DNA of 64,000 nucleotides, from contig JAFAXS010000045.1 in the NCBI GenBank assembly GCA_019240755.1, positions 1-64,000 on the forward strand. The letters run 5' to 3'. The notes under the pieces were generated by a model. The model saw only the letters and a program-made list of their open reading frames with translations, searched no databases and had not been told where the DNA came from. This document shows positions 1 to 64,000 of this stretch, piece by piece; the stretch's first letter is position 1; each line of letters starts with the position of its first letter. This stretch comes from Vulcanimicrobiota bacterium (lineage in GTDB: Bacteria > Vulcanimicrobiota > Vulcanimicrobiia > Vulcanimicrobiales > Vulcanimicrobiaceae). Position numbers and translations under genes: made by a program.

Positions 1-1260
1 TACATCGGAATCTTTGGGCCGTACCTCGCGTTTGGTCCCGCATTGATCGAAGCGCCCTTTTGCGCGATCGCCGGCGCTGTGGCGGCGGTCGCCTACGCCC
101 GCATGCGGCCGAACGTTGCCCCGGTGGGCGCCGCCGCTGCGTTTACGGTCGCCGAATGGCTGCGTTCCATCGGGATTCTCGCGATGCCGTTCGACCAGCT
201 CGGTTACACGCAGGCGGGAACGCCGCTTCGCGCGTTGGCGGCGTACGCCGGCACGTACGGGATAACGTTTGCGCTCTGCGTGCTCGGCGCGTATTTGGCC
301 GACGCTCTTCATCGCAAAACGTGGCGACGGCTCGCAATCGCCACGCTATCGCTGACGCTTGCGACGGTGCTGGCGTGGATTGCGTGGCCCGCGCGATCGC
401 TCGCGGCACCAACGATTCGCGTCGCCGCCGTTCAAGGCAACATCGCGCAATCGTTCAAATGGAACTCGCTGCGCCTGGCCGTCGAACGCTACGCGGCCAT
501 GACGACAACGGCGAGCGGCGATAATCCTCGCCTGATCGTGTGGCCCGAGACCGTGATTACCACCGATCTCAACGGCGATCCGGCCCTGCTCTACCGGTTT
601 GAGAACCTCGCGCGCGAGGTGCATGCCACGATCGTAGCCGGCAGCCTCCGCTGGAATCGCAAGAGACTCTACAACGCACTCTACGTCTTCTCCCCGAACG
701 GCACGTACGTGACGTACGACAAGCGCGAGCTCGTTCCGTTCGCGGAGTCGTTTCCCGGGCGCCGGTTCTTGTCGTGGCTGCCGTACGTCGCATCGCTCAA
801 CGGGGGCTTGAGCGCGGGGCGCGTCAACGGGGTCTATCCCACGACCGCGCTGCCGATCGCGCCGCTGATCTGCTGGGAATCCGCGTTCGCGGATCTGGCG
901 TACGCGCAAGTCCGCGCGGGTGCACAACTCTTGGTGATCAGCACCGACGACGCGTGGTTCGGAACGACGTCGGGACCCTACATGCACGCACAGATCGCGC
1001 AGTTGCGCGCGATCGAGAGCGGCGCCTACGTCGTGCGCGCCGCGGCGACGGGGATCAGCGGAATCATCGCTCCGGATGGAACGTGGCAGCGGCGTAGCCG
1101 TCTCGATTCGCAGACGATCGTCGCCGGCCGCGTCGGTCCGCGCGTGCCCACACTCTTTTCGCGCGTCGGCCCAACCGCCGTCATAGAGGCGCTCGCGGCG
1201 CTCTACGCGATCTTGCTGCTCTTGGGCCTTCGCGCGCCGCGCCCGGAGCCCGCGCCGTGA
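1..1260 (+). CDS. lnt: Apolipoprotein N-acyltransferase (Lnt), 5'-truncated by the window edge
   Basis: Lnt transfers the third acyl chain onto the N-terminal cysteine of lipoproteins in the inner membrane. The frame is open from base 1, so the start lies upstream; 419 codons are visible against about 500 in the family, so mainly the first membrane segments are missing. After several hydrophobic helices comes a nitrilase-like domain with the catalytic Glu in WPET (bases 547-549), the Lys in YDKRELVPF (721-723) and the Cys in ICWES (871-873). A final hydrophobic helix closes the protein. The last four bases overlap the next gene (GTGA), so the two are probably translationally coupled. Its presence implies a diderm envelope with lipoprotein sorting. 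The identification is firm; only the N-terminus is unseen. Confidence 0.95.
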   Translation, partial: YIGIFGPYLAFGPALIEAPFCAIAGAVAAVAYARMRPNVAPVGAAAAFTVAEWLRSIGILAMPFDQLGYTQAGTPLRALAAYAGTYGITFALCVLGAYLADALHRKTWRRLAIATLSLTLATVLAWIAWPARSLAAPTIRVAAVQGNIAQSFKWNSLRLAVERYAAMTTTASGDNPRLIVWPETVITTDLNGDPALLYRFENLAREVHATIVAGSLRWNRKRLYNALYVFSPNGTYVTYDKRELVPFAESFPGRRFLSWLPYVASLNGGLSAGRVNGVYPTTALPIAPLICWESAFADLAYAQVRAGAQLLVISTDDAWFGTTSGPYMHAQIAQLRAIESGAYVVRAAATGISGIIAPDGTWQRRSRLDSQTIVAGRVGPRVPTLFSRVGPTAVIEALAALYAILLLLGLRAPRPEPAP

Positions 1261-1817
1261 CGCGGCGCAAGCGCATCTGGTACAAGCGCATCGCGATTCT
1301 GAGCGGCGCGTTGCTGCTCACCTGGGTCATCGTCGAGATGGCGCTGGCGGGAAGAGGTACGCCGCCGATTCCGCCGGGACAGCCGCCGGTCGAGCTGCAC
1401 GGCGGACACGTCCTCAACAACCACATCAGCACGCGTTCTTGGACGTTCGATTACGACCGGGCTCGCCTTTCCCCTGACGGAATGAGCGGAAGCGTCGACG
1501 GGGTCCGCAACGGCGTCGTCTTTCGCAAGGGTAAGCCGTACCTCCGAATCTCCGCCGCGCACGTTTCGCTGAACCTCGCATCGCTTGACTTCACCGCGGC
1601 CGGGAAAGTGCACATCGAACGCATCGGCGACCCGGAGAATCGGGCGTTCGATACCGATCTTGTCGTCTGGACCAACGATGCGAAAGTTCTTCGCATGGAT
1701 CATCCGAGCTACGTGCACTCCGGCGGTCAGACGTTACGGGTCGACAAGATATCCGTCAACTTCGACGACAATTCAATTCATCTGGGCAAGCTCAACGGGA
1801 GCGTCGACATACACTAG
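1257..1817 (+). CDS. LptC-like periplasmic lipopolysaccharide-export protein
   Basis: This 186-residue protein has a basic N-terminus (TRRKRIW), one hydrophobic anchor at about residues 12-30, and a periplasmic part rich in alternating beta-strand patterns. Length and architecture match LptC (about 190 aa), the bitopic protein that passes LPS from LptBFG to LptA. The segment with the WTFDYDRARLSPDG pattern, followed by repeated strand-turn units, resembles the LptC/LptA beta-jellyroll. It starts at GTG inside the lnt stop (GTGA overlap). Sequence similarity to the named family is weak by eye, so this is a fold and context call; another OstA-like periplasmic protein is possible. A strong terminator follows about 190 bases downstream. 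Confidence 0.6.
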   Translation: MTRRKRIWYKRIAILSGALLLTWVIVEMALAGRGTPPIPPGQPPVELHGGHVLNNHISTRSWTFDYDRARLSPDGMSGSVDGVRNGVVFRKGKPYLRISAAHVSLNLASLDFTAAGKVHIERIGDPENRAFDTDLVVWTNDAKVLRMDHPSYVHSGGQTLRVDKISVNFDDNSIHLGKLNGSVDIH

Positions 1818-2010
1818 CTGCGTCTCGTTCCGGCGGAACGCCTCGGTACCGCCGCTCGGACGCTCGTCGCGGCGGATCCGAGCGCCGCTCCTGCTCGCGC
1901 GCTTTTTCGAACGGAAAATGGTCTGAAGCGCCCTCCAGGCTGGTCGAAAAAGTCGCGACGCCTCGCTTACGGTACCAAGCCGTTCCGCCGAAACGATACG
2001 ATAAAGAAGC

Positions 2011-2040
2011 GGGGCCCTACGGTCAGGGCCCCAGTTTTTT
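2011..2040 (+). terminator. Rho-independent terminator after lnt-lptC, also usable on the minus strand
   Basis: A perfect 8-bp stem (GGGGCCCT at 2011-2018 with AGGGCCCC at 2025-2032) with a 6-base loop is followed by six T at 2035-2040. This is a strong plus-strand terminator for the lnt operon. Read on the minus strand, the same hairpin overlaps the stop codon of the KGG gene (TGA at 2025-2023) and is followed by a weaker T-rich stretch, so it may serve both converging operons. Bases 1818-2010 hold no gene, only small inverted repeats. Confidence 0.8.
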
Positions 2041-2322
2041 CTTGGCTTCCGCGATCAGTTTCTTGACTTTTTGACCGCCCTTATGTCCGATCTCTTCGTA
2101 GAAGTCCGACCCGTACTTTTCCTTGACAACCTTGCCGCCTTTCTGGCCGATCGATTCGTAAAACTCTACGCCGTGGCGGTCGCGCGTCGCCTTTCCGCCC
2201 TTGCGGCCGATGTCTTCATAAAAGGTCGAACCATAGCGGTCGCGCACGGTATCGCCGCCCTTCTTGCCGGCCTCGCGTACGGACATGTCGCGCTTAGCGG
2301 CATGATTCGATTTTTCAGCCAT
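2023..2322 (-). CDS. KGG-repeat general stress protein (GsiB-like), long copy
   Basis: This is a 99-residue, highly charged, hydrophilic protein made of about four repeats of a roughly 20-residue unit ending in a Gly-(Arg/Gln/His/Lys)-Lys-Gly-Gly core (KKGGD, RKGGK, QKGGK, HKGGQ), with FYE(D/S/E)IG before most cores. This is the KGG motif of Bacillus GsiB and related desiccation/stress proteins, thought to be disordered, hydration-buffering polypeptides. It ends in a lysine-rich tail. It starts 17 bases after the stop of a shorter KGG gene, so the two form a tandem pair from duplication. No signal peptide is visible, so the product is cytoplasmic. Exact molecular function is not known even for the family. 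Confidence 0.88.
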   Translation of the reverse strand: MAEKSNHAAKRDMSVREAGKKGGDTVRDRYGSTFYEDIGRKGGKATRDRHGVEFYESIGQKGGKVVKEKYGSDFYEEIGHKGGQKVKKLIAEAKKKLGP

Positions 2323-2339
2323 CGGTCGTCATGGCGCGT

Positions 2340-2555
2340 TTAGGATGCGGCGGTCTTACGCTTCGGGCGTTGTCCGCCTTTCTGACCGATGACCTCGTAA
2401 AACGATGGGCCGTACTTGCTCTTAGTGGCCTCGCCGCCTTTGCGGCCGATCTCTTCGTAAAATTCCGAACCGTATTTCGCCTTCACGCGCTCGCCCCCGC
2501 GGCGACCCGCTTCGCGAACGCTCATGCCGCCGGCTTGACCAGACTCTTGTGCCAT
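2340..2555 (-). CDS. KGG-repeat general stress protein, short copy
   Basis: This 71-residue hydrophilic protein has about three KGG units (RRGGE, RKGGE, QKGGQ) spaced by EFYEEIG/SFYEVIG segments, like its downstream neighbour. The start at 2555 (MAQESGQ) is chosen over an ATG ten codons upstream because an AGAGGA ribosome site lies 5-6 bases before it. Family knowledge (GsiB-type proteins) points to a role in stress, desiccation or osmotic protection. It follows coaE by 90 bases, long enough to hold its own promoter, and is followed after 17 bases by the longer KGG copy. Confidence 0.88.
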   Translation of the reverse strand: MAQESGQAGGMSVREAGRRGGERVKAKYGSEFYEEIGRKGGEATKSKYGPSFYEVIGQKGGQRPKRKTAAS

Positions 2556-2591
2556 TGTGATCCTCTCTGTCGTGGTGGGTAGCAATTACTC

Positions 2592-2616
2592 TTTCCCATA
2601 CAAGCGCTCGGTAAAC
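2592..2616 (-). promoter_or_regulatory. Possible sigma-B-like promoter of the KGG stress genes
   Basis: On the minus strand GTTTAC (2616-2611) and GGGAAA (2597-2592) are separated by 13 bases, close to the general-stress consensus GTTTAA-N13-15-GGGTAT that drives gsiB in Bacillus. It sits 37 bases upstream of the first KGG start codon, a sensible distance. Only two short boxes match, and the presence of a sigma-B-type factor in this organism is unknown, so this is a tentative call. Confidence 0.3.
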
Positions 2617-2645
2617 TAAAGAATCCCTGAGAAGGTTAGCGTTTC

Positions 2646-3233
2646 TTAAGAATTTCCCGCGGTGAGCGCCGCGAAAACTCGGCGAGCCTGCTCCTCGAGG
2701 GAGCTCAGATCGCCATCGTTCTCGATGACGACGTCCGCGCGGCGAACCGCCTCGTCTTGCGGAATTTGTGCCGCGATGCGAGCCTCGACGCGCGCTCGGT
2801 CCAGGCGATCGCGCTTGACGATTCGGTCGACTCGTTCTCGAAGGGGTGCTGCGACAAGTATCGACTTGTCGACGAATCGGTCGTAGCCCGTCTCGAAGAG
2901 CAGCGGCACGACGTGCACCACGATCTGATGCGGTTTCGCCTCGGCTTCTCGCTCGAGCGCACGGCGGCGGATATGCGGATGGAGCAGCGCGTTGAGAGCC
3001 GACCGCGCCGAGGCATCCGTGAAAATGATCTCCGCGAGCGCCGCGCGGTCGAGGAGACCGCCGCGCACGACCTGCGGCCACTTCCGGCCAATCTCCATGA
3101 GCGCATCGCCGCCCGGCGCCACGACTTCCCGGGCGATTTCATCCGTATCAACGATGAACGCTCCCAGCTCCCGGAAGACTGCTGCGACCTCGCTCTTTCC
3201 GGCGCCGATTCCGCCGGTCAAACCAACGCGCAT
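2646..3233 (-). CDS. coaE: Dephospho-CoA kinase
   Basis: CoaE phosphorylates the 3'-hydroxyl of dephospho-CoA, the last step of coenzyme A synthesis, in the cytoplasm. The 195-residue protein is of normal length. It opens with the P-loop GGIGAGKS (residues 7-14), followed by the family sequence IVDTDEIARE, in which the aspartates contact the substrate, and later VVHVVPLLFETG, typical of the CoA-binding lid region. The ATG start at 3233 lies 9 bases after the rpsA stop, so it is probably co-transcribed with rpsA. The pairing of rpsA, coaE, polA and mutM in one cluster is common in several phyla. Confidence 0.95.
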   Translation of the reverse strand: MRVGLTGGIGAGKSEVAAVFRELGAFIVDTDEIAREVVAPGGDALMEIGRKWPQVVRGGLLDRAALAEIIFTDASARSALNALLHPHIRRRALEREAEAKPHQIVVHVVPLLFETGYDRFVDKSILVAAPLRERVDRIVKRDRLDRARVEARIAAQIPQDEAVRRADVVIENDGDLSSLEEQARRVFAALTAGNS

Positions 3234-3242
3234 CGCGCGCGG

Positions 3243-4316
3243 TTACGCGCGCGGCTCTTCTATCGGGGTCTGCTCCGCGCTTGGGGCCTGCTCTCCGCTC
3301 AGGTCCGCGCCCTCTTCCTCGGCCGCATACTGCTCGATCTCTTCAGGCGGAACGTCGGCCACGTGCTCGATCGATGCCGTTATCCGCCGCGTGGCGTGGT
3401 TGATGCTCAACAGCGTGACTTCCACGTCCTGTCCCGCGCTGAACGTAACGGAGGCATCGAACTCGCCCTTCGGTACCATCGCGAGGATGCCGGGAATGAC
3501 CTCGACCAGCAGATAGTTCGGCGTTACTTTGACGATTTGCGCCCGCAACTTGTTCGTCTCATAGAGCCGATCGGCATACTGGTCCCACGGATCCGGCAGC
3601 GCGTGCTTCAGCGAAAGACTCACCTTCTTGGCGTCCGGATCGAACTTCATGATCTCGACGTGGACTACGTCGCCGATCTTCACGACCTCGGACGGATGCT
3701 TGATACGAGCGTACGAGAGTTCGCTGTTGTGGATCAGCCCATCGATGCCGCCGAGATCGACAAAGGCACCGAAGTCGGCAAGGCGCACGACGACGCCTTC
3801 ACGGATCTGGCCGACCTCCAGCGTGTCCAACAGCTCCTGTTTCTTCGCCTGCAGCTCTTCTTCGAGCACGAGCCGCTGCGACAGAACCACGCGATGCCGC
3901 TTATGGTCGAGATCGATCACTTTCAGCCGCAGATGCTGGCCGATGAGCTCTTCGAGATTGCCGACGGGCTGCCGGCGAATCTGCGAGGCCGGCACGAATC
4001 CGCGCATTCCCAAGTCTACGAGGACGCCGCCTTTGACGACTTGCGTGACCGTTGCCTCGATCACTTCATCGCGCTGATGCGCCTCGATGACTTTCTCCCA
4101 GGTCTTCAGCGCGCGGGCGCGCCGCTCTGAAAGGAACAGCGTGCCGTCCATTTCGTCGATCCGGTGGACCATCACTTCGATCGTGTCGCCGACGCGCAAT
4201 AGTTTCGGATCCATCGCGAGCGACAACTCGCGAAACGGCAAGACGCCTTCGGATTTTCCGCCCACATCCACGAGCACTTCGTCTTTGTCTTTCTGTACGA
4301 TGGTGCCGGTGAGCAC
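3243..4316 (-). CDS. rpsA: 30S ribosomal protein S1, four S1 domains (start uncertain)
   Basis: S1 binds mRNA leaders and helps the 30S subunit start translation. Four S1 RNA-binding domains can be traced: about residues 1-75 (KSEGVLPFREL), 85-160 (GVLVDLGMRGFVPASQI), 168-240 (FGAFVDLGGIDGLIHNSELS, the best conserved) and 250-320 (a divergent copy), then an acidic tail. Four-domain S1 proteins occur outside Proteobacteria, which usually have six. The coordinate given is the first ordinary start (GTG, 4316), but the same frame continues upstream to the mutM stop. That extension encodes a typical S1 N-terminus (RLYEESLKVLDEGQ), so the real protein is almost certainly 20-40 residues longer. No ATG, GTG or TTG exists in the extension; see the separate entry. 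Confidence 0.95.
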   Translation of the reverse strand: MLTGTIVQKDKDEVLVDVGGKSEGVLPFRELSLAMDPKLLRVGDTIEVMVHRIDEMDGTLFLSERRARALKTWEKVIEAHQRDEVIEATVTQVVKGGVLVDLGMRGFVPASQIRRQPVGNLEELIGQHLRLKVIDLDHKRHRVVLSQRLVLEEELQAKKQELLDTLEVGQIREGVVVRLADFGAFVDLGGIDGLIHNSELSYARIKHPSEVVKIGDVVHVEIMKFDPDAKKVSLSLKHALPDPWDQYADRLYETNKLRAQIVKVTPNYLLVEVIPGILAMVPKGEFDASVTFSAGQDVEVTLLSINHATRRITASIEHVADVPPEEIEQYAAEEEGADLSGEQAPSAEQTPIEEPRA

Positions 4317-4436
4317 TTGGCCCTCGTCGAGGACTTTGAGCGACTCTTCGTAGAGGCGCTGCTCGAGCGCCAGCTGATCTTCTTGAATCGGAGCTACTTC
4401 AGTTGTAGAGATTGGTCTTTTCCCACTTTCATTTTT
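4317..4436 (-). other. In-frame N-terminal extension of rpsA lacking a standard start codon, with an overlapping 12-codon leader frame
   Basis: Directly after the mutM stop (4439-4437) the rpsA frame is open and encodes a normal S1 N-terminus, with text such as STTEVAPIQEDQ and LYEESLKVLDEG. The in-frame candidates for initiation are ATC (4412), ATT (4388) or CTG (4373); there is no ATG, GTG or TTG. In another frame an ATG at 4432 opens a 12-codon peptide (MKVGKDQSLQLK) that stops at 4394, six bases before the ATT. This could be a rare-codon start with a coupled leader peptide, or a sequence error. The A-rich stretch before 4430 would suit S1 binding. Confidence 0.6.
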
Positions 4437-5252
4437 TTATCGTTGACAACGGCGACACCACCACGTCCCGCGCTGGCCCAACACGCTTCGCTCGATGCGG
4501 CCCGTCGAGCATCGCCGACACGGCTGCGCCGCGCGCCCGTACACCGCGAGGTCGTTTTGAAAGCTCCCCCGCTGCCCTTCGGCATCCACGTAGTCGTCCA
4601 CGCTCGTGCCCCGACAAGCAATCGCGCGCTGCAGAACGTCGACGATAGCGCCATGTAAGCGCGTAATGGCCGGCTTTGTCAATGCGCGGGCGGCCCGGCT
4701 CGGACGGATCCGAGCCTCCCAAAGCGCTTCGCATGCATAGATATTGCCTATGCCCGCGATGCGCCGCTGGTCGAGGAGCAGAACCTTGATGGGCGTCGTC
4801 CGTCCCGCCAGCATACCTGCAAAGGCCTGCTCTGTAAAGTCGGCGGAGAGCGGCTCGATCCCGAGCGATGCGTCCCAGGGGCTTTCTCGCTCGACGAGGC
4901 GCATCCGGCCGAAGGTGCGCACGTCGGAGAATCGCAACTCCGCGCCGCCGGCCAAATGCACGACGAGATGGGTCGCGGGGCCTTCGGGGGCGCCGCGCCG
5001 CGCGACGATCAGCCGCCCCGTCATCCTCAGACTGGTGACGATGAGCCGTCCCGAGGAGAGCTGTATGACCACGTACTTTCCGCGCCGCTGCACTCCGACC
5101 ACGCGTTCTCCGCCGATCGCCGCCGCGAATTGCGTCCGCGGTGGTGCGACGGCCATGCGAGCGAGTCGCACTGTCGCGCGCTCGATCGTCGCGCCGACGA
5201 TCCGCGACCGTAAGCCGCGAACGATCGTCTCGACTTCGGGAAGCTCGGGCAC
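4437..5252 (-). CDS. mutM: Formamidopyrimidine-DNA glycosylase (Fpg/MutM)
   Basis: MutM removes 8-oxoguanine and ring-opened purines and cuts the abasic site by beta,delta-elimination. The start is set at GTG 5252 because the enzyme needs proline right after the initiator: the sequence then reads PELPEVETIVRGL, with catalytic Pro and Glu. The conserved lysine lies in RRGKYVV, and the protein ends with the zinc finger C-X2-C-X16-C-X2-C (CRRC...CRRC). The 271-residue length is usual. The open frame extends further upstream but without family similarity. It lies 10 bases after the DUF192 gene and its stop abuts the rpsA frame, so it belongs to the polA-rpsA transcription unit. Confidence 0.96.
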   Translation of the reverse strand: MPELPEVETIVRGLRSRIVGATIERATVRLARMAVAPPRTQFAAAIGGERVVGVQRRGKYVVIQLSSGRLIVTSLRMTGRLIVARRGAPEGPATHLVVHLAGGAELRFSDVRTFGRMRLVERESPWDASLGIEPLSADFTEQAFAGMLAGRTTPIKVLLLDQRRIAGIGNIYACEALWEARIRPSRAARALTKPAITRLHGAIVDVLQRAIACRGTSVDDYVDAEGQRGSFQNDLAVYGRAAQPCRRCSTGRIERSVLGQRGTWWCRRCQR

Positions 5253-5262
5253 GCGAACTTTT

Positions 5263-5703
5263 TTACGGTTGAGGCGTTGGTAGCGCGGGCAACGGCAACC
5301 GAGTGCCAGCAACGATGCCGTCGCGCGCCGACTCCCCGGCGGGAAGCTCAATCACGTACTTGCCCCGTCCTCCGACCCGCGGGATGAGGTCGTCGGGGGT
5401 CTTGGGATCCACGACCGGCACGTTGCGGGATACGCTGCGCACGGAGCCGTCGGACGCGACGAACAGCATGTCGAGCGGCACGAGCGTATTCTTCATCCAG
5501 AATTCCACCGGCGCGTCGTCACGAAAGACGAAGAGCATGCCGCTATGGGCCGGAAGTTTCGCGCGGTTCATCAGCCCTCGCTCACGCTCCGCGGCAGTAG
5601 ACGCCACCTCGAGCGTCAGTGTTGCGCGCGGGGCCTGTACCACGACGGTGGCAAGCGTTGCGGCTAAGAGGACGGCGACGAGGCTATACACGGGCAAACG
5701 CAT
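5263..5703 (-). CDS. DUF192 family exported protein
   Basis: This 146-residue protein has an N-terminal hydrophobic segment (about residues 4-22), a probable signal peptide or anchor. It is followed by the DUF192 domain, recognised by ERGLMNRAKLPAHSGMLFVF, FWMKNTLVPLDMLFV and a C-terminal VIELPAG segment. DUF192 proteins are small secreted beta-rich proteins of unknown biochemical function, widespread in bacteria and archaea. Its first 20 bases overlap the end of polA, so its translation is likely coupled to polA. The call of the family is firm; the function is not known. Confidence 0.9.
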   Translation of the reverse strand: MRLPVYSLVAVLLAATLATVVVQAPRATLTLEVASTAAERERGLMNRAKLPAHSGMLFVFRDDAPVEFWMKNTLVPLDMLFVASDGSVRSVSRNVPVVDPKTPDDLIPRVGGRGKYVIELPAGESARDGIVAGTRLPLPALPTPQP

Positions 5704-8305
5704 CCGTTTCGATCGGCTCGACGTCGTACCAGTTCCGCCCCCATTTGAGCGTCACTTCGAGTGGAACGGTGAGCTCGATCGCGCGCTCCATGTGCTCTCG
5801 TACGAGCGCCGCAACGTCGCGCAGGGCGCTCTTTCGCACTTCAAAGATCAGCTCGTCGTGAATTTGCAGCAGCATCGCCGCGTCCCCGCCGCGTTCGCCG
5901 AGCGCCCGATCGATGCGAACCATTGCGAGCTTCATGAGATCCGCCGCGCTGCCTTGCAGCGGCGCGTTGGTGGCTTCGCGTTCCGCGGCGGCGCGCAACA
6001 TGTAGTTCCCCGACCGCAGCGCGGGCATGTAGCGCCGCCGCCCGAGGATCGTCGCAACGTATCCGCGCTGCCGAGCCTCCTCCAGCGTCCGTTCGATCCA
6101 TTCGCGGACCCGCGGGAAGCGATCGAAGTAGGCGGCGGTCATCGTCTTGGCCTCGGCGCGGCCGATTTCGAGCCGCTGCGCGAGCCCAAAGTCGGACATG
6201 CCGTACAACAGTCCGAAGTTCACGATCTTGGCCATGCGGCGCTGCTCGCGATCGACGACGGCGTCGGCCGGAACGTTGAAGATCTGACGTGCGGTAAAGT
6301 CGTGAACGTCGGTTCGCTCTTCGAAGGCACGGCGCATCGCCTCGTCGCCGGAGAGGTGCGCCATCAGCCGCAGCTCGATTTGGCTGTAGTCGGCGGCCAG
6401 CAAGATGTGCTCGTCGTCGCGCGCGACGAACGCCCGGCGGATGCGCCGCCCGAGCTCGCCGCGCACGGGGATGTTCTGCAGGTTTGGGTTCGTTGACGAG
6501 AGGCGACCGGTCGCGGTCGCCGTTTGTTTGAATTCGGTGCGCAGACGCCCGTCACGCGCGTCCACGAGCCGCGGGATCACGTCAACATACGTGTTCTTGA
6601 GTTTGGTGACTTCCCGCCATTCGAGCACGAGCGCGCAGATCGGATACTCGCGCGCCAGCGTTTGCAGCACTTCGACGCCGGTCGCCCAGCCCGTCTTGGT
6701 CTTCTTTCCCCCGGGAATCTGGAGCTTGCCGAAGAGTACGGTTCCGAGCTGTTGAGGTGACCCGATGTTGAACTCTTCGCCCGCGAAGTCGTAAATTTTC
6801 CCTTGCAGCCGGGCCGTCGCGGAGTTGATCTCGGCGGCGACGACCTCCAACTCGCGTGGATCGATCGTGACGCCGGCGGCTTCCATCTTGGCTAAGACGG
6901 GCGCCAGCGGCAACTCGACGTCTTCGTAGAGCCGGAGTTGATCTCGAGCCTCGAGCTGCGCGCGCGTCGCACGAACGAGCTGCAGCGTGGCGTCGGCGTG
7001 CGCCGCAGCCTCAGGCGGAATCTGCGTGCCCAAAAACGCAGTCGCAGCGTCGTCGATATCGGCGAAGCCGCGGCCCGGATCGAGGAGGTGCGCCGCGATC
7101 ATCGCATCGTCGGCGAAGTGCGTGCGGCCGACACCGCTTTGCTCGAACAGATGCGTGAGCCGCTTTGCGTCGTACGCGCAGAGCGACTGCGCGCTACGGA
7201 GCACGTCGTCGAGCGCCGAGCGCACGGGTTCGGCGCCCAACGCGGCGCGCCCGAAGCTGATTCCTTCTCCGCCATTGGCCGTCACGCCGATGGCGTCGCC
7301 AAGCCACGCAATGGCGATGTGCGGCTGCGACGCGAGCTTTCTCAGATCGCCGGCGAGTTTCAGTAGATCCGGCGGATCGCTCGAGGCAGTGTAGCTGCGG
7401 TAGTTGCCGCTCAGCATTGGCTGGGATTCCAAGAGCGGCATGTCCTGCGGCGCGGAAAGCTTGTTGAGGAGCGTCTTGAACTCGAGCTCGCTGTAGAGAG
7501 CGTACAGATCGCCCTCGCTCGGGGGCACGTAGCGAATGCTCTCCCACTCCAGCGCAATCGGAAGGTCGCGGCGCACGATCGAGACGGCCCGGCAGAGGCA
7601 GGCCTGCTGGCCGTACTGTCTGATCAGCTGTTCCAACTTCGGGTTACCGGCGAGCGTCGGGTCCGCGACGAGCGCGTCGAGGGAACCGGCATTCTGCAGA
7701 AGCCGGCCCGCCGTTTTCTCACCGACGCCGGGGATGCCGGGCAAGTTGTCGGATGGATCGCCTTTCAACCCGCGATAGTCGGGAAGTTGCGTGGGCTCCA
7801 AACCGAAACGCTCGCGGACGGCGTCGGGGTCGTAGCGGCCCAGTTCGGTGATGCCTCGGCGAGTCGTCAGCACCGTCGTGCGCTCGTTGACGATCTGCAA
7901 GAGGTCCAGATCGCCGGTCACGACGATGGTTGCCTCCCCGTTTTCCTCCGCCTGACGCGCCAGCGTGGCGATGACGTCGTCGGCCTCTTGACCTTCGACT
8001 TCGGCGATCGGGATGCGATGCGTCTGCAACACGCGGCGCACGATCGCGAACTGACTGCGCAAATCGTCGGGCATCGTCCGCCGCTGCGCTTTGTACTCGG
8101 CAAAGCGCGCGATGCGCTCGGCGGGCATGCCTTTGTCAAACGCGGCGACGACGTGCGTCGGCTTTTCGTCCGCAATGAGCTTGTTGAGCATCATCGTGAA
8201 GCCGTAGGCCGCATTGATCGGCGTGCCTTTGCTCGTGTTCAATGGGGGCAGCGCAAAGTAAGCCCGGTAGACCAAGCCATACGTGTCGAGCAGCATTAGT
8301 GCCAT
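5684..8305 (-). CDS. polA: DNA polymerase I with degenerate proofreading domain
   Basis: PolA fills gaps and removes RNA primers in repair and lagging-strand maturation. The 873-residue protein has an N-terminal 5'-nuclease domain (about 1-290), a middle 3'-5' exonuclease-like domain (about 310-480) and a polymerase domain. Motif A is DYSQIELR with Asp639, motif B runs from Lys693 to Tyr701 in KIVNFGLLYG, and motif C is HDE at 816-818. The middle domain lacks the metal-binding Asp-X-Glu of exo I (the position reads IAIAWLG), so, as in Taq and Bst enzymes, proofreading is probably lost. The ATG at 8305 lies six bases after the stop of the upstream gene; the 3' end overlaps the DUF192 gene. Confidence 0.96.
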   Translation of the reverse strand: MALMLLDTYGLVYRAYFALPPLNTSKGTPINAAYGFTMMLNKLIADEKPTHVVAAFDKGMPAERIARFAEYKAQRRTMPDDLRSQFAIVRRVLQTHRIPIAEVEGQEADDVIATLARQAEENGEATIVVTGDLDLLQIVNERTTVLTTRRGITELGRYDPDAVRERFGLEPTQLPDYRGLKGDPSDNLPGIPGVGEKTAGRLLQNAGSLDALVADPTLAGNPKLEQLIRQYGQQACLCRAVSIVRRDLPIALEWESIRYVPPSEGDLYALYSELEFKTLLNKLSAPQDMPLLESQPMLSGNYRSYTASSDPPDLLKLAGDLRKLASQPHIAIAWLGDAIGVTANGGEGISFGRAALGAEPVRSALDDVLRSAQSLCAYDAKRLTHLFEQSGVGRTHFADDAMIAAHLLDPGRGFADIDDAATAFLGTQIPPEAAAHADATLQLVRATRAQLEARDQLRLYEDVELPLAPVLAKMEAAGVTIDPRELEVVAAEINSATARLQGKIYDFAGEEFNIGSPQQLGTVLFGKLQIPGGKKTKTGWATGVEVLQTLAREYPICALVLEWREVTKLKNTYVDVIPRLVDARDGRLRTEFKQTATATGRLSSTNPNLQNIPVRGELGRRIRRAFVARDDEHILLAADYSQIELRLMAHLSGDEAMRRAFEERTDVHDFTARQIFNVPADAVVDREQRRMAKIVNFGLLYGMSDFGLAQRLEIGRAEAKTMTAAYFDRFPRVREWIERTLEEARQRGYVATILGRRRYMPALRSGNYMLRAAAEREATNAPLQGSAADLMKLAMVRIDRALGERGGDAAMLLQIHDELIFEVRKSALRDVAALVREHMERAIELTVPLEVTLKWGRNWYDVEPIETDAFARV

Positions 8306-8311
8306 AGCGAC

Positions 8312-10660
8312 CTAACGAACGAGGATCGTGGACGAGCTTGCTGCGACGCTGCCGTCGTCGCAGATTGCCAAGATGGAAAGCGTATATTCTCCCTTCACTT
8401 GCGGAAGCGTGATCGGCACCGCGGCGGTGCTGGTGCGCACGGCGTTCCAGGTGACCGATTCCGTATCGGCCTGCGGGAGTGAAACTTCGATGGGCGGCTG
8501 GCTGCGCCGCACGAAACCCAGCACTGCAGCGCGATCTCCGGTCGAATCGACCCATGGATGCCACGTAGGCGTTGCCGCCGCACTGTTCTGCGTGGCGGCG
8601 GCTCCGATCGCGAGCAGGGCCGGCGCCGATGCGAACATCGCGCTTCCCGATGGCGCGACTCGGCTGATCCGCACGACCATGGTGGCTCGCCGGCTCGCGC
8701 CGTCGAGCGCGACGTTCGCGGCCTCGCCGGGCGCGAACTCCGTCCGCGCCAGCGCGACGCGAGACACTTCCGGCCGACCCGCCGCCGTCAACACGACCGG
8801 AACGGTATTCCATTCGACCGCGCCGTCGCGCACGACGGCCGCGCCGATTCGCAAGTCGCCCGCCGCATTGTGCGCGCGCAACCGCGTCACCGCCTCTTCG
8901 CGCCCGATCGGCACGACTTGCACCTGCGTCGCGCTTGCGCTCTCGAACGTGATCAGCGCTTTGCCGACGGCTCCCGGGGCGCCCGCGCTGACCGTTATCA
9001 CCTCATCGGCGCGATAGGAATCCTTATCGAGCGTGACCTTGACGTTGCCGCTGCGCCCGTCGGTCGATTCTGACGGTGCCTGCGGATCCACTTGAACCTG
9101 CGCCGCATCCGTCGCCCTGCCTCCGCGATCGAGGGTGGCGAGAACGAGATTCGTGCCGAGCTGCGGCGAGCGAAAGTTGCCGCGCGCGCGCCCTGCCGCA
9201 TCCAGGACGACCGATTGCTGCGCCACGGCGGTCCCGTGCAGCAGCTGCATCGTGACCCTCGCATCCGCGAGGGGACGGCCGTCGCGCGTGGCCGCTTCGA
9301 CGTCAAATGCGATCGGCGTGCCGACGCTCTGTTCCGCTCGATCGAGCCGCACCTCAACGACGGCGTCCGCCGTCGGCACGACGACGCGCGTATCAGCCGT
9401 CGCACCTTGCGCCTCCGCATGCACGCCGTACGTCGAGGCGAGCCCGTCGTTCGGCCGCGGCACCAGAACAGTCGCATCGCCGTGGTCGTCGGTGCGGACC
9501 GAGCCTTCGAACCAGCGCGTCGTTCCCCATGCGACGTTCGCCGCCGACTCGGAAAGCGCGATGTGCGGCGAGCGAATTACGTCGAGTTGCACGACGACGT
9601 TGCCGCGCGAGGAGTGCACGCGAAGCGAAAGGTCTTCCCGATAGTCGCACGTCGCCGAACAGGCGGCCCCGACGTCGAGTGAAAGGCCGCCGGAACTAGA
9701 GTCCACGTGAATCGTCGTGCCGCCGACGCCGCTTGCCGTTTGTGCCAAGACGGCATAATCGCCGGCAGGGGCATCGGACGGTATCGGCAGCGCAGCGACG
9801 AACGCGCCCGCTTCGTCGAGGGAGACTCGCTCTTGCGCGATCGTTCGCGCACCCGCGTGAATGGTGACCGCAACGCTTCCTCGGCTGGGGCGCAGAATAC
9901 CGCGGTCGCGCGCGCGGGCGAAACCGGCGACGCGTACGGAGCCCCCGGCGTGAATCACCGCCGAGTCCGTTCGGACTCCGACGATCGTGATTGGAAGCGG
10001 CGGCTGCGGCAGCAGACTCAAAAAGGCGTAGCTGTTTCCCCACTGCGCCAAGACGAAGACGGGGTGCGGAGCGCGATTCCAGATCGCGATTCCATCGCCG
10101 TCGGTGACGGCCGTCGCAAAGGCGCGATTCACGACGAACTGCACGCGCATTCGCGCCAGCGGCATGCCGGTTCCGAGGTCCGTCCCGTAAACGATGACGC
10201 TGCCGGGCGTCGATTTGGCGAGAATGCCGACGCGCGAGCGGTTGATCCAGACTTGCTCCCCGACGTTTCCGCGCCGGGCTTCGACGACAAAGAACCCTTC
10301 GCGCGCACCCAGCGGCAGCGTCACTTCGCTCGATTGAAACTGATAGCCGCCCGGAGGATCGAAGGTAAACGCAACGACGGGATGCCGCCGGTTCGTCGCA
10401 ATCGGGCGCGAGCGAGAGTTTGCACCCGCGGTGAGCACTTCGCTCGGGTCGGCTTGATACACCGAAAAATTCACCGGCGCACTGGAATAGGTGTCCAAGC
10501 GAACTGTAGCCGGCTTCCACGGCACGCTCGTGTCGCCCGCGAACAGCTGAAAATACCCGTCCAAGCGGTGAAGATCCACGATCGGCCGCTCCGCGTACGC
10601 AGGCGCGATGCTCGTCGCGAGAATCGCCGCCGTCGCCGCGACAAAACGAGCGAGGTACAT
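8312..10660 (-). CDS. Secreted macroglobulin-like multidomain protein
   Basis: This 782-residue protein starts with a clear signal peptide (MYLARFVAATAAILATSIAPAYA). The longer frame upstream is discarded because it is arginine-rich, has no signal peptide and overlaps the divergent plus-strand gene. The body is a string of beta-sandwich domains resembling the macroglobulin MG2/MG3/MG4 units of alpha-2-macroglobulins, for example VRTDSAVIHAGGSVRVAGFARARD and VEVRLDRAEQSVGTPIAFDVEA. No thioester motif (CGEQ) and no TED region are present, so it is not a full protease-trapping macroglobulin. It may act in the periplasm or at the surface. It is first in the minus-strand cluster, with its stop six bases before polA, an unexpected partner. 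Function unknown. Confidence 0.7.
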   Translation of the reverse strand: MYLARFVAATAAILATSIAPAYAERPIVDLHRLDGYFQLFAGDTSVPWKPATVRLDTYSSAPVNFSVYQADPSEVLTAGANSRSRPIATNRRHPVVAFTFDPPGGYQFQSSEVTLPLGAREGFFVVEARRGNVGEQVWINRSRVGILAKSTPGSVIVYGTDLGTGMPLARMRVQFVVNRAFATAVTDGDGIAIWNRAPHPVFVLAQWGNSYAFLSLLPQPPLPITIVGVRTDSAVIHAGGSVRVAGFARARDRGILRPSRGSVAVTIHAGARTIAQERVSLDEAGAFVAALPIPSDAPAGDYAVLAQTASGVGGTTIHVDSSSGGLSLDVGAACSATCDYREDLSLRVHSSRGNVVVQLDVIRSPHIALSESAANVAWGTTRWFEGSVRTDDHGDATVLVPRPNDGLASTYGVHAEAQGATADTRVVVPTADAVVEVRLDRAEQSVGTPIAFDVEAATRDGRPLADARVTMQLLHGTAVAQQSVVLDAAGRARGNFRSPQLGTNLVLATLDRGGRATDAAQVQVDPQAPSESTDGRSGNVKVTLDKDSYRADEVITVSAGAPGAVGKALITFESASATQVQVVPIGREEAVTRLRAHNAAGDLRIGAAVVRDGAVEWNTVPVVLTAAGRPEVSRVALARTEFAPGEAANVALDGASRRATMVVRISRVAPSGSAMFASAPALLAIGAAATQNSAAATPTWHPWVDSTGDRAAVLGFVRRSQPPIEVSLPQADTESVTWNAVRTSTAAVPITLPQVKGEYTLSILAICDDGSVAASSSTILVR

Positions 10661-10713
10661 GCCGCGTTGCTGTTTCGGCAGGGCCGAGTGTGAGGCCCGC
10701 GTAAAGCGCCCGT

Positions 10714-10881
10714 GTGGACGAGGAAGCATCGAGCGAGCATCCCATCTCGACGCGCTGCCGTTTCTGCGGTTTCGAAGAGGCGCCGAGCGACGCGCAAACG
10801 GCGCGCGAGAAGAATCACCTGCAAGTCGTCGTCGCCTGCGGATCCTGCGGACATGCGTTCGCGGTGCTCTCGCGGAATTAA
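10714..10881 (+). CDS. Small zinc-ribbon protein
   Basis: A 55-residue reading frame opens at GTG 10714, just 53 bases from the divergent macroglobulin-like gene, and ends at TAA 10879-10881. It contains two Cys-X2-Cys knuckles (CRFC near residue 15 and CGSC near residue 43), ending HAFAVLSRN, the layout of a zinc ribbon. The third codon positions are strongly G/C as in the real genes around it, and an in-frame stop 10 bases upstream leaves GTG 10714 as the only start. Zinc ribbons this small usually bind nucleic acid or a protein partner; no specific role can be named. It is 16 bases upstream of the exported protein gene and probably co-transcribed. Confidence 0.7.
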   Translation: MDEEASSEHPISTRCRFCGFEEAPSDAQTAREKNHLQVVVACGSCGHAFAVLSRN

Positions 10882-10897
10882 CGGCGGCAACTTCATA

Positions 10898-11452
10898 ATG
10901 AAACCCATCGTATACGCCCTGGCAGCCCTCGCCGCGATGCTCAGCGCTGCCGCGACGCCGGTCGCCGCGAGCCCGACGCCGGCGCCGGTCCATTCACCGA
11001 ACATTCATCTCCCGAACGTTCCACTGCATAGCGAAGTGGTCGTCGAGGTCAACAAGAAGGGACAAGTCGTTCGGGTGAAATCCACCAAGCCGAGCAAAGT
11101 TCGTTCGTTTAACGTGCAGACGTTCGGCAACGCGCTGCAGATGTGGATCCGCCGTCGTGACGGCACCGCCCAGGTCGGCCTCTATCGCATAACCTACGAT
11201 TACGATCCCAAAACGACCAACGTGGCGCGTCACGTCTCGCTAATCTCCGCCGGCGGCAGCTGGGCCAACGACGAGGGGGCGGCCAACGTGATGATCGGCA
11301 TCGCGCATAAACAGGCGATCGAGATGCAAAAGGCCGCCGAGGAAGCCGCGAAAAAACAGCAAGAGCGCAACGCCAAGCTTCCGTCGCTCAACGAGATCCG
11401 TGGCCATCCCAGCGCGAGCCCCAGCCCGAAACTAACGCTTCCACCCCAGTAG
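10898..11452 (+). CDS. Exported protein of unknown function
   Basis: This 184-residue protein begins MKPIVYALAALAAML with a signal peptide cleaved near residues 20-25. A Pro/Thr/Ser spacer follows, then a beta-rich domain (EVVVEVNKKGQVVRVKS, VGLYRITYDYDPKT) and a C-terminal helix rich in Ala, Glu and Lys (about residues 140-170, KAAEEAAKKQQE). The part around KKGQVVRVKSTKPSK resembles the C-terminal domain of energy-transducing or TonB-like secreted proteins, but not closely enough to name a family. A frame extending upstream to 10712 was rejected because it is arginine-rich and overlaps the zinc-ribbon gene. Function unknown. Confidence 0.75.
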   Translation: MKPIVYALAALAAMLSAAATPVAASPTPAPVHSPNIHLPNVPLHSEVVVEVNKKGQVVRVKSTKPSKVRSFNVQTFGNALQMWIRRRDGTAQVGLYRITYDYDPKTTNVARHVSLISAGGSWANDEGAANVMIGIAHKQAIEMQKAAEEAAKKQQERNAKLPSLNEIRGHPSASPSPKLTLPPQ

Positions 11453-11459
11453 GGAAGCT

Positions 11460-12308
11460 CTGAAGTTCGTCACCTATCGCTCCGCGCGAGACGACATCCG
11501 GCCGGGCGTGGTCGAAGAGACAATGGTTCGAACGATTGCAACGCCGACGCTGCGCGACTATATCGCGCTCGCTCCGCACGAACGCATCGCCTGGCATTCC
11601 ACGGACCAACTGATTCCGCTGGGGGACGTCACCCTAGAACCGCCGGTGCTTCCACCGCGCAACGTATTCTGCGTCGGCCGCAACTACATGGAGCACGCCC
11701 TCGAGGGCGCGCGCGCGCGCGGACGCGAACTGCGCCTTCCCGACGTTCCCACGTTCTTCACCAAAGCCTCGACCGCCGTCGCCGCGCCCGGAGCCGAACT
11801 GCGCTTGCAGGCGCGACTCTCGCGAGAGTACGACTTCGAGGCGGAGCTGGCCGTCGTGATCGGCGCAGAGTGCAAAGACGTTCCCGAGGAAGAGGCGCTG
11901 CACGTCGTCTTCGGTTACACGGCGTTGAACGACATCACCGCGCGCGATCTGCAACGCGCCCACCTACAGTGGTTCAAGGGAAAGAGCCTGGACCAGACTT
12001 GCCCGATCGGGCCATGGATCGTAACGCCCGAAGAGATCGGCGATCCGCATGCGCTCGAGTTGAACTGCTACGTCAACGCGGAGCGTAAACAGCACGCCAA
12101 CACGGCCGCAATGATCTTCTCGATCCCGCGCCTCATCGCCGAGCTTTCCAAAGGAATGACGCTGCTGCCCGGCGACGTGATCGCGACCGGTACGCCGGAG
12201 GGCGTCGGTTTTGCGCGCACGCCGCCGGAGTTTCTCGCCGACGGCGACGTGCTCGACGTTCACATCGAGCGAATCGGACATTTGACGAATACCCTACACA
12301 TCGAATAA
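11460..12308 (+). CDS. Fumarylacetoacetate hydrolase (FAH) family protein
   Basis: FAH-family enzymes are metal-dependent hydrolases, isomerases or decarboxylases acting on 2-oxo or 1,3-diketo acids, including oxaloacetate decarboxylase. The core NVFCVGRNYMEHALE, followed by FFTKASTAV, EAELAVVIG and the LLPGDVIATGTPEGVGFA signature, is clear, with metal-binding acids in the EYDFEAELAVVIG region. The nearest ordinary starts are GTG 11508 and ATG 11523, but the frame upstream encodes a standard family N-terminus (KFVTYR...RPGVVEE). It is preceded by CTG at 11460 with AGGGA four bases before it, so a CTG start giving 282 residues is preferred. The precise substrate cannot be read from the sequence. 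The transhydrogenase genes follow. Confidence 0.9.
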   Translation: MKFVTYRSARDDIRPGVVEETMVRTIATPTLRDYIALAPHERIAWHSTDQLIPLGDVTLEPPVLPPRNVFCVGRNYMEHALEGARARGRELRLPDVPTFFTKASTAVAAPGAELRLQARLSREYDFEAELAVVIGAECKDVPEEEALHVVFGYTALNDITARDLQRAHLQWFKGKSLDQTCPIGPWIVTPEEIGDPHALELNCYVNAERKQHANTAAMIFSIPRLIAELSKGMTLLPGDVIATGTPEGVGFARTPPEFLADGDVLDVHIERIGHLTNTLHIE

Positions 12309-12356
12309 GACCGATCACAAAGGGCGCCGCCGCTCGCGAAACGTATGAGGCCGCCC

Positions 12357-13475
12357 ATGATCGTTGCCGTCCCTCGTGAGTCAGCGCCGAAGGAACGTCG
12401 CGTGGCGCTCGTACCCGAAACGGTAACGCGCTTGAGCAAAGCCAATGCCGAAGTTCGCCTGCAGCGCGGCGCCGGCGGCAACGCGGCGTTTCCGGACTCG
12501 CTGTATGAGAATGCCGGCGCCACGTTTGCCGACGACGAACGCGCGTTGGCCGAGGCGGCCGACGTGTTCGTCTCCGTTGGGCAGCCCGGCGAAGCCGCGC
12601 TCGGCGCGCTGCGTCCGGGAAGCGTGGTCGTCGGATTCTTGAACCCGCTCGGCGACCCCGCGTACCTGCAGCGGCTGGCGAGCGCAAAGGTGACCGCGCT
12701 GGCGATGGAGATGATCCCGCGCATTACGCGCGCGCAGTCGATGGACGCGCTCTCCTCGCAGAGTAATATCGCCGGTTATAAGGCGGTATTGCTGGCCGCG
12801 GCGGCGCTCCCGAGGTTCTTTCCGATGCTCACGACCGCCGCCGGTACGATTCGACCGGCCAAAGTGCTGGTGCTCGGCGCCGGAGTGGCGGGATTGCAGG
12901 CGATTGCGACGGCGCGGCGGTTGGGGGCCGTCGTCAGCGGCTACGACGTGCGCGCCGTCGTCAAAGAGCAAGTGCTCTCATTGGGCGCGCACTTTCTGGA
13001 GTTCGATCTCGGCGCCGATGCGGAAGCCGTGGGCGGTTATGCGAAGGAGCTCACGCCCGAGCAGCAAGAGCGCCAGCGCCTCTGGATGGTCGAACAGATC
13101 GGCGCCAACGACGTCGTGATCACCACGGCGCTCGTTCCGGGTCGAAAGGCGCCCGTGTTGATCAGTGAGGCGGCGGTCGCCGCAATGAAGCCGGGCAGCG
13201 TCATCGTGGATCTCGCCGCCGAGGCGGGAGGTAACTGCGCGCTGACCGTTGCCGGTCAGACGACGACGTCGCCCAATGGCGTCACGATTATCGGCGCGAC
13301 GAATTTGCCCGCCACGATGCCCGCCGACGCGAGCCGGTTGTACTCGCGTAACGTGTACGCACTGCTGTCGCCGTGGATCAAGGACGGCTCGCTGCAGATC
13401 GACATGGACGACGACGTCGCTAAGGGCGCCATGGTCGTGCGTGACGGAACCGTACTGCTCGGGAGCGGCGCATGA
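12357..13475 (+). CDS. pntAA: NAD(P) transhydrogenase, NAD(H)-binding alpha-1 subunit
   Basis: This is domain I of the proton-translocating transhydrogenase, which moves hydride from NADH to NADP using the proton gradient. The 372-residue protein begins IVAVPRESAPKERRVALVPETV. The Rossmann glycine motif is in VLVLGAGVAGLQAIATARRLGA, followed by YDVR, and MDALSSQSNIAGYKAV is typical of the family. The ATG at 12357 is chosen over ATG 12345 because a GAGG ribosome site lies six bases before it. It overlaps pntAB by ATGA. The split into three proteins is the arrangement seen in Alphaproteobacteria and others, unlike the two-gene form of E. coli. Confidence 0.95.
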   Translation: MIVAVPRESAPKERRVALVPETVTRLSKANAEVRLQRGAGGNAAFPDSLYENAGATFADDERALAEAADVFVSVGQPGEAALGALRPGSVVVGFLNPLGDPAYLQRLASAKVTALAMEMIPRITRAQSMDALSSQSNIAGYKAVLLAAAALPRFFPMLTTAAGTIRPAKVLVLGAGVAGLQAIATARRLGAVVSGYDVRAVVKEQVLSLGAHFLEFDLGADAEAVGGYAKELTPEQQERQRLWMVEQIGANDVVITTALVPGRKAPVLISEAAVAAMKPGSVIVDLAAEAGGNCALTVAGQTTTSPNGVTIIGATNLPATMPADASRLYSRNVYALLSPWIKDGSLQIDMDDDVAKGAMVVRDGTVLLGSGA

Positions 13476-13786
13476 TCGATATCGCTCACCTCATCGAACT
13501 GTTGACGGTGCTCGTACTGGCAATTTTCGTCGGCTTCGAAGTGATCTCGAAGGTTCCGACCACGCTGCACACGCCGCTGATGTCGGCCACCAACGCGATC
13601 CACGGCATCGTGCTGGCCGGCGCGATCGTCATCGTTGCCACACTGGTGGGCTCCGGGATTCATTCGACGGTGCTAACCGTGCTCGCGGTGGCGGCGGTAA
13701 CGCTCGGCGCGATCAACGTGTTCGGCGGCTTTGCCGTCACGGAGCGCATGCTCCAAATGTTCCGCCGCAAGGAAAGCGGCAAGTGA
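13472..13786 (+). CDS. pntAB: NAD(P) transhydrogenase, membrane alpha-2 subunit
   Basis: A 104-residue protein with three to four hydrophobic helices (about 6-26, 46-66 and 70-90) and the family segments VPTTLHTPLMSATNAIHGI and INVFGGFAVTERMLQMF. It forms part of domain II, the proton channel, together with PntB. It starts in the pntAA stop (ATGA) and its end overlaps the GTG start of pntB (GTGA), so the three subunits are tightly coupled. Length and order match the alpha-2 subunit of three-gene transhydrogenases. Confidence 0.94.
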   Translation: MIDIAHLIELLTVLVLAIFVGFEVISKVPTTLHTPLMSATNAIHGIVLAGAIVIVATLVGSGIHSTVLTVLAVAAVTLGAINVFGGFAVTERMLQMFRRKESGK

Positions 13787-15171
13787 GCGTCGCCATCGAC
13801 CTCGCCAACCTGGTGGCGATCGCGCTCTTCATCTACGGCCTTCATGAGCTCAACTCGCCGGCGACGGCACGGCGTGGGAATCGCTTGGCGATGGCCGGCA
13901 TGGCGATCGCGCTCGCCGGCATCCTGATCCAAGGTCACGGCGCCGGCTGGCCTGCGATTGCCCTCGGTATCGCGATCGGCGGCATCGTCGGGATCTACGC
14001 GGCCGTCAAAGTGAAGATGACGGCGATGCCGCAGATGGTCGCGCTCTACAACGGCGCGGGCGGTGGCGCGGCTGCGCTGATCTCGACGGTCGAGCACTAC
14101 GTCGCACACGGCAGCGCCATGAACGACGTGATCGCCGTATCGCTCGTGCTCTCGGCGATCATCGGAGCGGTGAGTTTTGCGGGCTCCATTATCGCATTTC
14201 TGAAGCTCCAAGAGGTGATGACCGGACGCCCGGTCACGTATCCGGGGCAACAGGTCGTCAACGGCGCCGTCTTGTTCTGCATTCTGGGGCTCGCGGTATG
14301 GTTCGTCGTCACGCTGGGGGCGTTACCCGCGTGGGGGTACGCGGCCTTGCTGCTCGGAGCGCTCGTGCTCGGCGTGCTCTTCGTGTTGCCGATCGGCGGC
14401 GCCGACATGCCTGTCGTGATCTCGTTGCTGAACTCGTTCACCGGCGTCGCGGTGGCGATAACTGGTTTTGAAATTGATTCGACGCTGTTGATCATTTGCG
14501 GCGCGCTGGTCGGCGCCAGCGGTACGATCCTCACCGTCGCGATGAGCCGCGCGATGAATCGCCCGTTAACCAACGTTCTCTTCGGCGCGTTCGGCGCACA
14601 GGGCGGACTCGAGGTTGCGGCCGCGGGCGGCGGTCCGCAGCAAGTTCGCAGCACGAGTGCCGACGACGTCGCCGTGATGCTCGCCTACGCCAACAAGGTC
14701 ATCGTCGTGCCGGGCTACGGCATGGCCGTCGCACAGGCCCAGCATAGCGTCAAGGCCCTGGCGGACCAGCTCGAAAAGCGCGGCGTCAAAGTGTTATACG
14801 CGATTCATCCGGTGGCGGGACGCATGCCCGGTCACATGAACGTGCTGCTCGCCGAGGCAAACGTTCCCTACAACCAGCTGCTCGACATGGAGGATGCCAA
14901 TCCCGAGTTTCCGACGGCCGACGTCGCGCTCGTGATCGGCGCGAACGACGTAACCAATCCCGCCGCGCGCAACGTGCCGAGCTCGCCGATCTACGGCATG
15001 CCGATCCTGGACGTGGATAAGGCGGCGAACGTCGTCGTGCTCAAACGCTCGATGCGCTCGGGCTTCGCGGGCATCGAGAATCCGCTCTACGAGATGCCGA
15101 ACGCCTCGATGCTCTTCGGCGACGCCAAGGCGTCGGTCGACGCGCTAACCGCGGCGGTCAAAGCGTTGTAG
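13783..15171 (+). CDS. pntB: NAD(P) transhydrogenase, beta subunit
   Basis: This 462-residue protein carries the remaining membrane helices of domain II (about residues 1-265) and the cytoplasmic NADP-binding domain III (about 285-462). Diagnostic pieces are MPQMVALYNGAGGGAAAL, NSFTGVAVAITGFEID, the NADP loop GYGMAVAQAQH, HPVAGRMPGHMNVLLAEA and VIGANDVTNPAA. GTG 13783 lies in the pntAB stop. The enzyme supplies NADPH for biosynthesis and oxidative stress defence. It converges on the RND pump gene with only 16 bases between stops, and I see no terminator there. Confidence 0.96.
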   Translation: MSVAIDLANLVAIALFIYGLHELNSPATARRGNRLAMAGMAIALAGILIQGHGAGWPAIALGIAIGGIVGIYAAVKVKMTAMPQMVALYNGAGGGAAALISTVEHYVAHGSAMNDVIAVSLVLSAIIGAVSFAGSIIAFLKLQEVMTGRPVTYPGQQVVNGAVLFCILGLAVWFVVTLGALPAWGYAALLLGALVLGVLFVLPIGGADMPVVISLLNSFTGVAVAITGFEIDSTLLIICGALVGASGTILTVAMSRAMNRPLTNVLFGAFGAQGGLEVAAAGGGPQQVRSTSADDVAVMLAYANKVIVVPGYGMAVAQAQHSVKALADQLEKRGVKVLYAIHPVAGRMPGHMNVLLAEANVPYNQLLDMEDANPEFPTADVALVIGANDVTNPAARNVPSSPIYGMPILDVDKAANVVVLKRSMRSGFAGIENPLYEMPNASMLFGDAKASVDALTAAVKAL

Positions 15172-15187
15172 TCATTCCTCTAAGCCG

Positions 15188-18100
15188 TCAAACCGTCGTG
15201 GCGCCCGATAGCGGAGATGGCGGCGGGATCGGCGCCGACGGCAGATCGTCGGGCGAAGGCGTGGGCGGTTTGCGTTTCCTGCGTTCCGTCACTTCGATGA
15301 CGACGACGTAGAGCACCGGTACGATTGCTAAGTTCATCACCGACGAGATCAGCATTCCGCCCAAGACGGCGGTGCCCAACGAGATGCGCGATTGCGCGCC
15401 GTCGCCGTGCGCGAACGCCAGCGGGATGATGCCGAGCATGAACGCGATCGAGGTCATCAAGATCGGCCGCAGGCGCGTGGCCGCCGCGTGCGCGACCGCG
15501 TTGATCGCATCGAGTCCCTGCTCGCGCAGCTGGTTCGCGAACTCGACTATCAGAATCGCGTTCTTGGCCGCCAGGCCGATCAGCATCACGTAGCCGATCT
15601 GCGCGTAGATGTCGGACGAGGTCGTCGGAATCAGCACGAGATGACCGGCGAGCGCCGACTGCACGAGTATGCCGATCAGTTCGCAGAGGCGGCGGATGTA
15701 GATCGCGCCGACCGCGCCGAGTAATGCGAGCGGTACGGCGAGCATGATGACGAACGGCGTCGCGAGGCTCTCGTACTGTGCGACGAGCACGAGGAAGACG
15801 AAGAGCAGCCCCATCGCAAAGACCGCGATCGTCTGCGGTCCGCTCTGCACCTGCTGCCGCGCGATGCCGCTCCACTCGAAGCCCATGCCCTTGGGCAGGT
15901 TCTTGACCGCAATCCGCGCGATCGCGTTCAGCGCGTCTCCCGAGCTTGCGCGCGTCCCCGGCGACCCGTCGATCTCGTAAGCGTTATACTCATTGAAGCG
16001 CATGATCGCGACGTTGTTCTGCACGATCTTCGTATCGAGGAACTGGCTGACCGGCATCATCGCTCCGGCCTGATTGGCGACGTAGATGCGTGACAGATCC
16101 ACCGGCGAGGTTCGCTGCCGGCTATTCGCCTGCACGATGACCTGATACGACCGCGTGCCGTAATCGAAGAAGTTGACGAACGTGGAGCCCGTCGTCGCGT
16201 TGATCGTGTCGAAGAACGCCTGCGGCGTGACGCCGAACGCCAGCGCCTTCGACCGATTGAACGTCGTCACCAAGTACGGGCCGACCAACGTCGTCGGGAC
16301 TCGCACCTGCGACAGGGACGGATCGCTCTTCGCCTCCGCCAAGATCGCGTTGCCGACCCGGTTCAGCGTGGGAAGGCCGAGGTTATTGATGTCTTCGATT
16401 TCGATCGCGAAACCGCCGGTGGCGCCCAGACCCGGAATCGCCGGCGGATTGGCAGGCAGTGCGGTCACACCCGGCATCTTTAGAAACTGCTGATACAATC
16501 CGTACTGCAGATTGAGGGCGCTGTTCTTGACGCCGTGCCGCTCGGAGAGCGGCTTAAGCACGACGAACATCGTCGCCTGATTGGAGCCGTTGTTGGCGAA
16601 GCCGAAGCCGATGCCGGACGTTACGGCCTCGACCTGCGGCATCTTCGTCATCAACGCTTCGATCTTCTTGACCACCGCCGTCGTCTGGTCGATGGACGAC
16701 TGGACCGGAAGCGTCACCAAGACGTACAGCAGACTCTGATCTTCGTTGGGCAGAAAGCCTTGGGGGGTGATCTTGAACATCACTCCGAGCAGCACGATCC
16801 CGGCGACGAAGATCACGATCATCACGCGCTGTCGCGCGATGAGGCGCGGCACGACGCCTTGGTACCAGTTCGTCAGCGAGTGCAGGCGCAGGTTGAACCA
16901 CAGCATGAAACGGTTGTGAGTCGGTTCGGCGCCGTGGACCCAGCGATAGGTCAGAACCGGCGCCAACGTCATCGCGGTGAAGAGCGAGATCCCGATCGAG
17001 GCGGCCATCGTCAGGGCGAACTGCTGGAAGAGCAGTCCCGTCGTTCCCGGCAAGAACGCGACCGGAATGAAGACCGACATCAAGACGAGCGACGTCGCCA
17101 CGACCGCGCCTCCGATCTCGCGCATGGCCCGGGCGGTGGCGGCGAACGCATTGGTCTTGTCGTCGACGATGTGGCGAACGATGTTCTCCAAGACCACGAT
17201 CGCGTCGTCGACCACCAAACCGGTCGCCAGCGTTATCCCGAAGAGCGTGAGGGTGTTGATCGAAAACCCAAGCAGTCTCATCGCCGCGAACGTCCCGATC
17301 AGCGACACGGGAATCGTGATGGCGGGAATCAGCGTGCTGTGCCAGCTCTGCAGGAAGATGAAGATGACCAGCACGACCAGCAAGATCGCGATCAGCAGCG
17401 TGACGAGCACTTCCTTGACCGACGCCCGCACGAAGTCCGACGTATCGAACGCGATTCTGTAACTGATGCCCGCCGGCATGTGCTGCGCGATGCGCGCCAT
17501 AGTCGCGCGCACGTTCTTGGAGATTTGCAACGAATTTGCCGTCGGCTGCCCCAGGATCGCAAGCACGACGGCCGTTTGTCCGTTATAACGCGCGGAGGTC
17601 ACGTAGTTTTGGGCGCCGAGCTCCACCTGCGCGACGTCGCCGAGCCGCAGGTAACCGCCGTTCGGTTGCACGGCAACGACGATCTGCTTGAACTCCTCTG
17701 GGCTCTGCAGACGTCCGTTGATTTGAATCGGGATCTGAAACGCTTGCGCCCCCGTCGTCGGCGGCTGGCCGATCGCGCCGGCCGCGACGTCCGCGTTGTT
17801 CTGTTTGATCGCATTGATGACCGTATCGAGCGAGATGTTATTGCCCTGAAGCTTGTGCGGATCGACCCAGATTCGCATGCCGTAGGTACGGTCGCCGAGC
17901 ACGTTGACTTGTCCGACGCCGGGAACGCGCTTGAGCTCCTCGATCACGTTGAGGTCGGCGTAGTTGCTGACCGCGACGTCCGAGACGGCCGAGCTGGTCG
18001 ACAGCATCGCGACCGCGATCGTGATGTTGCCCGCGCTCTTCTGTACGCTCACGCCCTGGGCTTGCACGGCGTTGGGCAGCTGCGACAGCGTCAAATCCAC

Positions 18101-18430
18101 GCCGTGCTGGACGTTCGTTTGGTCGGTCGTCGGATCGGTGCCGAGGGCAAACGTGCAGGTAATGACGCTCGTCCCGTTGGCGCTCGAATAGGACTGCATG
18201 TACTGCAGCCCGTCGGCGCCGTTGATGTTCGTCTCCAGCGGCGTGGTCACGGATCGTACCACCATCGCCGCGGTTGCGCCGGGATACTGCGCCGTTACCG
18301 TGACCGTCGGTGGGGAGATCTGGGGATACTGCGCGACCGGCAGCGCCGGAATCGTGATGAGGCCGGCTAACAACACGATGAAACTGAGCACGGCCGCAAA
18401 GAGCGGACGGCGTAAGAAAAACTCGATCAC
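15188..18430 (-). CDS. RND efflux pump, inner-membrane permease (AcrB/MexB type)
   Basis: This proton-driven exporter forms the trimeric inner-membrane part of a tripartite pump for drugs, dyes or lipids. At 1080 residues it has twelve membrane helices and two large periplasmic loops. It starts MIEFFLRRPLFAAVLSF like other HAE-1 family pumps. The proton relay Asp408-Asp409 lies in GLVVDDAIVVLEN, and the matching lysine is in GLAAKNAILIVEFA. Compared with E. coli AcrB, about 22 extra residues lie before SDIYAQIGYVMLIGL (around residues 910-935). No membrane-fusion protein or outer-membrane channel is adjacent, so partners must be encoded elsewhere. Substrate unknown. Confidence 0.95.
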   Translation of the reverse strand: MIEFFLRRPLFAAVLSFIVLLAGLITIPALPVAQYPQISPPTVTVTAQYPGATAAMVVRSVTTPLETNINGADGLQYMQSYSSANGTSVITCTFALGTDPTTDQTNVQHGVDLTLSQLPNAVQAQGVSVQKSAGNITIAVAMLSTSSAVSDVAVSNYADLNVIEELKRVPGVGQVNVLGDRTYGMRIWVDPHKLQGNNISLDTVINAIKQNNADVAAGAIGQPPTTGAQAFQIPIQINGRLQSPEEFKQIVVAVQPNGGYLRLGDVAQVELGAQNYVTSARYNGQTAVVLAILGQPTANSLQISKNVRATMARIAQHMPAGISYRIAFDTSDFVRASVKEVLVTLLIAILLVVLVIFIFLQSWHSTLIPAITIPVSLIGTFAAMRLLGFSINTLTLFGITLATGLVVDDAIVVLENIVRHIVDDKTNAFAATARAMREIGGAVVATSLVLMSVFIPVAFLPGTTGLLFQQFALTMAASIGISLFTAMTLAPVLTYRWVHGAEPTHNRFMLWFNLRLHSLTNWYQGVVPRLIARQRVMIVIFVAGIVLLGVMFKITPQGFLPNEDQSLLYVLVTLPVQSSIDQTTAVVKKIEALMTKMPQVEAVTSGIGFGFANNGSNQATMFVVLKPLSERHGVKNSALNLQYGLYQQFLKMPGVTALPANPPAIPGLGATGGFAIEIEDINNLGLPTLNRVGNAILAEAKSDPSLSQVRVPTTLVGPYLVTTFNRSKALAFGVTPQAFFDTINATTGSTFVNFFDYGTRSYQVIVQANSRQRTSPVDLSRIYVANQAGAMMPVSQFLDTKIVQNNVAIMRFNEYNAYEIDGSPGTRASSGDALNAIARIAVKNLPKGMGFEWSGIARQQVQSGPQTIAVFAMGLLFVFLVLVAQYESLATPFVIMLAVPLALLGAVGAIYIRRLCELIGILVQSALAGHLVLIPTTSSDIYAQIGYVMLIGLAAKNAILIVEFANQLREQGLDAINAVAHAAATRLRPILMTSIAFMLGIIPLAFAHGDGAQSRISLGTAVLGGMLISSVMNLAIVPVLYVVVIEVTERRKRKPPTPSPDDLPSAPIPPPSPLSGATTV

Positions 18431-18501
18431 GGCGCGGCTTTCACCACTGTTGCGCCCACGTTGCGCTCAAGGCTTCTCATGGAGCGACGAAAACTCCCGG
18501 C

Positions 18502-20166
18502 TTACGGCTCTGCGCCGGCGGTTCGCAGCCGCCATTGGAATGCGTTCCAGGTCGGCAAGAATGGATTCGGAGCGAAGCCCTTCAATTGCGACTGGTACGC
18601 GTAGACGTAGTGCGCGTTGAAGAGAAAGACGATCGGCACTTCATCGGCGACGATCTTGCCGATCTCGCCGTAGAACCGCCTGCGGGCCGCTCTGTCGTTG
18701 GTCGAGAGCGCCGCCCGTTCCAGCCGGTCGATCCGCGGGTCGCACCAGCGCATGTAGTTCGACGCGGCGCCGCAGCCGAGAACCGATGAATCGTCGGGAT
18801 CCGCGCCCATCGTCCAAGGGACGTACGCGAGATCGAAGTTGCCGGCCGCCAGCACACCGGTACGGGGCAGAAAGAGCTGACCGTTGCTCACGGCCTTGAT
18901 CCCTACGTCGATCCCTCGTTGGCGAAGCTCCGCTTGAACCGTTGCGGCAACCCGAACCCCGGTGACCGATTCCGGAAACTGCACGTAAACGAGGCGTAGC
19001 ACCGTCGCGCCGCGATGCCGGAGACCGCCGGCGTCGCGCCTCCAGCCGGCCGCGTCGAGCAGCTTGTCGGCGGCGACGGGATCGTACGACGGCTCGTGAA
19101 TCGATCGATCGTAGGCCCAGGAAAAACGCGGCTGGATCATGTCGGTGACGGGATACAAGCCCAACGTTATCTTCTGCGAGATTGTCGCGCGGTCGATCGA
19201 CATCGCGAGTGCGCGGCGCACGCGCACGTCGTCGAGCGGGGCGTGTGACGTGTTCAACGCCAATCCTGCGACGACGGCCGTCGGAACGTTGCGAAACCGG
19301 ATCGCCGGAGATCGGCGGGCGATTCGAATCTGCGCCGGTGCGACCAGATTCCAATCGAGCTCGCCCGTCTGCAGCAACAGCAGGTTCGTCGACGGATCGG
19401 GAATCGTGCGAATCACGAGCGCGTCCGGCTGCGGTCTTCCTCGCCAGTAGCGCGGATTCGCGTCGTAGCGCAGGCCTTCGCCGCGCTTCCACGACACGAA
19501 GCGATAGGGTCCGTCTCCCACAGTCGGCGCCGCGTTAAACGGAGCCTGATTCAATGACGTCGCAGCGGCGAAGACGTGAGCCGGCAACACGAACTGCGGC
19601 GTAGCACCGTAGGAAAAGTACGTCATTACGGCGGGCGCCCACGGGCGTTTCAAATGCACGACAAATCGATAGGGCCCATCGGCCACGGCGCGATCGATTA
19701 AGTCGTAGCCTTCGTGCGAGCGTACCGCGTTGCGCGGGTCGAGAATAGCGCGCAGCGTAAAGAGCACGTCGGCCGACGTCACCCGCGCGCCGTCGCTCCA
19801 CTCCACCCCCTGCCGCAACCGATATCGAATCGTTCGTCCGTCCGCCGAGAGACCGCCGTTCGAAACGCTCGGGATGACGGCCAGCAACGCCGGGCGGGGC
19901 CGGCCATGTTCGTCCAGATCGACGAAGGGCTCGAAGGCCAGGCGCGCCAGTTGCTGCTCGACCGACGACGCATCGGGCACCGCCAGGAGCGGATTGAGGG
20001 TGCGGGGATCGGCGGCGACGGCAAACCGTACCGCCTTACCTTGCGCTAGGTCGCTTTTTGGCACAGCGCAACCGCCGAGCGCGATACCGGCGAGCAACAG
20101 GCGCTGCAGGGTTGCGCCGAATGGATTAGTGGTGTTATGCTGGGGCAGCCGAAGATTTTTCGGCAT
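18502..20166 (-). CDS. ABC transporter substrate-binding lipoprotein, peptide/oligopeptide type (SBP_bac_5)
   Basis: This 554-residue extracytoplasmic binding protein of the DppA/OppA class captures di- or oligopeptides or similar solutes. The start at 20166 (MPKNLRLPQ) is fixed by an excellent GGAGG site four bases upstream; earlier codons give serine/arginine-rich shadow sequence. A lipobox LGGC places the acylated cysteine at residue 33. Family segments include AADPRTLNPLL, the signature around RYRLRQGVEWSDGARVTSADVLFTL, and DVRVRRALAMSIDRATI. No permease or ATPase gene is next to it. It diverges from the Lrp-type regulator with only 19 bases between start codons and is therefore a likely target of that regulator. 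Confidence 0.93.
   Translation of the reverse strand: MPKNLRLPQHNTTNPFGATLQRLLLAGIALGGCAVPKSDLAQGKAVRFAVAADPRTLNPLLAVPDASSVEQQLARLAFEPFVDLDEHGRPRPALLAVIPSVSNGGLSADGRTIRYRLRQGVEWSDGARVTSADVLFTLRAILDPRNAVRSHEGYDLIDRAVADGPYRFVVHLKRPWAPAVMTYFSYGATPQFVLPAHVFAAATSLNQAPFNAAPTVGDGPYRFVSWKRGEGLRYDANPRYWRGRPQPDALVIRTIPDPSTNLLLLQTGELDWNLVAPAQIRIARRSPAIRFRNVPTAVVAGLALNTSHAPLDDVRVRRALAMSIDRATISQKITLGLYPVTDMIQPRFSWAYDRSIHEPSYDPVAADKLLDAAGWRRDAGGLRHRGATVLRLVYVQFPESVTGVRVAATVQAELRQRGIDVGIKAVSNGQLFLPRTGVLAAGNFDLAYVPWTMGADPDDSSVLGCGAASNYMRWCDPRIDRLERAALSTNDRAARRRFYGEIGKIVADEVPIVFLFNAHYVYAYQSQLKGFAPNPFLPTWNAFQWRLRTAGAEP
20112..20164 (+). promoter_or_regulatory. Putative lrp promoter and inverted repeat in the divergent start region
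   Basis: TTGCGC (20112-20117) and TATGCT (20136-20141) with an 18-base spacer resemble a sigma-70 promoter reading toward the regulator. A 6-bp inverted repeat, GCCGAA at 20148-20153 and TTCGGC at 20159-20164 with a 5-base loop, lies at the expected transcription start and touches the first codon of the divergent lipoprotein gene. It could be an operator for the Lrp-type protein. The boxes match consensus only in part, so this is tentative. Confidence 0.35.
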
Positions 20167-20185
20167 TTTCCTCCATTTGTCGAAT

Positions 20186-20659
20186 ATGCTGCCGGTAACT
20201 GAAGAACTTGACGAGCTAGACGTACGCCTCTTGGACGCATTGCAGCGCAACGCGCGCTCGACCTTTACGGAGCTCGGCCAGGCCGTCGGCCTGAAGGCGC
20301 CGGCGGTCCACGAGCGGGTCAAGCGTCTGGAGCAGCGAGGCTATATCCGCGCGTACTCCGCGCAGCTCGACGCGCCGCGCCTCGGCCTCAACTTGATCGC
20401 TTTCGTCAGTTGCTACACGTCTCCCGACTGCGCCTACGACCGCTTCACGCGCGCGTTGAGCGAGATGCCGGAGATCTGCGAGGTCCATTCGGTCGCGGGG
20501 GAAGAGACCTTCCTGTGTAAGGTCGTGACGCGCTCGACGCAGCATCTCGACGAGTTGCTCGCTCGCCTCAAGGCGACGCCGGGAATGGCGCGCACCCGAA
20601 CGACCGTCGTTTTGAGCATGCCGTTCGATCGCGGCGGGATCTCGGTGGACGGGCTATGA
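20186..20659 (+). CDS. Lrp/AsnC family transcriptional regulator
   Basis: This 157-residue protein has an N-terminal winged helix-turn-helix (about residues 5-65, with LDELDVRLLDALQRNARSTF, VGLKAPAVHERVKRLEQRG and YIRAYSAQLD) and a C-terminal RAM ligand-binding domain (about 70-150, VAGEETFLCKVVTRS). Lrp/AsnC proteins sense amino acids as octamers. It overlaps the diaminohexanoate dehydrogenase gene by ATGA and leads a lysine-degradation operon, so lysine or beta-lysine is a plausible effector (inference). The start ATG 20186 fits the family length; no strong ribosome site is visible, so translation may be weak or the mRNA leaderless. Confidence 0.92.
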   Translation: MLPVTEELDELDVRLLDALQRNARSTFTELGQAVGLKAPAVHERVKRLEQRGYIRAYSAQLDAPRLGLNLIAFVSCYTSPDCAYDRFTRALSEMPEICEVHSVAGEETFLCKVVTRSTQHLDELLARLKATPGMARTRTTVVLSMPFDRGGISVDGL

Positions 20660-21726
20660 GCGCGCTGCCGAAGGTTCGCCCTCATCGCTTAGGCACGCAT
20701 CGCGTGCTCGAGCCGCTCGGCGTCATGCCGCAGCAGGCGTGGCGCGTCGACAACACCCCGGTCGCGGCCGAGAATGAAATCCTCTGCGACGTGGACGTGC
20801 TCAACGTCGATTCGGCGTCGTTCAAGCAGATCGCGGACGCCTGCGACGCGGACGCCGCGCGAATCAGCGAGCACATCCTGCGGACGGTTCGCGAGCGTGG
20901 CAAACAGCACAATCCCGTGACGGGCAGCGGCGGAATGTTCGTGGGCCGCGTGCGCGAGATCGGGAAAGACCTCCGCGACCGAATCGCACTTCGCGCCGGA
21001 GATCGTATCGCGTCGCTCGTGTCGTTGAGCTTGACGCCGCTGCACGTCGAAGCGGTTCGCGAGGTCGACGTCGCAACCGGGCGCATCTGGGTGACGGCGA
21101 AAGCAATTCTGTTCGAAAGCGGTATTTGGGCGCGCCTGCCGGAGGACATCGATGAAAATGTCGCGCTCGCGGTGCTAGACGTCGCCGGCGCTCCCGCACA
21201 GGTGCCGCGGCTCTGCGCTCCCGGTCAAACGGTCGTCGTGATCGGTGCGGCCGGCAAGAGCGGCCTCTTCTCGTGCGCGCAGGCGAAGGCGTGCGTCGGC
21301 CCGAGCGGTCGCGTCGTCGGCGTCGTCCACGACGCAGCCTCGGCCGCCGCGCAACTGCTGACGCGCGCCGGTTTGGTCGACGACCTCCTCGAAGCCGATG
21401 CAACCGATGCGCTGGCTACGAGCGGCAAGGTAGAAGCCGTCGCTCCGCAGCTCGCCGACGTCACGATCAACTGCGTCAACGTGCCGGGGACGGAGCTCTG
21501 CTCGATTCTGTGCACGCGCGACGGCGGTACGATCTACTTCTTTTCGATGTCCACGTCGTTCACGGCGGCCGCGCTCGGAGCCGAGGGCATCGGCCGCGAC
21601 GTCACGATGATCATCGGAAACGGTTATGCGCGCAACCATGCCGATATCGCGCTGCAGACGCTGCGCGATCATGCCGATCTCCACGCCTATTTCAACGCGA
21701 AATACACAAAAGGAAGCACACCATGA
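20656..21726 (+). CDS. kdd: L-erythro-3,5-diaminohexanoate dehydrogenase
   Basis: Kdd catalyses NAD-dependent oxidative deamination of L-erythro-3,5-diaminohexanoate to 5-amino-3-oxohexanoate in lysine fermentation. The 356-residue protein has the family N-terminus (HRLGTHRVLEPLG, then QQAWRVDN) and the segment NPVTGSGGMFVGRV. A Rossmann nucleotide site lies at VVVIGAAGKSGLFSCAQAKA, near residue 195. It is sandwiched by ATGA overlaps between the Lrp regulator and kamA, which strongly supports the pathway assignment. The intermediate enzyme, beta-lysine 5,6-aminomutase (kamDE), and the later kce/kal genes are not in this window. Confidence 0.9.
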   Translation: MSALPKVRPHRLGTHRVLEPLGVMPQQAWRVDNTPVAAENEILCDVDVLNVDSASFKQIADACDADAARISEHILRTVRERGKQHNPVTGSGGMFVGRVREIGKDLRDRIALRAGDRIASLVSLSLTPLHVEAVREVDVATGRIWVTAKAILFESGIWARLPEDIDENVALAVLDVAGAPAQVPRLCAPGQTVVVIGAAGKSGLFSCAQAKACVGPSGRVVGVVHDAASAAAQLLTRAGLVDDLLEADATDALATSGKVEAVAPQLADVTINCVNVPGTELCSILCTRDGGTIYFFSMSTSFTAAALGAEGIGRDVTMIIGNGYARNHADIALQTLRDHADLHAYFNAKYTKGSTP

Positions 21727-23105
21727 CGACCGTAGCGGCGATCCGCCATCTCAAGCCATCCGCTGAGCCGAAGCAGTTCGAGTACAAGAACCTCAAGCAA
21801 GGCGAGTTTTGGCGCCATATTCCCGCGTACGCGGAGGTTAACGAGGCGACGTTTCTCGATCACCTGTGGCAGCAGCGTCAGTCGGTCAAGACCGCCGAAG
21901 AGTTGCTCGAGACCATTCGCGGCGTCTGCTCGCCGGAGTTCTTCCGCGACGCCGAAGCGGGCTTCCGGCAAGCGCCGATGGCAGTGCGCGTCTCGCCGTA
22001 CGCAATCTCGCTGATCGACTGGAACGACCCGGTGAACGACCCGATTCGCCGGCAATTCATTCCGCTCGCCTCGACTTCGCTGCCCGACCATCCCCGCCTG
22101 ACCCTGGACTCGTTGCACGAGCAGCAGGACTCGCCGGTGCCCGGACTCGTGCACCGCTACGTGGACAAAGCGCTGTTTCTGCCGCTCAACGTCTGTCCGG
22201 TCTACTGCCGGTTCTGCACGCGCAGCTACGCGATCGGTCCCGACACCGAAAACGTCGATAAGGTCGCCTTGGCCAAGACGCCCAAACAGTGGCAGGACGC
22301 CTTCCAGTACATTGCGGAGCGCCCGGAGCTCGAAGATATCGTCATCTCAGGCGGCGACGTGTATCAGCTGCCGCCGAAAAACATCGAGTACATCGGCAAC
22401 GCGCTGCTCGACATTCCGCACGTCCGCCGCATGCGCTTTGCCACCAAAGGCCCGGCGATCATGCCGATGAAGATCGTCACGCACGGCGAGTGGCTCGACG
22501 CGCTGACGTCGATCGTCGAACGCGGGCGCACCCTCGGCAAGGAGGTGGTGCTTCACACGCACTTCAACGCGCCCGAAGAGATTACGTGGATCACGGAGCG
22601 CGCGATGCGGATTCTCTTCGAGCGAGGAATCTTCACGCGCAATCAGTCGGTGCTGATCCGCGGCGTCAACGACAGGCGCGACAGGATGCAACTGCTCGTG
22701 AAGCGCTTGGGCCACGTCAACGTGCATCCCTACTACGTGTACATGCACGACATGGTCAAGGGCGTCGAGGAGCTGCGCACGACGATCGCTACCGCGGTCG
22801 ATACGGAGAAGTACGTGCGCGGCAGCACGGCGGGCTTCAACACGCCGACCTTCGTCTGCGACGCCCCGGGCGGCGGCGGAAAACGCGACGTGCATTCCTA
22901 CGAGCACTACGATCGCGAGAACGGCATCGCCGTCTATGCGGCGCCGAGCGTCAAACCCGGAAAAGCGTTCGTCTATTTCGATCCGATCGACAAGCTAGCG
23001 CCGGAGGCGCAGGCGCGCTGGGCCGTGCGCGAGCTTGCGGACCAAATGATTCACGAGGCGGTGCGCAAGGCCGGCGTCGGCGACGAGCAACTAGTCTTGG
23101 CCTAG
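21723..23105 (+). CDS. kamA: L-lysine 2,3-aminomutase, radical SAM and PLP enzyme
   Basis: KamA interconverts L-lysine and L-beta-lysine using a [4Fe-4S] cluster, S-adenosylmethionine and pyridoxal phosphate. The 460-residue protein carries the radical SAM motif Cys158-X3-Cys162-X2-Cys165 in CPVYCRFCTR, the glycine-rich ISGGD turn, and a PLP-binding region late in the chain (RGSTAGFNTPTFVCDAPGGGGK). The N-terminal segment (FWRHIPAYAEVNEATFLDHLWQQ) is typical of clostridial-type lysine aminomutases rather than the short EpmB form that modifies EF-P. Its position directly after kdd supports a catabolic role. It ends 4 bases before a converging gene. Confidence 0.94.
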   Translation: MTTVAAIRHLKPSAEPKQFEYKNLKQGEFWRHIPAYAEVNEATFLDHLWQQRQSVKTAEELLETIRGVCSPEFFRDAEAGFRQAPMAVRVSPYAISLIDWNDPVNDPIRRQFIPLASTSLPDHPRLTLDSLHEQQDSPVPGLVHRYVDKALFLPLNVCPVYCRFCTRSYAIGPDTENVDKVALAKTPKQWQDAFQYIAERPELEDIVISGGDVYQLPPKNIEYIGNALLDIPHVRRMRFATKGPAIMPMKIVTHGEWLDALTSIVERGRTLGKEVVLHTHFNAPEEITWITERAMRILFERGIFTRNQSVLIRGVNDRRDRMQLLVKRLGHVNVHPYYVYMHDMVKGVEELRTTIATAVDTEKYVRGSTAGFNTPTFVCDAPGGGGKRDVHSYEHYDRENGIAVYAAPSVKPGKAFVYFDPIDKLAPEAQARWAVRELADQMIHEAVRKAGVGDEQLVLA

Positions 23106-23109
23106 CGGC

Positions 23110-23761
23110 CTAGTAGCCGGTGCAGGCGCGTTGTTGGTCCGAGATCACGTGACTTCCGCCTTGCTGGTTGCCATCAACGTTGAGCTGACCGGAAGGCACC
23201 CAATAGTAGACCCACGTTTGAGAATTGTCGATCTTATCGTGGATGTGAATACTGCCGTTTGCGGTGCACAGTTGAACGTGGACTCCGCCGTCGATCTTGT
23301 TTCCGATGTCGATCCCGTTTGCTGCTCTGAACTTAACCGTAGTACACAGGCTTCCGGTGATGCCGAAGCAATCGTCGATCTTGTTTCCCAGGCTGATTGT
23401 TCCCCCGGAAACAGCAACAACGTAGCTGCTGCCGTCAATCTTTTTATCGCCGTCCCCCCCCGACGACCCCGATTCGAATGTCGCCGGCCGCATGCAAAAC
23501 CGCCGAGCTACCGCCGTCAACTTTGCCGTCGATCGTTATGGAACCGTTGGTGCTTGTCCGCGTTGCGTGGCTTCTGCCATCAATTTTTCCTTGAACGTGA
23601 ATGTCTCCGCAGCGGGACTGGTTGACGGTGCTACCGCCGTCGATGTCGCCGGTGCCCGTCCAGCCATTGCAGGGCGCTTGGCCTTGTTGCGCCGAGGCAC
23701 GGGTTCCGATGACGAGCCCGAGCGCGATGAAGGCAATGAATATGCCGATCCTAAGCTTCAT
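23110..23761 (-). pseudogene. Secreted solenoid-repeat protein gene interrupted by a frameshift at a G8 tract
   Basis: The gene starts at ATG 23761 behind an excellent AGGAGG site and a signal peptide (MKLRIGIFIAFIALGLVIG...SAQ). The first part encodes repeats of about 20-25 residues with a G-x-I-x-(I/V)-x-x-K-(I/V)-D-G pattern and stops early after about 100 residues. The same repeats continue in another frame (KKIDGSS, GNKIDDC, GNKIDGG, HDKIDNS) to the stop at 23110. The two frames join exactly at a run of eight G (23461-23454); seven G, or ten, would give one intact protein of about 216 residues. The predicted product is a secreted beta-solenoid of unknown function. It may be broken, phase-variable, or intact with a sequencing error in the homopolymer. 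Confidence 0.8.
23454..23461 (-). repeat. G8 homopolymer tract at the frameshift point
   Basis: Eight consecutive C on the plus strand (G on the coding strand) mark the spot where the reading frame of the secreted repeat protein changes. G tracts of 7-10 within genes are classic slipped-strand sites for phase variation and also classic places for sequencing errors. Removing one G restores the frame. Confidence 0.85.
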
Positions 23762-23792
23762 GTTGCTCCTCCTGGTATGCAAGCAACCTATT

Positions 23793-25115
23793 TTAGCACG
23801 CGGCGTCCCGTTTAGGCCACGTTCGCGCGCCGGCGCACATCATCACCGGGCCCGCGGGCCGGAGCGTCACGAGCGGCGCCGTCTGAAGCGAAGCGCCGGG
23901 TTCGAGCATAAAGCGAAAGCGAGTCAGCAGCGCGCTCAGCACCGTCCGGATCTCCGCGAGCGCAAACTCCTCGCCGATGCAGCGCCGCGCGCCGCCGCCG
24001 AACGGAACGTAGGCGAACGGCGGCGGGCTTTCGCCCAGCCAGCGATCCGGATCGAACTTGTCGGGCTCCGGAAAATAGTCCGCGCGTCGATGCAGCATCA
24101 ACGGCGCAAAGAATACGGTGGTTCCGGCCGCAATAGCATGGCCGTCGGCGAAGGTCACGTCGCGCAGCGCCTCTCTGCCGACGATCCAGGCAGGCGGGTA
24201 GAGGCGCAATACCTCGTTGATGACGCGTGCGATGTACTCTTCTTCGCCGCTCGATGCCGCCGCCGCAGCCTTTTCGCCGACACGCGAATGTTGGGCGAGC
24301 AGAACCAAGGCGAAGGTCAGCGCGTTCGCGGTCGTCTCGTGGCCCGCGATGAACAGCGTCATGATCTCGTCGCGAAGTTGCTCGTCCTCGTTTCGCCCCT
24401 CGACTCCGCTCGGGGTGACAAGTGCAAGGAGTTGCGAGAGCGCGTCGCCGCGGGCCGATCCGTCGGCGCGCCTTCGCGCGATGAGGTCGAAGATGATCGC
24501 GTCGAGACCTCTGCGCGCGCGCCAAAAGCGGCGCGTCCCCCCGAACGGCAACCGGGAGCGCAATGCGCCGATAGGCGTCAGCATCCACGGAAACTCGCTC
24601 ATCATCACGCGCATCGCTTGCGCCACGAGCCCCGCGGCGCTGCTCTCGTCGCTTCCGAAGAGCGATTCCGTCGCGATCCGTAGGGTGAGCTCCGTCATCG
24701 CAGCGTGCGCGTCGAACGGGAGTCCAGGGCGGACGCTGGCCGCAAACTCGTCGGCGTCGCGTCGCATGATGCGCAGATATTCGGCGATTCGTTCGCGGTG
24801 GAACGCCGGCTGGACCAGGCGGCGCATCTGCCGGTGCAGCGGTTCCTCGCTGGTCAGGAGCCCTTCACCGAGCAGCAGACGCAGCACGCGCGTGCCCAAG
24901 GACTTCGAAAACGCGTGCTGTTGCGTCACCAGGATCTCTTTGATCAGCGCGGGCTCGTTCACGAACACGTAGGATCGCCAGGGAAGCGCGAACGCGACGA
25001 GGTTGCCGTAGCGCGCCGTCATGTCGCGCAAGAAATCGGGAAAGCGCCGAAACGGCACCGGGAACAGGCGGCGAAGCGTCGTCCAGCGGCTGGGCCCCGG
25101 CAGCGGCGAACTCAC
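23793..25115 (-). CDS. Cytochrome P450
   Basis: This is a heme monooxygenase of 440 residues. The I-helix has AGHETT for oxygen activation, the K-helix has the E-X-X-R motif (EVLR), PERF-like residues occur in FDPDRW, and the heme-ligand loop FGGGARRCIG contains Cys379. There is no membrane anchor, so it is soluble and needs separate redox partners, not found nearby. The sequence near TARYGNLVAFALPWRSYVFVNEPALIKEIL resembles the CYP102/CYP110-like group acting on fatty acids or terpenoids, but the substrate is unknown. A dispersed short repeat is translated within it as TPSGVEG (around residues 233-242). It overlaps the upstream DUF2079 gene by ATGA. Confidence 0.95.
   Translation of the reverse strand: MSSPLPGPSRWTTLRRLFPVPFRRFPDFLRDMTARYGNLVAFALPWRSYVFVNEPALIKEILVTQQHAFSKSLGTRVLRLLLGEGLLTSEEPLHRQMRRLVQPAFHRERIAEYLRIMRRDADEFAASVRPGLPFDAHAAMTELTLRIATESLFGSDESSAAGLVAQAMRVMMSEFPWMLTPIGALRSRLPFGGTRRFWRARRGLDAIIFDLIARRRADGSARGDALSQLLALVTPSGVEGRNEDEQLRDEIMTLFIAGHETTANALTFALVLLAQHSRVGEKAAAAASSGEEEYIARVINEVLRLYPPAWIVGREALRDVTFADGHAIAAGTTVFFAPLMLHRRADYFPEPDKFDPDRWLGESPPPFAYVPFGGGARRCIGEEFALAEIRTVLSALLTRFRFMLEPGASLQTAPLVTLRPAGPVMMCAGARTWPKRDAAC
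24396..24420 (+). repeat. Short dispersed GC-rich repeat inside the P450 gene
   Basis: The core TCGACTCCGCT flanked by CCCC and GGGG, continuing with TGACA, is an imperfect inverted repeat. A second copy of the same core lies in the 2-oxoglutarate dehydrogenase gene near 29661-29684. It is read in frame through the P450 as an apparently inserted loop, after which the family sequence resumes. It looks like a small mobile or recombinogenic REP-like unit that has landed in coding sequence. Confidence 0.55.
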
Positions 25116-26509
25116 CGCGCGTCCCCCGCCTGATACGCCGCGACGTGGCCGAATCGGCAGACGGCGCGGTAGTGAGCGGACTCGATCGCGGCGCGGAGCC
25201 GCCGCTGGTAGGCCGTATCCGGAAAGTCATCGGCGTAGACCAGATATTGCACGCCGCCGGTACGCGCGATCGTCGCGCGTGGCCGGCTCGCCGCCGTCGC
25301 GGAGAACCATTCGTCATACGTCGCGAAGCTGTCGTTCTTCGGGACGCACTCGATCGCGCGGCGCGCGTCCGCGAGGTCGTGATAGTAGGGATGAAGGTAG
25401 TGCAGCGGATGGAGCGGGTCGAATGCGATCAAGAAGATCGCGCAGAGCGTTCCGGCGGTCAGCACCCAGCGTCGCGCGACCGTAGTGCTGCGTTCGAGCA
25501 GCGTGGCACAACCCATGATGCCGCCGACGATCAACCAGGGTATCCACAGCGCCGCATAGTGATCGCCCATTCGCCACACGTAGCCGGAGTTGGCGAGCAG
25601 CACGACGGCGGCGCCGGGCAGCGCCAGCAGTGCCCACGGCGACAGCAGCGGCAAGAACGCGAGCGGCACCAGCGCTTCCAGCACGTACGTCAGACGTCCG
25701 AGCGTAAAGACGGCGCGAACGAACTGCAGCGTGTGCGTGAACGGCGCCATCGCCAGCGACAGCGGCCCGCTCGCAAAGGGGTACACGTAAAAGTGGCTGG
25801 GCTCCCATCCGCCGAGCCGCGGAGCGATGACTCCGTAGTAGACTGCGAGCGCGGCGACGGATGCCAGCGCAAGGCCGCCGCCGGCGATCGCGAGCGCGCG
25901 CGGTTGCGCCGCGTGTCCGTCGAGCAATCCACGTCCCTGCGATCGCGTGCGCGCGGAACGCACCGCTATCGCCGTCACGGCCGCGCCGAAGAATGCCAGC
26001 GTCAACGCGGCGTCTTCCCTCAACCCGACGCCGGCGGCGCCGGCCAGCGCAAACCACGTCCAACGGCCGCGATCCGCTGCGGCGAACATCACGAGCACGA
26101 GCGGCGTGAAGAGCCCGAGTTCGTGAAACTCATCGAATCCGAGCGCCAGCAACGGCGGATAGACGAGCGTGACCAGTCCCAACGAATTTGCAAGCTTCTT
26201 GCCCGTGTACGGCCGGGCGATCGTTGCAACGAGCGGTCCGCACGCGGCCGTGGCCGCAGCCTGAAGCAGCTGTAGGGGCAGCGCGCTATGCGTTAGTCCG
26301 ACGAGCGGCCACGCAATCGCGAGCGCGGGCGACCAATGATATCGAAAATGCGAGCCCGCTTCTACGCCGTTGCGCATGCCGTGCCATGCGTCGGCGACAA
26401 TTTGCGCAAACGTGCCCGTATCGGAACCGTAGGTCCAGAGCCTCGCCCGAACGACCGCGAGAACGGCGAGCACGACGAACTCGACCGCGGCCCAAACGAT
26501 CACGCGCAC
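25112..26509 (-). CDS. DUF2079 multi-spanning membrane protein
   Basis: A protein of about 465 residues with roughly ten hydrophobic helices. It carries the DUF2079 hallmark: an early YGSDTGTFAQIVADAWHGM segment, then GSHFRYHWSPALAIAWPLV, and a later FDEFHELGLFTPLVLVM. The family is related in layout to GT-C type glycosyltransferases, where acidic residues in the first periplasmic loop act in catalysis, but no reaction is established. The start is placed at GTG 26509 because earlier codons are basic shadow sequence overlapping the divergent LOG gene. It precedes the P450 with an ATGA overlap; a functional link is unproven. Confidence 0.85.
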   Translation of the reverse strand: MRVIVWAAVEFVVLAVLAVVRARLWTYGSDTGTFAQIVADAWHGMRNGVEAGSHFRYHWSPALAIAWPLVGLTHSALPLQLLQAAATAACGPLVATIARPYTGKKLANSLGLVTLVYPPLLALGFDEFHELGLFTPLVLVMFAAADRGRWTWFALAGAAGVGLREDAALTLAFFGAAVTAIAVRSARTRSQGRGLLDGHAAQPRALAIAGGGLALASVAALAVYYGVIAPRLGGWEPSHFYVYPFASGPLSLAMAPFTHTLQFVRAVFTLGRLTYVLEALVPLAFLPLLSPWALLALPGAAVVLLANSGYVWRMGDHYAALWIPWLIVGGIMGCATLLERSTTVARRWVLTAGTLCAIFLIAFDPLHPLHYLHPYYHDLADARRAIECVPKNDSFATYDEWFSATAASRPRATIARTGGVQYLVYADDFPDTAYQRRLRAAIESAHYRAVCRFGHVAAYQAGDAR

Positions 26510-26550
26510 GGGCAGGCTCGGACGGCTGCAGGCTCCAACGCCGATCGGCG

Positions 26551-27102
26551 ATGAAGCGCATCTGCGTCTTTTGCGGCTCCCACACGGGGAACGATCCATC
26601 CTACGCGCAGGTCGCGCGCGAGGCGGCCGAGGCCATCGTCGCGGCGGGTTACGGTATCGTCTATGGCGGCGGCAGCATCGGATTGATGGGCATCGTCGCC
26701 GATGCGGCGCTGAGGTCCGGCGGGGAAGTCGTCGGCGTCATCCCGCACGCGCTCGCGCGCACCGAGATCGCGCACGAAGGGCTCACGGAGCTTCACATCG
26801 TCAACACGATGCACGAACGAAAGGCGCTCATGGACGATGCGAGCGATGCCTTTATCGCCCTTCCGGGCGGCTTCGGGACGATGGACGAGTTGTGCGAGAT
26901 TCTCAGCTGGCGGCAGCTCCGCATCCACGACAAGCCGATCGGGCTGCTCAACTATCGAGGCTACTACGACGCATTGCTCGCGCTCTTCGACTCCATGGTT
27001 CGAGAGGGCTTTATCGGGCCGCACACGCGCGGTCTTCTCAGCGACGCTCCCACCATCAAGGCGCTCCTCGCGGCGATGTTCGAGGCAAAAGCGCAACCGT
27101 AG
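26551..27102 (+). CDS. LOG family protein (nucleotide 5'-monophosphate phosphoribohydrolase-like)
   Basis: This 183-residue Rossmann-fold protein has the glycine-rich YGGGSIGLMG, the arginine in MHERKALM, and the diagnostic LPGGFGTMDELCE motif that defines LONELY GUY/TIGR00730 proteins. Plant and actinobacterial members release cytokinin bases from their nucleotides. In most bacteria the natural substrate is an AMP-like nucleotide, and cytokinin production should not be assumed. The start ATG 26551 gives the family-typical MKRICVFCGSHTG N-terminus. It is followed 14 bases later by a membrane GAF protein and diverges from the DUF2079 gene. Confidence 0.93.
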   Translation: MKRICVFCGSHTGNDPSYAQVAREAAEAIVAAGYGIVYGGGSIGLMGIVADAALRSGGEVVGVIPHALARTEIAHEGLTELHIVNTMHERKALMDDASDAFIALPGGFGTMDELCEILSWRQLRIHDKPIGLLNYRGYYDALLALFDSMVREGFIGPHTRGLLSDAPTIKALLAAMFEAKAQP

Positions 27103-27116
27103 CGCAATAGTCAGCC

Positions 27117-28781
27117 ATGCGCCAGGCTAGCGGTGCCGCACTATGGCAGGGCGCGCTGCTCTGCGCGTGCGCCCTCGTCGCGGTCACCATCGTCGCGGAA
27201 GTTTCGCTCCACCTGACGATCTGGGGCGGCCTCCACGTCCGCAGCACCACGGAACAACCGTTTCTCGATCGCATCACCGACGCATCGGCGCAGCCCGCCC
27301 TACGAACCGGCGACATCGTCGATCTTCGGAGGCTCTCGCCGCAACAGCGCTTCGCCTGGCGCTACCACGATGCGGCCGTCGGCGAGCGATTGACCCTCCC
27401 GCTTCGGCGAGACGGCACGCCACGTACGGTCGCGATCGTCGCAACCAAAGCTCAGTACTTTGGAAGGCCGTTCTTCAGCCTCGCCAGCTGGCCGTATTGG
27501 CTTGCCGTCGCCGGATACTTCTGGCTCACATTCTTTGCGGCGTTGATCGCGTGGCGCCGTCCGGACAGCGCCGAGGCGCGAGTGTTGACGCTACTACTGC
27601 TGACCACCGTCAGCGGCACGGTGCTCGTCAACTGGCATGCGGCGATTCCGGCGCTGGACGACGGGCTGTACGTGCTGGGCGCGGTCCTCGGCACGATCGC
27701 GTCCGCGTTCCTGGCGGTGTACGCCATGCTCTTCGCGCCCGCGTCGAACGTTCGCAGGCTCTTCGCCTGGCTATCCTACCTCTCGGTCGGCATCGCGTGC
27801 GCGATCGTGATCGTCGGCGCGGTCGGTCTCTGGACGCTCACGATCGACCCCGGCGGAAAGCTGCTCTCCGGAAAACCCGCGCAGATCGTATATAACTTCC
27901 TGCCGTTTCTCTTCCCGTTGGTCTGCACGCTCATTGCGATCGCGGAGACTCGCGGCGGCGAGCGAACGCGCATCGCGTGGGCGACCGGATCGCTGAGCGT
28001 TCTCTACGGGGCGTACTGCGTCGCCGAGATCGCGATCATCTTCTTTCCTTCGATCGACGTGGGCGCCGCCTTCTTGATCGCCAACGTAGCGATCTTCATC
28101 GCGCCGCTCGGGCTCACGTATGCGCTGCTGCGCCGGCACCTGCTCGACTTGGCATTCGTACTCAATCGCGCCGCAATCTTCGCGACGGTTTCGCTCATCG
28201 TCGTGGGTCTCTTCGTTCTGTTCGAATGGGCGCTAGGGACTTACCTGGCGCGCGCGAGTCACGCGACCAACGTCGCGTTCAGCGGGACGCTCGCGCTGCT
28301 GCTGGGACTCTCCGTGCACTACATCCATGGACGCGTGGAACACGTGATCGACAACCTCTTCTTTCGCAAGCGCCACCGCGACGAGCAGGCGCTGCGCGCG
28401 CTCGCGACCGAAGCCCCGTACTTCACCGACGTGAACGCGCTGATGCAAGAGACGATCCGCGCTTTGCAGGCCTATGCCGACGCATCGTCGGTGACGCCCG
28501 TGATCGGCGACGGCGACGGACGATTTGCCGGAGCGGAGGGCGATCCGGCGATCGAGGCGCTGCGGACGTCACGCAAGCCGATCCACCTTCACCACGTCGG
28601 ATCCCGCCTGGCCGGAGAGTTTGCCTTTCCGATGGTCTCGCGCGGCCGGCTGATGGGCGCGCTCCTACTCGGGCGCAAGCGCTCCGGCGACTCCTATGCG
28701 CCCGACGAATCGGACGCCATCCGCCACGTCGCCTACGGCATCGGCGCCGCGTTGGATCTCACTGCGCGAGCGCCGTCGTGA
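27117..28781 (+). CDS. Membrane protein with PDZ-like periplasmic loop and C-terminal GAF domain
   Basis: This 554-residue protein has an N-terminal helix, then a periplasmic loop of about 100 residues reading like a PDZ/ligand domain (LRTGDIVDLRRLSPQQRF). Seven to nine further helices (about residues 130-405) and a cytoplasmic GAF-like domain (about 430-550, ending AIRHVAYGIGAALDL) follow. The layout matches the sensory half of histidine kinases with 7TM-type modules, but no kinase, cyclase or phosphatase domain follows. It could be a stand-alone sensor passing its signal to a separate partner. Its last 23 bases overlap the converging 2-oxoglutarate dehydrogenase gene. Confidence 0.65.
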   Translation: MRQASGAALWQGALLCACALVAVTIVAEVSLHLTIWGGLHVRSTTEQPFLDRITDASAQPALRTGDIVDLRRLSPQQRFAWRYHDAAVGERLTLPLRRDGTPRTVAIVATKAQYFGRPFFSLASWPYWLAVAGYFWLTFFAALIAWRRPDSAEARVLTLLLLTTVSGTVLVNWHAAIPALDDGLYVLGAVLGTIASAFLAVYAMLFAPASNVRRLFAWLSYLSVGIACAIVIVGAVGLWTLTIDPGGKLLSGKPAQIVYNFLPFLFPLVCTLIAIAETRGGERTRIAWATGSLSVLYGAYCVAEIAIIFFPSIDVGAAFLIANVAIFIAPLGLTYALLRRHLLDLAFVLNRAAIFATVSLIVVGLFVLFEWALGTYLARASHATNVAFSGTLALLLGLSVHYIHGRVEHVIDNLFFRKRHRDEQALRALATEAPYFTDVNALMQETIRALQAYADASSVTPVIGDGDGRFAGAEGDPAIEALRTSRKPIHLHHVGSRLAGEFAFPMVSRGRLMGALLLGRKRSGDSYAPDESDAIRHVAYGIGAALDLTARAPS

Positions 28782-31700
28782 CGATTCGCTCCTGCTCGAC
28801 GGCGTGCTGGCCCGCATAGCCTTCGCTGGGGCTCGCGCGGTAGCCGCGGCCGATGTACTCGATATCGAAGCCGTCGCGTTTGCCTTCGAGCAGTCGCCGC
28901 CGAACGAAGGCGCGCGCTCCCATGTTCTTCGGCTCTTCCTGAACCCAGACGATCTTTTTGAGCTTGGGGTAACTCCCGATGACGCGGTTGATGTCGCCCA
29001 CCGGCAGCGGCGCCAGCAGCTCGATTCGCGCGATGGCGCTTCGCGACAAGCTCGCATACGCATCGTGCGCGACCAGGTCGTGATAGATCTTGCCGCTGCA
29101 GAGAATCAGCCGCTCGATCTGCTCGCGATCCATGGAGCGTGGATCGTCGATCACGGGCGAAAACGTACCATTGATCATGTCATCCAGCGTACCGGCGGCA
29201 CTCTCGGCGCGCAGCAGCGACTTCGGCGTCATCACGACCAGCGGCACGGCGAGCGGCGAGCGCGCCTGCATGCGTAACAGATGATAGTAGTTGCTGGCCA
29301 CCGAGGGCGACGCGACGCGCAGGTTACCTTCGGCGACGAGCTGGAGGAAGCGCTCGGGCCGCGCGCTCGAATGTTCGGGGCCGCCGCCTTCGTAGCCATG
29401 CGGCAGCAACAGCGTCAAGCGAGAAGTCTCCCCCCACTTCGCCTGCCCCGCGGCGATGAACTGGTCGACGACGATCTCCGCGCCGTTGAAGAAATCGCCG
29501 TACTGGGCCTCCCAGAGCACGAGCGCTTGCGGTTCCTGCGCGGAGTAACCGTACTCGAAACCGACGCACGCATACTCGGAGAGCGGACTGTTGCGAATCT
29601 CGAACGATGCCTGGCCGGCCGCAAGGTGTTGCAGCGGAATCCACACTTCACCCGCGGAGCCTGCCCTCAGCGGAGTCGAAGGGTGGAGTACGGCGTGGCG
29701 ATGGCTGAAGGTGCCGCGCTCCGTGTCCTGGCCGGTGAGCCGGATGGGCGTGCCGCTCGTCAGCAATGACGCGAAGGCCAGCGCCTCGGCGGTGCCCCAA
29801 TCGAATAGCCCCTTCTGCGCGATCGTCTCGTTGCGCCGTTCAAACTGATTGCGCAGCTTGCGATTGAGCTCGAATCCCTCGGGCACCGCCGCCAACGCGT
29901 CGCTCCATGCGAGCAGCGTGCGGCGGTCGACGGGCTCCAATACGGTTCCGTCGAACGTGTTGCTGCCCGAGATCTTCCTTCCCGTGATGTGCGAAGCCAG
30001 CGCGCCTTTGACGGCGCGGCGCGCCGCCTGTAAGCGCTCCGTCGCCTCGTCGGCCATGGCACGAGACTGATCGGCGGTAAGAATCCCTTGATTGACGAGC
30101 TTGTTGGCGAAGAGCTCGCGCACCGTCGGATGGTTCTTGATCCGCTCGGCGAGCTGCGGCTGCGTGTAGGCCGGCTCGTCCTGCTCGTTGTGTCCGAAGC
30201 GCCGGTAGCCGATCAGATCGATGAGCACGTCGCGGGCGAACGCGCGCCGGAAGTCGATCGCGAAGTGCACGGCGGCGATGCAGGCATCCACGTCGTCGGC
30301 ATTGACGTGCACGATCGGAACGTCGAAGCCTTTCGCTAAATCGGACGCATATCTCGTCGAGCGCGCGTCGGCCGGATCGGTCGTAAAGCCGATCTGATTG
30401 TTGGCGATGAGGTGAATGGTCCCGCCCGTTTCGTAGCCGGGAAGCGACTGTAAGTTCAGCACCTCTGCGACGACGCCTTGACCGGTAAAGGCCGCGTCGC
30501 CGTGGATCAGGATCGGAGCCGCGCGCTTGCCGTCCTGCACCGGAACGCCCTGGCCGTGATCGGTCTGAAGCGCGCGGGCGCTGCCCTCGACGACCGGATC
30601 CACCGCTTCGAGGTGACTCGGATTATGCGCGAGCGTAACCGCAATGGTCTTGCCCTTCGAGGTAGTAAATTCGCCCTTCGCGCCGTGGTGGTATTTGACG
30701 TCGCCCATGACGTCGTCGTCGCCCAGGTTTCCGCGGTATTGCGCCGCTTCGAACTCCGTCATGACTTCTTCGTACGGCATGTTGACGACGTGCGCGATCA
30801 CGTTGAGGCGTCCGCGATGTGCCATGCCGAGGATTGCATTGGCTACGCCGTCGTCGGCGAGCATGTCGAGCATCTCCTCGAGCATCGGAACCATGACGTC
30901 GAGTCCTTCACCGGAGAACGTTTTCTGGCCGAGGAACGTCTTGCGCACGTAGCGATCGAAGGCTTCGACCCGGGTCAGGCGCGTCAAGAACTCGATCTGG
31001 CGCTGCGGTGAGTGCTTGATCTTATTGCGCCCCGACTCGACGTAGTCGCGCAACCACATGCGTTGCTCGGCATTGGAGATGTGCTCGATCTCGTACGCGA
31101 TCGTCGAGCTGTACGTTTCGCGCAGGCGCGGCAACACGTCGGCCAATGTTTGCCCCGGCACTTTCACGCGCAACACTGCAGCCGGGATCGCGCTCTGTAA
31201 CGCCGGCGTCAGACCCCACGTCTGCGGCTCCAGCAGAGCGTCGCCGACCGGTTCGGCACCGAGCGGATCCAAGTTCGCGGCGAGGTGTCCGAACCGGCGA
31301 TAGGCCGAGACGATCGCCATGCCCGCAGCGGCGGCGCGCAACATCTCGTCGGAAGGACGCGCTGCCGCCGCGCCGAGCGGCGCGAGCGCAAACTGGGGCG
31401 ACGGGGCGGCTTCGAACCCGAGCGACGTAAATGCCGCCTCGTAAAATCCATCTTTGCCTTGAAGCAGCTCGTCGACGCGGCGCAGATATTCGCCGGATTG
31501 GGCGCCTTGGATCACGCGATGATCGTACGTGCTCGTGAGCTGCATGACGCGTGAAACGCCCAACAGCCGCAGCGACTGCTCGTTGGACGCCGCGAACCCC
31601 GCCGGGTAACCGATCGCGCCCGTTGCGATGATCGCGCCCTGGCCCGCCATCAAGCGCGGCACCGACGCAATCGTGCCGATGCCGCCCGGATTGGTCAATG

Positions 31701-32703
31701 TGAACGACGCGCCTTGTAGCTCGTCGAGCGACAACTTGTTGTCGCGGGCGCGTGCGACGAGCTCCTCGTACGTGGCGCGGAAGGCCGCAAAGTCCAACGC
31801 GTCGGCGTCGCGAATGACCGGCACGACGAGCGAGCGCGTACCGTCTTTTCGCTCGGTATCGACCGCCAGGCCGAGATGAATCCCCGGCTCGACACGCGCC
31901 GGCGCGCCGCCTTCGTCGCGCCGAAACGAGTGCGTGATGAAGGGCATCTCGCGTGCCGCGCGCACGAGCGCGTACGCGATCAGGTGGGTGAACGAAATTC
32001 GTTCGTCGCGACCCGCCGCGCGAACCGCGCCGTTAAGCTCTTTGCGCCGCGCATCCAGCACGTCGACCGGGACGCTGCGAAAGCTCGTGGCGGTCGGGAT
32101 CGAAAGACTCTGCTCCATGTAGCCGGAGAGTGCCGCCGCGGGCCCGCGCAACTCGGTCACCTTTGCGCCGGCCGGAACGGGCGGCGCGGGCGCTGCGCCG
32201 GCTTCTGAGCGCCGCCGCGCGCCGCCGGCTTGTTCCAGAACGTCGGAACGAAGTATCAAGCCATCCGGTCCCGAGCCGCGAACGACTGAAAGATCGACGT
32301 CGAGTTGTCGGGCGATGCGCATCGCGGGGCGATCGGCCACGCCGCCGCGGCGCGCGGGCGAAACCGGCGGCGCAACCGTCGTCGCGGGGGGCGTTTTTTG
32401 TGCGCCGTTGCCGCGCGTCACCGGCCGCGCGGCTCCGTCCTGCTTCGACGTATCGATCTGCGCCAGCACGGTGCCGACGGCAACCGTCTGGCCTTCGCGC
32501 GCGAGAATTTCGGTGAGCTGACCGGAGGCCGTTGCGGGCACCTCCACGTCGACTTTGTCCGTCGTCACCTCGACGAGCGGATCTCCTTCGGCGACAAACT
32601 CGCCGACGCGGCGCCGCCACTCTACGATGGATCCTTGCGTCACGGACTCGCCCATCTCGGGAAGGGTGACGCTGACTACGCTCTCGTCCAAACCAGCGCC
32701 CAT
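28759..32703 (-). CDS. kgd: 2-oxoglutarate dehydrogenase E2-E1 fusion (Kgd type) with its own lipoyl domain
   Basis: A 1314-residue protein joins two TCA-cycle subunits. Residues 1-90 are a lipoyl domain with the lipoylated lysine at 50 (VTTDKVDV). About 125-160 is the peripheral-subunit-binding domain (MRIARQLDVDLSVVRGSG). About 195-430 is the succinyltransferase domain with His395 in TYDHRVIQG, where the usual Asp of DHRxxDG is Gln. About 470-1314 is the thiamine-diphosphate E1 dehydrogenase (GMAHRGRLNV, HNPSHLEAVDPV, GDAAFTGQGVV, NNQIGFTTDPADARS). The last two parts resemble mycobacterial Kgd, which lacks the lipoyl part. No E3 gene is nearby. A short dispersed repeat is translated within the E1 part near 29670. 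Confidence 0.95.
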   Translation of the reverse strand: MGAGLDESVVSVTLPEMGESVTQGSIVEWRRRVGEFVAEGDPLVEVTTDKVDVEVPATASGQLTEILAREGQTVAVGTVLAQIDTSKQDGAARPVTRGNGAQKTPPATTVAPPVSPARRGGVADRPAMRIARQLDVDLSVVRGSGPDGLILRSDVLEQAGGARRRSEAGAAPAPPVPAGAKVTELRGPAAALSGYMEQSLSIPTATSFRSVPVDVLDARRKELNGAVRAAGRDERISFTHLIAYALVRAAREMPFITHSFRRDEGGAPARVEPGIHLGLAVDTERKDGTRSLVVPVIRDADALDFAAFRATYEELVARARDNKLSLDELQGASFTLTNPGGIGTIASVPRLMAGQGAIIATGAIGYPAGFAASNEQSLRLLGVSRVMQLTSTYDHRVIQGAQSGEYLRRVDELLQGKDGFYEAAFTSLGFEAAPSPQFALAPLGAAAARPSDEMLRAAAAGMAIVSAYRRFGHLAANLDPLGAEPVGDALLEPQTWGLTPALQSAIPAAVLRVKVPGQTLADVLPRLRETYSSTIAYEIEHISNAEQRMWLRDYVESGRNKIKHSPQRQIEFLTRLTRVEAFDRYVRKTFLGQKTFSGEGLDVMVPMLEEMLDMLADDGVANAILGMAHRGRLNVIAHVVNMPYEEVMTEFEAAQYRGNLGDDDVMGDVKYHHGAKGEFTTSKGKTIAVTLAHNPSHLEAVDPVVEGSARALQTDHGQGVPVQDGKRAAPILIHGDAAFTGQGVVAEVLNLQSLPGYETGGTIHLIANNQIGFTTDPADARSTRYASDLAKGFDVPIVHVNADDVDACIAAVHFAIDFRRAFARDVLIDLIGYRRFGHNEQDEPAYTQPQLAERIKNHPTVRELFANKLVNQGILTADQSRAMADEATERLQAARRAVKGALASHITGRKISGSNTFDGTVLEPVDRRTLLAWSDALAAVPEGFELNRKLRNQFERRNETIAQKGLFDWGTAEALAFASLLTSGTPIRLTGQDTERGTFSHRHAVLHPSTPLRAGSAGEVWIPLQHLAAGQASFEIRNSPLSEYACVGFEYGYSAQEPQALVLWEAQYGDFFNGAEIVVDQFIAAGQAKWGETSRLTLLLPHGYEGGGPEHSSARPERFLQLVAEGNLRVASPSVASNYYHLLRMQARSPLAVPLVVMTPKSLLRAESAAGTLDDMINGTFSPVIDDPRSMDREQIERLILCSGKIYHDLVAHDAYASLSRSAIARIELLAPLPVGDINRVIGSYPKLKKIVWVQEEPKNMGARAFVRRRLLEGKRDGFDIEYIGRGYRASPSEGYAGQHAVEQERIVTTALAQ
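29661..29684 (-). repeat. Second copy of the short dispersed repeat, inside the E1 domain
   Basis: On the minus strand the sequence CCCTTCGACTCCGCTGAGGG is an imperfect palindrome with the same TCGACTCCGCT core as the copy in the P450 gene, here in the opposite orientation relative to the gene. It is translated as STPLRAG between well-conserved E1 segments (RHAVLHP before, GEVWIPLQHL after) and keeps the frame, so it looks like an in-frame insertion in a surface loop. Confidence 0.55.
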
Positions 32704-32744
32704 CTTATCTTTCCGGCGCTCCGAGGCCTAGCGCGAGGGAACTC

Positions 32745-33446
32745 CTAGAGTTGCGGCGCGAGATACGTGTAGCGATAGGCTGCCTGCAGGACCGCGATCG
32801 CCGCAACCATCGCCGGTACGACGACGGCTCCGGGGATCAGATGCGTCAGGATATCGTCGGCGATCTGCCCGCGCGACGCTCCGGCCGGAGCAAAACCGCG
32901 TGCGGCGAGCGCCCGGGCGTGCTCTTCGACTGCCGTGTGGCAGGTGAGGACGACGAGGCCGCGCCGCTGCAGCATCTCGAGGGAAGCATCCTGATACATC
33001 CCGCCCTCATCGTCGGGAGCCGCCGCAACATCGAAGCGGGCGCGTTGCGAAACGAAGGTGTTCGAGGCGACCGGCAACCCTTGCGAATCGGTCAGCTTGA
33101 GAAACTCTCCAATCCGGTACCGCTGCCATATTTCGTCGCGATAACAGTACGCCGAGGAGGCGCCGTGCGGCGCAAAAACGATCGAGATTGCCGCTGCCGG
33201 ATAACCGAAACCAAACTGCAGCCCATTGAACGAGTTCTTGATATTGTTGAGGACGCCGGGGCGGAAGGCAACGGATTCGTACAGTTGCCGGATTCGGGCA
33301 GGGCGATCCACGGCTTGCCTAAATGCCGCACCGTCGAACTCGTCGGCGCGCTCGACGAGATCGCTGCCCCCGGGAATAGGTTGCGCGGCGACGCGCACGG
33401 CGTGCGCGAGCGCTGCCGAACTTGCGAAAAATGCGCCGCGATTCAT
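32745..33446 (-). CDS. Exported protein, possibly DsrE-like fold
   Basis: This 233-residue protein starts MNRGAFFASSAALAHAVRVAA, a signal-like N-terminus without a twin-arginine motif. The body includes LNNIKNSFNGLQFGFGYPAAAISIVFAPHGASSAYC, and later LQRRGLVVLTCHTAVEEHARALAARG, IADDILTHLIPGAVVVPAMVAAIAVLQAAYRY. The pattern of a short sulphur-relay-like core plus the conserved ADDILTHLIPGAVVVPAMVAA segment is seen in exported DsrE-like proteins of unknown role. The start at 33446 is chosen because the frame above it is antisense shadow of rmuC. It lies 41 bases upstream of nothing but the kgd start, on the opposite side of its own stop. Function unknown. Confidence 0.65.
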   Translation of the reverse strand: MNRGAFFASSAALAHAVRVAAQPIPGGSDLVERADEFDGAAFRQAVDRPARIRQLYESVAFRPGVLNNIKNSFNGLQFGFGYPAAAISIVFAPHGASSAYCYRDEIWQRYRIGEFLKLTDSQGLPVASNTFVSQRARFDVAAAPDDEGGMYQDASLEMLQRRGLVVLTCHTAVEEHARALAARGFAPAGASRGQIADDILTHLIPGAVVVPAMVAAIAVLQAAYRYTYLAPQL

Positions 33447-33537
33447 CACGGCCGCTCTTCGCACGCGCCGCGGCGAGGACCCTTCGGCGCTGCGGTCAAA
33501 CTCTTTGATCGATGACGTATCCGGGCACGCGGCCGAC

Positions 33538-34737
33538 GTGATCGCGTCGCAAGCGATGCTCTTCGTCGCGATCGGCGCCGCGATCGGGGCGCTGGTCGTA
33601 TGGCTCGCGACGAGGTCGGAGGCGACGGCATTGCGCGTGTCGCTCCAACACGCGCAGCGTGCTGAAGAGAAGACTGTCGAGTCGCTGCTGGAGCGCGCCA
33701 AGAACGAGCTCCGTGAAACGACCGCGTTGCGCGCGAGCGAGCGCGTCGGCGAGCTCGTCTCCCCGATGGCGCAGAAGCTTGCCGAGTTCGACCGGCTCAT
33801 CGCGGAGCTTGAGGCCCGGCGCCGCCACGATGCCGGCAGTCTGCGCGAACAGATCGATCTGTTGCTTGGACGAGCGGACAAGCTCGAGAGCGCCGCAGTG
33901 AGCCTTTCGACGCAGACGTCCACGCTCGTCACGGCGCTGCGCAATCCGGCCTCGCGGGGAAAGTGGGGCGAGATGCAGCTGCGCAACGTCGTCGAGAAGG
34001 CAGGAATGCTGCCGCACTGCGACTTCACCGAACAACAGACGGTGGCGGTCGGCGAGCTCCGCGCGCGCCCCGATATGACGATCAACCTCCCCGGCGAGCG
34101 CCGCGTTTTCGTGGATGCCAAGGCTCCGGTGGATTCGATGCAAGCGGCGCTCGAGACGGCGGACGAGCAGCGCCGCAAGGCGCTGATGAAGCAGCACGCC
34201 CGCGCGCTGCGCGACCACGTCGATTCACTCGCGCGGCGCGGATATCACACGGCGGCGAGGTCCGCCGATTACGTCGTGATGTTCGTGGCCGGCGAGGCCT
34301 TTCTCAGCTCCGCGTGCAGTGAGGATCCATCCCTGATCGAATATGCGCTCGACCAGAATGTGCTCGTCACGGGTCCGCTGTCTCTCGTAAGCCTATTACG
34401 TACCTTCGCGATCGGCTGGCAGGCGCTGCGCCAGGAAGAGAACGCCAAGCGCATTGCGATGATCGGTAAGGCCTTCTACGAGCGAGCCTGCAAGTTTTCC
34501 GAGCATCTCGTCGAGGTCCGGCGGCATCTCGAACGCACGGTCAACGCGTTCAATGCGACCGTCGGCTCATATGAAAGCAAGTTTCTTCCCCAAGGGCGCC
34601 GGCTGAAGGAAGAGGCCGCGCTCGCCGCCGACGATCTGTCCGAACTTCCCCCCATCGACGTCGTACCGCGCGACGTCACTGCGCTCGATATCGACGACGC
34701 GCCGAAACGGCTGCCGCGCCGCCAACGCTTGCTGTAG
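33538..34737 (+). CDS. rmuC: DNA recombination protein RmuC
   Basis: RmuC limits inversions and other rearrangements at short repeats and is thought to be a nuclease-like factor. The protein of about 399 residues has an N-terminal hydrophobic anchor (MLFVAIGAAIGALVVWLA), a coiled-coil stretch (about residues 30-130, with many Glu, Arg and Leu heptads) and the PD-(D/E)XK-like core. The core reads RGKWGEMQLRNVVEKAGM, RPDMTINLPGERRVFVDAKAP and ADYVVMFVAGEAFLSSA. Starts at TTG 33505, GTG 33538 or ATG 33556 are all possible; GTG is chosen for length before the anchor. It converges on the peroxiredoxin gene. Confidence 0.92.
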   Translation: MIASQAMLFVAIGAAIGALVVWLATRSEATALRVSLQHAQRAEEKTVESLLERAKNELRETTALRASERVGELVSPMAQKLAEFDRLIAELEARRRHDAGSLREQIDLLLGRADKLESAAVSLSTQTSTLVTALRNPASRGKWGEMQLRNVVEKAGMLPHCDFTEQQTVAVGELRARPDMTINLPGERRVFVDAKAPVDSMQAALETADEQRRKALMKQHARALRDHVDSLARRGYHTAARSADYVVMFVAGEAFLSSACSEDPSLIEYALDQNVLVTGPLSLVSLLRTFAIGWQALRQEENAKRIAMIGKAFYERACKFSEHLVEVRRHLERTVNAFNATVGSYESKFLPQGRRLKEEAALAADDLSELPPIDVVPRDVTALDIDDAPKRLPRRQRLL

Positions 34738-34748
34738 CAGCCGGCTCG

Positions 34749-35300
34749 CTACGGCTTGGTGTGATCGGCGGTCCAGGCCCGCAATGCGTTGAGCGTGTTC
34801 GCGACGTGCAACGAAGGATCGAGGTTCGTGTAGGTGTAGATGATCGTGCCGTCCGGGGCGATGACGTACGAGGTCCGGTTCGCATACTGTGGATGCGACG
34901 CGAGGACCGCGTCGTAGGACTTCATCACGGTTCCGTCCGTGTCGGCCGCGACCGCGAACTTGCTGCGGCACTCGCTGACCGAGAACTTTTGGAGCTTGTC
35001 GAGGGGATCGTGCGAGACGCCGATCACGCTCGCTCCCAGCGACTTGTATTGCTCGATGGCGTCTGCAAACTCGTGCGCCTCGATCGTACAGCCCGTCGTA
35101 AAGGCCGCCGGATAAAAGTACAGGACCACGGGCCCCTTCTTGAGCGCGTCGGCGAGGGTGAAGGTAAAGACGTTACCTCCCTGCGTCGCCTGCAACGTAA
35201 ATGCCGGCGCCTTGCTGCCCGTCGAGAGCGCCGCCCAGGCCGGCGCGGTCAGTGCCGCCGTTACGAGCATCGCGACGACGACGGAGAGTCGTGTAGTCAT
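34749..35300 (-). CDS. Exported peroxiredoxin (BCP/AhpC-TSA type)
   Basis: Peroxiredoxins reduce hydrogen peroxide and organic peroxides through a reactive cysteine. This 183-residue protein has a signal peptide (residues about 2-24, ending APAWA), then GSKAPAFTLQATQGG and the peroxidatic cysteine in AAFTTGCTIEAHEF. The second Cys-containing segment (SVSECRSKFAVAADTDG) and IAPDGTIIYTYT follow. Export is unusual for the BCP group, which is mostly cytoplasmic; it would protect the periplasm. The start at 35300 is preferred over 35315 because AAAGGA lies six bases upstream of it. It lies 28 bases after a DUF4760 membrane protein gene. Confidence 0.92.
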   Translation of the reverse strand: MTTRLSVVVAMLVTAALTAPAWAALSTGSKAPAFTLQATQGGNVFTFTLADALKKGPVVLYFYPAAFTTGCTIEAHEFADAIEQYKSLGASVIGVSHDPLDKLQKFSVSECRSKFAVAADTDGTVMKSYDAVLASHPQYANRTSYVIAPDGTIIYTYTNLDPSLHVANTLNALRAWTADHTKP

Positions 35301-35328
35301 AGTAGTCCTTTTCAATGAACGTGCGGGT

Positions 35329-35871
35329 CTATACTTTGAACTCGAGGTCGCCGAACTGCTTCTCGTCGTAGTTTGTATCGCCTGGCGGCCGCGGAAGCTC
35401 CCTCCACCAAGCGCTATACATCGCCAGCCACTCGAAGTTCTCGAAAATGTACTGGTTCCCGCGGATGCGCCGCAGGCGAAAGATGAAGTCGCGAATCGTT
35501 TCCCAGCGTACGCGGATCATGTAGCCGACGGCATCCACGAGCAGCGAGGCGTCGAGCACCTTCCGGCGCGCCAGCGTCGCGACCGTTTCGAAGTATTGTG
35601 CGACCAAGAGCAACGCTCGGTCGTCGTCTGAGTTGTCGAAGTGCTCGAGTATGTCTTCGTCGGTTGGGTAGCGGGAGTTGACGCCCTGCAACCCTTCGAA
35701 CGCGCCCATTGCGGCGGCGTCGGTCAAACGGTTGATCGCCTCGAGTATCGCCAGCGCGTTCCGCTCGTGCTCCAGCTGTTTGTTTTGCCGCGTGAGCAAG
35801 ATCGTCGAGAGACCGAGCGCGATCAGCGAAACGGCCACGGACGCCGCCGGTAAGAGCTGCTCCGCGCTCAC
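35329..35871 (-). CDS. Small membrane-anchored protein, DUF4760-like
   Basis: A 180-residue protein with one N-terminal hydrophobic helix (about residues 7-26, AASVAVSLIALGLSTILL) and then a helical, charged cytoplasmic region. Features include LEHERNALAILEAINRLTD, a segment rich in acidic residues (EHFDNSDDDRALLLVAQYFETVATLARRK) and WWRELPRPPGD near the end. This pattern matches DUF4760-type proteins of unknown function. It starts at GTG 35871, 15 bases after the acyl-CoA dehydrogenase stop, and may be co-transcribed with it and with the peroxiredoxin gene. Confidence 0.7.
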   Translation of the reverse strand: MSAEQLLPAASVAVSLIALGLSTILLTRQNKQLEHERNALAILEAINRLTDAAAMGAFEGLQGVNSRYPTDEDILEHFDNSDDDRALLLVAQYFETVATLARRKVLDASLLVDAVGYMIRVRWETIRDFIFRLRRIRGNQYIFENFEWLAMYSAWWRELPRPPGDTNYDEKQFGDLEFKV

Positions 35872-35886
35872 AATCCGCTCGTTCTG

Positions 35887-37035
35887 TTAGAGGCCGATCA
35901 GGCGCGCGAGGATCATCCGTTGCACTTCGTTGGTCCCTTCGCCGATCTCGTTGATCTTCTGGTCGCGATACATCCGCGAGATCGGATACTCGTCCATGAA
36001 GCCGTAGCCGCCGTGGATCTGGAGCGCCTCATTGACGACCCGGTGCGATAGTTCCCCGGCGAAGAGCTTGGCGAAGCTCGCCGCGGCGACGTAGTCGCGC
36101 CCTTGATCCTTCTCCCATGCCGCCCGCAGCATCATGAGCTTGGCGTGCTCGATCTGCGTGAGCATGTCGACAAGCTTGAACGAGATGGCCTGAAACTTGC
36201 TAATGGGCTTGCCGAATGCTTGGCGTTCCTTCGAATAAGCCAGCGCCTCGTCGTAGGCACCCAGCGCGAGGCCGATCGAGAGCGCCGCGACCGAAATGCG
36301 GCCGCCGTCGAGCGTCTCGAGAAACTGCCGATAGCCTTCGCCGCGCTTGCCGAGCAGATTCTCTTCCGGGACGGCGGCGTCTACGAACGAGAGCTCGCGA
36401 GTATCGGACGCCCGCCAGCCCATCTTGCGGTATTTTCGGCTGCGGCTGAACCCAGGCGTCCCTTGCGGAACGATGATGTTCGAAATCTCGCGCGAGCCGT
36501 CGGCGCGTCGACCGGTTACCGCCGTAATCGTCGTGCCGCCGCTGATATCCGTGCCGGAGTTCGTTATGAACGCCTTCGTTCCATTAACGACCCACTGGCC
36601 GTCACGCAACTCCGCTCTCGTTTGCACGTTCCCGGCATCACTTCCGGCGTTGGGCTCGGTCAACCCGAAGCCCCAGAGCATTTCGCCGCGGGCCATCGGC
36701 ACGAGATATTGTTGCTTTTGCGCTTCGCTGCCGAACAGAAAGAACGGAGTCGCGCCCAGCGAAACGTGGGCCGCCAGCGTGATCGCGGTGGAAGCATCGG
36801 CTCGCGCAATTTCCATCACAGTCAGCGCGTAGCTTACCGTGTCGGCGCCCGCGCCGCCGTACTCTTCCGGAAACGGCAGCCCCATGAATCCGAGCGCGGC
36901 CATCTTTTCCACGAGCTCGTAGGGGAAACGCTCTTCGCGATCCATCGCCTCGGCACGCGGCCGAACCTCCTCTTGCGCAAACTCGCGCGCCAGACTCGCA
37001 ATTGCCTTTTGCTCGTCGGTGAGATCGAAGTTCAT
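35887..37035 (-). CDS. Acyl-CoA dehydrogenase
   Basis: A 382-residue FAD enzyme that introduces the alpha-beta double bond into acyl-CoA, as in fatty-acid or branched-chain amino-acid breakdown. The start at 37035 gives the typical MNFDLTDEQKAIASLAREFA. The signatures LTEPNAGSDAGN (flavin-binding) and LQIHGGYGFMDEYPISRMYRD are clear. The Glu within the GGYGFMDE region fits the catalytic base position of short- and medium-chain members, and the C-terminal IGEGTNEVQRMILAR is canonical. Chain-length preference cannot be told from sequence. It diverges from ftsE with 56 bases between starts. No other beta-oxidation genes are nearby. Confidence 0.94.
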   Translation of the reverse strand: MNFDLTDEQKAIASLAREFAQEEVRPRAEAMDREERFPYELVEKMAALGFMGLPFPEEYGGAGADTVSYALTVMEIARADASTAITLAAHVSLGATPFFLFGSEAQKQQYLVPMARGEMLWGFGLTEPNAGSDAGNVQTRAELRDGQWVVNGTKAFITNSGTDISGGTTITAVTGRRADGSREISNIIVPQGTPGFSRSRKYRKMGWRASDTRELSFVDAAVPEENLLGKRGEGYRQFLETLDGGRISVAALSIGLALGAYDEALAYSKERQAFGKPISKFQAISFKLVDMLTQIEHAKLMMLRAAWEKDQGRDYVAAASFAKLFAGELSHRVVNEALQIHGGYGFMDEYPISRMYRDQKINEIGEGTNEVQRMILARLIGL

Positions 37036-37091
37036 GGCGAAGGTATAAGGCTCAGCCTCAGGAAAAGTCCTCTTTAAGGGAAGCTCTGCCG

Positions 37092-37802
37092 ATGATTGCT
37101 CTTCGCGGCGTTTCGCTGGTGTATCCAAACGGCGTGCGCGCACTCGATGACATCAACCTTGAAATCGCCAAGGGCGAGTTCGTTTTTCTCGTCGGCCATT
37201 CCGGCACGGGCAAGTCCAGCCTGCTGCGTTTGCTCTACCGCGAGGCCAGATCCACCGCCGGCGAGATTGTGGTCGACGGGATCCGCGTCGACCGGTTGCG
37301 GCGCAACCGCATCGCCGCCTTACGACGCCACCTCGGCGTCGTTTTTCAAGACTTCAAGCTCCTCGTCGACAAAACCGTATGGGAGAACGTCGCCTTTGCG
37401 ATGCAGGTGACTGGCGCCCATACGCGCGACATCATGCGCCAAGCTCCGCGCGTCCTCGATCTGGTGGGGCTGTCGCATAAGAGCCGAATGTATCCCACCG
37501 AGCTCTCCGGCGGCGAGCAGCAGCGCACGGCCATCGCGCGCGCGCTCGTGAACAACCCCAAGATCCTGCTCTGTGACGAGCCGACGGGCAATCTCGATCC
37601 GGCGAATACCACGGAGATTACAGCGCTGCTACAGCGCATCAACCTCAAGGGAACGACGGTCGTCGTCGCCACTCACAATCAAGCAGTCGTAGACCGCATG
37701 CGCCGCCGAGTCGTTCGGCTCGACGACGGACGAATAACCACCGACGAGGAACGAGGCTATTACTATCTTGGATTGGGGCAAACTCAAGTTCTTTCTGGGT
37801 GA
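37092..37802 (+). CDS. ftsE: Cell-division ABC ATPase FtsE
   Basis: FtsE and FtsX form an ABC-type complex that controls septal peptidoglycan hydrolases rather than transporting a substrate. The 236-residue ATPase has Walker A GHSGTGKSS (around residues 35-43), a Q-loop in VVFQDFKLL, the signature LSGGEQQRTAIARAL, Walker B LLCDEPTGNLD and the switch histidine in VATHNQ. The ribosome site AAGGGAAG lies eight bases before the ATG. The end overlaps ftsX by 35 bases. It starts a five-gene division and cell-wall operon: ftsE, ftsX, envC and two S41 proteases. Confidence 0.95.
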   Translation: MIALRGVSLVYPNGVRALDDINLEIAKGEFVFLVGHSGTGKSSLLRLLYREARSTAGEIVVDGIRVDRLRRNRIAALRRHLGVVFQDFKLLVDKTVWENVAFAMQVTGAHTRDIMRQAPRVLDLVGLSHKSRMYPTELSGGEQQRTAIARALVNNPKILLCDEPTGNLDPANTTEITALLQRINLKGTTVVVATHNQAVVDRMRRRVVRLDDGRITTDEERGYYYLGLGQTQVLSG

Positions 37803-38649
37803 GGTGACGCGCAACTTTTCGCGCAACACCGGAATGCAAATGACCGCGATCGGCACGGTTGCCATCACGATCGTTTTGCTCGGGATGTTCCTCTTCGTGC
37901 GCGCGGCGCTCGCCGACGTCGGTGCGAGCCTTCTGGCGAAAATTGAGATTTCAGCGTACCTGAGCCCGGACGCGACGCCCGCGCAAATTCACGCAATCGG
38001 CCGTTTTCTGGCGCAAGACCCCCGCGTGGAGTCGGCGCAGTTCATTCCAAAGCGCCAGGGGCTCGCAGAGCTGCGCGAGCGCACCAAGGGCACGATCGAC
38101 ACCGCACTGCTCACCGAGAATCCGCTGCCGGATAAGTACCGCATCAAGGTGCGCGCCACCGAGCAGGTACCCTCCGTGGCGGCCGAAGTGCGGCGCCTGA
38201 CCGGAGTAGCGAACGTGGTCTACGGCCAGCAGGTCGTGCAACGGTTATTGCAGCTGGGCGCCGTGCTGCGCCGCATCGGCATCGTGGTCATCGCGATCTT
38301 CTTTGCAGTAGCGGGAATCATCATCGCCAACACGATTCGGTTGACCGTCTTCGCCCGCCGGCGCGAGATCGCGATCATGCAGCTCGTCGGTGCGACGAAC
38401 ACCTACATTCGCTTGCCCTTCATTTGCGAAGGCTTGCTCGACGGTTGCATCGGCGCGGCGCTGGCCGTAGGATTGCTTGCCGTCGCTCGCGCTACGCTCT
38501 GGCCGCGCTTGCTCGAAGCGCTCCCCTGGGCACAGCTGACCGCGACCCCCCTGGATGCCCGAGTGCTAGCGGCCGAGCTGCTGGCCGTGGGCGCCGCCAT
38601 CGGGATCGTGGCGTCCTGGATCGCCGTGGGGCGGCATTTGCGCACGTGA
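37768..38649 (+). CDS. ftsX: Cell-division protein FtsX
   Basis: The membrane partner of FtsE has four helices. The 293-residue protein shows a first helix (about 28-50), a periplasmic domain (about 55-165, with LAKIEISAYLSPDATPAQIHAIG), then three helices, and the segment FARRREIAIMQLVGATNTYIRLPFICEG, a hallmark of FtsX just before the last helix pair. It starts at TTG 37768, inside ftsE, and its stop overlaps the envC GTG (GTGA). In E. coli the periplasmic domain of FtsX recruits EnvC to activate amidases, and the gene order here implies the same. Confidence 0.94.
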   Translation: MDWGKLKFFLGEVTRNFSRNTGMQMTAIGTVAITIVLLGMFLFVRAALADVGASLLAKIEISAYLSPDATPAQIHAIGRFLAQDPRVESAQFIPKRQGLAELRERTKGTIDTALLTENPLPDKYRIKVRATEQVPSVAAEVRRLTGVANVVYGQQVVQRLLQLGAVLRRIGIVVIAIFFAVAGIIIANTIRLTVFARRREIAIMQLVGATNTYIRLPFICEGLLDGCIGAALAVGLLAVARATLWPRLLEALPWAQLTATPLDARVLAAELLAVGAAIGIVASWIAVGRHLRT

Positions 38650-39833
38650 TACGCCGTCGCCGGCTTACCGCCGTCGCCCTGATCGCGGTCGCCGTCGCGC
38701 TGCCGCTCACCGCTAAATCATCCATCGAAGACCGTATTGCGGCGGAACGCGCAAAAGCGGCCGCGATTGCGGCCCGCTTGCATGCCAAGCGCGCCGAGCT
38801 ACATTCCGTCAGCCTGCGTTACGACGATCTCCAGCGGCAGCTCGGCGAAACGAACGCGGCAATTGGAACCGTCAGCGGCCGCATCGATTCCCTCGACGCA
38901 CAGCGCGCCGCCACGCAGCGGCGCATTGACTGGAACGCCGTCCAGCTGGCGGCTGCGGTGCGATCGCTGCGGTTGCACGACTCCCTCTTGAAACGGCGCC
39001 TCGTCAACATCTATGAGTACGGCGACCTGACGTATCTTAATGCGCTGCTCGCCGCGCGGTCCTTCAGCGAGTTCGTCGAGCGGTGGGAGGACTTGCGTCT
39101 GCTCATCGCGGCGAACCAGCGCGCCGTGCGCGCGCGCAAGGCGGCAGAACGGCGCGTTGCGACCATCGCGGCGGACCTCGACCGCACGCGACTGGAGCTG
39201 CAACGCGAAGAAGAGTCCGCGCAGGAAGCTCGCAGCCAACTCGGCTCCCTCGCCGACGAACGGCGTAACCTCGTGGAGGTCGCTTCGATCCAGCGGCGCA
39301 GCGTCGCCTCGCAGGTCGCCCAAATCGAAGGCCTCTCCGCCGCAGAGGAGGCGCAACTCGAGTCGCTGATCATGGAGCGCGAGCGCGAGGTCGAGGCGCA
39401 GCGCCGCGCCGCGGGAATCGCCGGAGGAGTCGAAAGCGAAGGCGCCGCCGGCTCATTTTCTTGGCCCGTCACCGGAACGATCACCTCGCCCTTCGGCTGG
39501 CGTTCGAACCCCTTTGGCGGCGCGCCCGAGTTTCATCAAGGCCTGGACATCGCGGCGCCCACGGGAACGACTGTCACCGCGGCGGCGGCAGGCACCGTGA
39601 TCATGGCGCAATGGTATGGGGGGTACGGCAACTATATCCTCATTGACCACGGCGGCGGCTACTCAACCGGCTACGGCCACCTCTCTGCGATTTTTGTCTC
39701 AACAGGGCAGACCGTCGCTCGCGGCCAGGCGATCGGCGCCGTCGGCTCGACCGGGCAGTCGACCGGTCCGCATCTGCATTTCGAGGTGCGGATTGCCGGC
39801 AAGCCGGTGGACCCGGCGCCCCGGCTTCATTAA
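38646..39833 (+). CDS. envC: Murein hydrolase activator EnvC (coiled coil plus LytM/M23 domain)
   Basis: The 395-residue exported protein has a signal peptide (about residues 1-23), a long coiled coil (about 25-255, with many R/E/A heptads and a RRRVATIAADLDRTR type stretch), and a C-terminal M23/LytM domain. The zinc-site residues are kept, with His297 and Asp301 in HQGLD and His376 and His378 in HLHF. E. coli EnvC has lost catalytic residues and only activates amidases, so this protein could itself be a hydrolase. Start GTG 38646 is inside the ftsX stop. It lies directly downstream of ftsEX, the usual genetic setting. Confidence 0.93.
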   Translation: MIRRRRLTAVALIAVAVALPLTAKSSIEDRIAAERAKAAAIAARLHAKRAELHSVSLRYDDLQRQLGETNAAIGTVSGRIDSLDAQRAATQRRIDWNAVQLAAAVRSLRLHDSLLKRRLVNIYEYGDLTYLNALLAARSFSEFVERWEDLRLLIAANQRAVRARKAAERRVATIAADLDRTRLELQREEESAQEARSQLGSLADERRNLVEVASIQRRSVASQVAQIEGLSAAEEAQLESLIMEREREVEAQRRAAGIAGGVESEGAAGSFSWPVTGTITSPFGWRSNPFGGAPEFHQGLDIAAPTGTTVTAAAAGTVIMAQWYGGYGNYILIDHGGGYSTGYGHLSAIFVSTGQTVARGQAIGAVGSTGQSTGPHLHFEVRIAGKPVDPAPRLH

Positions 39834-39900
39834 GACTTCGCAAGTAAAATACGCAAAGAGCAACCTCCTCGCCGCCGAAACGGGTAGTGGTAGACTACAA

Positions 39901-41322
39901 ATGAGCTTACGCCCACGGTTTATTCTCGCCGCTTTGTTCACGGTCGCGTTTGCCGCCGTGGTGCTCCTTTTTGTCGCACAGCGCGCGGGGACGCTCGGCC
40001 GCGGGCCGGTCTTAGAAGTCGCAACGACCGGCGACATACGCGACCTCTTCGCGCCGCGCAATCCCAACGGTCCGTTCATCGCGGACCTCGCCCTTCGCCG
40101 GCTCGAAAACTCGTACTACAAGCCGGTCGAGCCGCAGACGCCGATCGCCGGCGAAGTTGCCGGCCTGCGAAGCGTGCTGGGCTCGAAAAGAAATGCCGTT
40201 GCATCGCTTCCCGGGGTGACTGCAACCGGTAACCCCGGCGCCGACGGTCAGATCGCTGCCAGGATCCTGGCATACGCGCAGGATCACTACGCGGCCGCCG
40301 TGGGGCCGCATGGGCGCGACGATCTCACAGATGCGGCACTTCGCGGCATCATGAAATCGGTGAGAGATCCCTACACGGTCTATCTTTCGCCGACGGAGAT
40401 TCGGGGTCTCAACGAGTCCCTGTCCGGCGGCAACTTCGGCGGCATCGGAGTCTACATCTATCAACTGAAAGATGGGCGAATCATCGTTCAACCCATCGAA
40501 CAACTCCCTGCGGCACGCGCCGGCATGAAACCGGGCGAGGTGGTAGACAGCGTTGACGGTAAGCCAGTCCGTGGGGTACCGATCGACCGGGTCGAGACGA
40601 TGATTCGCGGTGAGTCCGGCACCGTCGTTCACCTGCGCGCGCATCTGTACAGCGGTCCGGCGACGGAGCACAGCTATGCGATTGTGCGCGAGATCATCCA
40701 TGTTCCAACGGTGCGCGCTAAGATGGAAAACGGTTTCGATTACATTCGGCTTTCGGACTTCGGAACGACGTCCGCGGACGAGGTGCGCAAGGCGGTGCTC
40801 GCCGGACGCGCGGCCGGCGCGCGCGGCTACATTTTGGATCTGCGCGACAACGGCGGCGGCCTGCTCGATGCCGCCGTGGCGATCTCCAGCATCTTCATTC
40901 CGCAAGGCACCATCGTCTCGACGATCCGCCGCGACGGCCAGCGCACGACCGAAGAGGCGCTCGGCGACGCGATCGGCGGCTTGACGCCGCTGGTCATTCT
41001 CGTCAACAAGTACACGGCGAGCGCATCGGAGATCACGGCGGGCGCACTGCAGGACTACCACTACGCATCGCTCGTCGGAACGCGCACGTTCGGCAAGGGC
41101 GTCGTACAGAGCATCTTCCCGATCCCCGATCCGACGGCGTCCGAGGGCGCGCTCAAGATTACGACCGCGCGCTACGTGACGCCGATGGGACGCGATATCC
41201 AGCACCACGGCATCGAGCCCGACGTCACCGTCGCGCAGGATCCCAACCCATCGCTCATCGACACGCCTGCGGACAGACAGTTGGCCGCCGCCAAGAAACG
41301 CTTGCGACAACTCATACGTTAA
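39901..41322 (+). CDS. S41 family C-terminal processing protease, copy 1
   Basis: This 473-residue protein has an N-terminal anchor (about residues 10-28), a helical region, a PDZ domain (about 150-240, GGIGVYIYQL and AGMKPGEVVDSVDG) and the S41 protease core. The catalytic Ser374 and Lys399 are spaced 25 residues apart (ASASEITAG and FGKGVVQ). These proteases trim or degrade periplasmic proteins; in the FtsEX-EnvC setting they often regulate cell-wall hydrolases (inference). The start ATG 39901 follows a 67-base gap after envC. The gene immediately downstream encodes a second S41 protease. Confidence 0.93.
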   Translation: MSLRPRFILAALFTVAFAAVVLLFVAQRAGTLGRGPVLEVATTGDIRDLFAPRNPNGPFIADLALRRLENSYYKPVEPQTPIAGEVAGLRSVLGSKRNAVASLPGVTATGNPGADGQIAARILAYAQDHYAAAVGPHGRDDLTDAALRGIMKSVRDPYTVYLSPTEIRGLNESLSGGNFGGIGVYIYQLKDGRIIVQPIEQLPAARAGMKPGEVVDSVDGKPVRGVPIDRVETMIRGESGTVVHLRAHLYSGPATEHSYAIVREIIHVPTVRAKMENGFDYIRLSDFGTTSADEVRKAVLAGRAAGARGYILDLRDNGGGLLDAAVAISSIFIPQGTIVSTIRRDGQRTTEEALGDAIGGLTPLVILVNKYTASASEITAGALQDYHYASLVGTRTFGKGVVQSIFPIPDPTASEGALKITTARYVTPMGRDIQHHGIEPDVTVAQDPNPSLIDTPADRQLAAAKKRLRQLIR

Positions 41323-42693
41323 ATGGAAAGCATGAAAAGCCGAAGCCTTCGCCCCCTCGTCGCCTTTGCGCTTGCAACGGCGTTCCTGCAGTTTCCAATC
41401 GGCTCGGCCGCTGCGCCGACGCATCTTTCGGGCGTTGACGCCGGAGAGATATCGAGCAGCTATGCATATTTGACGGACAACTTCTACAAGAAGGTCGATC
41501 CGCAAGCCGTTCTCCATTCGGTCCGGACGCAGCTGGCGTCGGTGATGCGTAGCGCCGGCATCCGGCATATCGCGCTGCCGCCGGTGGAAGCGGCCACGAA
41601 CGCGTCCGGCAACATCCGCGAGATCGACCGCGAAGTCGAGGCGGCCGCCGCCGAATCGCGTCCGAAGCTGAGCGCGCACGACTTGAGCTACGTCGCGATC
41701 GACGGCATCATGCGAGCCGTCAACGACCGCTACACGGTCTTCCTCACGCCGAAGGAGTTCGCGGGCCTCAATCAAGGCTTGGACGGCGGCGATTTCGGTG
41801 GGACCGGCATCGTCATTCAGATCGACGACAAGACGAAGTACGTGTCGGTGGAAAACGTCGTTCCGGACGGTCCTGCCGACAAGGCCGGCGTCGAGCAGGA
41901 CGATTTGATCACCGCTATCGACGGCGCTTCGACGAAGGGCATGAGCCTCAATCAAGCTAGTGCGAAGCTCCGCGGCAAGGAAGGTACGCGCGTCACGCTG
42001 ACCCTCCAGCGGGAAGGGACGACCCTAGCGCCGATCCCGATCACTCGCGCAAAGATCCACCAACTGAGCGTATACGAGAAGATGCTGCCCGGAAAAATCG
42101 GATACATCGCGCTGACCGTTTTCGGGCGCGAGACGGGCAACGAGCTGAACACTGCCCTCGATCGTCTCGCCCGCCAAGGAGCCCGCGCTCTCGTGCTGGA
42201 TCTGCGAGATAACGGCGGCGGCTACCTCGAAGCTGCCGTCGCGGTCAGCTCGAAGTTCATTTCGAGCGGTCCGATCGTCTCCGTAGAATCGCGCGCCTCG
42301 AACATTACGACGCTGGATGCCGACAACACCGCGATCTCACCGGTCCCGCTCGTCGTCCTCGTCAATGGCTACACGGCTTCCGCGTCGGAAATAACGTCCG
42401 GCGCGATCCAAGACAGCAGCGTCGGAACGATCATGGGCACGAAGACATTTGGCAAAGGCGTCGTCCAAACGATTTATCCGCTGCCCGACGGCAGCGCGAT
42501 CAAGATCACGACGGCGCGCTATCTCACGCCCCGAAACCGCGACATCAACCACCTCGGCATCACTCCGGACATCACGGTGGCCGAGAACAAGCACGCTCAG
42601 TTCGGCATACCGTCCAAGGACGAGCAGCTAACTCGCGCACTCCAGTATTTGGATGAGAAGCTAGCCCACCTCAACCAAGACAACGGCCTTTAA
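41323..42693 (+). CDS. S41 family C-terminal processing protease, copy 2
   Basis: A 456-residue paralogue of the preceding gene, with a signal peptide (about residues 10-30), a helical N-terminal region and a PDZ domain (about 165-250, GGTGIVIQID and AGVEQDDLITAIDG). The S41 core has Ser353 and Lys378 at the usual spacing of 25 (ASASEITSG and FGKGVVQ). It starts at ATG 41323 right after the stop of copy 1, or at the fourth codon ATG 41332. The two copies differ enough in the N-terminal region to recognise different targets or partners. It ends the ftsE operon. Confidence 0.93.
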   Translation: MESMKSRSLRPLVAFALATAFLQFPIGSAAAPTHLSGVDAGEISSSYAYLTDNFYKKVDPQAVLHSVRTQLASVMRSAGIRHIALPPVEAATNASGNIREIDREVEAAAAESRPKLSAHDLSYVAIDGIMRAVNDRYTVFLTPKEFAGLNQGLDGGDFGGTGIVIQIDDKTKYVSVENVVPDGPADKAGVEQDDLITAIDGASTKGMSLNQASAKLRGKEGTRVTLTLQREGTTLAPIPITRAKIHQLSVYEKMLPGKIGYIALTVFGRETGNELNTALDRLARQGARALVLDLRDNGGGYLEAAVAVSSKFISSGPIVSVESRASNITTLDADNTAISPVPLVVLVNGYTASASEITSGAIQDSSVGTIMGTKTFGKGVVQTIYPLPDGSAIKITTARYLTPRNRDINHLGITPDITVAENKHAQFGIPSKDEQLTRALQYLDEKLAHLNQDNGL

Positions 42694-42803
42694 GGGGCTA
42701 TCGTTCCGTCATCTCTTTGTCGCCGCGGGGCTCATTTACCGTAGTAAACGTCGGCCCTCGGCTCCGCGATCTGACGAAACGCTAACCCCTTAGAATGCCC
42801 GGC
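42694..42803. other. Non-coding gap between the converging ftsE and rne operons
   Basis: These 110 bases separate two stop codons. A small hairpin, TTTAC-CGTA-GTAAA, lies near the middle, and the edges hold imperfectly complementary GGGGCTATCGTT and AACGCTAACCCC blocks that could pair into a long stem. This is a plausible two-way terminator region, but there is no clear T-run. Confidence 0.35.
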
Positions 42804-45203
42804 TTAAGTCGCTTTTTTGCGGGAGGTCGTTGTGCGTTTGCGCTTCGGCTTCTCCGTAGCGGTTTCGTCTGAACTTTCGGCGGCGCGAGGCGTTCGAGCG
42901 CGCGTGGGCCGCGACTCGGCGGCCGCTGCCGGCTGATGTTCTTGCGCGTCGCTCGTCGAACGCCGTCGCCGCGGCCGACGCGTCGTGCTCGGAAGGGCGA
43001 GCGCGCTCGCCGCGCCTCCCAGCTCGCCGGGTGCGGACGGCTCGACGGCCGCCGCAGTCCTACGACGACGCCGCGCCGGCTGCGCGCGCTTCGGCTCCTC
43101 CTGCGGCACCGAGAGGCTCGGCGGTGGCGCTTCCACTGCAGGCGGCGCGGCCTGCGAGACGGGCGCGATCGCGTGGGTCTGCGTTGCAGATAACGAATCC
43201 GCGGTCACGCCGCTTGCGGGCCGTCCGCCGCGTCCCCGGCGCCGGCGCCGGCGCCGGCGCCGTTTCCGGCCGCCGCCCTGCTCTTGCGGGGGCTGCGTTC
43301 CAATGATGATCGCATCGGGCTGCGCTTCACCCTTGCGCTCGGCCCGCAAGGCCTTGTCTTGTTCCTCTTCCTCTTCGGTCGCAGAAGAGATTCCAATCGG
43401 CGCGCGCGCCGCCGACTGTCGCGCCGCATCTTCGGCCAGTTCGCGCAACTGGCGCGTCTGCTCGGCGGCGGTGGGTTCGGCGCGCCGTCCCGGGCGCCGC
43501 TTGCGTGCCTTCGCGCCGGCCGTGACCAGCTCGGCAAGCACGTAGTCGCGTTGATCGTCGACGTCGAGAATTCGAATGCGAACGAAGTTGCCGGCGCTGT
43601 TCGCGCCGTTGTCCACTTCCGCCACGCGACCGTCGACGACCGCCGCCGCCGACGTGGGGTTCGGCAGGCGTCCCGGCAGTAGTTCCACCTCGTACTCGTC
43701 GCCCACGCGCAACGCGTGTCCGCGCTTCGCGCCGGCCGGCACGACCTCGATCCGCGCCTTTTCCGGATGAATCATCGCGTCCACGCGAACGACGATCGTA
43801 CGGCCAAGGCTCTGCGCGAGCTCTTGACACTCGTTTTCGTACCAGAAATCCATCTGCGTCGCGACGGTCGGCGAAACGTGCACGAGCACGTCGCCCGTCG
43901 TCCCGCTGCGAACCTCGTGCCGGATTTGCCGAAACGTTTCAATCGCGACCGACTGCGCGGACATTACGCTCCCGGTTCCGCTGCAGGTCGGACAGGCCCC
44001 GCGCAACTGCGCCCCTAGATCCTTTCCGATTCGCTTGCGCGTGAACTCGAGGAGCCCGAGATTCGAAAACGATTGAATCGTCGCCCGCGTCCGGTCGCGG
44101 CGAAGACTCTCCTCCATCTTCGCGATTACCTTTTCGCGCGAAGCATCCGACGCCATATCGATGAAATCGACGACGACGATGCCGCCGATGTCCCTCAAGC
44201 GCACCTGCCGGGCGACTTCCTCCGCTGCCTCAATGTTGGTCTTGAGGATCGTGTCTTCCAGATTGCGGCCGCCCGTGAACTTGCCGGAGTTCACGTCGAT
44301 AACCGTCAGGGCTTCGGTCGACTCGATCACGATTGATGCGCCCGACGGGAGATTGATTTTGGGCTTCATGAGCTTTTGCAGTTCTTCGTTGACATGATAA
44401 TCTTCGAACAACTGCCGCCCGGTGTTGTAATACTCGAGCCTGTTAATGTATTGCGGGCCGAGCAACTGAAGGAGATCGCGAACCTTCCGGTACTCTTCCT
44501 CGTCGTCGATCAACACGCGATCGACGTCGGCGGTGATGAAGTCGCGCGCCGCCTTATAAATCAGGTTCATGTCTTTGTGCAGCAATGACGGCGAAGTCGC
44601 GCGCTTATACGTTTCGAGAATGCCGTGCCACATCCGTATCAGCACGCCGAGGTCGGCAATGAGCTCCGCTTCGCTGGCGCCGGCCGCGGCGGTGCGAACG
44701 ACGGTGGCCATGCCTTCCGGACGAATTCGCTTCATCACGGATTTGAGCCGGTTACGCTCGTCGGCGGAGTCGACCTTACGAGAAACGCCCGAGTATTTGC
44801 CAGTGGGCATCAGGATTAGGTATCGTCCGGGCAGGGAGATATTGGTGGAGATGCGCGCGCCCTTGAGGCCGCGCGGCTCCTTGACGATCTGGACGAGCAC
44901 GTCATCGCCGCGTTTGACTTTCTCGCTGATCGTGAAGCCGCTATGGCCCTGCGTTATCTCGACGTCGCCGATGTTGAGCGGTTGCTTATTGATATCGTCG
45001 ACGTACAAAAAGGCGTTGCGGCCGAGGCCGATATCAACGAACGCGGCGCCCATTCCGGGCAGCACGTTCTGCACTTTTCCTTTGTAGATCGAGCCGATGA
45101 CTTTCTCTTCGCGCTCGATGTAGAGTTCGGCTAAGTCGCCGTCCTCGAGTATTGCGACCCGGTTCTCCCAGGGGTCGCTCGAGATCAGTATCTCGCTTGG
45201 CAA
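42804..45203 (-). CDS. rne: Ribonuclease E/G with TRAM-like domain and long arginine-rich tail
   Basis: RNase E/G cuts single-stranded AU-rich RNA in mRNA decay and rRNA/tRNA processing. The 799-residue protein has an S1 domain (about 35-125) and a catalytic DNase-I-like domain with Asp303 in VIDVNSG and Asp346 in VVVDFIDM. A zinc link follows at Cys404-X2-Cys407. After it lies a segment at about 497-560 (VGDEYEV...VVDGRVAEVD...VRIRILDVDD) that reads like a TRAM RNA-binding domain. The tail (565-799) is disordered, with runs of Arg and Ala/Pro. The TTG start at 45203 has GAGGA four bases upstream. It lies downstream of rodA in the min cluster. Confidence 0.94.
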   Translation of the reverse strand: MPSEILISSDPWENRVAILEDGDLAELYIEREEKVIGSIYKGKVQNVLPGMGAAFVDIGLGRNAFLYVDDINKQPLNIGDVEITQGHSGFTISEKVKRGDDVLVQIVKEPRGLKGARISTNISLPGRYLILMPTGKYSGVSRKVDSADERNRLKSVMKRIRPEGMATVVRTAAAGASEAELIADLGVLIRMWHGILETYKRATSPSLLHKDMNLIYKAARDFITADVDRVLIDDEEEYRKVRDLLQLLGPQYINRLEYYNTGRQLFEDYHVNEELQKLMKPKINLPSGASIVIESTEALTVIDVNSGKFTGGRNLEDTILKTNIEAAEEVARQVRLRDIGGIVVVDFIDMASDASREKVIAKMEESLRRDRTRATIQSFSNLGLLEFTRKRIGKDLGAQLRGACPTCSGTGSVMSAQSVAIETFRQIRHEVRSGTTGDVLVHVSPTVATQMDFWYENECQELAQSLGRTIVVRVDAMIHPEKARIEVVPAGAKRGHALRVGDEYEVELLPGRLPNPTSAAAVVDGRVAEVDNGANSAGNFVRIRILDVDDQRDYVLAELVTAGAKARKRRPGRRAEPTAAEQTRQLRELAEDAARQSAARAPIGISSATEEEEEQDKALRAERKGEAQPDAIIIGTQPPQEQGGGRKRRRRRRRRRGRGGRPASGVTADSLSATQTHAIAPVSQAAPPAVEAPPPSLSVPQEEPKRAQPARRRRRTAAAVEPSAPGELGGAASALALPSTTRRPRRRRSTSDAQEHQPAAAAESRPTRARTPRAAESSDETATEKPKRKRTTTSRKKAT

Positions 45204-45355
45204 ATTGTCCTCAAGAAACTCTGCGGGCTTGCCGGCCGCCGCACTTCCGTTGCCGGCGCGTCTGGCGGGGCGGCCTTGACCGCCACGGCACTCCCGCTAA
45301 AAACTTTTGCTCGCGCGAGTTCCGGGCGGACCCAGGCGGGACCTTCCGTGGCACC
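45204..45355 (-). other. Leader region upstream of rne
   Basis: This 152-base stretch between the rodA stop and the rne start contains a perfect 10-base palindrome CTCGCGCGAG (45310-45319) and distant complementary blocks GCCACGG (45282-45288) and CCGTGGC (45346-45352). No gene is apparent. In E. coli the rne leader folds and lets RNase E control its own level; a similar leader role here is inference. Confidence 0.35.
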
Positions 45356-46489
45356 CTAGGCGTTGCCGAGAACGCCGCGGTCCTTCTGCGAGTAGATGTT
45401 CAAGAGAATTCCGATTGCGGCGAAGTCCGTCAGCATTGCCGACCCGCCGTACGACATGAACGGAAGTGGGATTCCCGTGATCGGCATGATGCCGATCGTC
45501 ATGCCGATATTGACCAGCAAATGGAAAAAGAGCATTCCGACGAGCCCTGCGGCGAGCAAGAAACCGAATCGCTCGCGCGCCGCGAGCATCGTGCGAATCC
45601 CCCCGTAGAGTATCGCCGCATAGCAGGCAAGCAGCAGCAACGCGCCGGCGAGACCCCACTCTTCCGCCAACACCGTAAAGATAAAGTCGCGCGAGTGTTC
45701 CGGAACGAAGTTGAGCTGCGTTTGCGTTCCGTGAAAGAGCCCTCGTCCGAAGAGCTCTCCGTTGCCGACGGCGATCTCCGATTGGTTCAAGTTGTAGCCG
45801 GCACCTTGGAGGTCGGCTTTAGGATTCAGAAATACGAACAGTCTCGCGCGCTGGAACGGCTTGAGAACCGCGCTGGTTCCGACCGCTCCGGCGGCAACGA
45901 CCAAGATCCCCAAACAATAGATCGCGAAGTCGCCGAGCTTCGGAAGCGCAAAAAAGAGGTCCACCGTGAGGATCGCGACCAGCACCAGCGACGTTCCGAG
46001 GTCGGGCTGCTTGAGGATGATCAGCGCGGGAACGGCAACCGTCAGCAGCGGCTTCCAAAGGTCGAGCAACTTTTCGTAGGTCGCGGAGCAGAGTACGGCG
46101 GCGAGCGCAATCGCGACGACGAGCTTGGCGGGCTCCGAAGGCTGAAACGTGCCGAGCGGTCCGAGTGAGATCCAGCGCTGCGCGCCCATGGCGCTGTGAC
46201 CGCCACGCAAGATAAAGAGCAGCAGCAATAGATCCACGGCGTACAGCGGCAACGCCCATCGCTGCCAGTTGCGGTAATCGACCAAGGAAAGCGCGACCAT
46301 GATGCACGCCCCGAGAATTAGGTACAGCGTCTGCTTTTGGAACTCGCCGGCGCTTCCGGGTGAGTGGAGGCTCGCGGACTTTATGCACACCAAACCAATG
46401 AGTGCAATGGCGACGGCGCAGCCTGCCAACGGCCAGTTGGTTCTTCGCGCGTAACGCCACAGCTGCGCGCTCCGAAACGCGAGGACCAT
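45356..46489 (-). CDS. rodA: Rod-shape determining peptidoglycan polymerase RodA
   Basis: RodA is the SEDS-family glycosyltransferase that builds side-wall peptidoglycan with a PBP2 partner. The 377-residue protein has ten hydrophobic helices and the RodA signatures QRWISLGPLGTFQPSEPAKL, KQPDLGTSLVL, NLNQSEIAVGNGELFG, FVPEHSRDFIFTVLAEE and the C-terminal PFMSYGGSAML. The start at 46489 lies 7 bases after the minE stop. No pbp2, mreB or mreC gene is in the window, but coupling to minE joins elongation and division control in one operon. A longer reading frame upstream is shadow. Confidence 0.95.
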   Translation of the reverse strand: MVLAFRSAQLWRYARRTNWPLAGCAVAIALIGLVCIKSASLHSPGSAGEFQKQTLYLILGACIMVALSLVDYRNWQRWALPLYAVDLLLLLFILRGGHSAMGAQRWISLGPLGTFQPSEPAKLVVAIALAAVLCSATYEKLLDLWKPLLTVAVPALIILKQPDLGTSLVLVAILTVDLFFALPKLGDFAIYCLGILVVAAGAVGTSAVLKPFQRARLFVFLNPKADLQGAGYNLNQSEIAVGNGELFGRGLFHGTQTQLNFVPEHSRDFIFTVLAEEWGLAGALLLLACYAAILYGGIRTMLAARERFGFLLAAGLVGMLFFHLLVNIGMTIGIMPITGIPLPFMSYGGSAMLTDFAAIGILLNIYSQKDRGVLGNA

Positions 46490-46496
46490 CGGGGCG

Positions 46497-46940
46497 TTAG
46501 CCGGCGGCTGGGGCGGTCGCCGGCGCCGGCGGCGATTTCTTGCGGCGCCGCCGCTTGCGCTTGGGCGGCGCCTGACCTTCGGCGCCCGGTCCCGTTTGAG
46601 CGGCGACGCGCTTCGGTTTGCTCGTGCGCGCGGAGCCGTCAGGCGACGGCGCGCGCCCTTCGTGCTTGCCGTTGCCGTTCGCACTGGGCCGGCCGACCGA
46701 GAGAATCGGGATGTTGGCCAGCATCGCGAGCGTGCTCTCTTGGCGTTCGAACGTGACGTCGATGCGCTCCCGGTCGACTTCGACGTGACGCGAGATCACG
46801 TCAACGAGATCCCGCTTCATCGTTTCGATCATATCGGGCGACAACTCGAGATGATCGGTCATCAGCACGAGGCGCAACCGCTCTTTTGCCGTGGCACTCG
46901 AACCACGCTGCCCGAAAATTCGCCGCAGGAACTCGATCAC
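46497..46940 (-). CDS. minE: Cell-division topological factor MinE with a basic C-terminal tail
   Basis: MinE stimulates MinD ATPase and drives Min oscillation, restricting Z-ring assembly to mid-cell. Residues 1-80 match MinE: an N-terminal membrane-binding helix (MIEFLRRIFG), the MinD-contact region (TAKERLRLVLMTDH) and the dimer domain (DLVDVISRHVEVD, DVTFERQES). From about 88 to 147 there is an extra tail, first Gly/Asn/Ser rich then PKRKRRRRKK and a Pro/Ala end, absent from E. coli MinE (88 residues). It starts at GTG 46940, overlapping the upstream minD stop. The tail resembles that of RNase E in the same cluster in its charge. Confidence 0.9.
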   Translation of the reverse strand: MIEFLRRIFGQRGSSATAKERLRLVLMTDHLELSPDMIETMKRDLVDVISRHVEVDRERIDVTFERQESTLAMLANIPILSVGRPSANGNGKHEGRAPSPDGSARTSKPKRVAAQTGPGAEGQAPPKRKRRRRKKSPPAPATAPAAG

Positions 46941-47791
46941 GACCGACCTCCTCCAAACAGCGACGTGAGCCGCTCGAGCAGCGTCTGTTTCGCGGCCGGC
47001 GGCATCGGCACGGGAACGTCCTCGCCGGCGATCTTAGCCGCGATCGCATGGTAGGCGGCGCCCGTCGGATTCTCTTTTCGCAGCGCCAGCGGCTCTCCGC
47101 GATTGGTCGTGATGATGATCTCCGGCTCGTCCGCAATGACACCGAGCAGCGGCAGGCGCAGGATCCCGTTGACGTCGTCGATCGAAAGCATCTTCCCGCG
47201 CTTGACGAGTTGGGGACGCAGCCGATTGACGATGAGCTGCGGCTTGAAGCGATTTCCGAGCAATCCAACGACGCGATCGACGTCGCGCACGGCGGACACT
47301 TCGGGCGTGCAGAGGACGATCGCTTCATCCGCGCCCGCGATGGCGTTGCGGAATCCGAGTTCGATTCCGGCCGGACAGTCGATGAGCACGAAATCAAAAC
47401 GCTCGCGCAGCATTGCGATCAACGCCTCCATCTGCGCGGTCTGCACCTCATCCTTCTCGCGTGACTGCGCGGCCGCAAGCAAACGAAGATTCTCGCTATG
47501 CTTGTCGGGAACTAAAGCTTCGTCGAGATCCACGCGCTCTTCCAGTACGTCGAGGACGTGATACTTCACGCGGCTTTCCAGCCCAAGGACGATGTCGAGG
47601 TTACGCAGACCGACGTCCGCATCGACCAGTACGACGCGCGCACCACGCTCTGCCAGCGCCGTACCGAGATTGGCCGTGGTCGTCGTCTTGCCGACGCCTC
47701 CCTTGCCGGACGTTAGGACGATCGCGCGCCCGCGCCGCTGGGGCTCCGCGCCGATCTCACGTTCGATTGCGACGGACTCCATTTCTTGCAC
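46937..47791 (-). CDS. minD: Septum-site determining ATPase MinD, copy 1 (next to minE)
   Basis: This 284-residue deviant-Walker ATPase has SGKGGVGKTTTTANLG with signature lysine 30 and P-loop lysine 35, the switch motif VDADVGLRNLD, and LIDCPAGIE. The C-terminal amphipathic helix LLERLTSLFG binds the membrane. The N-terminus has about 20 extra residues (VAIEREIGAEPQRRG) before the first strand, unusual for MinD. Its stop overlaps minE and its start is 2 bases after the stop of the second MinD. The two copies are clearly diverged (for example LDEALVPDKHSENLRLLAA here against RQALIKDKRFESLAILPA there), so this is not a recent duplication. It might start at GTG 47791 or ATG 47782. Confidence 0.92.
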   Translation of the reverse strand: MQEMESVAIEREIGAEPQRRGRAIVLTSGKGGVGKTTTTANLGTALAERGARVVLVDADVGLRNLDIVLGLESRVKYHVLDVLEERVDLDEALVPDKHSENLRLLAAAQSREKDEVQTAQMEALIAMLRERFDFVLIDCPAGIELGFRNAIAGADEAIVLCTPEVSAVRDVDRVVGLLGNRFKPQLIVNRLRPQLVKRGKMLSIDDVNGILRLPLLGVIADEPEIIITTNRGEPLALRKENPTGAAYHAIAAKIAGEDVPVPMPPAAKQTLLERLTSLFGGGRS

Positions 47792-47793
47792 GT

Positions 47794-48585
47794 CTATCCC
47801 GCTTTCAACGCTCCCATCAGACGATTGAACAAGCCTTGCCGGTCGAAAGTAGTAAACGGAACCAACTCGCCCTCCAAGCGCCGTGCTATCTTATCGTAAA
47901 TGGCACTGAGCCGGCCGGCCTCGCGCAACGCGATCGGCTCGCCTCGGTTCGTCGTGTCGATGACGTCTTCGTCTTCGGGCACGATTCCCAAAAGCTCGAT
48001 CGCAAGGACATCGCAGACGTCTTCGACCGAGAGCATCTCGCCGCTGCTGACCATTTCCGGACGCAGCCGATTGACGATCAATCGAATCGGCTTGCCGCCG
48101 GCGGCGATTTTGCCGACCACGCGGTCGGCGTCGCGAATCGAGCTGACCTCCGGCGTAGTCACGACGATCGCCTCGGCCGCACCGGCAACCGCATTGCGAA
48201 AGCCTGCCTCGATTCCGGCAGGCGAGTCGATGAGGACGTAGTCGGCATGCGCCGACGCCTCTTCGACGATTGCGGCGAATTGCTCGGGCGTTATGGCGTC
48301 CTTTTCACGCGTTTGCGCTGCGGGCAGAATTGCCAACGATTCGAATCGCTTGTCCTTGATCAGCGCCTGGCGCAGTTGACATCGCCCTTCGGCGACCTCC
48401 ACCAAATCGAAAACGATGCGCTTTTCCAGGCCCAGCACCAGATCGAGGTTGCGCAGACCGATGTCCGCATCAATGAGCACGACCCGGCGGCCGCGCTTGG
48501 CCAGCGTCGCGCCGAGATTCGCGGTCGTCGTCGTCTTGCCGACGCCGCCCTTTCCGGACGTTACGACGATTCGGCGTCCGCTCAT
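47794..48585 (-). CDS. minD: Septum-site determining ATPase MinD, copy 2 (next to minC)
   Basis: This 263-residue MinD has the standard N-terminus MSGRRIVVTSGKGGVGKTT with lysines 12 and 17, then LIDADIGLRNLDLVLGLE, LIDSPAGIE and a short C-terminal amphipathic segment GLFNRLMGALKAG. Length matches E. coli MinD (270). It overlaps minC by ATGA and is followed after 2 bases by the other minD. Presence of two full, active-looking MinD proteins in one operon is unusual; they may form a heterodimer or serve distinct partners. Confidence 0.92.
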   Translation of the reverse strand: MSGRRIVVTSGKGGVGKTTTTANLGATLAKRGRRVVLIDADIGLRNLDLVLGLEKRIVFDLVEVAEGRCQLRQALIKDKRFESLAILPAAQTREKDAITPEQFAAIVEEASAHADYVLIDSPAGIEAGFRNAVAGAAEAIVVTTPEVSSIRDADRVVGKIAAGGKPIRLIVNRLRPEMVSSGEMLSVEDVCDVLAIELLGIVPEDEDVIDTTNRGEPIALREAGRLSAIYDKIARRLEGELVPFTTFDRQGLFNRLMGALKAG

Positions 48586-49442
48586 GGCGGCACGCTCGCT
48601 GCCGGAAGCTCGCCGAACCGGTTCAGCGTCAGGATCGTTATTTGACCGTCCCGCACCAGCGCAACTTCCGGCGAAACCGCACGGCGCCTGGCGCTGCCCT
48701 GCTCGGCGGCGATGTACGTCGCGATTCGAAGCTGCGTCGCCGTCAGATCGACGGCGAAGATGCGCGCCTTTGCGTCGCCGGCAGCGCCCGCGTGCGCAAT
48801 GCCGCCGAGCCGGCCGAATACCACGATGTCGCCGGTCGCAACCAACTCCGCCCCGGGATTGACGTCGCCGACCACGACGATGTGGCCGCCGTGATGGAGC
48901 GCCTGACCGCCGCGGAGCGTGGCCGTTTGATAGAGCGCCGTCGGGTGGGCTTCGACGAGGCGCAGCGCGGGCTGCCGCGGTTCTTTCGCGTCGACGCGCA
49001 GCCGTGGAACGCTTGCCTCGCCGCGCCGCCGGCGCGCTGCGATATCCTTGCGCGCCCCCGCGAAATCGGCAATCAGCGATCGCGCCGAATCGGAAAGCTT
49101 GATCTCGGGACGGCTCTCGAACTCCAGCCCGGCGTTCGCCGCGAGCTCCGGAAGCGCGACGTAACCGCCGGCAAGGCCTCGTAAGGTGATGCCGGCGGCG
49201 CTCAACACGGCGCGAAGGCGCCCGATGATCTCGGCCGTCGGCACCGCGTTGCCGAAATTTGCGATGGCGGAGCTGCCGCTGTAGAAGCTGGGCTGCTGGG
49301 CGAGGCGAGCCTCGAGCTGATCGAGCCCAGTTTCGAGCGCATGCTCGGGCAGCGTGACTTCAAGGCCGTCTCGCCGGCCCCGCAAGAGTGTCACGCCGTG
49401 CTGTGCGCGAACGCTAAACTGTAAACCCTGCGCCCTCCACAC
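48582..49442 (-). CDS. minC: Septum-site inhibitor MinC
   Basis: MinC inhibits FtsZ polymers near the poles and is delivered by MinD. The 286-residue protein has an N-terminal FtsZ-binding domain (LQFSVRAQHGVTLLRGRRDG and a GNAVPTAEIIGRL region). A charged linker (about residues 140-180) leads to the C-terminal beta-helix with GGHIVVVGDVNPGAELVATGDIVVFGRLGGIAHAG, the MinD-binding domain. It is longer than E. coli MinC (231) because of the linker. Start GTG 49442; an earlier start is not seen. It leads the min operon and diverges from the M48 protease gene. Confidence 0.93.
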   Translation of the reverse strand: MWRAQGLQFSVRAQHGVTLLRGRRDGLEVTLPEHALETGLDQLEARLAQQPSFYSGSSAIANFGNAVPTAEIIGRLRAVLSAAGITLRGLAGGYVALPELAANAGLEFESRPEIKLSDSARSLIADFAGARKDIAARRRRGEASVPRLRVDAKEPRQPALRLVEAHPTALYQTATLRGGQALHHGGHIVVVGDVNPGAELVATGDIVVFGRLGGIAHAGAAGDAKARIFAVDLTATQLRIATYIAAEQGSARRRAVSPEVALVRDGQITILTLNRFGELPAASVPP

Positions 49443-49472
49443 GAAACTCGCAGATTCTTAACGTTGTCCACA

Positions 49473-49478
49473 TATAAT
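49473..49478 (+). promoter_or_regulatory. Consensus -10 box between minC and the M48 gene
   Basis: A perfect TATAAT at 49473-49478 in the 69-base divergent gap would place a plus-strand start near 49485 for the M48 gene. The overlapping TATTAT on the minus strand (49479-49474) could serve minC. No good -35 box is seen at the usual spacing for either direction, so this is only a partial promoter call. Confidence 0.4.
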
Positions 49479-49511
49479 ACACAGCGCACGGGCATACGCT
49501 AGAACGGACCC

Positions 49512-51602
49512 GTGCTAAAAAGGAAGCCATATCGTATCATGTTGCGTCGCATCGTTCCACTCGTCGTCGCTGCCTCATTGCTGGCAGGCGCGGTTGCTCC
49601 TGCGCCGGTCGGCGCCATGTCTACGCAATCCGAGATCGCACTGGGGCAGGCCGAGGATCAGCAGATCGTCGCCAGCAGCGTCATCGAAACGGATCCACTG
49701 CTCAACGCCTACGTCCAAGGCATCACCGGGAACCTTTGGAATCAGGTTGAGCGCAAGGACGTTCCCTATTCCGTAAAGATCCTCAAGGACAGCCAGATCA
49801 ACTCGTTTGCGACCATGGGTGGGTTCGTCTACGTCAACGAGGGGCTCATCGACTTCGTGCAGTCGGACGACGAGCTGGCGAGCGTGCTGGGACACGAAAC
49901 GGGCCACATCGAGCGGCGCCACGTCCTCACTAGTTACTCGAAGGCAGAGATCCTGAACATCCTGTTCGGCATCGCCTCGATCTTCTCGCCCATCATCTAC
50001 CAGTTTGGCGGCCTGGCCGAGGCCGGCTTGATGGCGAAGATTTCTCGTGAGGACGAGATCCAAGCCGATCGCTACGGTCTGCAACTGATGTCGCGCGCCG
50101 GCTACGATCCCGAATCAATGGTAACGATGATGGCGCATCTCGCGGTGTTGCAAAACGAGCACAACGACGCCGTCAGCAAGTATTTGGAAGACCACCCCGA
50201 CCCGAGTTCCCGCATCGCCCATCTCATGGGCTATCCCGAGCTCGATCCGAGCGACGTAACGCTCGCGCAGCAACTCGTGCAGGCATCCGGCGACGAGGAG
50301 CATGCGCGTTACGAATTCTCACGGCTGCGCCTCGAACAACTCCTAAAGAAAGATCCGAATAACCCCGAAGCGCTGCTGGAACTCGGACAATCGGAGCTTG
50401 CCTTGGGCCTGCCGAATAAGAGCGAGCAAACGTTGGCGGAGGCGGCGCAACTCGGCACGCCGGCGACGCGCGCGGCCGCGAACGCCCGGATCGCAGCGCT
50501 TCGCCAAATGGAGATTCAGCACGTCACCCTGACGAAGCCCGATCTGCCGAAGCTCCAATCGTCCGTCACGTCGGCCGCTGCCTCGCACGCGCTCGGCGCG
50601 ACGGAGATCGCGCAACGGGCCGCACAGGGCAAAGACCAGTTAAAGGCAGTTACGAGCCGTCTCGAGACGCTGCAATACGAAGTTCCCGACCTCAGTCGCA
50701 TCGACGTAAAGCGCGGTTCGAAGGTCGAGGCAATCGTCAAGAACCTCAATTCGATAACCCGCTCGCTCAACAGTGCCCTCCAGGATGCCGGCGGCGGCTC
50801 AGGGCCGATCGGCGGCGTCGGGTCGCTGGAAAAGAACAAGGAGAGCGGCCTGCTCAAGGATAGCGCCGACATCTATCAAGAGATGCTCGCGCCATTTGCG
50901 ATGCGCCCAGTTCCGACGGAGTCGGTCGCGCTCTTTCCATCCTACCCGGCGATGATGAACGGTCTCTCGCTTTCCGACGGTGAGATGCTCCGGTCGGTCG
51001 ATGCGGCGCGCGCCTCGCTGACGATGCTCGATCAAACCTTCGGCGACTTGGACGAATTCCTCAAAGCGCTCGATCACGCAACGTTGAGCTTCAGCGGCGA
51101 CATTAGCGAGAGCGAGTACATGGTGCTGCAGCCGATGATGCGCCGGGTCGTAGAGGAGTTCAACGCCGCGGCGACCGCGGCATCGCAGGGAGCCCAGCTC
51201 TTCAACTTGGCGCGCTCGCGAGTGCTCTCGAATCGCATCACGCTGCTGGGTCTCGGAACGTCACCGCAAATCTATTCCACGTTGCGCTATTCTCTGCAGC
51301 GGCGATTCGGGATGGACGGCGTTGACTACCGGACGATGCTTCGCGAAGGCCTCACACCCGGAGACGTGGCGGCAGCCACCATCATCGCCGCCGACATCAA
51401 GAGCACGCCGCAGAGCGTGATCGCCGAAGCGAAGAGCTCGGGACGCACCGTCATTGACGTAGCGAACGACCACAAGATGCACGCATGGCCGCTCGAGATC
51501 TTTCTAGGGCTCGTCTATCTCGACTATACGGACGATCCGACGAAAGAGCTGCGCAAGGCGGACGGAACGCTCGCCGTCGACCTCAACAAGCTGGGTCTCT
51601 AG
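49512..51602 (+). CDS. M48 family periplasmic metalloprotease with a long C-terminal region
   Basis: This is a zinc metalloprotease of the BepA/HtpX group, which in diderm bacteria helps clear misassembled outer-membrane proteins. The 696-residue protein has a signal peptide (about residues 10-35) and HETGH at His128-Glu129-His132, with the third ligand Glu182 in DEIQADRYG. A TPR-like stretch (about 270-340, PEALLELGQSELALG) follows. The remaining 350 residues are helical and of unknown type; BepA is only about 490 residues. The GTG start at 49512 and ATG at 49539 are both possible. It is followed 13 bases later by a DUF697 protein gene. Confidence 0.9.
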   Translation: MLKRKPYRIMLRRIVPLVVAASLLAGAVAPAPVGAMSTQSEIALGQAEDQQIVASSVIETDPLLNAYVQGITGNLWNQVERKDVPYSVKILKDSQINSFATMGGFVYVNEGLIDFVQSDDELASVLGHETGHIERRHVLTSYSKAEILNILFGIASIFSPIIYQFGGLAEAGLMAKISREDEIQADRYGLQLMSRAGYDPESMVTMMAHLAVLQNEHNDAVSKYLEDHPDPSSRIAHLMGYPELDPSDVTLAQQLVQASGDEEHARYEFSRLRLEQLLKKDPNNPEALLELGQSELALGLPNKSEQTLAEAAQLGTPATRAAANARIAALRQMEIQHVTLTKPDLPKLQSSVTSAAASHALGATEIAQRAAQGKDQLKAVTSRLETLQYEVPDLSRIDVKRGSKVEAIVKNLNSITRSLNSALQDAGGGSGPIGGVGSLEKNKESGLLKDSADIYQEMLAPFAMRPVPTESVALFPSYPAMMNGLSLSDGEMLRSVDAARASLTMLDQTFGDLDEFLKALDHATLSFSGDISESEYMVLQPMMRRVVEEFNAAATAASQGAQLFNLARSRVLSNRITLLGLGTSPQIYSTLRYSLQRRFGMDGVDYRTMLREGLTPGDVAAATIIAADIKSTPQSVIAEAKSSGRTVIDVANDHKMHAWPLEIFLGLVYLDYTDDPTKELRKADGTLAVDLNKLGL

Positions 51603-51615
51603 GGTACGTGCTCGC

Positions 51616-52602
51616 ATGACGGCCGGAGCCGACGCGCGGTCCCTGTTGGGTTTGCTCCGCAAAGGGATCGACGTCCGGGCGGTCGGCGCTCACGTTCGCA
51701 AGCCGTTCCGGTTCTTGCTCTGCGGCGATCCCGCGTTGGTTTCCGAGATGCGGTCGCTATTGCTGCGCGGACACGCACAACCGATTCCACCTGAAGCCTC
51801 CGCGTGTTTGGAGACCTTACGGCCTGAAGCGCCCGCGCTGACGAACTGGCGCGAAGCTCGCGCGATCGTGTTCCTCGGGCGGCGAGGAGATCTCGCAGGC
51901 GCGGCGCTGACGCAACTGAGCGGCGCGCGCGTGCCGATCCTCGCGATCACCGTCGACCCGGACGCGTCGTCCGCAGGACCGTCGGCATTGCCTGCGCGCG
52001 GCGAAGTCGGCGAGTATGTCGTCGGAGACATCGCCGTGGCAGAACTGCGCTTACGCGTGTTTCCACATCTGGTTGAGTCTGCGAAGGGGGCGGAGATCGC
52101 GGTCGGCCGGCATTTGCCGGTCCTGCGAGAAACCGTCGCGGCAAAACTCACCAAGGACGCCGCCAACAACGCGCTCAAAGTCGCCCTCGCGAGCGCTGTG
52201 GTCGACCACATTCCCGTGCTCGGCTTGGCTCTCGGCGCCGTCGCATCGGCAGGCGACATGGTCGCGATCACCGGCATCCAGGTCATGCTCATGCTGCACA
52301 TCGAGGCCGCCTATGGGCGCGATCCCGACCTTCAGAGGACGTGGCAGCTCTTACCGGTGATCGGCGGAGGCTTCGGATGGCGTGCGCTCGCCCGCGAACT
52401 CGCCGGCTTCGTTCCGGTCGCGGGACTGGCGATCAAAGGCGCAATCGCTTATGCCGGAACGATCGTCGTCGGCGAAGGCGTGACATTCTTTTTGGAGCAC
52501 GGGCACGAGATGTCGCGCGGACAAGCCGCGGAGCTTTACGATCGCACCAAGAAAGACGCGCTGCGAATCGGTCGAGACCTAGTGTCGAAGCTTCGCCGTT
52601 AG
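51616..52602 (+). CDS. DUF697 (YcjF-like) membrane protein
   Basis: The 328-residue protein has a soluble N-terminal half (about 1-165) with VPILAITVDPD, a loosely GTPase-like layout but no visible P-loop. A C-terminal half (about 190-310) has hydrophobic helices around VVDHIPVLGLALGAVASAGDMVAITGIQVMLMLHIEAAYG and GFVPVAGLAIKGAIAYAGTIVVGEGVTFFL, characteristic of DUF697. The family often partners with GTPases of the Era-like or YcjX type, none of which is seen here. It lies between the M48 protease and a MOSC gene, perhaps as one operon. Function unknown. Confidence 0.75.
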   Translation: MTAGADARSLLGLLRKGIDVRAVGAHVRKPFRFLLCGDPALVSEMRSLLLRGHAQPIPPEASACLETLRPEAPALTNWREARAIVFLGRRGDLAGAALTQLSGARVPILAITVDPDASSAGPSALPARGEVGEYVVGDIAVAELRLRVFPHLVESAKGAEIAVGRHLPVLRETVAAKLTKDAANNALKVALASAVVDHIPVLGLALGAVASAGDMVAITGIQVMLMLHIEAAYGRDPDLQRTWQLLPVIGGGFGWRALARELAGFVPVAGLAIKGAIAYAGTIVVGEGVTFFLEHGHEMSRGQAAELYDRTKKDALRIGRDLVSKLRR

Positions 52603-52603
52603 C

Positions 52604-53254
52604 GTGCGCGACGCGCGCGGCATGTTCGTCGGTACGCTCGCCGCAATTCAGCGATATCCCGTCAAGAGTCTTCGCCCGCAAGCATTGGACGGCGCGCGGA
52701 TCGAACGCGACGGAATCCCGGGAGACCGCACCGAGGCGCTGTTCGTTCGGGCCGGGGCGCAACGCGTCGGAAAGACCTATCGCGGCAAGGAGAACGACCG
52801 GCTCCATCTGATCTCCGAAACGAGCGACGCGCGCGATGCCGCAGCGGGACGCGGAGTCGACGTCGAGGTGCGCGGCGGCGAACGTTTCTTCGATGCAGCC
52901 CCGATCTCGCTCGTGATCGATTGCTGGTTGGATGCGCTGAGCCGGCACGTCGGCTATGCCGTGGAGTGGCAGCGCTTTCGTCCCAACTTTTTCGTGCGCG
53001 GCGGCGGAAACTTTGCTTTGCTCGAGAGCGCGCTGGTCGGAGCGACGCTCTCCATCGGGCACGCGAACTTCGCTGTTCGGAGCCCGATCCTGCGCTGCGT
53101 CGTCCCAACGTACGATCCGTACTCTTCGGGTAAGGATCCTGCGGTGCTGCGCTTCATTGCCAACGAGCGCGAGAACGTCATGGGGATTTATTGCGACGTT
53201 GTCGCCCCGGGCGAGGTCCGCGTCGGCGACGCCGTCGTCCGCAGCGATGCATGA
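52604..53254 (+). CDS. MOSC domain-containing protein
   Basis: MOSC domains bind molybdenum cofactor or transfer sulphur in molybdoenzymes such as YcbX/YiiM and mARC. The protein of about 216 residues has the MOSC_N-like IQRYPVKSLRPQALDGARIERDGIPGDR, NFFVRGGGNFALLESALVGA, and the conserved cysteine in ILRCVVPTYDP. Its start is GTG 52604, or ATG 52622 (MFVGTL), which better fits the family. It follows the DUF697 gene after a single base and converges on recR. No molybdoenzyme is seen nearby, so the role is general detoxification or cofactor handling (inference). Confidence 0.88.
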   Translation: MRDARGMFVGTLAAIQRYPVKSLRPQALDGARIERDGIPGDRTEALFVRAGAQRVGKTYRGKENDRLHLISETSDARDAAAGRGVDVEVRGGERFFDAAPISLVIDCWLDALSRHVGYAVEWQRFRPNFFVRGGGNFALLESALVGATLSIGHANFAVRSPILRCVVPTYDPYSSGKDPAVLRFIANERENVMGIYCDVVAPGEVRVGDAVVRSDA

Positions 53255-53255
53255 C

Positions 53256-53284
53256 GAGGCGCCGCCTTACTTTGACGGCGCCTC
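53256..53284 (+). terminator. Long GC-rich hairpin after the MOSC gene
   Basis: A perfect 9-bp stem, GAGGCGCCG (53256-53264) with CGGCGCCTC (53276-53284), encloses an 11-base loop, just past the MOSC stop. No T-run follows, so it may end transcription with Rho or just stabilise the mRNA 3' end. The remaining 115 bases up to the recR stop include smaller inverted repeats (CTAAT-CCAT-ATTAG and a CCGGC/GCCGG pair), fitting a two-way termination zone between converging genes. Confidence 0.55.
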
Positions 53285-53399
53285 GACCGCCCACGCCCGG
53301 TTAGGGTTCCAGCATAGCCGGTAGCGCGTCGGCGCGCCCTAACTAATCCATATTAGACCGACCGGCATTGCCGGCCGGTGCTGCCGATTGGCTCTCAAT

Positions 53400-53999
53400 C
53401 TAGATTTCCCGCCGGCCTTCCAAGGCTTTGGTGATCGTGATCTCATCGGCGTAATCCAGATCGCCGCCGATCGGCAGGCCGTAGGCCAGTCGCGTGACTG
53501 TGACGCCGAGCGGTTGCAGCAGGCGCGATAGATAGAGCGCCGTGGCTTCGCCTTCCGCGTTGGGATTCGTCGCCAAGATGATCTCGTGCGGCTCCTCGCG
53601 ACCGATTCGTTCGACCAGATCCTTGACGTGCAGTTGCGCCGGACCGATGCCGTCGATGGGCGAGATCAAGCCGCCGAGCACGTGATAGCGGCCCTTGAAA
53701 GCCCCGGTGCGCTCGATTGCATAGACGTCCTTAGCGTCCGCGACCACGCAGAACGTTGCCGCGTCGCGCCGTTCGTCGGCGCAAAACTCGCAGAGGCCGT
53801 TCTCGGCGAGCGCAAAGCACGTGGGGCAGGACGTGACCCCGTTCGTCAGCGCGAGGATGGCTTGGGCCAAACTCGCCGCTTCGTGCCGCGGTCGGTTCAG
53901 GAGGTGGAATACGAGCCGCGCAGCGGTCTTGGGTCCGATCGTCGGAAGCTTGCTCAACTCCCCGATCAGAGCTGCAACGGGGCTCGCGATCTTCGTCAC
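53400..53999 (-). CDS. recR: Recombination mediator RecR
   Basis: RecR joins RecF and RecO to load RecA at gaps. The 199-residue protein has the N-terminal helix-hairpin-helix (LSKLPTIGPKTAARLVFHLL), a Cys4 zinc finger (CPTCFALAENGLCEFC), the Toprim domain (CVVADAKDVYAIERTGAFKGRYHVLGGLISPIDGIGP) and the C-terminal part (RLAYGLPIGGDLDYADEITITKAL). Its length and motif order are canonical. It overlaps ybaB by ATGA-type coupling, giving the widespread dnaX-ybaB-recR operon. Confidence 0.96.
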   Translation of the reverse strand: MTKIASPVAALIGELSKLPTIGPKTAARLVFHLLNRPRHEAASLAQAILALTNGVTSCPTCFALAENGLCEFCADERRDAATFCVVADAKDVYAIERTGAFKGRYHVLGGLISPIDGIGPAQLHVKDLVERIGREEPHEIILATNPNAEGEATALYLSRLLQPLGVTVTRLAYGLPIGGDLDYADEITITKALEGRREI

Positions 54000-54304
54000 G
54001 GCATTCCCGGAATGCGCATCCCCCCGGTCACGGAGGCCATGCGTTTTTGCGACGTCTCGCTCGCATTACGCAGTGCCTCGTTGACGGCGACGGTGACGAG
54101 ATCTTCGAGTGTCTCGATGTCGTCCGGGTCCACCGCGTCCTTGGCAATTCGAATGCGCTTGACGCGCGTGTCGCAGCTCATCTCCACCGTGACCGAGCCG
54201 CCGGCGGCGCTGCCCGTGACGACCGTCTCGGCGAGCTCTTTCTGCGCCTTGACCATCTCGGCTTGCATTTTCTTGAACTGCGCCATCAAATGTGCTTGGT
54301 TCAT
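53996..54304 (-). CDS. ybaB: YbaB/EbfC family nucleoid-associated protein
   Basis: A 102-residue DNA-binding protein, homologous to EbfC/YbaB, that coats DNA as a dimer. The N-terminal helix (MAQFKKMQAEMVKAQKELAE) is followed by a beta-sheet (SVTVEMSCDTRVKRIRIAKDAVDPDDIETLEDLV) and a C-terminal helix. It sits between dnaX and recR with 4-base overlaps on both sides, the conserved order. The C-terminal MTGG-like tail (VTGGMRIPGMP) is standard. Role: local nucleoid organisation and perhaps transcription tuning. Confidence 0.95.
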   Translation of the reverse strand: MNQAHLMAQFKKMQAEMVKAQKELAETVVTGSAAGGSVTVEMSCDTRVKRIRIAKDAVDPDDIETLEDLVTVAVNEALRNASETSQKRMASVTGGMRIPGMP

Positions 54305-55839
54305 CGGATCCGTTCGTTCGCATAGTCGAAGAGCGCATCGGCGTCCGGCGCCTCCGGCATTGCGGCCGAAAAACCGCTCGCGTCGACTCTGGCGCGCACC
54401 TGCAACGGTACTCCCAAGACCTCGGCGATGGCCGCTTCGATGAGCTTGGCGTGCTCGCGCACGAGGTCGGCATTCCAGTTGCTCGGAAGCTTCAAAACGA
54501 CGGAACTCCCCTCGACCGACTCAACCGCCGCGCGCGACAACACCGCGCGCAACGGCTGACGCTCGCTCTCCACTTTCGTCCGGACGCGTTGCCACGCCGC
54601 TCGCACCTGATGCAGCGACACTCCCTCGGCGTGCGCGGCCGCCGGCGCAGCTTCGGCGGCAGATTCGCGCAAGGCCGGGGCCGGCAAAGGTGGACCCGAT
54701 ACGGCCATTGCGTTCTCGAGCGTGGCCACGCGCGTGCCCAAAGCGTCGAGCGACGGATCTTCGGGCGTTAGAATGAAGCGCAGTAACGCCGCCTCGAGTT
54801 CGAGTCGCGCGTTTCCGCCGCTACGCGCGAGCGCAAGCCCCTCCCCAAACGTGCGCAGCGCGCGAACCAGCATCGCCTGCGACAGCCCTTGTGCGGCCAC
54901 AGCAGTCCGCTGGGCATCGTCCGGCGCGAGGTCGCGCGCCAGCAGGTTCGGGTCGATGCGCGCGATCAGCAGGTTGCGAAAGCCTGCGATCAGCGAGCGG
55001 ATCAGCACTTGAAAGTCGATTCCCGCATCGCCGGCATTTTCGGCCGCCCGCAACGCCTCCGCCGGATCTCGCGCGACGATCGCCCCGATCAATGCCTGCG
55101 CGAAGCTGCGTCCGCTCGATCCGAAGGCGAGGTCCAGCATCGCCGCGTCGACCGGCGCCCCCTGCGAAAACGCCGCAAGCTGTTCGAGCATCGTTAGCGC
55201 GTCACGCAATCCGCCCTCGGCGCGATAGGCGATGGCGGCCAGCGCGTCTTCCTCGACGGCGATTCCTTCCTGTCCGGCGATTTCACGCATGCGGTCGATC
55301 ATCACCGGCACTGCGATGCGGCGGAACGCGTAACGCTGACAGCGCGACAGAATCGTGACCGGAAGCTTTTCGGGCTCGGTCGTGGCCAAGATGAAGAGAG
55401 CGTGCGCCGGCGGTTCTTCGAGCGTCTTGAGAAACGCGTTGGCCCCCTCGCGCGTCAGCATGTGCGCCTCATCGATGATGTAAATCTTCATTCGCATCGT
55501 GGCCGGCGCAAACTTCACCGCTTCACGCAGCCTGCGAATCTCATCGATGCCGCGATTGCTCGCCGCGTCGATCTCGAGCACGTCCAGCGCCGTCCCAGCC
55601 AACATCGCGACGCAGTTCTCGCACGTATTGTCGGGGGTGACGGTCGGGCCCAAGGCGCAGTTCACGCACCGCGCCAAAATTTTAGCGGCCGAAGTTTTCC
55701 CGGAACCGCGCGGACCCGAAAAGAGATATGCGTGCGCCAGTTTTCCACTTTCGATCGCGGCAGACAGCGTGCGAACGACGGCGTCTTGGCCAACGAGATC
55801 GGCAAACGTTAAGGGCCGCCAGGTACGGTAGAGAGACAC
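54301..55839 (-). CDS. dnaX: DNA polymerase III gamma/tau subunit
   Basis: The clamp-loader ATPase organises the replisome. The 512-residue protein has Walker A GPRGSGKTS, a zinc finger (CVNC and CENC), the DEAH-like DEAHML box, and sensor SRCQRYAFRR. Domain III comes next, followed by an Ala-rich linker and a C-terminal region. It is shorter than E. coli tau (643), so the polymerase-binding part may be reduced or the gene may produce only one form. I did not find a clear A6G-type frameshift signal. It starts at GTG 55839 and diverges from recQ. Confidence 0.95.
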   Translation of the reverse strand: MSLYRTWRPLTFADLVGQDAVVRTLSAAIESGKLAHAYLFSGPRGSGKTSAAKILARCVNCALGPTVTPDNTCENCVAMLAGTALDVLEIDAASNRGIDEIRRLREAVKFAPATMRMKIYIIDEAHMLTREGANAFLKTLEEPPAHALFILATTEPEKLPVTILSRCQRYAFRRIAVPVMIDRMREIAGQEGIAVEEDALAAIAYRAEGGLRDALTMLEQLAAFSQGAPVDAAMLDLAFGSSGRSFAQALIGAIVARDPAEALRAAENAGDAGIDFQVLIRSLIAGFRNLLIARIDPNLLARDLAPDDAQRTAVAAQGLSQAMLVRALRTFGEGLALARSGGNARLELEAALLRFILTPEDPSLDALGTRVATLENAMAVSGPPLPAPALRESAAEAAPAAAHAEGVSLHQVRAAWQRVRTKVESERQPLRAVLSRAAVESVEGSSVVLKLPSNWNADLVREHAKLIEAAIAEVLGVPLQVRARVDASGFSAAMPEAPDADALFDYANERIR

Positions 55840-55979
55840 GGACCACGAACTTTAGCGGAGCGTTTGGAGGGTGCCTGCCGGCGGGTACAGTTGCAACGAA
55901 CCGGACCGCACGATGGTTATGAGAGTTGCTTCCCAAGCAGCGGAGCTTGGTTCATTTTTGGGATCGGAAAATAAGAAGG
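55840..55979. other. Divergent control region between dnaX and recQ
   Basis: The 140 bases between the two starts hold a hairpin, CCAAGC (55933-55938) and GCTTGG (55945-55950) with a 6-base loop, in the presumed recQ leader. AT-rich stretches are near 55950-55975. A TTGCAA box near 55890 could be part of a promoter toward recQ, but the spacing to a possible -10 is not ideal. TTG 55926 is a possible alternative recQ start. Confidence 0.35.
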
Positions 55980-57623
55980 ATGCCCGTAGATCTTCACGCA
56001 GCGCTCCAAGAGAAATTTGGGTTCGACCGCTTTTATCCCGGACAAGAAGAGGTCATCTCTCGCGTTCTGCGTGGGGAAGACACCCTCGCGATCCTCGCGA
56101 CGGGCGCGGGCAAGAGCCTGACGTATCAACTGCCCGCGCTCCTGCTCGACGGCACGACGGTCGTAGTCAGCCCCTTGATTGCCTTGATGAAGGACCAGCT
56201 GGATATGTTGCGCGAGCGCGGCATCACCGACGTCGTCGCGCTCAACTCGACGCTCTCCGAAGATCAGGAGGTGCGGGCTCGGCAGCGCATCGCCTCGGGC
56301 GCCCTGCGCATCGCCTATACGACGCCTGAAAAACTCGAGGACGAAGGTTTCTTGGAGCTGCTGCGTTCCATTCGCGTGCCGCTCTTCGTGGTGGACGAAG
56401 CGCACTGCATCAGCCAGTGGGGCCACGATTTTCGTCCGGCGTACCTCGCGCTTGGAGCCGCCATCGTAAAGCTGAAGCATCCCACCGTTTTGGCCCTTAC
56501 CGCGACCGCCACGCCATCCGTGCGCGAAGACATCTTGCATCAGTTGGGCATCGAGAACGTCAAGCCGATCGTGCGAGGTTTTGACCGGCCTAACTTGATC
56601 TACGAGGCTCGAAAGGCCGACAAGGAGGTCGACAAGCTCAAGATCCTCACGTCGCTCTTCACCGGCGAGGACGCGCTGGCCGGAACCGGCATCATCTATA
56701 CTGCAACGATCAAGAATGCGCTGGAAGTTACCCGTTACTTGACTGAGGAACTGAACGTCCCAGCCGCAGTGTATCACTCGAAGCTCCACAAAGAAGAGCG
56801 CACCACGGTCCACAACCTCTTTATGGACGAAGCTATTCGCGCCGTCGTAGCCACCAATGCCTTCGGCCTGGGCATCGACAAACCCAATATCCGCTTCGTC
56901 GTGCACTACGATCTTCCGGGTTCGCTGGAGGCGTACACCCAGGAAGCGGGACGCGCCGGGCGCGACAGCGACCCGTCTCGCTGCATCCTGATTTATCGCA
57001 TGAGCGACACGCGCGTCCAAAACTACTTCTTGACGGGCAAGTATCCCGATGTCGAAGAGGTGCAGCGCGTGTTCGGCACGATTGAGGTCTTCGCCGCTCA
57101 GTCCGCCGGCGTGTCGCTGGTGGACTTGCGAAAAATTCTGCAGCTTCCACTGACGAAGCTCAAAGTGATCCTGGCGTTGCTCAAGAAGTCGGGATACATT
57201 CAGCCCGTCGGGAAGTCCGCGTACGGACTTACGGAGGCCGTTCGCAAGCACCGCGGCTTGATGTTGAATCTGGCGAACTACGATACGAAGAAATCCTACG
57301 ATCAAAGCAAGCTCGCAATGATGCTGCAATATGCCGAGACCGCATCGTGCCGCCGCCGCTTCATCCTCAACTACTTCGGCGAGGACTTCGAACGGGGCAA
57401 CTGCGGCGCTTGCGACAACTGCCTGCGCATGCAAGAGCAAGGCGTCGCCGAAGGTATCGCGATGCGTCGCTTTAAAATCGCAGATATCGTGCGCCATGCG
57501 AAGTTTGGCACGGGGACAGTCGAGCGAACTGAGCGCGATTTGGTGACAGTGCTGTTTCCCAGCGTCGGCTACAAGACGCTTCTGGCGTCCGCCGTCAGCC
57601 GCACCGAAGCGCAAATTGCCTAA
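55980..57623 (+). CDS. recQ: ATP-dependent DNA helicase RecQ with a PcrA-like Tudor tail
   Basis: RecQ unwinds recombination intermediates in the 3'-5' direction. The 547-residue protein has the family N-terminus FGFDRFYPGQEEVI, Walker A ATGAGKS (Lys45), DEAH at 139-142, and the HDFRPAYLALG motif. The helicase C lobe includes QEAGRAGRDSDPS, and zinc ligands are Cys457, Cys475, Cys478 and Cys481. The usual HRDC domain is missing; instead about 50 residues (495-547, VRHAKFGTGTVERTERDLVTVLFPSVGYKTLL) look like the DUF3553/Tudor end of PcrA/UvrD. ATG 55980 is chosen by family alignment although its ribosome site AAGAAGG abuts it; TTG 55926 is the alternative. Confidence 0.95.
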   Translation: MPVDLHAALQEKFGFDRFYPGQEEVISRVLRGEDTLAILATGAGKSLTYQLPALLLDGTTVVVSPLIALMKDQLDMLRERGITDVVALNSTLSEDQEVRARQRIASGALRIAYTTPEKLEDEGFLELLRSIRVPLFVVDEAHCISQWGHDFRPAYLALGAAIVKLKHPTVLALTATATPSVREDILHQLGIENVKPIVRGFDRPNLIYEARKADKEVDKLKILTSLFTGEDALAGTGIIYTATIKNALEVTRYLTEELNVPAAVYHSKLHKEERTTVHNLFMDEAIRAVVATNAFGLGIDKPNIRFVVHYDLPGSLEAYTQEAGRAGRDSDPSRCILIYRMSDTRVQNYFLTGKYPDVEEVQRVFGTIEVFAAQSAGVSLVDLRKILQLPLTKLKVILALLKKSGYIQPVGKSAYGLTEAVRKHRGLMLNLANYDTKKSYDQSKLAMMLQYAETASCRRRFILNYFGEDFERGNCGACDNCLRMQEQGVAEGIAMRRFKIADIVRHAKFGTGTVERTERDLVTVLFPSVGYKTLLASAVSRTEAQIA

Positions 57624-59211
57624 GGCGGCGATGCTAGTCGCGGCCATTGCCGCACTCAGCGCCGCCGCTCCCACGCCCTCTCCGTCACCTACGCCGTCGC
57701 CGCTTCCGCCGAGCGCACCATCGGCATCCCCCGTCTCGTCGCCGACGGCGACTCCCCCACCGCTGACGGTCGCGCCGGCCGTAGCCGAGGTGCCCGTCGG
57801 CTCGAGCGCGCAACTCACGGTCGGTTCGGCGATCAGTCCCATCTCCGCGTCCGTGCGCGACCCCGGACTCGTCGCGCTCTCGATCGATCAGGCAGCGTTA
57901 CGCGTCACGCTGACTGGTCTCGCGGTCGGCACAACGAGCCTGCACCTGAGCGACTCGCGCGGCGTCTCTCGCGACGTGCCGGTCCGCGTCGCCAACTACG
58001 CCGGTGCGGTAGAGCCGCATCTCTCCTTACAGCTGACCGGCGATCCGGCCTCGGCGCAGTTCGTCCGCGAAGAGGTCAGCGCCGCGCTCAAGAGTGCCAC
58101 GCGCGCGCGACCCGGAGCCGACGTGCTGGTGACCTCGGACGACGTTCCGATGCACGGGCCGCTGGAACAAGACGACGTCGTCTCGTTCGACGTTCCCGTG
58201 CTGATTCAAGGGAGTCAGTATTTCGAGGTTGACGGCTCCTCGCGAGTCGACGTGGCCAACGTCGCGGTCCCCCGCATTTCGCCGAACTCTCTGATGGTCA
58301 GCGACTATCCCGAGCGCCTCACGGAGAACGGCACGCTGTTCACAGCAGACCTCCGCTACGATCAACCCTCGAGGTTCCTCTATTTTCACTACAACCCGGG
58401 CGGCGAACCGGATCGGCGCATCGTGTTGCGCGCCGCAAACCTATCCTCTGAGCCGTCGATCGTCCAGTTCATCAGCGGGGAAGGAGGGCCGTCTCCGAAC
58501 GAAATGGAGGTCGGGCACGCAGCGACGCGGCGCTTCTTGGTCAACGTCGTGCAGAATCAGGGCCGGCTGCTGACGATTCCCGGCAACAGTTCGATCAACG
58601 TCGTGTCGCAGTCACTGCCGGCCCGCAGCATCGTATGCAATCTCCTACAGTTGCGCGTACTCTCCGGAGGCAACGTGCACTTGACCCTTTTTGCGCAAAA
58701 TGCGGCCGACGATCCGGACGCTCCCGTAGCCGCATCCGAGCTGCTGGAGGCTACGCACAAGCACGCGCGCGGCATCTATCCGATCGCCGAGTTTCATTTT
58801 GCTGCACAGTGGAGCGTCGATCAGGAGTACCTGGAGCTTCCCATCGGGCAGTTGCCGCTACCCAATCACCTCGTTGGTCAGGCGCTGGCCGGAGATTACG
58901 GCGTGCTGCAATCCTTTGTGGTGACCTTGGAGAACCCGCTCTCGACGCCCGCCGCAGTCGCGCTGTACGAAAATCCGCGCGGCGGCCGCACGACCGCGAC
59001 GTATCTGATTGATGGGACCTTGGTGCAATCCCATCAGGTGCCGCCCTACTCCCGCTACAAGGTGCGCCAGTACGTCGTCCCGGCGCGCGGCTTCGTGCGA
59101 GTGACGATCGTGACGATGCCCGAAGCCGGGTCGAGCCTCCCCTTGAAACTGATCTTCGCACCGGACGACGGAAGCGTCGCGCCGGGAGCGCCCGGCTCGC
59201 CCGTCTACTGA
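57616..59211 (+). CDS. Exported Pro/Ser-rich protein with a BON/pilus-like N-terminal domain
   Basis: A 531-residue protein with a short signal peptide (starting TTG 57616, or ATG 57631), a Pro/Thr/Ser-rich spacer (about residues 20-50) and a beta-sandwich domain. That domain (about 52-130, VAEVPVGSSAQLTVGSAISPISASVRDPGLVALS and LSDSRGVSRDVPVRVAN) resembles the N-terminal domain of pilus/secretin assembly proteins. A large beta-rich region of unknown type follows, with no second membrane segment. It overlaps the recQ end by 8 bases and converges on the glycosyltransferase gene, overlapping it by 7. Function unknown; surface or periplasmic role likely. Confidence 0.65.
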   Translation: MPKAAMLVAAIAALSAAAPTPSPSPTPSPLPPSAPSASPVSSPTATPPPLTVAPAVAEVPVGSSAQLTVGSAISPISASVRDPGLVALSIDQAALRVTLTGLAVGTTSLHLSDSRGVSRDVPVRVANYAGAVEPHLSLQLTGDPASAQFVREEVSAALKSATRARPGADVLVTSDDVPMHGPLEQDDVVSFDVPVLIQGSQYFEVDGSSRVDVANVAVPRISPNSLMVSDYPERLTENGTLFTADLRYDQPSRFLYFHYNPGGEPDRRIVLRAANLSSEPSIVQFISGEGGPSPNEMEVGHAATRRFLVNVVQNQGRLLTIPGNSSINVVSQSLPARSIVCNLLQLRVLSGGNVHLTLFAQNAADDPDAPVAASELLEATHKHARGIYPIAEFHFAAQWSVDQEYLELPIGQLPLPNHLVGQALAGDYGVLQSFVVTLENPLSTPAAVALYENPRGGRTTATYLIDGTLVQSHQVPPYSRYKVRQYVVPARGFVRVTIVTMPEAGSSLPLKLIFAPDDGSVAPGAPGSPVY

Positions 59212-60227
59212 GCGGCGAGCGCGTACCGGCGCTCGACTGCGGCCGCCGCCGTGTCCCAAGAGAAACGCGCGATCGCTCCGGCGCGTCCGCGCGAGGCACG
59301 CTCGTCGTCGCCGCCGGCGAGCGCATGGCGCAGCGCTGCGACCCAGCCGTCGAGATCCTCGACCGGCACAATGCTTGCGCCGTCACCCACGACCTCCGGA
59401 AGCGACGTTCGATCCGAAACGACGCCCGGAACTCCGGCGCATAGCGCCTGCGCCGCAGCGTACCCGAAGCCTTCGTATAGCGATGGCACTGCCACGACGG
59501 CGCACGTTCGGTAGAGCGACAGGACGGCGGCCCGAGACTCGTATCCTCGAAGCTCGACGCGCTCCGCGACGGCGAGCCGGCGCGCCAACGCCATGCATTG
59601 CTCGGCGTAGGGAGTCAGCGGGCCGACGGCGACGAGGCGCGCGCGGGGAAGGTGCGCCAGCGCACGCACGAGCAGCTCGAGGTTTTTTCGCGGCTCGATC
59701 GTCCCGACGGCGAGAATCGTGCGCCCGTCGGCCGCCTGTCGGTCGAGCGAACGAAACTCGTCCGCGACGCCGGGGTAGATCGCGGCGACGCGACGATCGT
59801 CGAAGTCTTTGAGAAATTTCAGCAACTCCGTCCGCGCGTGGTACGAATCTACGATGATCTGCGCGGCGCGGCGATAGCGCTGCAACGAAAAGTTTCCGAA
59901 GTAGTAGCGTGCATAGGGGCGCGCGTGGCGCTGAGCTGCCAGCCACGCGACGTCGTGCACCGTCGCGACCAAGGGCAGCGGTGTGATCCACGGCAGCGTC
60001 CCACCGGCGCAGTGCAACAGCGAGGCGCGGCTACCCCGGGCGCGCATCGGTAACAACCACTGATCCCACAGAACGCGCCGATCGAAACGCCAGGGGTTCA
60101 ACCGCGGTTCCCGCAGCTCGACGACTTCCACGCCGCGCCGGCGGAGCGCGGGGACGAGGCCGCGGACGTACTCCCCGATTCCCGTCGCCGTTCCGACGGT
60201 GAGCTGCGCATCGATTGCAACCCTCAC
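59205..60227 (-). CDS. Glycosyltransferase family 4-type (GT-B fold)
   Basis: The 340-residue enzyme starts at GTG 60227 (VRVAIDAQL) overlapping the TPR gene by GTGA; the longer upstream frame is shadow. The N-terminal lobe has a TGIGEYVRGLVPAL glycine loop, and the acceptor side includes VATVHDVAWLAAQRHARPYARYYFG. The donor lobe has EPRKNLELLVRAL and the E-X7-E motif in PSLYEGFGYAAAQALCAGVP. It probably transfers a sugar from a nucleotide donor to a cell-surface polysaccharide or lipid. The pairing with the TPR protein suggests an assembly module. Specificity is unknown. Confidence 0.9.
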   Translation of the reverse strand: MRVAIDAQLTVGTATGIGEYVRGLVPALRRRGVEVVELREPRLNPWRFDRRVLWDQWLLPMRARGSRASLLHCAGGTLPWITPLPLVATVHDVAWLAAQRHARPYARYYFGNFSLQRYRRAAQIIVDSYHARTELLKFLKDFDDRRVAAIYPGVADEFRSLDRQAADGRTILAVGTIEPRKNLELLVRALAHLPRARLVAVGPLTPYAEQCMALARRLAVAERVELRGYESRAAVLSLYRTCAVVAVPSLYEGFGYAAAQALCAGVPGVVSDRTSLPEVVGDGASIVPVEDLDGWVAALRHALAGGDDERASRGRAGAIARFSWDTAAAAVERRYALAAQ

Positions 60228-61075
60228 CGAAGGTCGCGTTCCAGCGCCCGTACCATTGGGGCGTTGGGATCGATCTGCCGCCCGCGTCGCAGGTAGCTGC
60301 TCGCCGCGGCGCGGTCGCCGCGCCGGTACGCCACGACGCCCAACCCCGCAATCGCATCCGCGCTTCCTGGATCGAGTGAAGCTGCCCGGGCAAAGAACGC
60401 GTTCGCGGACGCTTCGTCGCCGAGCAGGTCCGCCTGGTTCGCCGCGGCGATCGCATATCGTTCCGACAGAGGCGCAGCGTCCGCCGCCGCCCTGAAATGC
60501 CGCTGCGCGGTGCGCAGCCAGTTTTTTTGGAGGGCGCTTCCGGGAACTTGTTTCCACGCGGTCTCGTTGGCCAGAAGCCCCAGACGCCAGGAGCTTTGCG
60601 CCAGTGCGTCGGGATGAGCGCCGAGTAACTCGATGCGACGCGCAACGAGCTGTTCGAGGCGATATGCGGCGAGCGGATCTCGCGCCGCGCGACCGTCGAC
60701 GATCGATTGCAGCGCCTCGAAATCGGGAGCCGCCAGAAAGTACTCAAACCCTAGCGCGGCTTCGTGCCGGGCGAGCGCGACCCGCGCAAGCAGTTCGTCG
60801 CGCACGGGCGAAGCGGGCAGACGGAGCGCATGTTGCAGCGCGCTGTCCGGGCTTCCGCTGTTGAGGGCCGCCTGCGCGAGCGTCGCCTCGACGTACGCTG
60901 CCGGAGCGAGCCGGTCCAACTGCGCGTAGACACGCTCTCCAAAGCGCAGCGGCACGTGCGATACCAAACTCGCCGGTGCCGCGTCGGCGGCGTACAAGGC
61001 GTCTGTCGCGAGCTGATCGATCGCTAAGAAACCGACGAATGCGGCAACGATCACACCGATCGCGACTCGTAGCAC
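60224..61075 (-). CDS. TPR-repeat membrane-anchored protein
   Basis: A 283-residue protein with one N-terminal hydrophobic anchor (about residues 4-22, AIGVIVAAFVGFLAIDQL) and then TPR-like helical pairs. The C-terminal ones, SERYAIAAANQADLLGDEASANAFFARAASLDPGSADAI and LGVVAYRRGDRAAASSYLRRGRQIDPN, are clear 34-residue repeats. TPRs are protein-binding scaffolds, here likely in the periplasm. It is coupled to the glycosyltransferase by a GTGA overlap, suggesting a joint role such as O-antigen or exopolysaccharide assembly (inference). It starts at GTG 61075. Confidence 0.8.
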   Translation of the reverse strand: MLRVAIGVIVAAFVGFLAIDQLATDALYAADAAPASLVSHVPLRFGERVYAQLDRLAPAAYVEATLAQAALNSGSPDSALQHALRLPASPVRDELLARVALARHEAALGFEYFLAAPDFEALQSIVDGRAARDPLAAYRLEQLVARRIELLGAHPDALAQSSWRLGLLANETAWKQVPGSALQKNWLRTAQRHFRAAADAAPLSERYAIAAANQADLLGDEASANAFFARAASLDPGSADAIAGLGVVAYRRGDRAAASSYLRRGRQIDPNAPMVRALERDLR

Positions 61076-61131
61076 GTGAAGTCGCCGCTCCTCAGGCGCA
61101 GGCGAACTCGGGTTTTGGTGCGTTAGGGAAC

Positions 61132-62241
61132 CTAGAATTTAACGGTGAAGTTTACGTCTCCGCGCAGTTGCGTGGAGCCGCCGAGCGGCACGCCGGCGCC
61201 GCTGAACCGGTCTTGGTATGCGGAGATCGACAACGACTTGGAGGATGAGCCGGGGATGTCGAACGTGAGGCGGCCGCCGTACGAATCGTTGACCGCGTCA
61301 AGATTCGTCAGGCCGGGCAGGCCGTAACCGCCGAACAGATGCCCCATATCGTAGTTGAGGTTCAGCGTGAGCCCGCGAACCAACGGCACCGCCAGACCCG
61401 CGCCGATCGACGTTCGGCTCAAGTTTGCATAGTTCTCAATCGCCAACGGCGCGTTTGCGTTCGGCAACTGCCAACTCGTCGGATTGAGCGTCGCCGCCGA
61501 GAATCCGGTCGGATCGGTGCGCGCGACGTGCTCGTAGTTCGTCCCGAGATTGACCGAGAGATCACGCGAGCCGGCGCGCACGTTGAAGTTCGCGGTCGCA
61601 CCGTACGTCGTATCGCCCAGCGAAAGTTGCGGCTGCTCGGAAGCGCTGCCGTTGACGTTCGCCTGGAAGCGCACGCCGCCGACGCGAAGCTGCGGCGTGG
61701 ACAGGAACGACGGCGTGGCGGCGATGCCGCGCAACGCCGCAAGTCCCTGCGTCACCTCACCGAACGCGAGCGTTCCCGGCGCCGGTGAGATGTTGGGTGC
61801 CGGCGCGACGGGTTGATAGTTCGCCGTGAGCAAGGTGTCCGGAACGAGCGTCCGCGGCGACTGGTCCAGTGCCAAAGGCAACGTCAATCGCACCGGTCCC
61901 GCGAACGCCGGAGCGACCGAGTCGTGAACGAGATCGCCCAGCCCGCTCGATGCAAACGCGCTGGAAACGTCCGCTGACGCGACTGAAAAATCCGCGTCGG
62001 CCGTTGACTCGCTGTTGGGCCGCACTTGCAGTGCGACGGCGCGCAGCGGCGATTCGCTCACGCGGCTTCCAAAGGCCGCCTCTAACGAGGCCCGTGCGTC
62101 GCCCGTCTCACCGAATAACCGAAGCATCAGCTGCGGCCCGAGATCGGCCCGCGCCGTTGCCGGAAATGCCTGTGCAGCGCCCGTGCCGCAGCACAGCGCC
62201 GCGACAAGCGCTCCACTAAACACGACGGCGACTGGACGCAC
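61132..62241 (-). CDS. Probable outer-membrane beta-barrel protein
   Basis: A 369-residue protein with a signal peptide (about residues 1-25, VVFSGALVAALCCGTGAAQA) and a long run of amphipathic strands with alternating hydrophobic positions in the second half (for example TYGATANFNVRAGSRDLSVNLGTNYEHVAR and RLTFDIPGSSSKSLSISAYQDRFS). It ends in Phe (NFTVKF), typical of outer-membrane barrels recognised by BamA. No known porin or receptor domain is recognised. Start GTG 62241 has a strong GGGAGG site four to five bases upstream. Function unknown; a porin or surface structure is possible. Confidence 0.7.
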   Translation of the reverse strand: MRPVAVVFSGALVAALCCGTGAAQAFPATARADLGPQLMLRLFGETGDARASLEAAFGSRVSESPLRAVALQVRPNSESTADADFSVASADVSSAFASSGLGDLVHDSVAPAFAGPVRLTLPLALDQSPRTLVPDTLLTANYQPVAPAPNISPAPGTLAFGEVTQGLAALRGIAATPSFLSTPQLRVGGVRFQANVNGSASEQPQLSLGDTTYGATANFNVRAGSRDLSVNLGTNYEHVARTDPTGFSAATLNPTSWQLPNANAPLAIENYANLSRTSIGAGLAVPLVRGLTLNLNYDMGHLFGGYGLPGLTNLDAVNDSYGGRLTFDIPGSSSKSLSISAYQDRFSGAGVPLGGSTQLRGDVNFTVKF

Positions 62242-62301
62242 GAATCCTCCCGTGACCTATTGTACCCGCGCGCCACTGCAGGTACGCTTCGCGCGGGATG
62301 G

Positions 62302-62715
62302 TTAGCTTGGAGGTCCAGCCTCGGCTCCCCTGGCAAGGAAGCGGCGCGCGATGAGGATGGCGGCGTAATCGTCGATCGGGCGGGCGGGCAGCTGTAACCC
62401 CACCGGGATGAAACGGCGCCACCCCTTCGGAGGATGGTCCTCGAAGTACAGTCGGCGCGCGAAACGGGTCGTCTCCCGCTCGTCAACGAGGTGCACCGGC
62501 AGACCGAGTGCCTCCAACATCGGCAACACGGCGCGCGCGTTCGTGCCCCGGCCGAGCGCGATCGCCCGAGCATCCGTTCCGGCCACCACCTGGCGTAGGC
62601 GCGCGGGCAACTGCTCCAACTGCTCGATTCCGGACAGCAGCACGTTTCCACCGCTCTCGACGAGTGCGTACCCGGCCTTCGCCCGGCCCGGATCGACTCC
62701 GATGACGGCGCTCAC
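62302..62715 (-). CDS. yqgF: RuvX/YqgF-type RNase H-like protein
   Basis: A 137-residue RNase H-fold protein. The N-terminal GVDPGRAKAG and IALGRGTNARAVL match the first strands and acidic metal site, with Glu in VDERETT and Asp-Asp in PIDDYAA as the later acids. YqgF is implicated in processing the 5' end of 16S rRNA or in Holliday-junction-like cutting, and it is essential in many bacteria. Length fits the family (138 in E. coli). It starts at GTG 62715, overlapping the DUF3084 gene by GTGA. It is rather divergent from E. coli, so the call rests on fold motifs. Confidence 0.85.
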   Translation of the reverse strand: MSAVIGVDPGRAKAGYALVESGGNVLLSGIEQLEQLPARLRQVVAGTDARAIALGRGTNARAVLPMLEALGLPVHLVDERETTRFARRLYFEDHPPKGWRRFIPVGLQLPARPIDDYAAILIARRFLARGAEAGPPS

Positions 62716-63653
62716 GGCTGCTGGGTCAGGACGATAATGATGGGGATGCCTCCGATGTGCGGGTAGAAGTCTTGCGCCGCGTACGCGGTCAGCAGAAAGG
62801 TGCCGGGCTTTTCGATGCGCTGCTGCATCTGCGCGGCATCCGGGATCAGCTGCATCGGTTGAAAAATGTCGGAGAGAAACGGCGGCAGATGCAACCTGCG
62901 CGCGCTAATCGACACGTAATTTTGCAACTGGACCAACGCGATGTTGATGCTCGCGCCGCTCTTTCCCGGAATGACCAGTTGCGCGATGACTTGCCCCTTT
63001 TGGAAGTAACGAATGTCGGGCGTGACGTTGATCGCAAAATGGATTTGATCGTTTTCAAAGAGGTTCTGATCCGACGTGACGGTCAGCATGGCGTTGGCCT
63101 GCGAAAGCTTCGCCGCCGTAGTCAAATCGTCGGCGAGCGCGCTCAGCCTGCGTTGCGCGTCCGCGGGCACCGCGTACGGCCGCAATCCCAAGCGTGGATA
63201 GGTCGCGTTGACGTACTTCACCGCAAAGAAGTAATAGTCGTGAATCGTCGTCAGCCGCGCGCCTTGTGTGGCCGACTGCGGAATGATTCGATAGAACGGC
63301 ACCATCAGCGTGTCGACGGGAAAAACCAAACGGCCCGAGTTCACTTTGGCCTCGAGATCGCGCTGTCGGGTCTGCAGTTCGGCGATTTGTGCGTTGAGAG
63401 CGTTCAACCGAAAGAACGCCGTCTTCACCTGTTCCGAGGCGAAAATCGCCCCGAGCGTCACGACGAGCGCGATGATCATTCCGGTGGCAATGGCCACGAT
63501 CGTCGACGTGTATTTGGGGCGAATCCCGTACAGGCTCAGGCGCTTGCGTCCGACCTGGTGGCCGACTCGGTCGCCGACGTAGGCGACTATGCCTGCTAAG
63601 GCCATCACGAATGCGACGTTTCCGATGCCGCGAATGACCTCCACGAATTTCAC
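62712..63653 (-). CDS. DUF3084 domain membrane protein
   Basis: A 313-residue protein with two N-terminal hydrophobic helices (about residues 13-28 and 53-73) and a short coiled coil (RLNALNAQIAELQTRQRDLEAKV). A large extracytoplasmic domain of DUF3084 type follows (VFPVDTLMVPFYRIIP, LRPYAVPADAQRRLSALADDL, PDIRYFQKGQVIAQLVIPGKSG). Such proteins occur next to yqgF or cell-envelope genes in Cyanobacteria, Deinococcus and others; no function is known. The GTG at 63653 is chosen because it overlaps the lptF stop. The chain of GTGA overlaps lptF - DUF3084 - yqgF points to one transcript. Confidence 0.85.
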   Translation of the reverse strand: MKFVEVIRGIGNVAFVMALAGIVAYVGDRVGHQVGRKRLSLYGIRPKYTSTIVAIATGMIIALVVTLGAIFASEQVKTAFFRLNALNAQIAELQTRQRDLEAKVNSGRLVFPVDTLMVPFYRIIPQSATQGARLTTIHDYYFFAVKYVNATYPRLGLRPYAVPADAQRRLSALADDLTTAAKLSQANAMLTVTSDQNLFENDQIHFAINVTPDIRYFQKGQVIAQLVIPGKSGASINIALVQLQNYVSISARRLHLPPFLSDIFQPMQLIPDAAQMQQRIEKPGTFLLTAYAAQDFYPHIGGIPIIIVLTQQP

Positions 63654-64000
63654 GTCAGCGCCGCGCGTCGCAATCGGACCAAGCCGATCGCGGTAAACAG
63701 AATGTTCGGCATCCAGGCCCACAGTGCCGCAAGCGTCACCAACGCTTCACCGACAAACGAGCAAATCGTCATCACGACGTAGTAGACGAAGACGATCGCC
63801 AGCGACAGCCCGAAGCCGATGCTCGTGCTTCCGCTGGAACGAATTGACCGCAGTCCAAGCGGAATGGCGATCAACATGAAGACGAAGCACGCAAACGGCC
63901 GCGCCAGTTTTTCCTGGTAGGTCGCGACGTACTTGCGGTATTCGGTCGGCGTCAACTGTCCCGAGCGAAGGACATCGGCGATCTCAGCGCGGCTCATATT
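63650..64000 (-). CDS. lptF: LptF/LptG-type permease, C-terminal part, cut by the window edge
   Basis: The visible 117 codons have the YjgP/YjgQ (LptF/LptG) C-terminal pattern: a charged stretch after the periplasmic domain, then three hydrophobic helices, with PFACFVFMLIAIPLGLRSIRSSGSTSIGFGLSLAIVFVYYVVM as the characteristic part. The frame is open to base 64000, so the start lies beyond. LptF/LptG form the membrane part of the LPS extraction machine with LptB. Only the end is visible, so LptF cannot be separated from LptG with confidence. Confidence 0.85.
   Translation of the reverse strand, partial: NMSRAEIADVLRSGQLTPTEYRKYVATYQEKLARPFACFVFMLIAIPLGLRSIRSSGSTSIGFGLSLAIVFVYYVVMTICSFVGEALVTLAALWAWMPNILFTAIGLVRLRRAALT

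Follow-up and report, generated by a model that had tools for sequence, protein, structure and literature searches.

In Campylobacter contingency genes the hypermutable element is a run of G inside the gene: strains of C. jejuni have 18-39 potentially phase-variable genes each, the tracts are mainly G9-G10, and tracts of eight G also slip, more often by insertion (PMC8355987). In a pilus-gene switch of Bifidobacterium breve, an in-gene run of G10-G11 joins or splits two reading frames of an exported structural protein; mixtures of tract lengths have been measured there, and tracts occur across the genus (PMC9187656). According to a prokaryote-wide survey of frameshifts, phase-variable genes turn up repeatedly, in clusters and with repeats, and unclustered, homology-validated frame breaks are recent indels or sequencing errors (PMC3711429). 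Here we analyse a gene for a probably exported solenoid-repeat protein whose reading frame is broken at eight G, in a 64,000-nucleotide stretch of a Vulcanimicrobiota genome (contig JAFAXS010000045.1 of assembly GCA_019240755.1; hereafter the window). A preliminary description had proposed a phase-variable surface gene. What the locus shows is a break, due to recent mutation or to a slip of the assembly, and not a demonstrated on/off switch.

Results

Two reading frames meet at the only G8 of the genome

On the minus strand, from 23761 to 23110, an AGGAGG motif and a 6-nt spacer precede an ATG, which is followed by a signal-peptide-like start and then by K-I/V-D-G repeats. The features of the locus are as follows.

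23793..25115, minus strand: cytochrome P450 gene (Pfam p450, E 5.5e-62), co-directional with the solenoid gene and 31 bp upstream of its ATG
23768..23773, minus strand: ribosome-binding site AGGAGG, 6 nt before the ATG, read directly from the sequence
23690..23761, minus strand: predicted Sec signal peptide, residues 1-24, MKLR...TRASA with cleavage before QQ, read by eye from the translation
23444..23761, minus strand: frame 1, N-terminal part of the solenoid gene, 105 codons, ATG at 23761, TAA at 23444-23446
23454..23461, minus strand: G8 tract at the frame junction, encoding part of a Gly-rich loop between rungs
23110..23463, minus strand: frame 2, C-terminal part of the solenoid gene, TAG at 23110-23112
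21723..23105, plus strand: kamA-like gene (lysine-2,3-aminomutase-like radical SAM; Pfam LAM_C, Radical_SAM), convergent with the solenoid gene

Frame 1 reaches its stop a few codons past GGGGGGGG (23454-23461, minus strand). Frame 2, offset from it by one base, is free of stops from about 23535 down to its TAG, and direct reading of the sequence found neither a ribosome site nor a signal peptide belonging to it. Reading across the tract joins the two frames into 216 residues, and homology to the intact relative described below confines the frame switch to about 23468-23455, which is mostly tract. The earlier account of two frames meeting at eight G, of a 216-residue joined protein and of a strong ribosome site is thus borne out, and judged by the intact relative the two frames are one gene. 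A simple repeat of the hypermutable kind is placed where a change in its length changes the reading frame. The 2.58-Mb genome has no other G8 and no longer G run, and this one lies exactly at the frame switch, so that a causal link between tract and break is almost certain.

The only close homologue found is intact and lacks the tract

We searched for homologues in 117 genomes of the class and 149 of the phylum. A single close homologue was found, in Centralia_MAG_155 (L033:3550-4224, in G046:C84), which belongs to a different family within the class. When 84,980 species genomes were scanned, with two N-terminal peptide patterns only, so that relatives may have been missed, this same record came back and no other. 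The relative is encoded in one intact frame of 224 amino acids and is 61% identical over its whole length, with a signal-peptide-like start. It also has the Gly-rich inter-rung loop (LVGAEGD), but where the tract would align it reads GGGGCGGAGGGC, in which no G run exceeds four. The repeat is thus not retained in the homologue, a weak comparison since it is based on one protein from another family. An intact, tract-less relative was what the preliminary description had named as speaking against its proposal, and the sole close homologue found is such a relative. It differs further in its surroundings, adjoining type IV pilus-like genes rather than P450 and kamA-like genes. Just before it (L033:13-3444) lies a type IV pilus-like cluster with a PilB/T-like ATPase and prepilin-like proteins, and this neighbourhood may hint at a role of the relative in an exported structure.

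None of the 17 other genomes of the genus yielded the solenoid gene, and searches of viral contigs, plasmids and phages returned no relatives. Three weak matches within the same genome were rejected, lying inside a cysteine-desulfurase-like gene (L003), inside a membrane or CBS-type gene (L004) and within a 2-oxoglutarate dehydrogenase-like gene (L005); these are unrelated or chance similarities. A match in another genome (G008) was likewise rejected as a chance reading opposite a transporter-like gene. Elsewhere in the class, a 159-residue KIDQHS-repeat protein (L010:1390-1869, in G047) is distantly similar, belongs to no named family and has a weak FapA-like score. It shares the K-I-D repeat but is only about 30-38% identical, in pieces, and has neither the loop at the tract position nor a visible signal peptide.

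Codon comparison with the intact relative gave 63% amino acid identity and a pN/pS of 0.27 for the solenoid portion of the N-terminal part, taken as far as 23468, and 65% identity over 112 codons with a pN/pS of 0.38 for the C-terminal part; the downstream half shows no decay. Since both halves are equally conserved and synonymous sites are near saturation, the break would be much younger than the split from the relative, unless it is absent from the cell or reversible. An undecayed downstream half is compatible with a recent mutation, and equally with an assembly error or with a switch.

The joined reading predicts an exported beta-solenoid of no named family

Read by eye, the translated N-terminus has a basic start, a hydrophobic core and an AxA-type cleavage site, and the translation contains no lipobox and no anchor, so that describing the protein as exported is a fair inference. 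K-I/V-D-G/D/N motifs occur at residues 38, 58, 79, 106, 127, 155 and 175 of the joined reading, giving rungs of about 20 residues, two of which are longer (27-28). AlphaFold2 predicted a beta-solenoid both for the joined reading, from a two-sequence alignment (pLDDT 80.3, pTM 0.78; pLDDT <50 over residues 1-29), and for the intact relative folded alone (pLDDT 69.8, pTM 0.71). The predicted structure is modelled with confidence and has short, regular strands at the rungs, as expected of a beta-solenoid.

Searches of Pfam and NCBIfam gave sub-threshold matches only. The MinC C-terminal domain (PF03775) scored 11.4 bits against a gathering threshold of 33.2, adhes_FxxPxG 16 against 60 bits, and FapA (PF03961) 6.8 bits for the relative and 15.5 bits for the KIDQHS protein against a threshold of 31. 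Sequence and fold searches of the PDB returned nothing confident for the solenoid protein, nor did a viral fold library. These results, together with the predicted fold, support the earlier view of a single exported solenoid-repeat protein, split at the G tract, that belongs to no named family.

The gene occupies a variable slot

The stop codon of the kamA-like gene lies 4 bp from that of the solenoid gene. Sister species of the genus often have the P450 and kamA-like genes side by side, and the gap between them (23105-23793 here) differs in content: it is empty at three loci (L041, L042, L048) and elsewhere is filled by unrelated genes, for a membrane protein of about 190 residues at two loci (L039, L045), a gene that by eye is Uma2-like at two more (L046, L051) and another gene at one (L047). 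The solenoid gene is an accessory gene at this variable slot.

Long G runs are rare in the genome, and the G7 runs show no sign of broken genes

The window contains two overlapping matches to seven or more G, which form one run, against a mean of 4.4 in shuffles, and so shows no excess. None of the 18 further G7 runs of the genome showed signs of breaking a frame: codon usage kept to one frame across most of them, and the doubtful ones proved to be intact or to mark gene ends. On closer reading this applied to the runs in a malate synthase-like gene (L013) and in a TrmFO-like gene beside an HslV-like gene (L016), and the run at L015 lies at an ATGA stop-start overlap between two genes. With a single G8 in the genome and no sign of a break at its G7 runs, there is therefore no repertoire of G-tract genes; several tracts per genome would have supported phase variation, without strictly defining it. 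The same G7 neighbourhood is present on two contigs in opposite orientation (L020:1501 and L023:1501), an arrangement that suggests a repeat close to the ends of contigs.

Simple gene calling accounts for 94% of the window, and the Pfam domains of overlapping neighbour genes, which were potential broken genes, are complete; the assembly is therefore not riddled with indels. The G7 runs without sign of a break, together with this coverage, likewise argue against a general homopolymer problem.

Relatives in the class have between 0 and 77 overlapping G8 matches per genome, and the present genome is near the bottom of this range. Inspection of one locus of G8 or longer per relative genome revealed no clear coding frame switch, several of these loci being intergenic or at contig ends. 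Four genomes (G062, G069, G074 and G121) are rich in G8 matches, and such lineages may have G-tract switching or sequencing artefacts.

Discussion

In the reading that we tentatively regard as likeliest, an accessory gene recently suffered a slip that was probably not selected; an assembly or strain-mixture error comes close after it. The lineage would have gained the solenoid gene at the variable slot between the P450 and kamA-like genes, and its product would be a beta-solenoid protein of small size, exported by Sec. The long G run may have been built by point changes in the Gly-rich inter-rung loop, whose glycines are coded by GGG, and replication slippage within the run would recently have moved the frame by one base. 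The product of the G8 allele would then consist of the signal peptide and about three rungs, 105 amino acids in all, and the gene as read here is probably off or non-functional. Three steps in this account are inferred: the offset is present in the cell's DNA, slippage was its origin, and the gene is off. As the tract is slip-prone, both states may coexist in the population; neither the tract-less relative nor the genome-wide G-run census gives any indication of selection for switching.

The real gene may instead be uninterrupted and the consensus length wrong at the G run, an alternative that we consider credible, if less probable than a recent slip. The assembly is fragmented (174 contigs, 3.3% estimated contamination) and resembles a metagenome bin, its sole G8 sits exactly at the frame break, and the preserved downstream half is what such an error would leave. 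In addition, G tracts are hard to sequence, and a reference genome has been found to differ from the true tract length (PMC9187656), while single cases validated by homology are expected to be mostly sequencing errors (PMC3711429). Against this stand the 18 G7 runs without sign of a break and the good gene coverage of the window. The preliminary description favoured phase variation; in that reading slippage of the tract would reversibly switch an exported, perhaps surface-exposed, solenoid protein on and off, and selection would maintain the switch. The design of the locus is suggestive: the run lies within the gene, after the signal peptide and ahead of most of the mature protein, both frames are open and well conserved, and the arrangement resembles the B. 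breve pilus genes (PMC9187656). Because G8 tracts slip in C. jejuni, switching is also physically plausible (PMC8355987). However, the only homologue found lacks the tract, a lone G8 is the longest G run of the genome where C. jejuni has whole gene sets (PMC8355987), and the gene was not found elsewhere in the genus. A phase-variable surface gene is therefore not supported by the intact, tract-less homologue and the single G8; phase variation is possible but weaker than an unselected recent slip or an assembly error, and we consider it unlikely. Slightly less likely still is its specific form as a single-locus switch for an exported beta-solenoid, in which the tract has grown in an inter-rung loop and several loop lengths are tolerated.

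Two further explanations would leave the G8 allele functional. The full protein might be made from it by transcript slippage or ribosomal frameshifting, possibly aided by downstream RNA structure; the frames do switch at a slippery homopolymer, and the 91 nt downstream of the tract fold better than shuffles (z -2.9). Yet the relative encodes the same protein without a frameshift or a slippery run, no conserved set of frameshifted homologues exists, and the bases of the relative, inspected by eye in the alignment, fail to match the downstream stem, on which ground we rejected the fold as a frameshift stimulator. Recoding is thus very improbable. The other explanation, two separate functional genes, one for a short protein that is secreted and one for a C-terminal protein in the cytoplasm, draws on both frames being open, but the relative is one protein, frame 2 lacks both a ribosome site and a signal peptide, and the two halves together form one predicted solenoid. 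We give this reading the least credence of all.

If the recent-slip reading gave way to true switching, G-tract phase variation would reach into an environmental lineage that has been little studied, and an exported solenoid family without a name would stand out as deserving study. The locus also serves as a caution, as an isolated frame break at a G run, when the assembly is fragmented, has just the appearance of a contingency gene; here that appearance is weakened by the tract-less homologue and the G-run census.

Taken together, the solenoid protein shares the short-rung beta-solenoid type of the FapA and MinC C-terminal domains (PF03961, PF03775) but differs from them in scoring far under the Pfam cut-offs and in having no confident PDB fold match. 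With the Campylobacter contingency genes (PMC8355987) the locus has in common a G run inside the gene as the hypermutable element; there, many loci per genome carry mainly G9-G10, whereas here there is one G8 genome-wide. Like the B. breve pilus-gene switch (PMC9187656), it has an in-gene G run at which two frames of an exported structural protein are joined or split, but in place of the G10-G11 runs, measured length mixtures and genus-wide tracts of that system it has one G8, with none in its relative.
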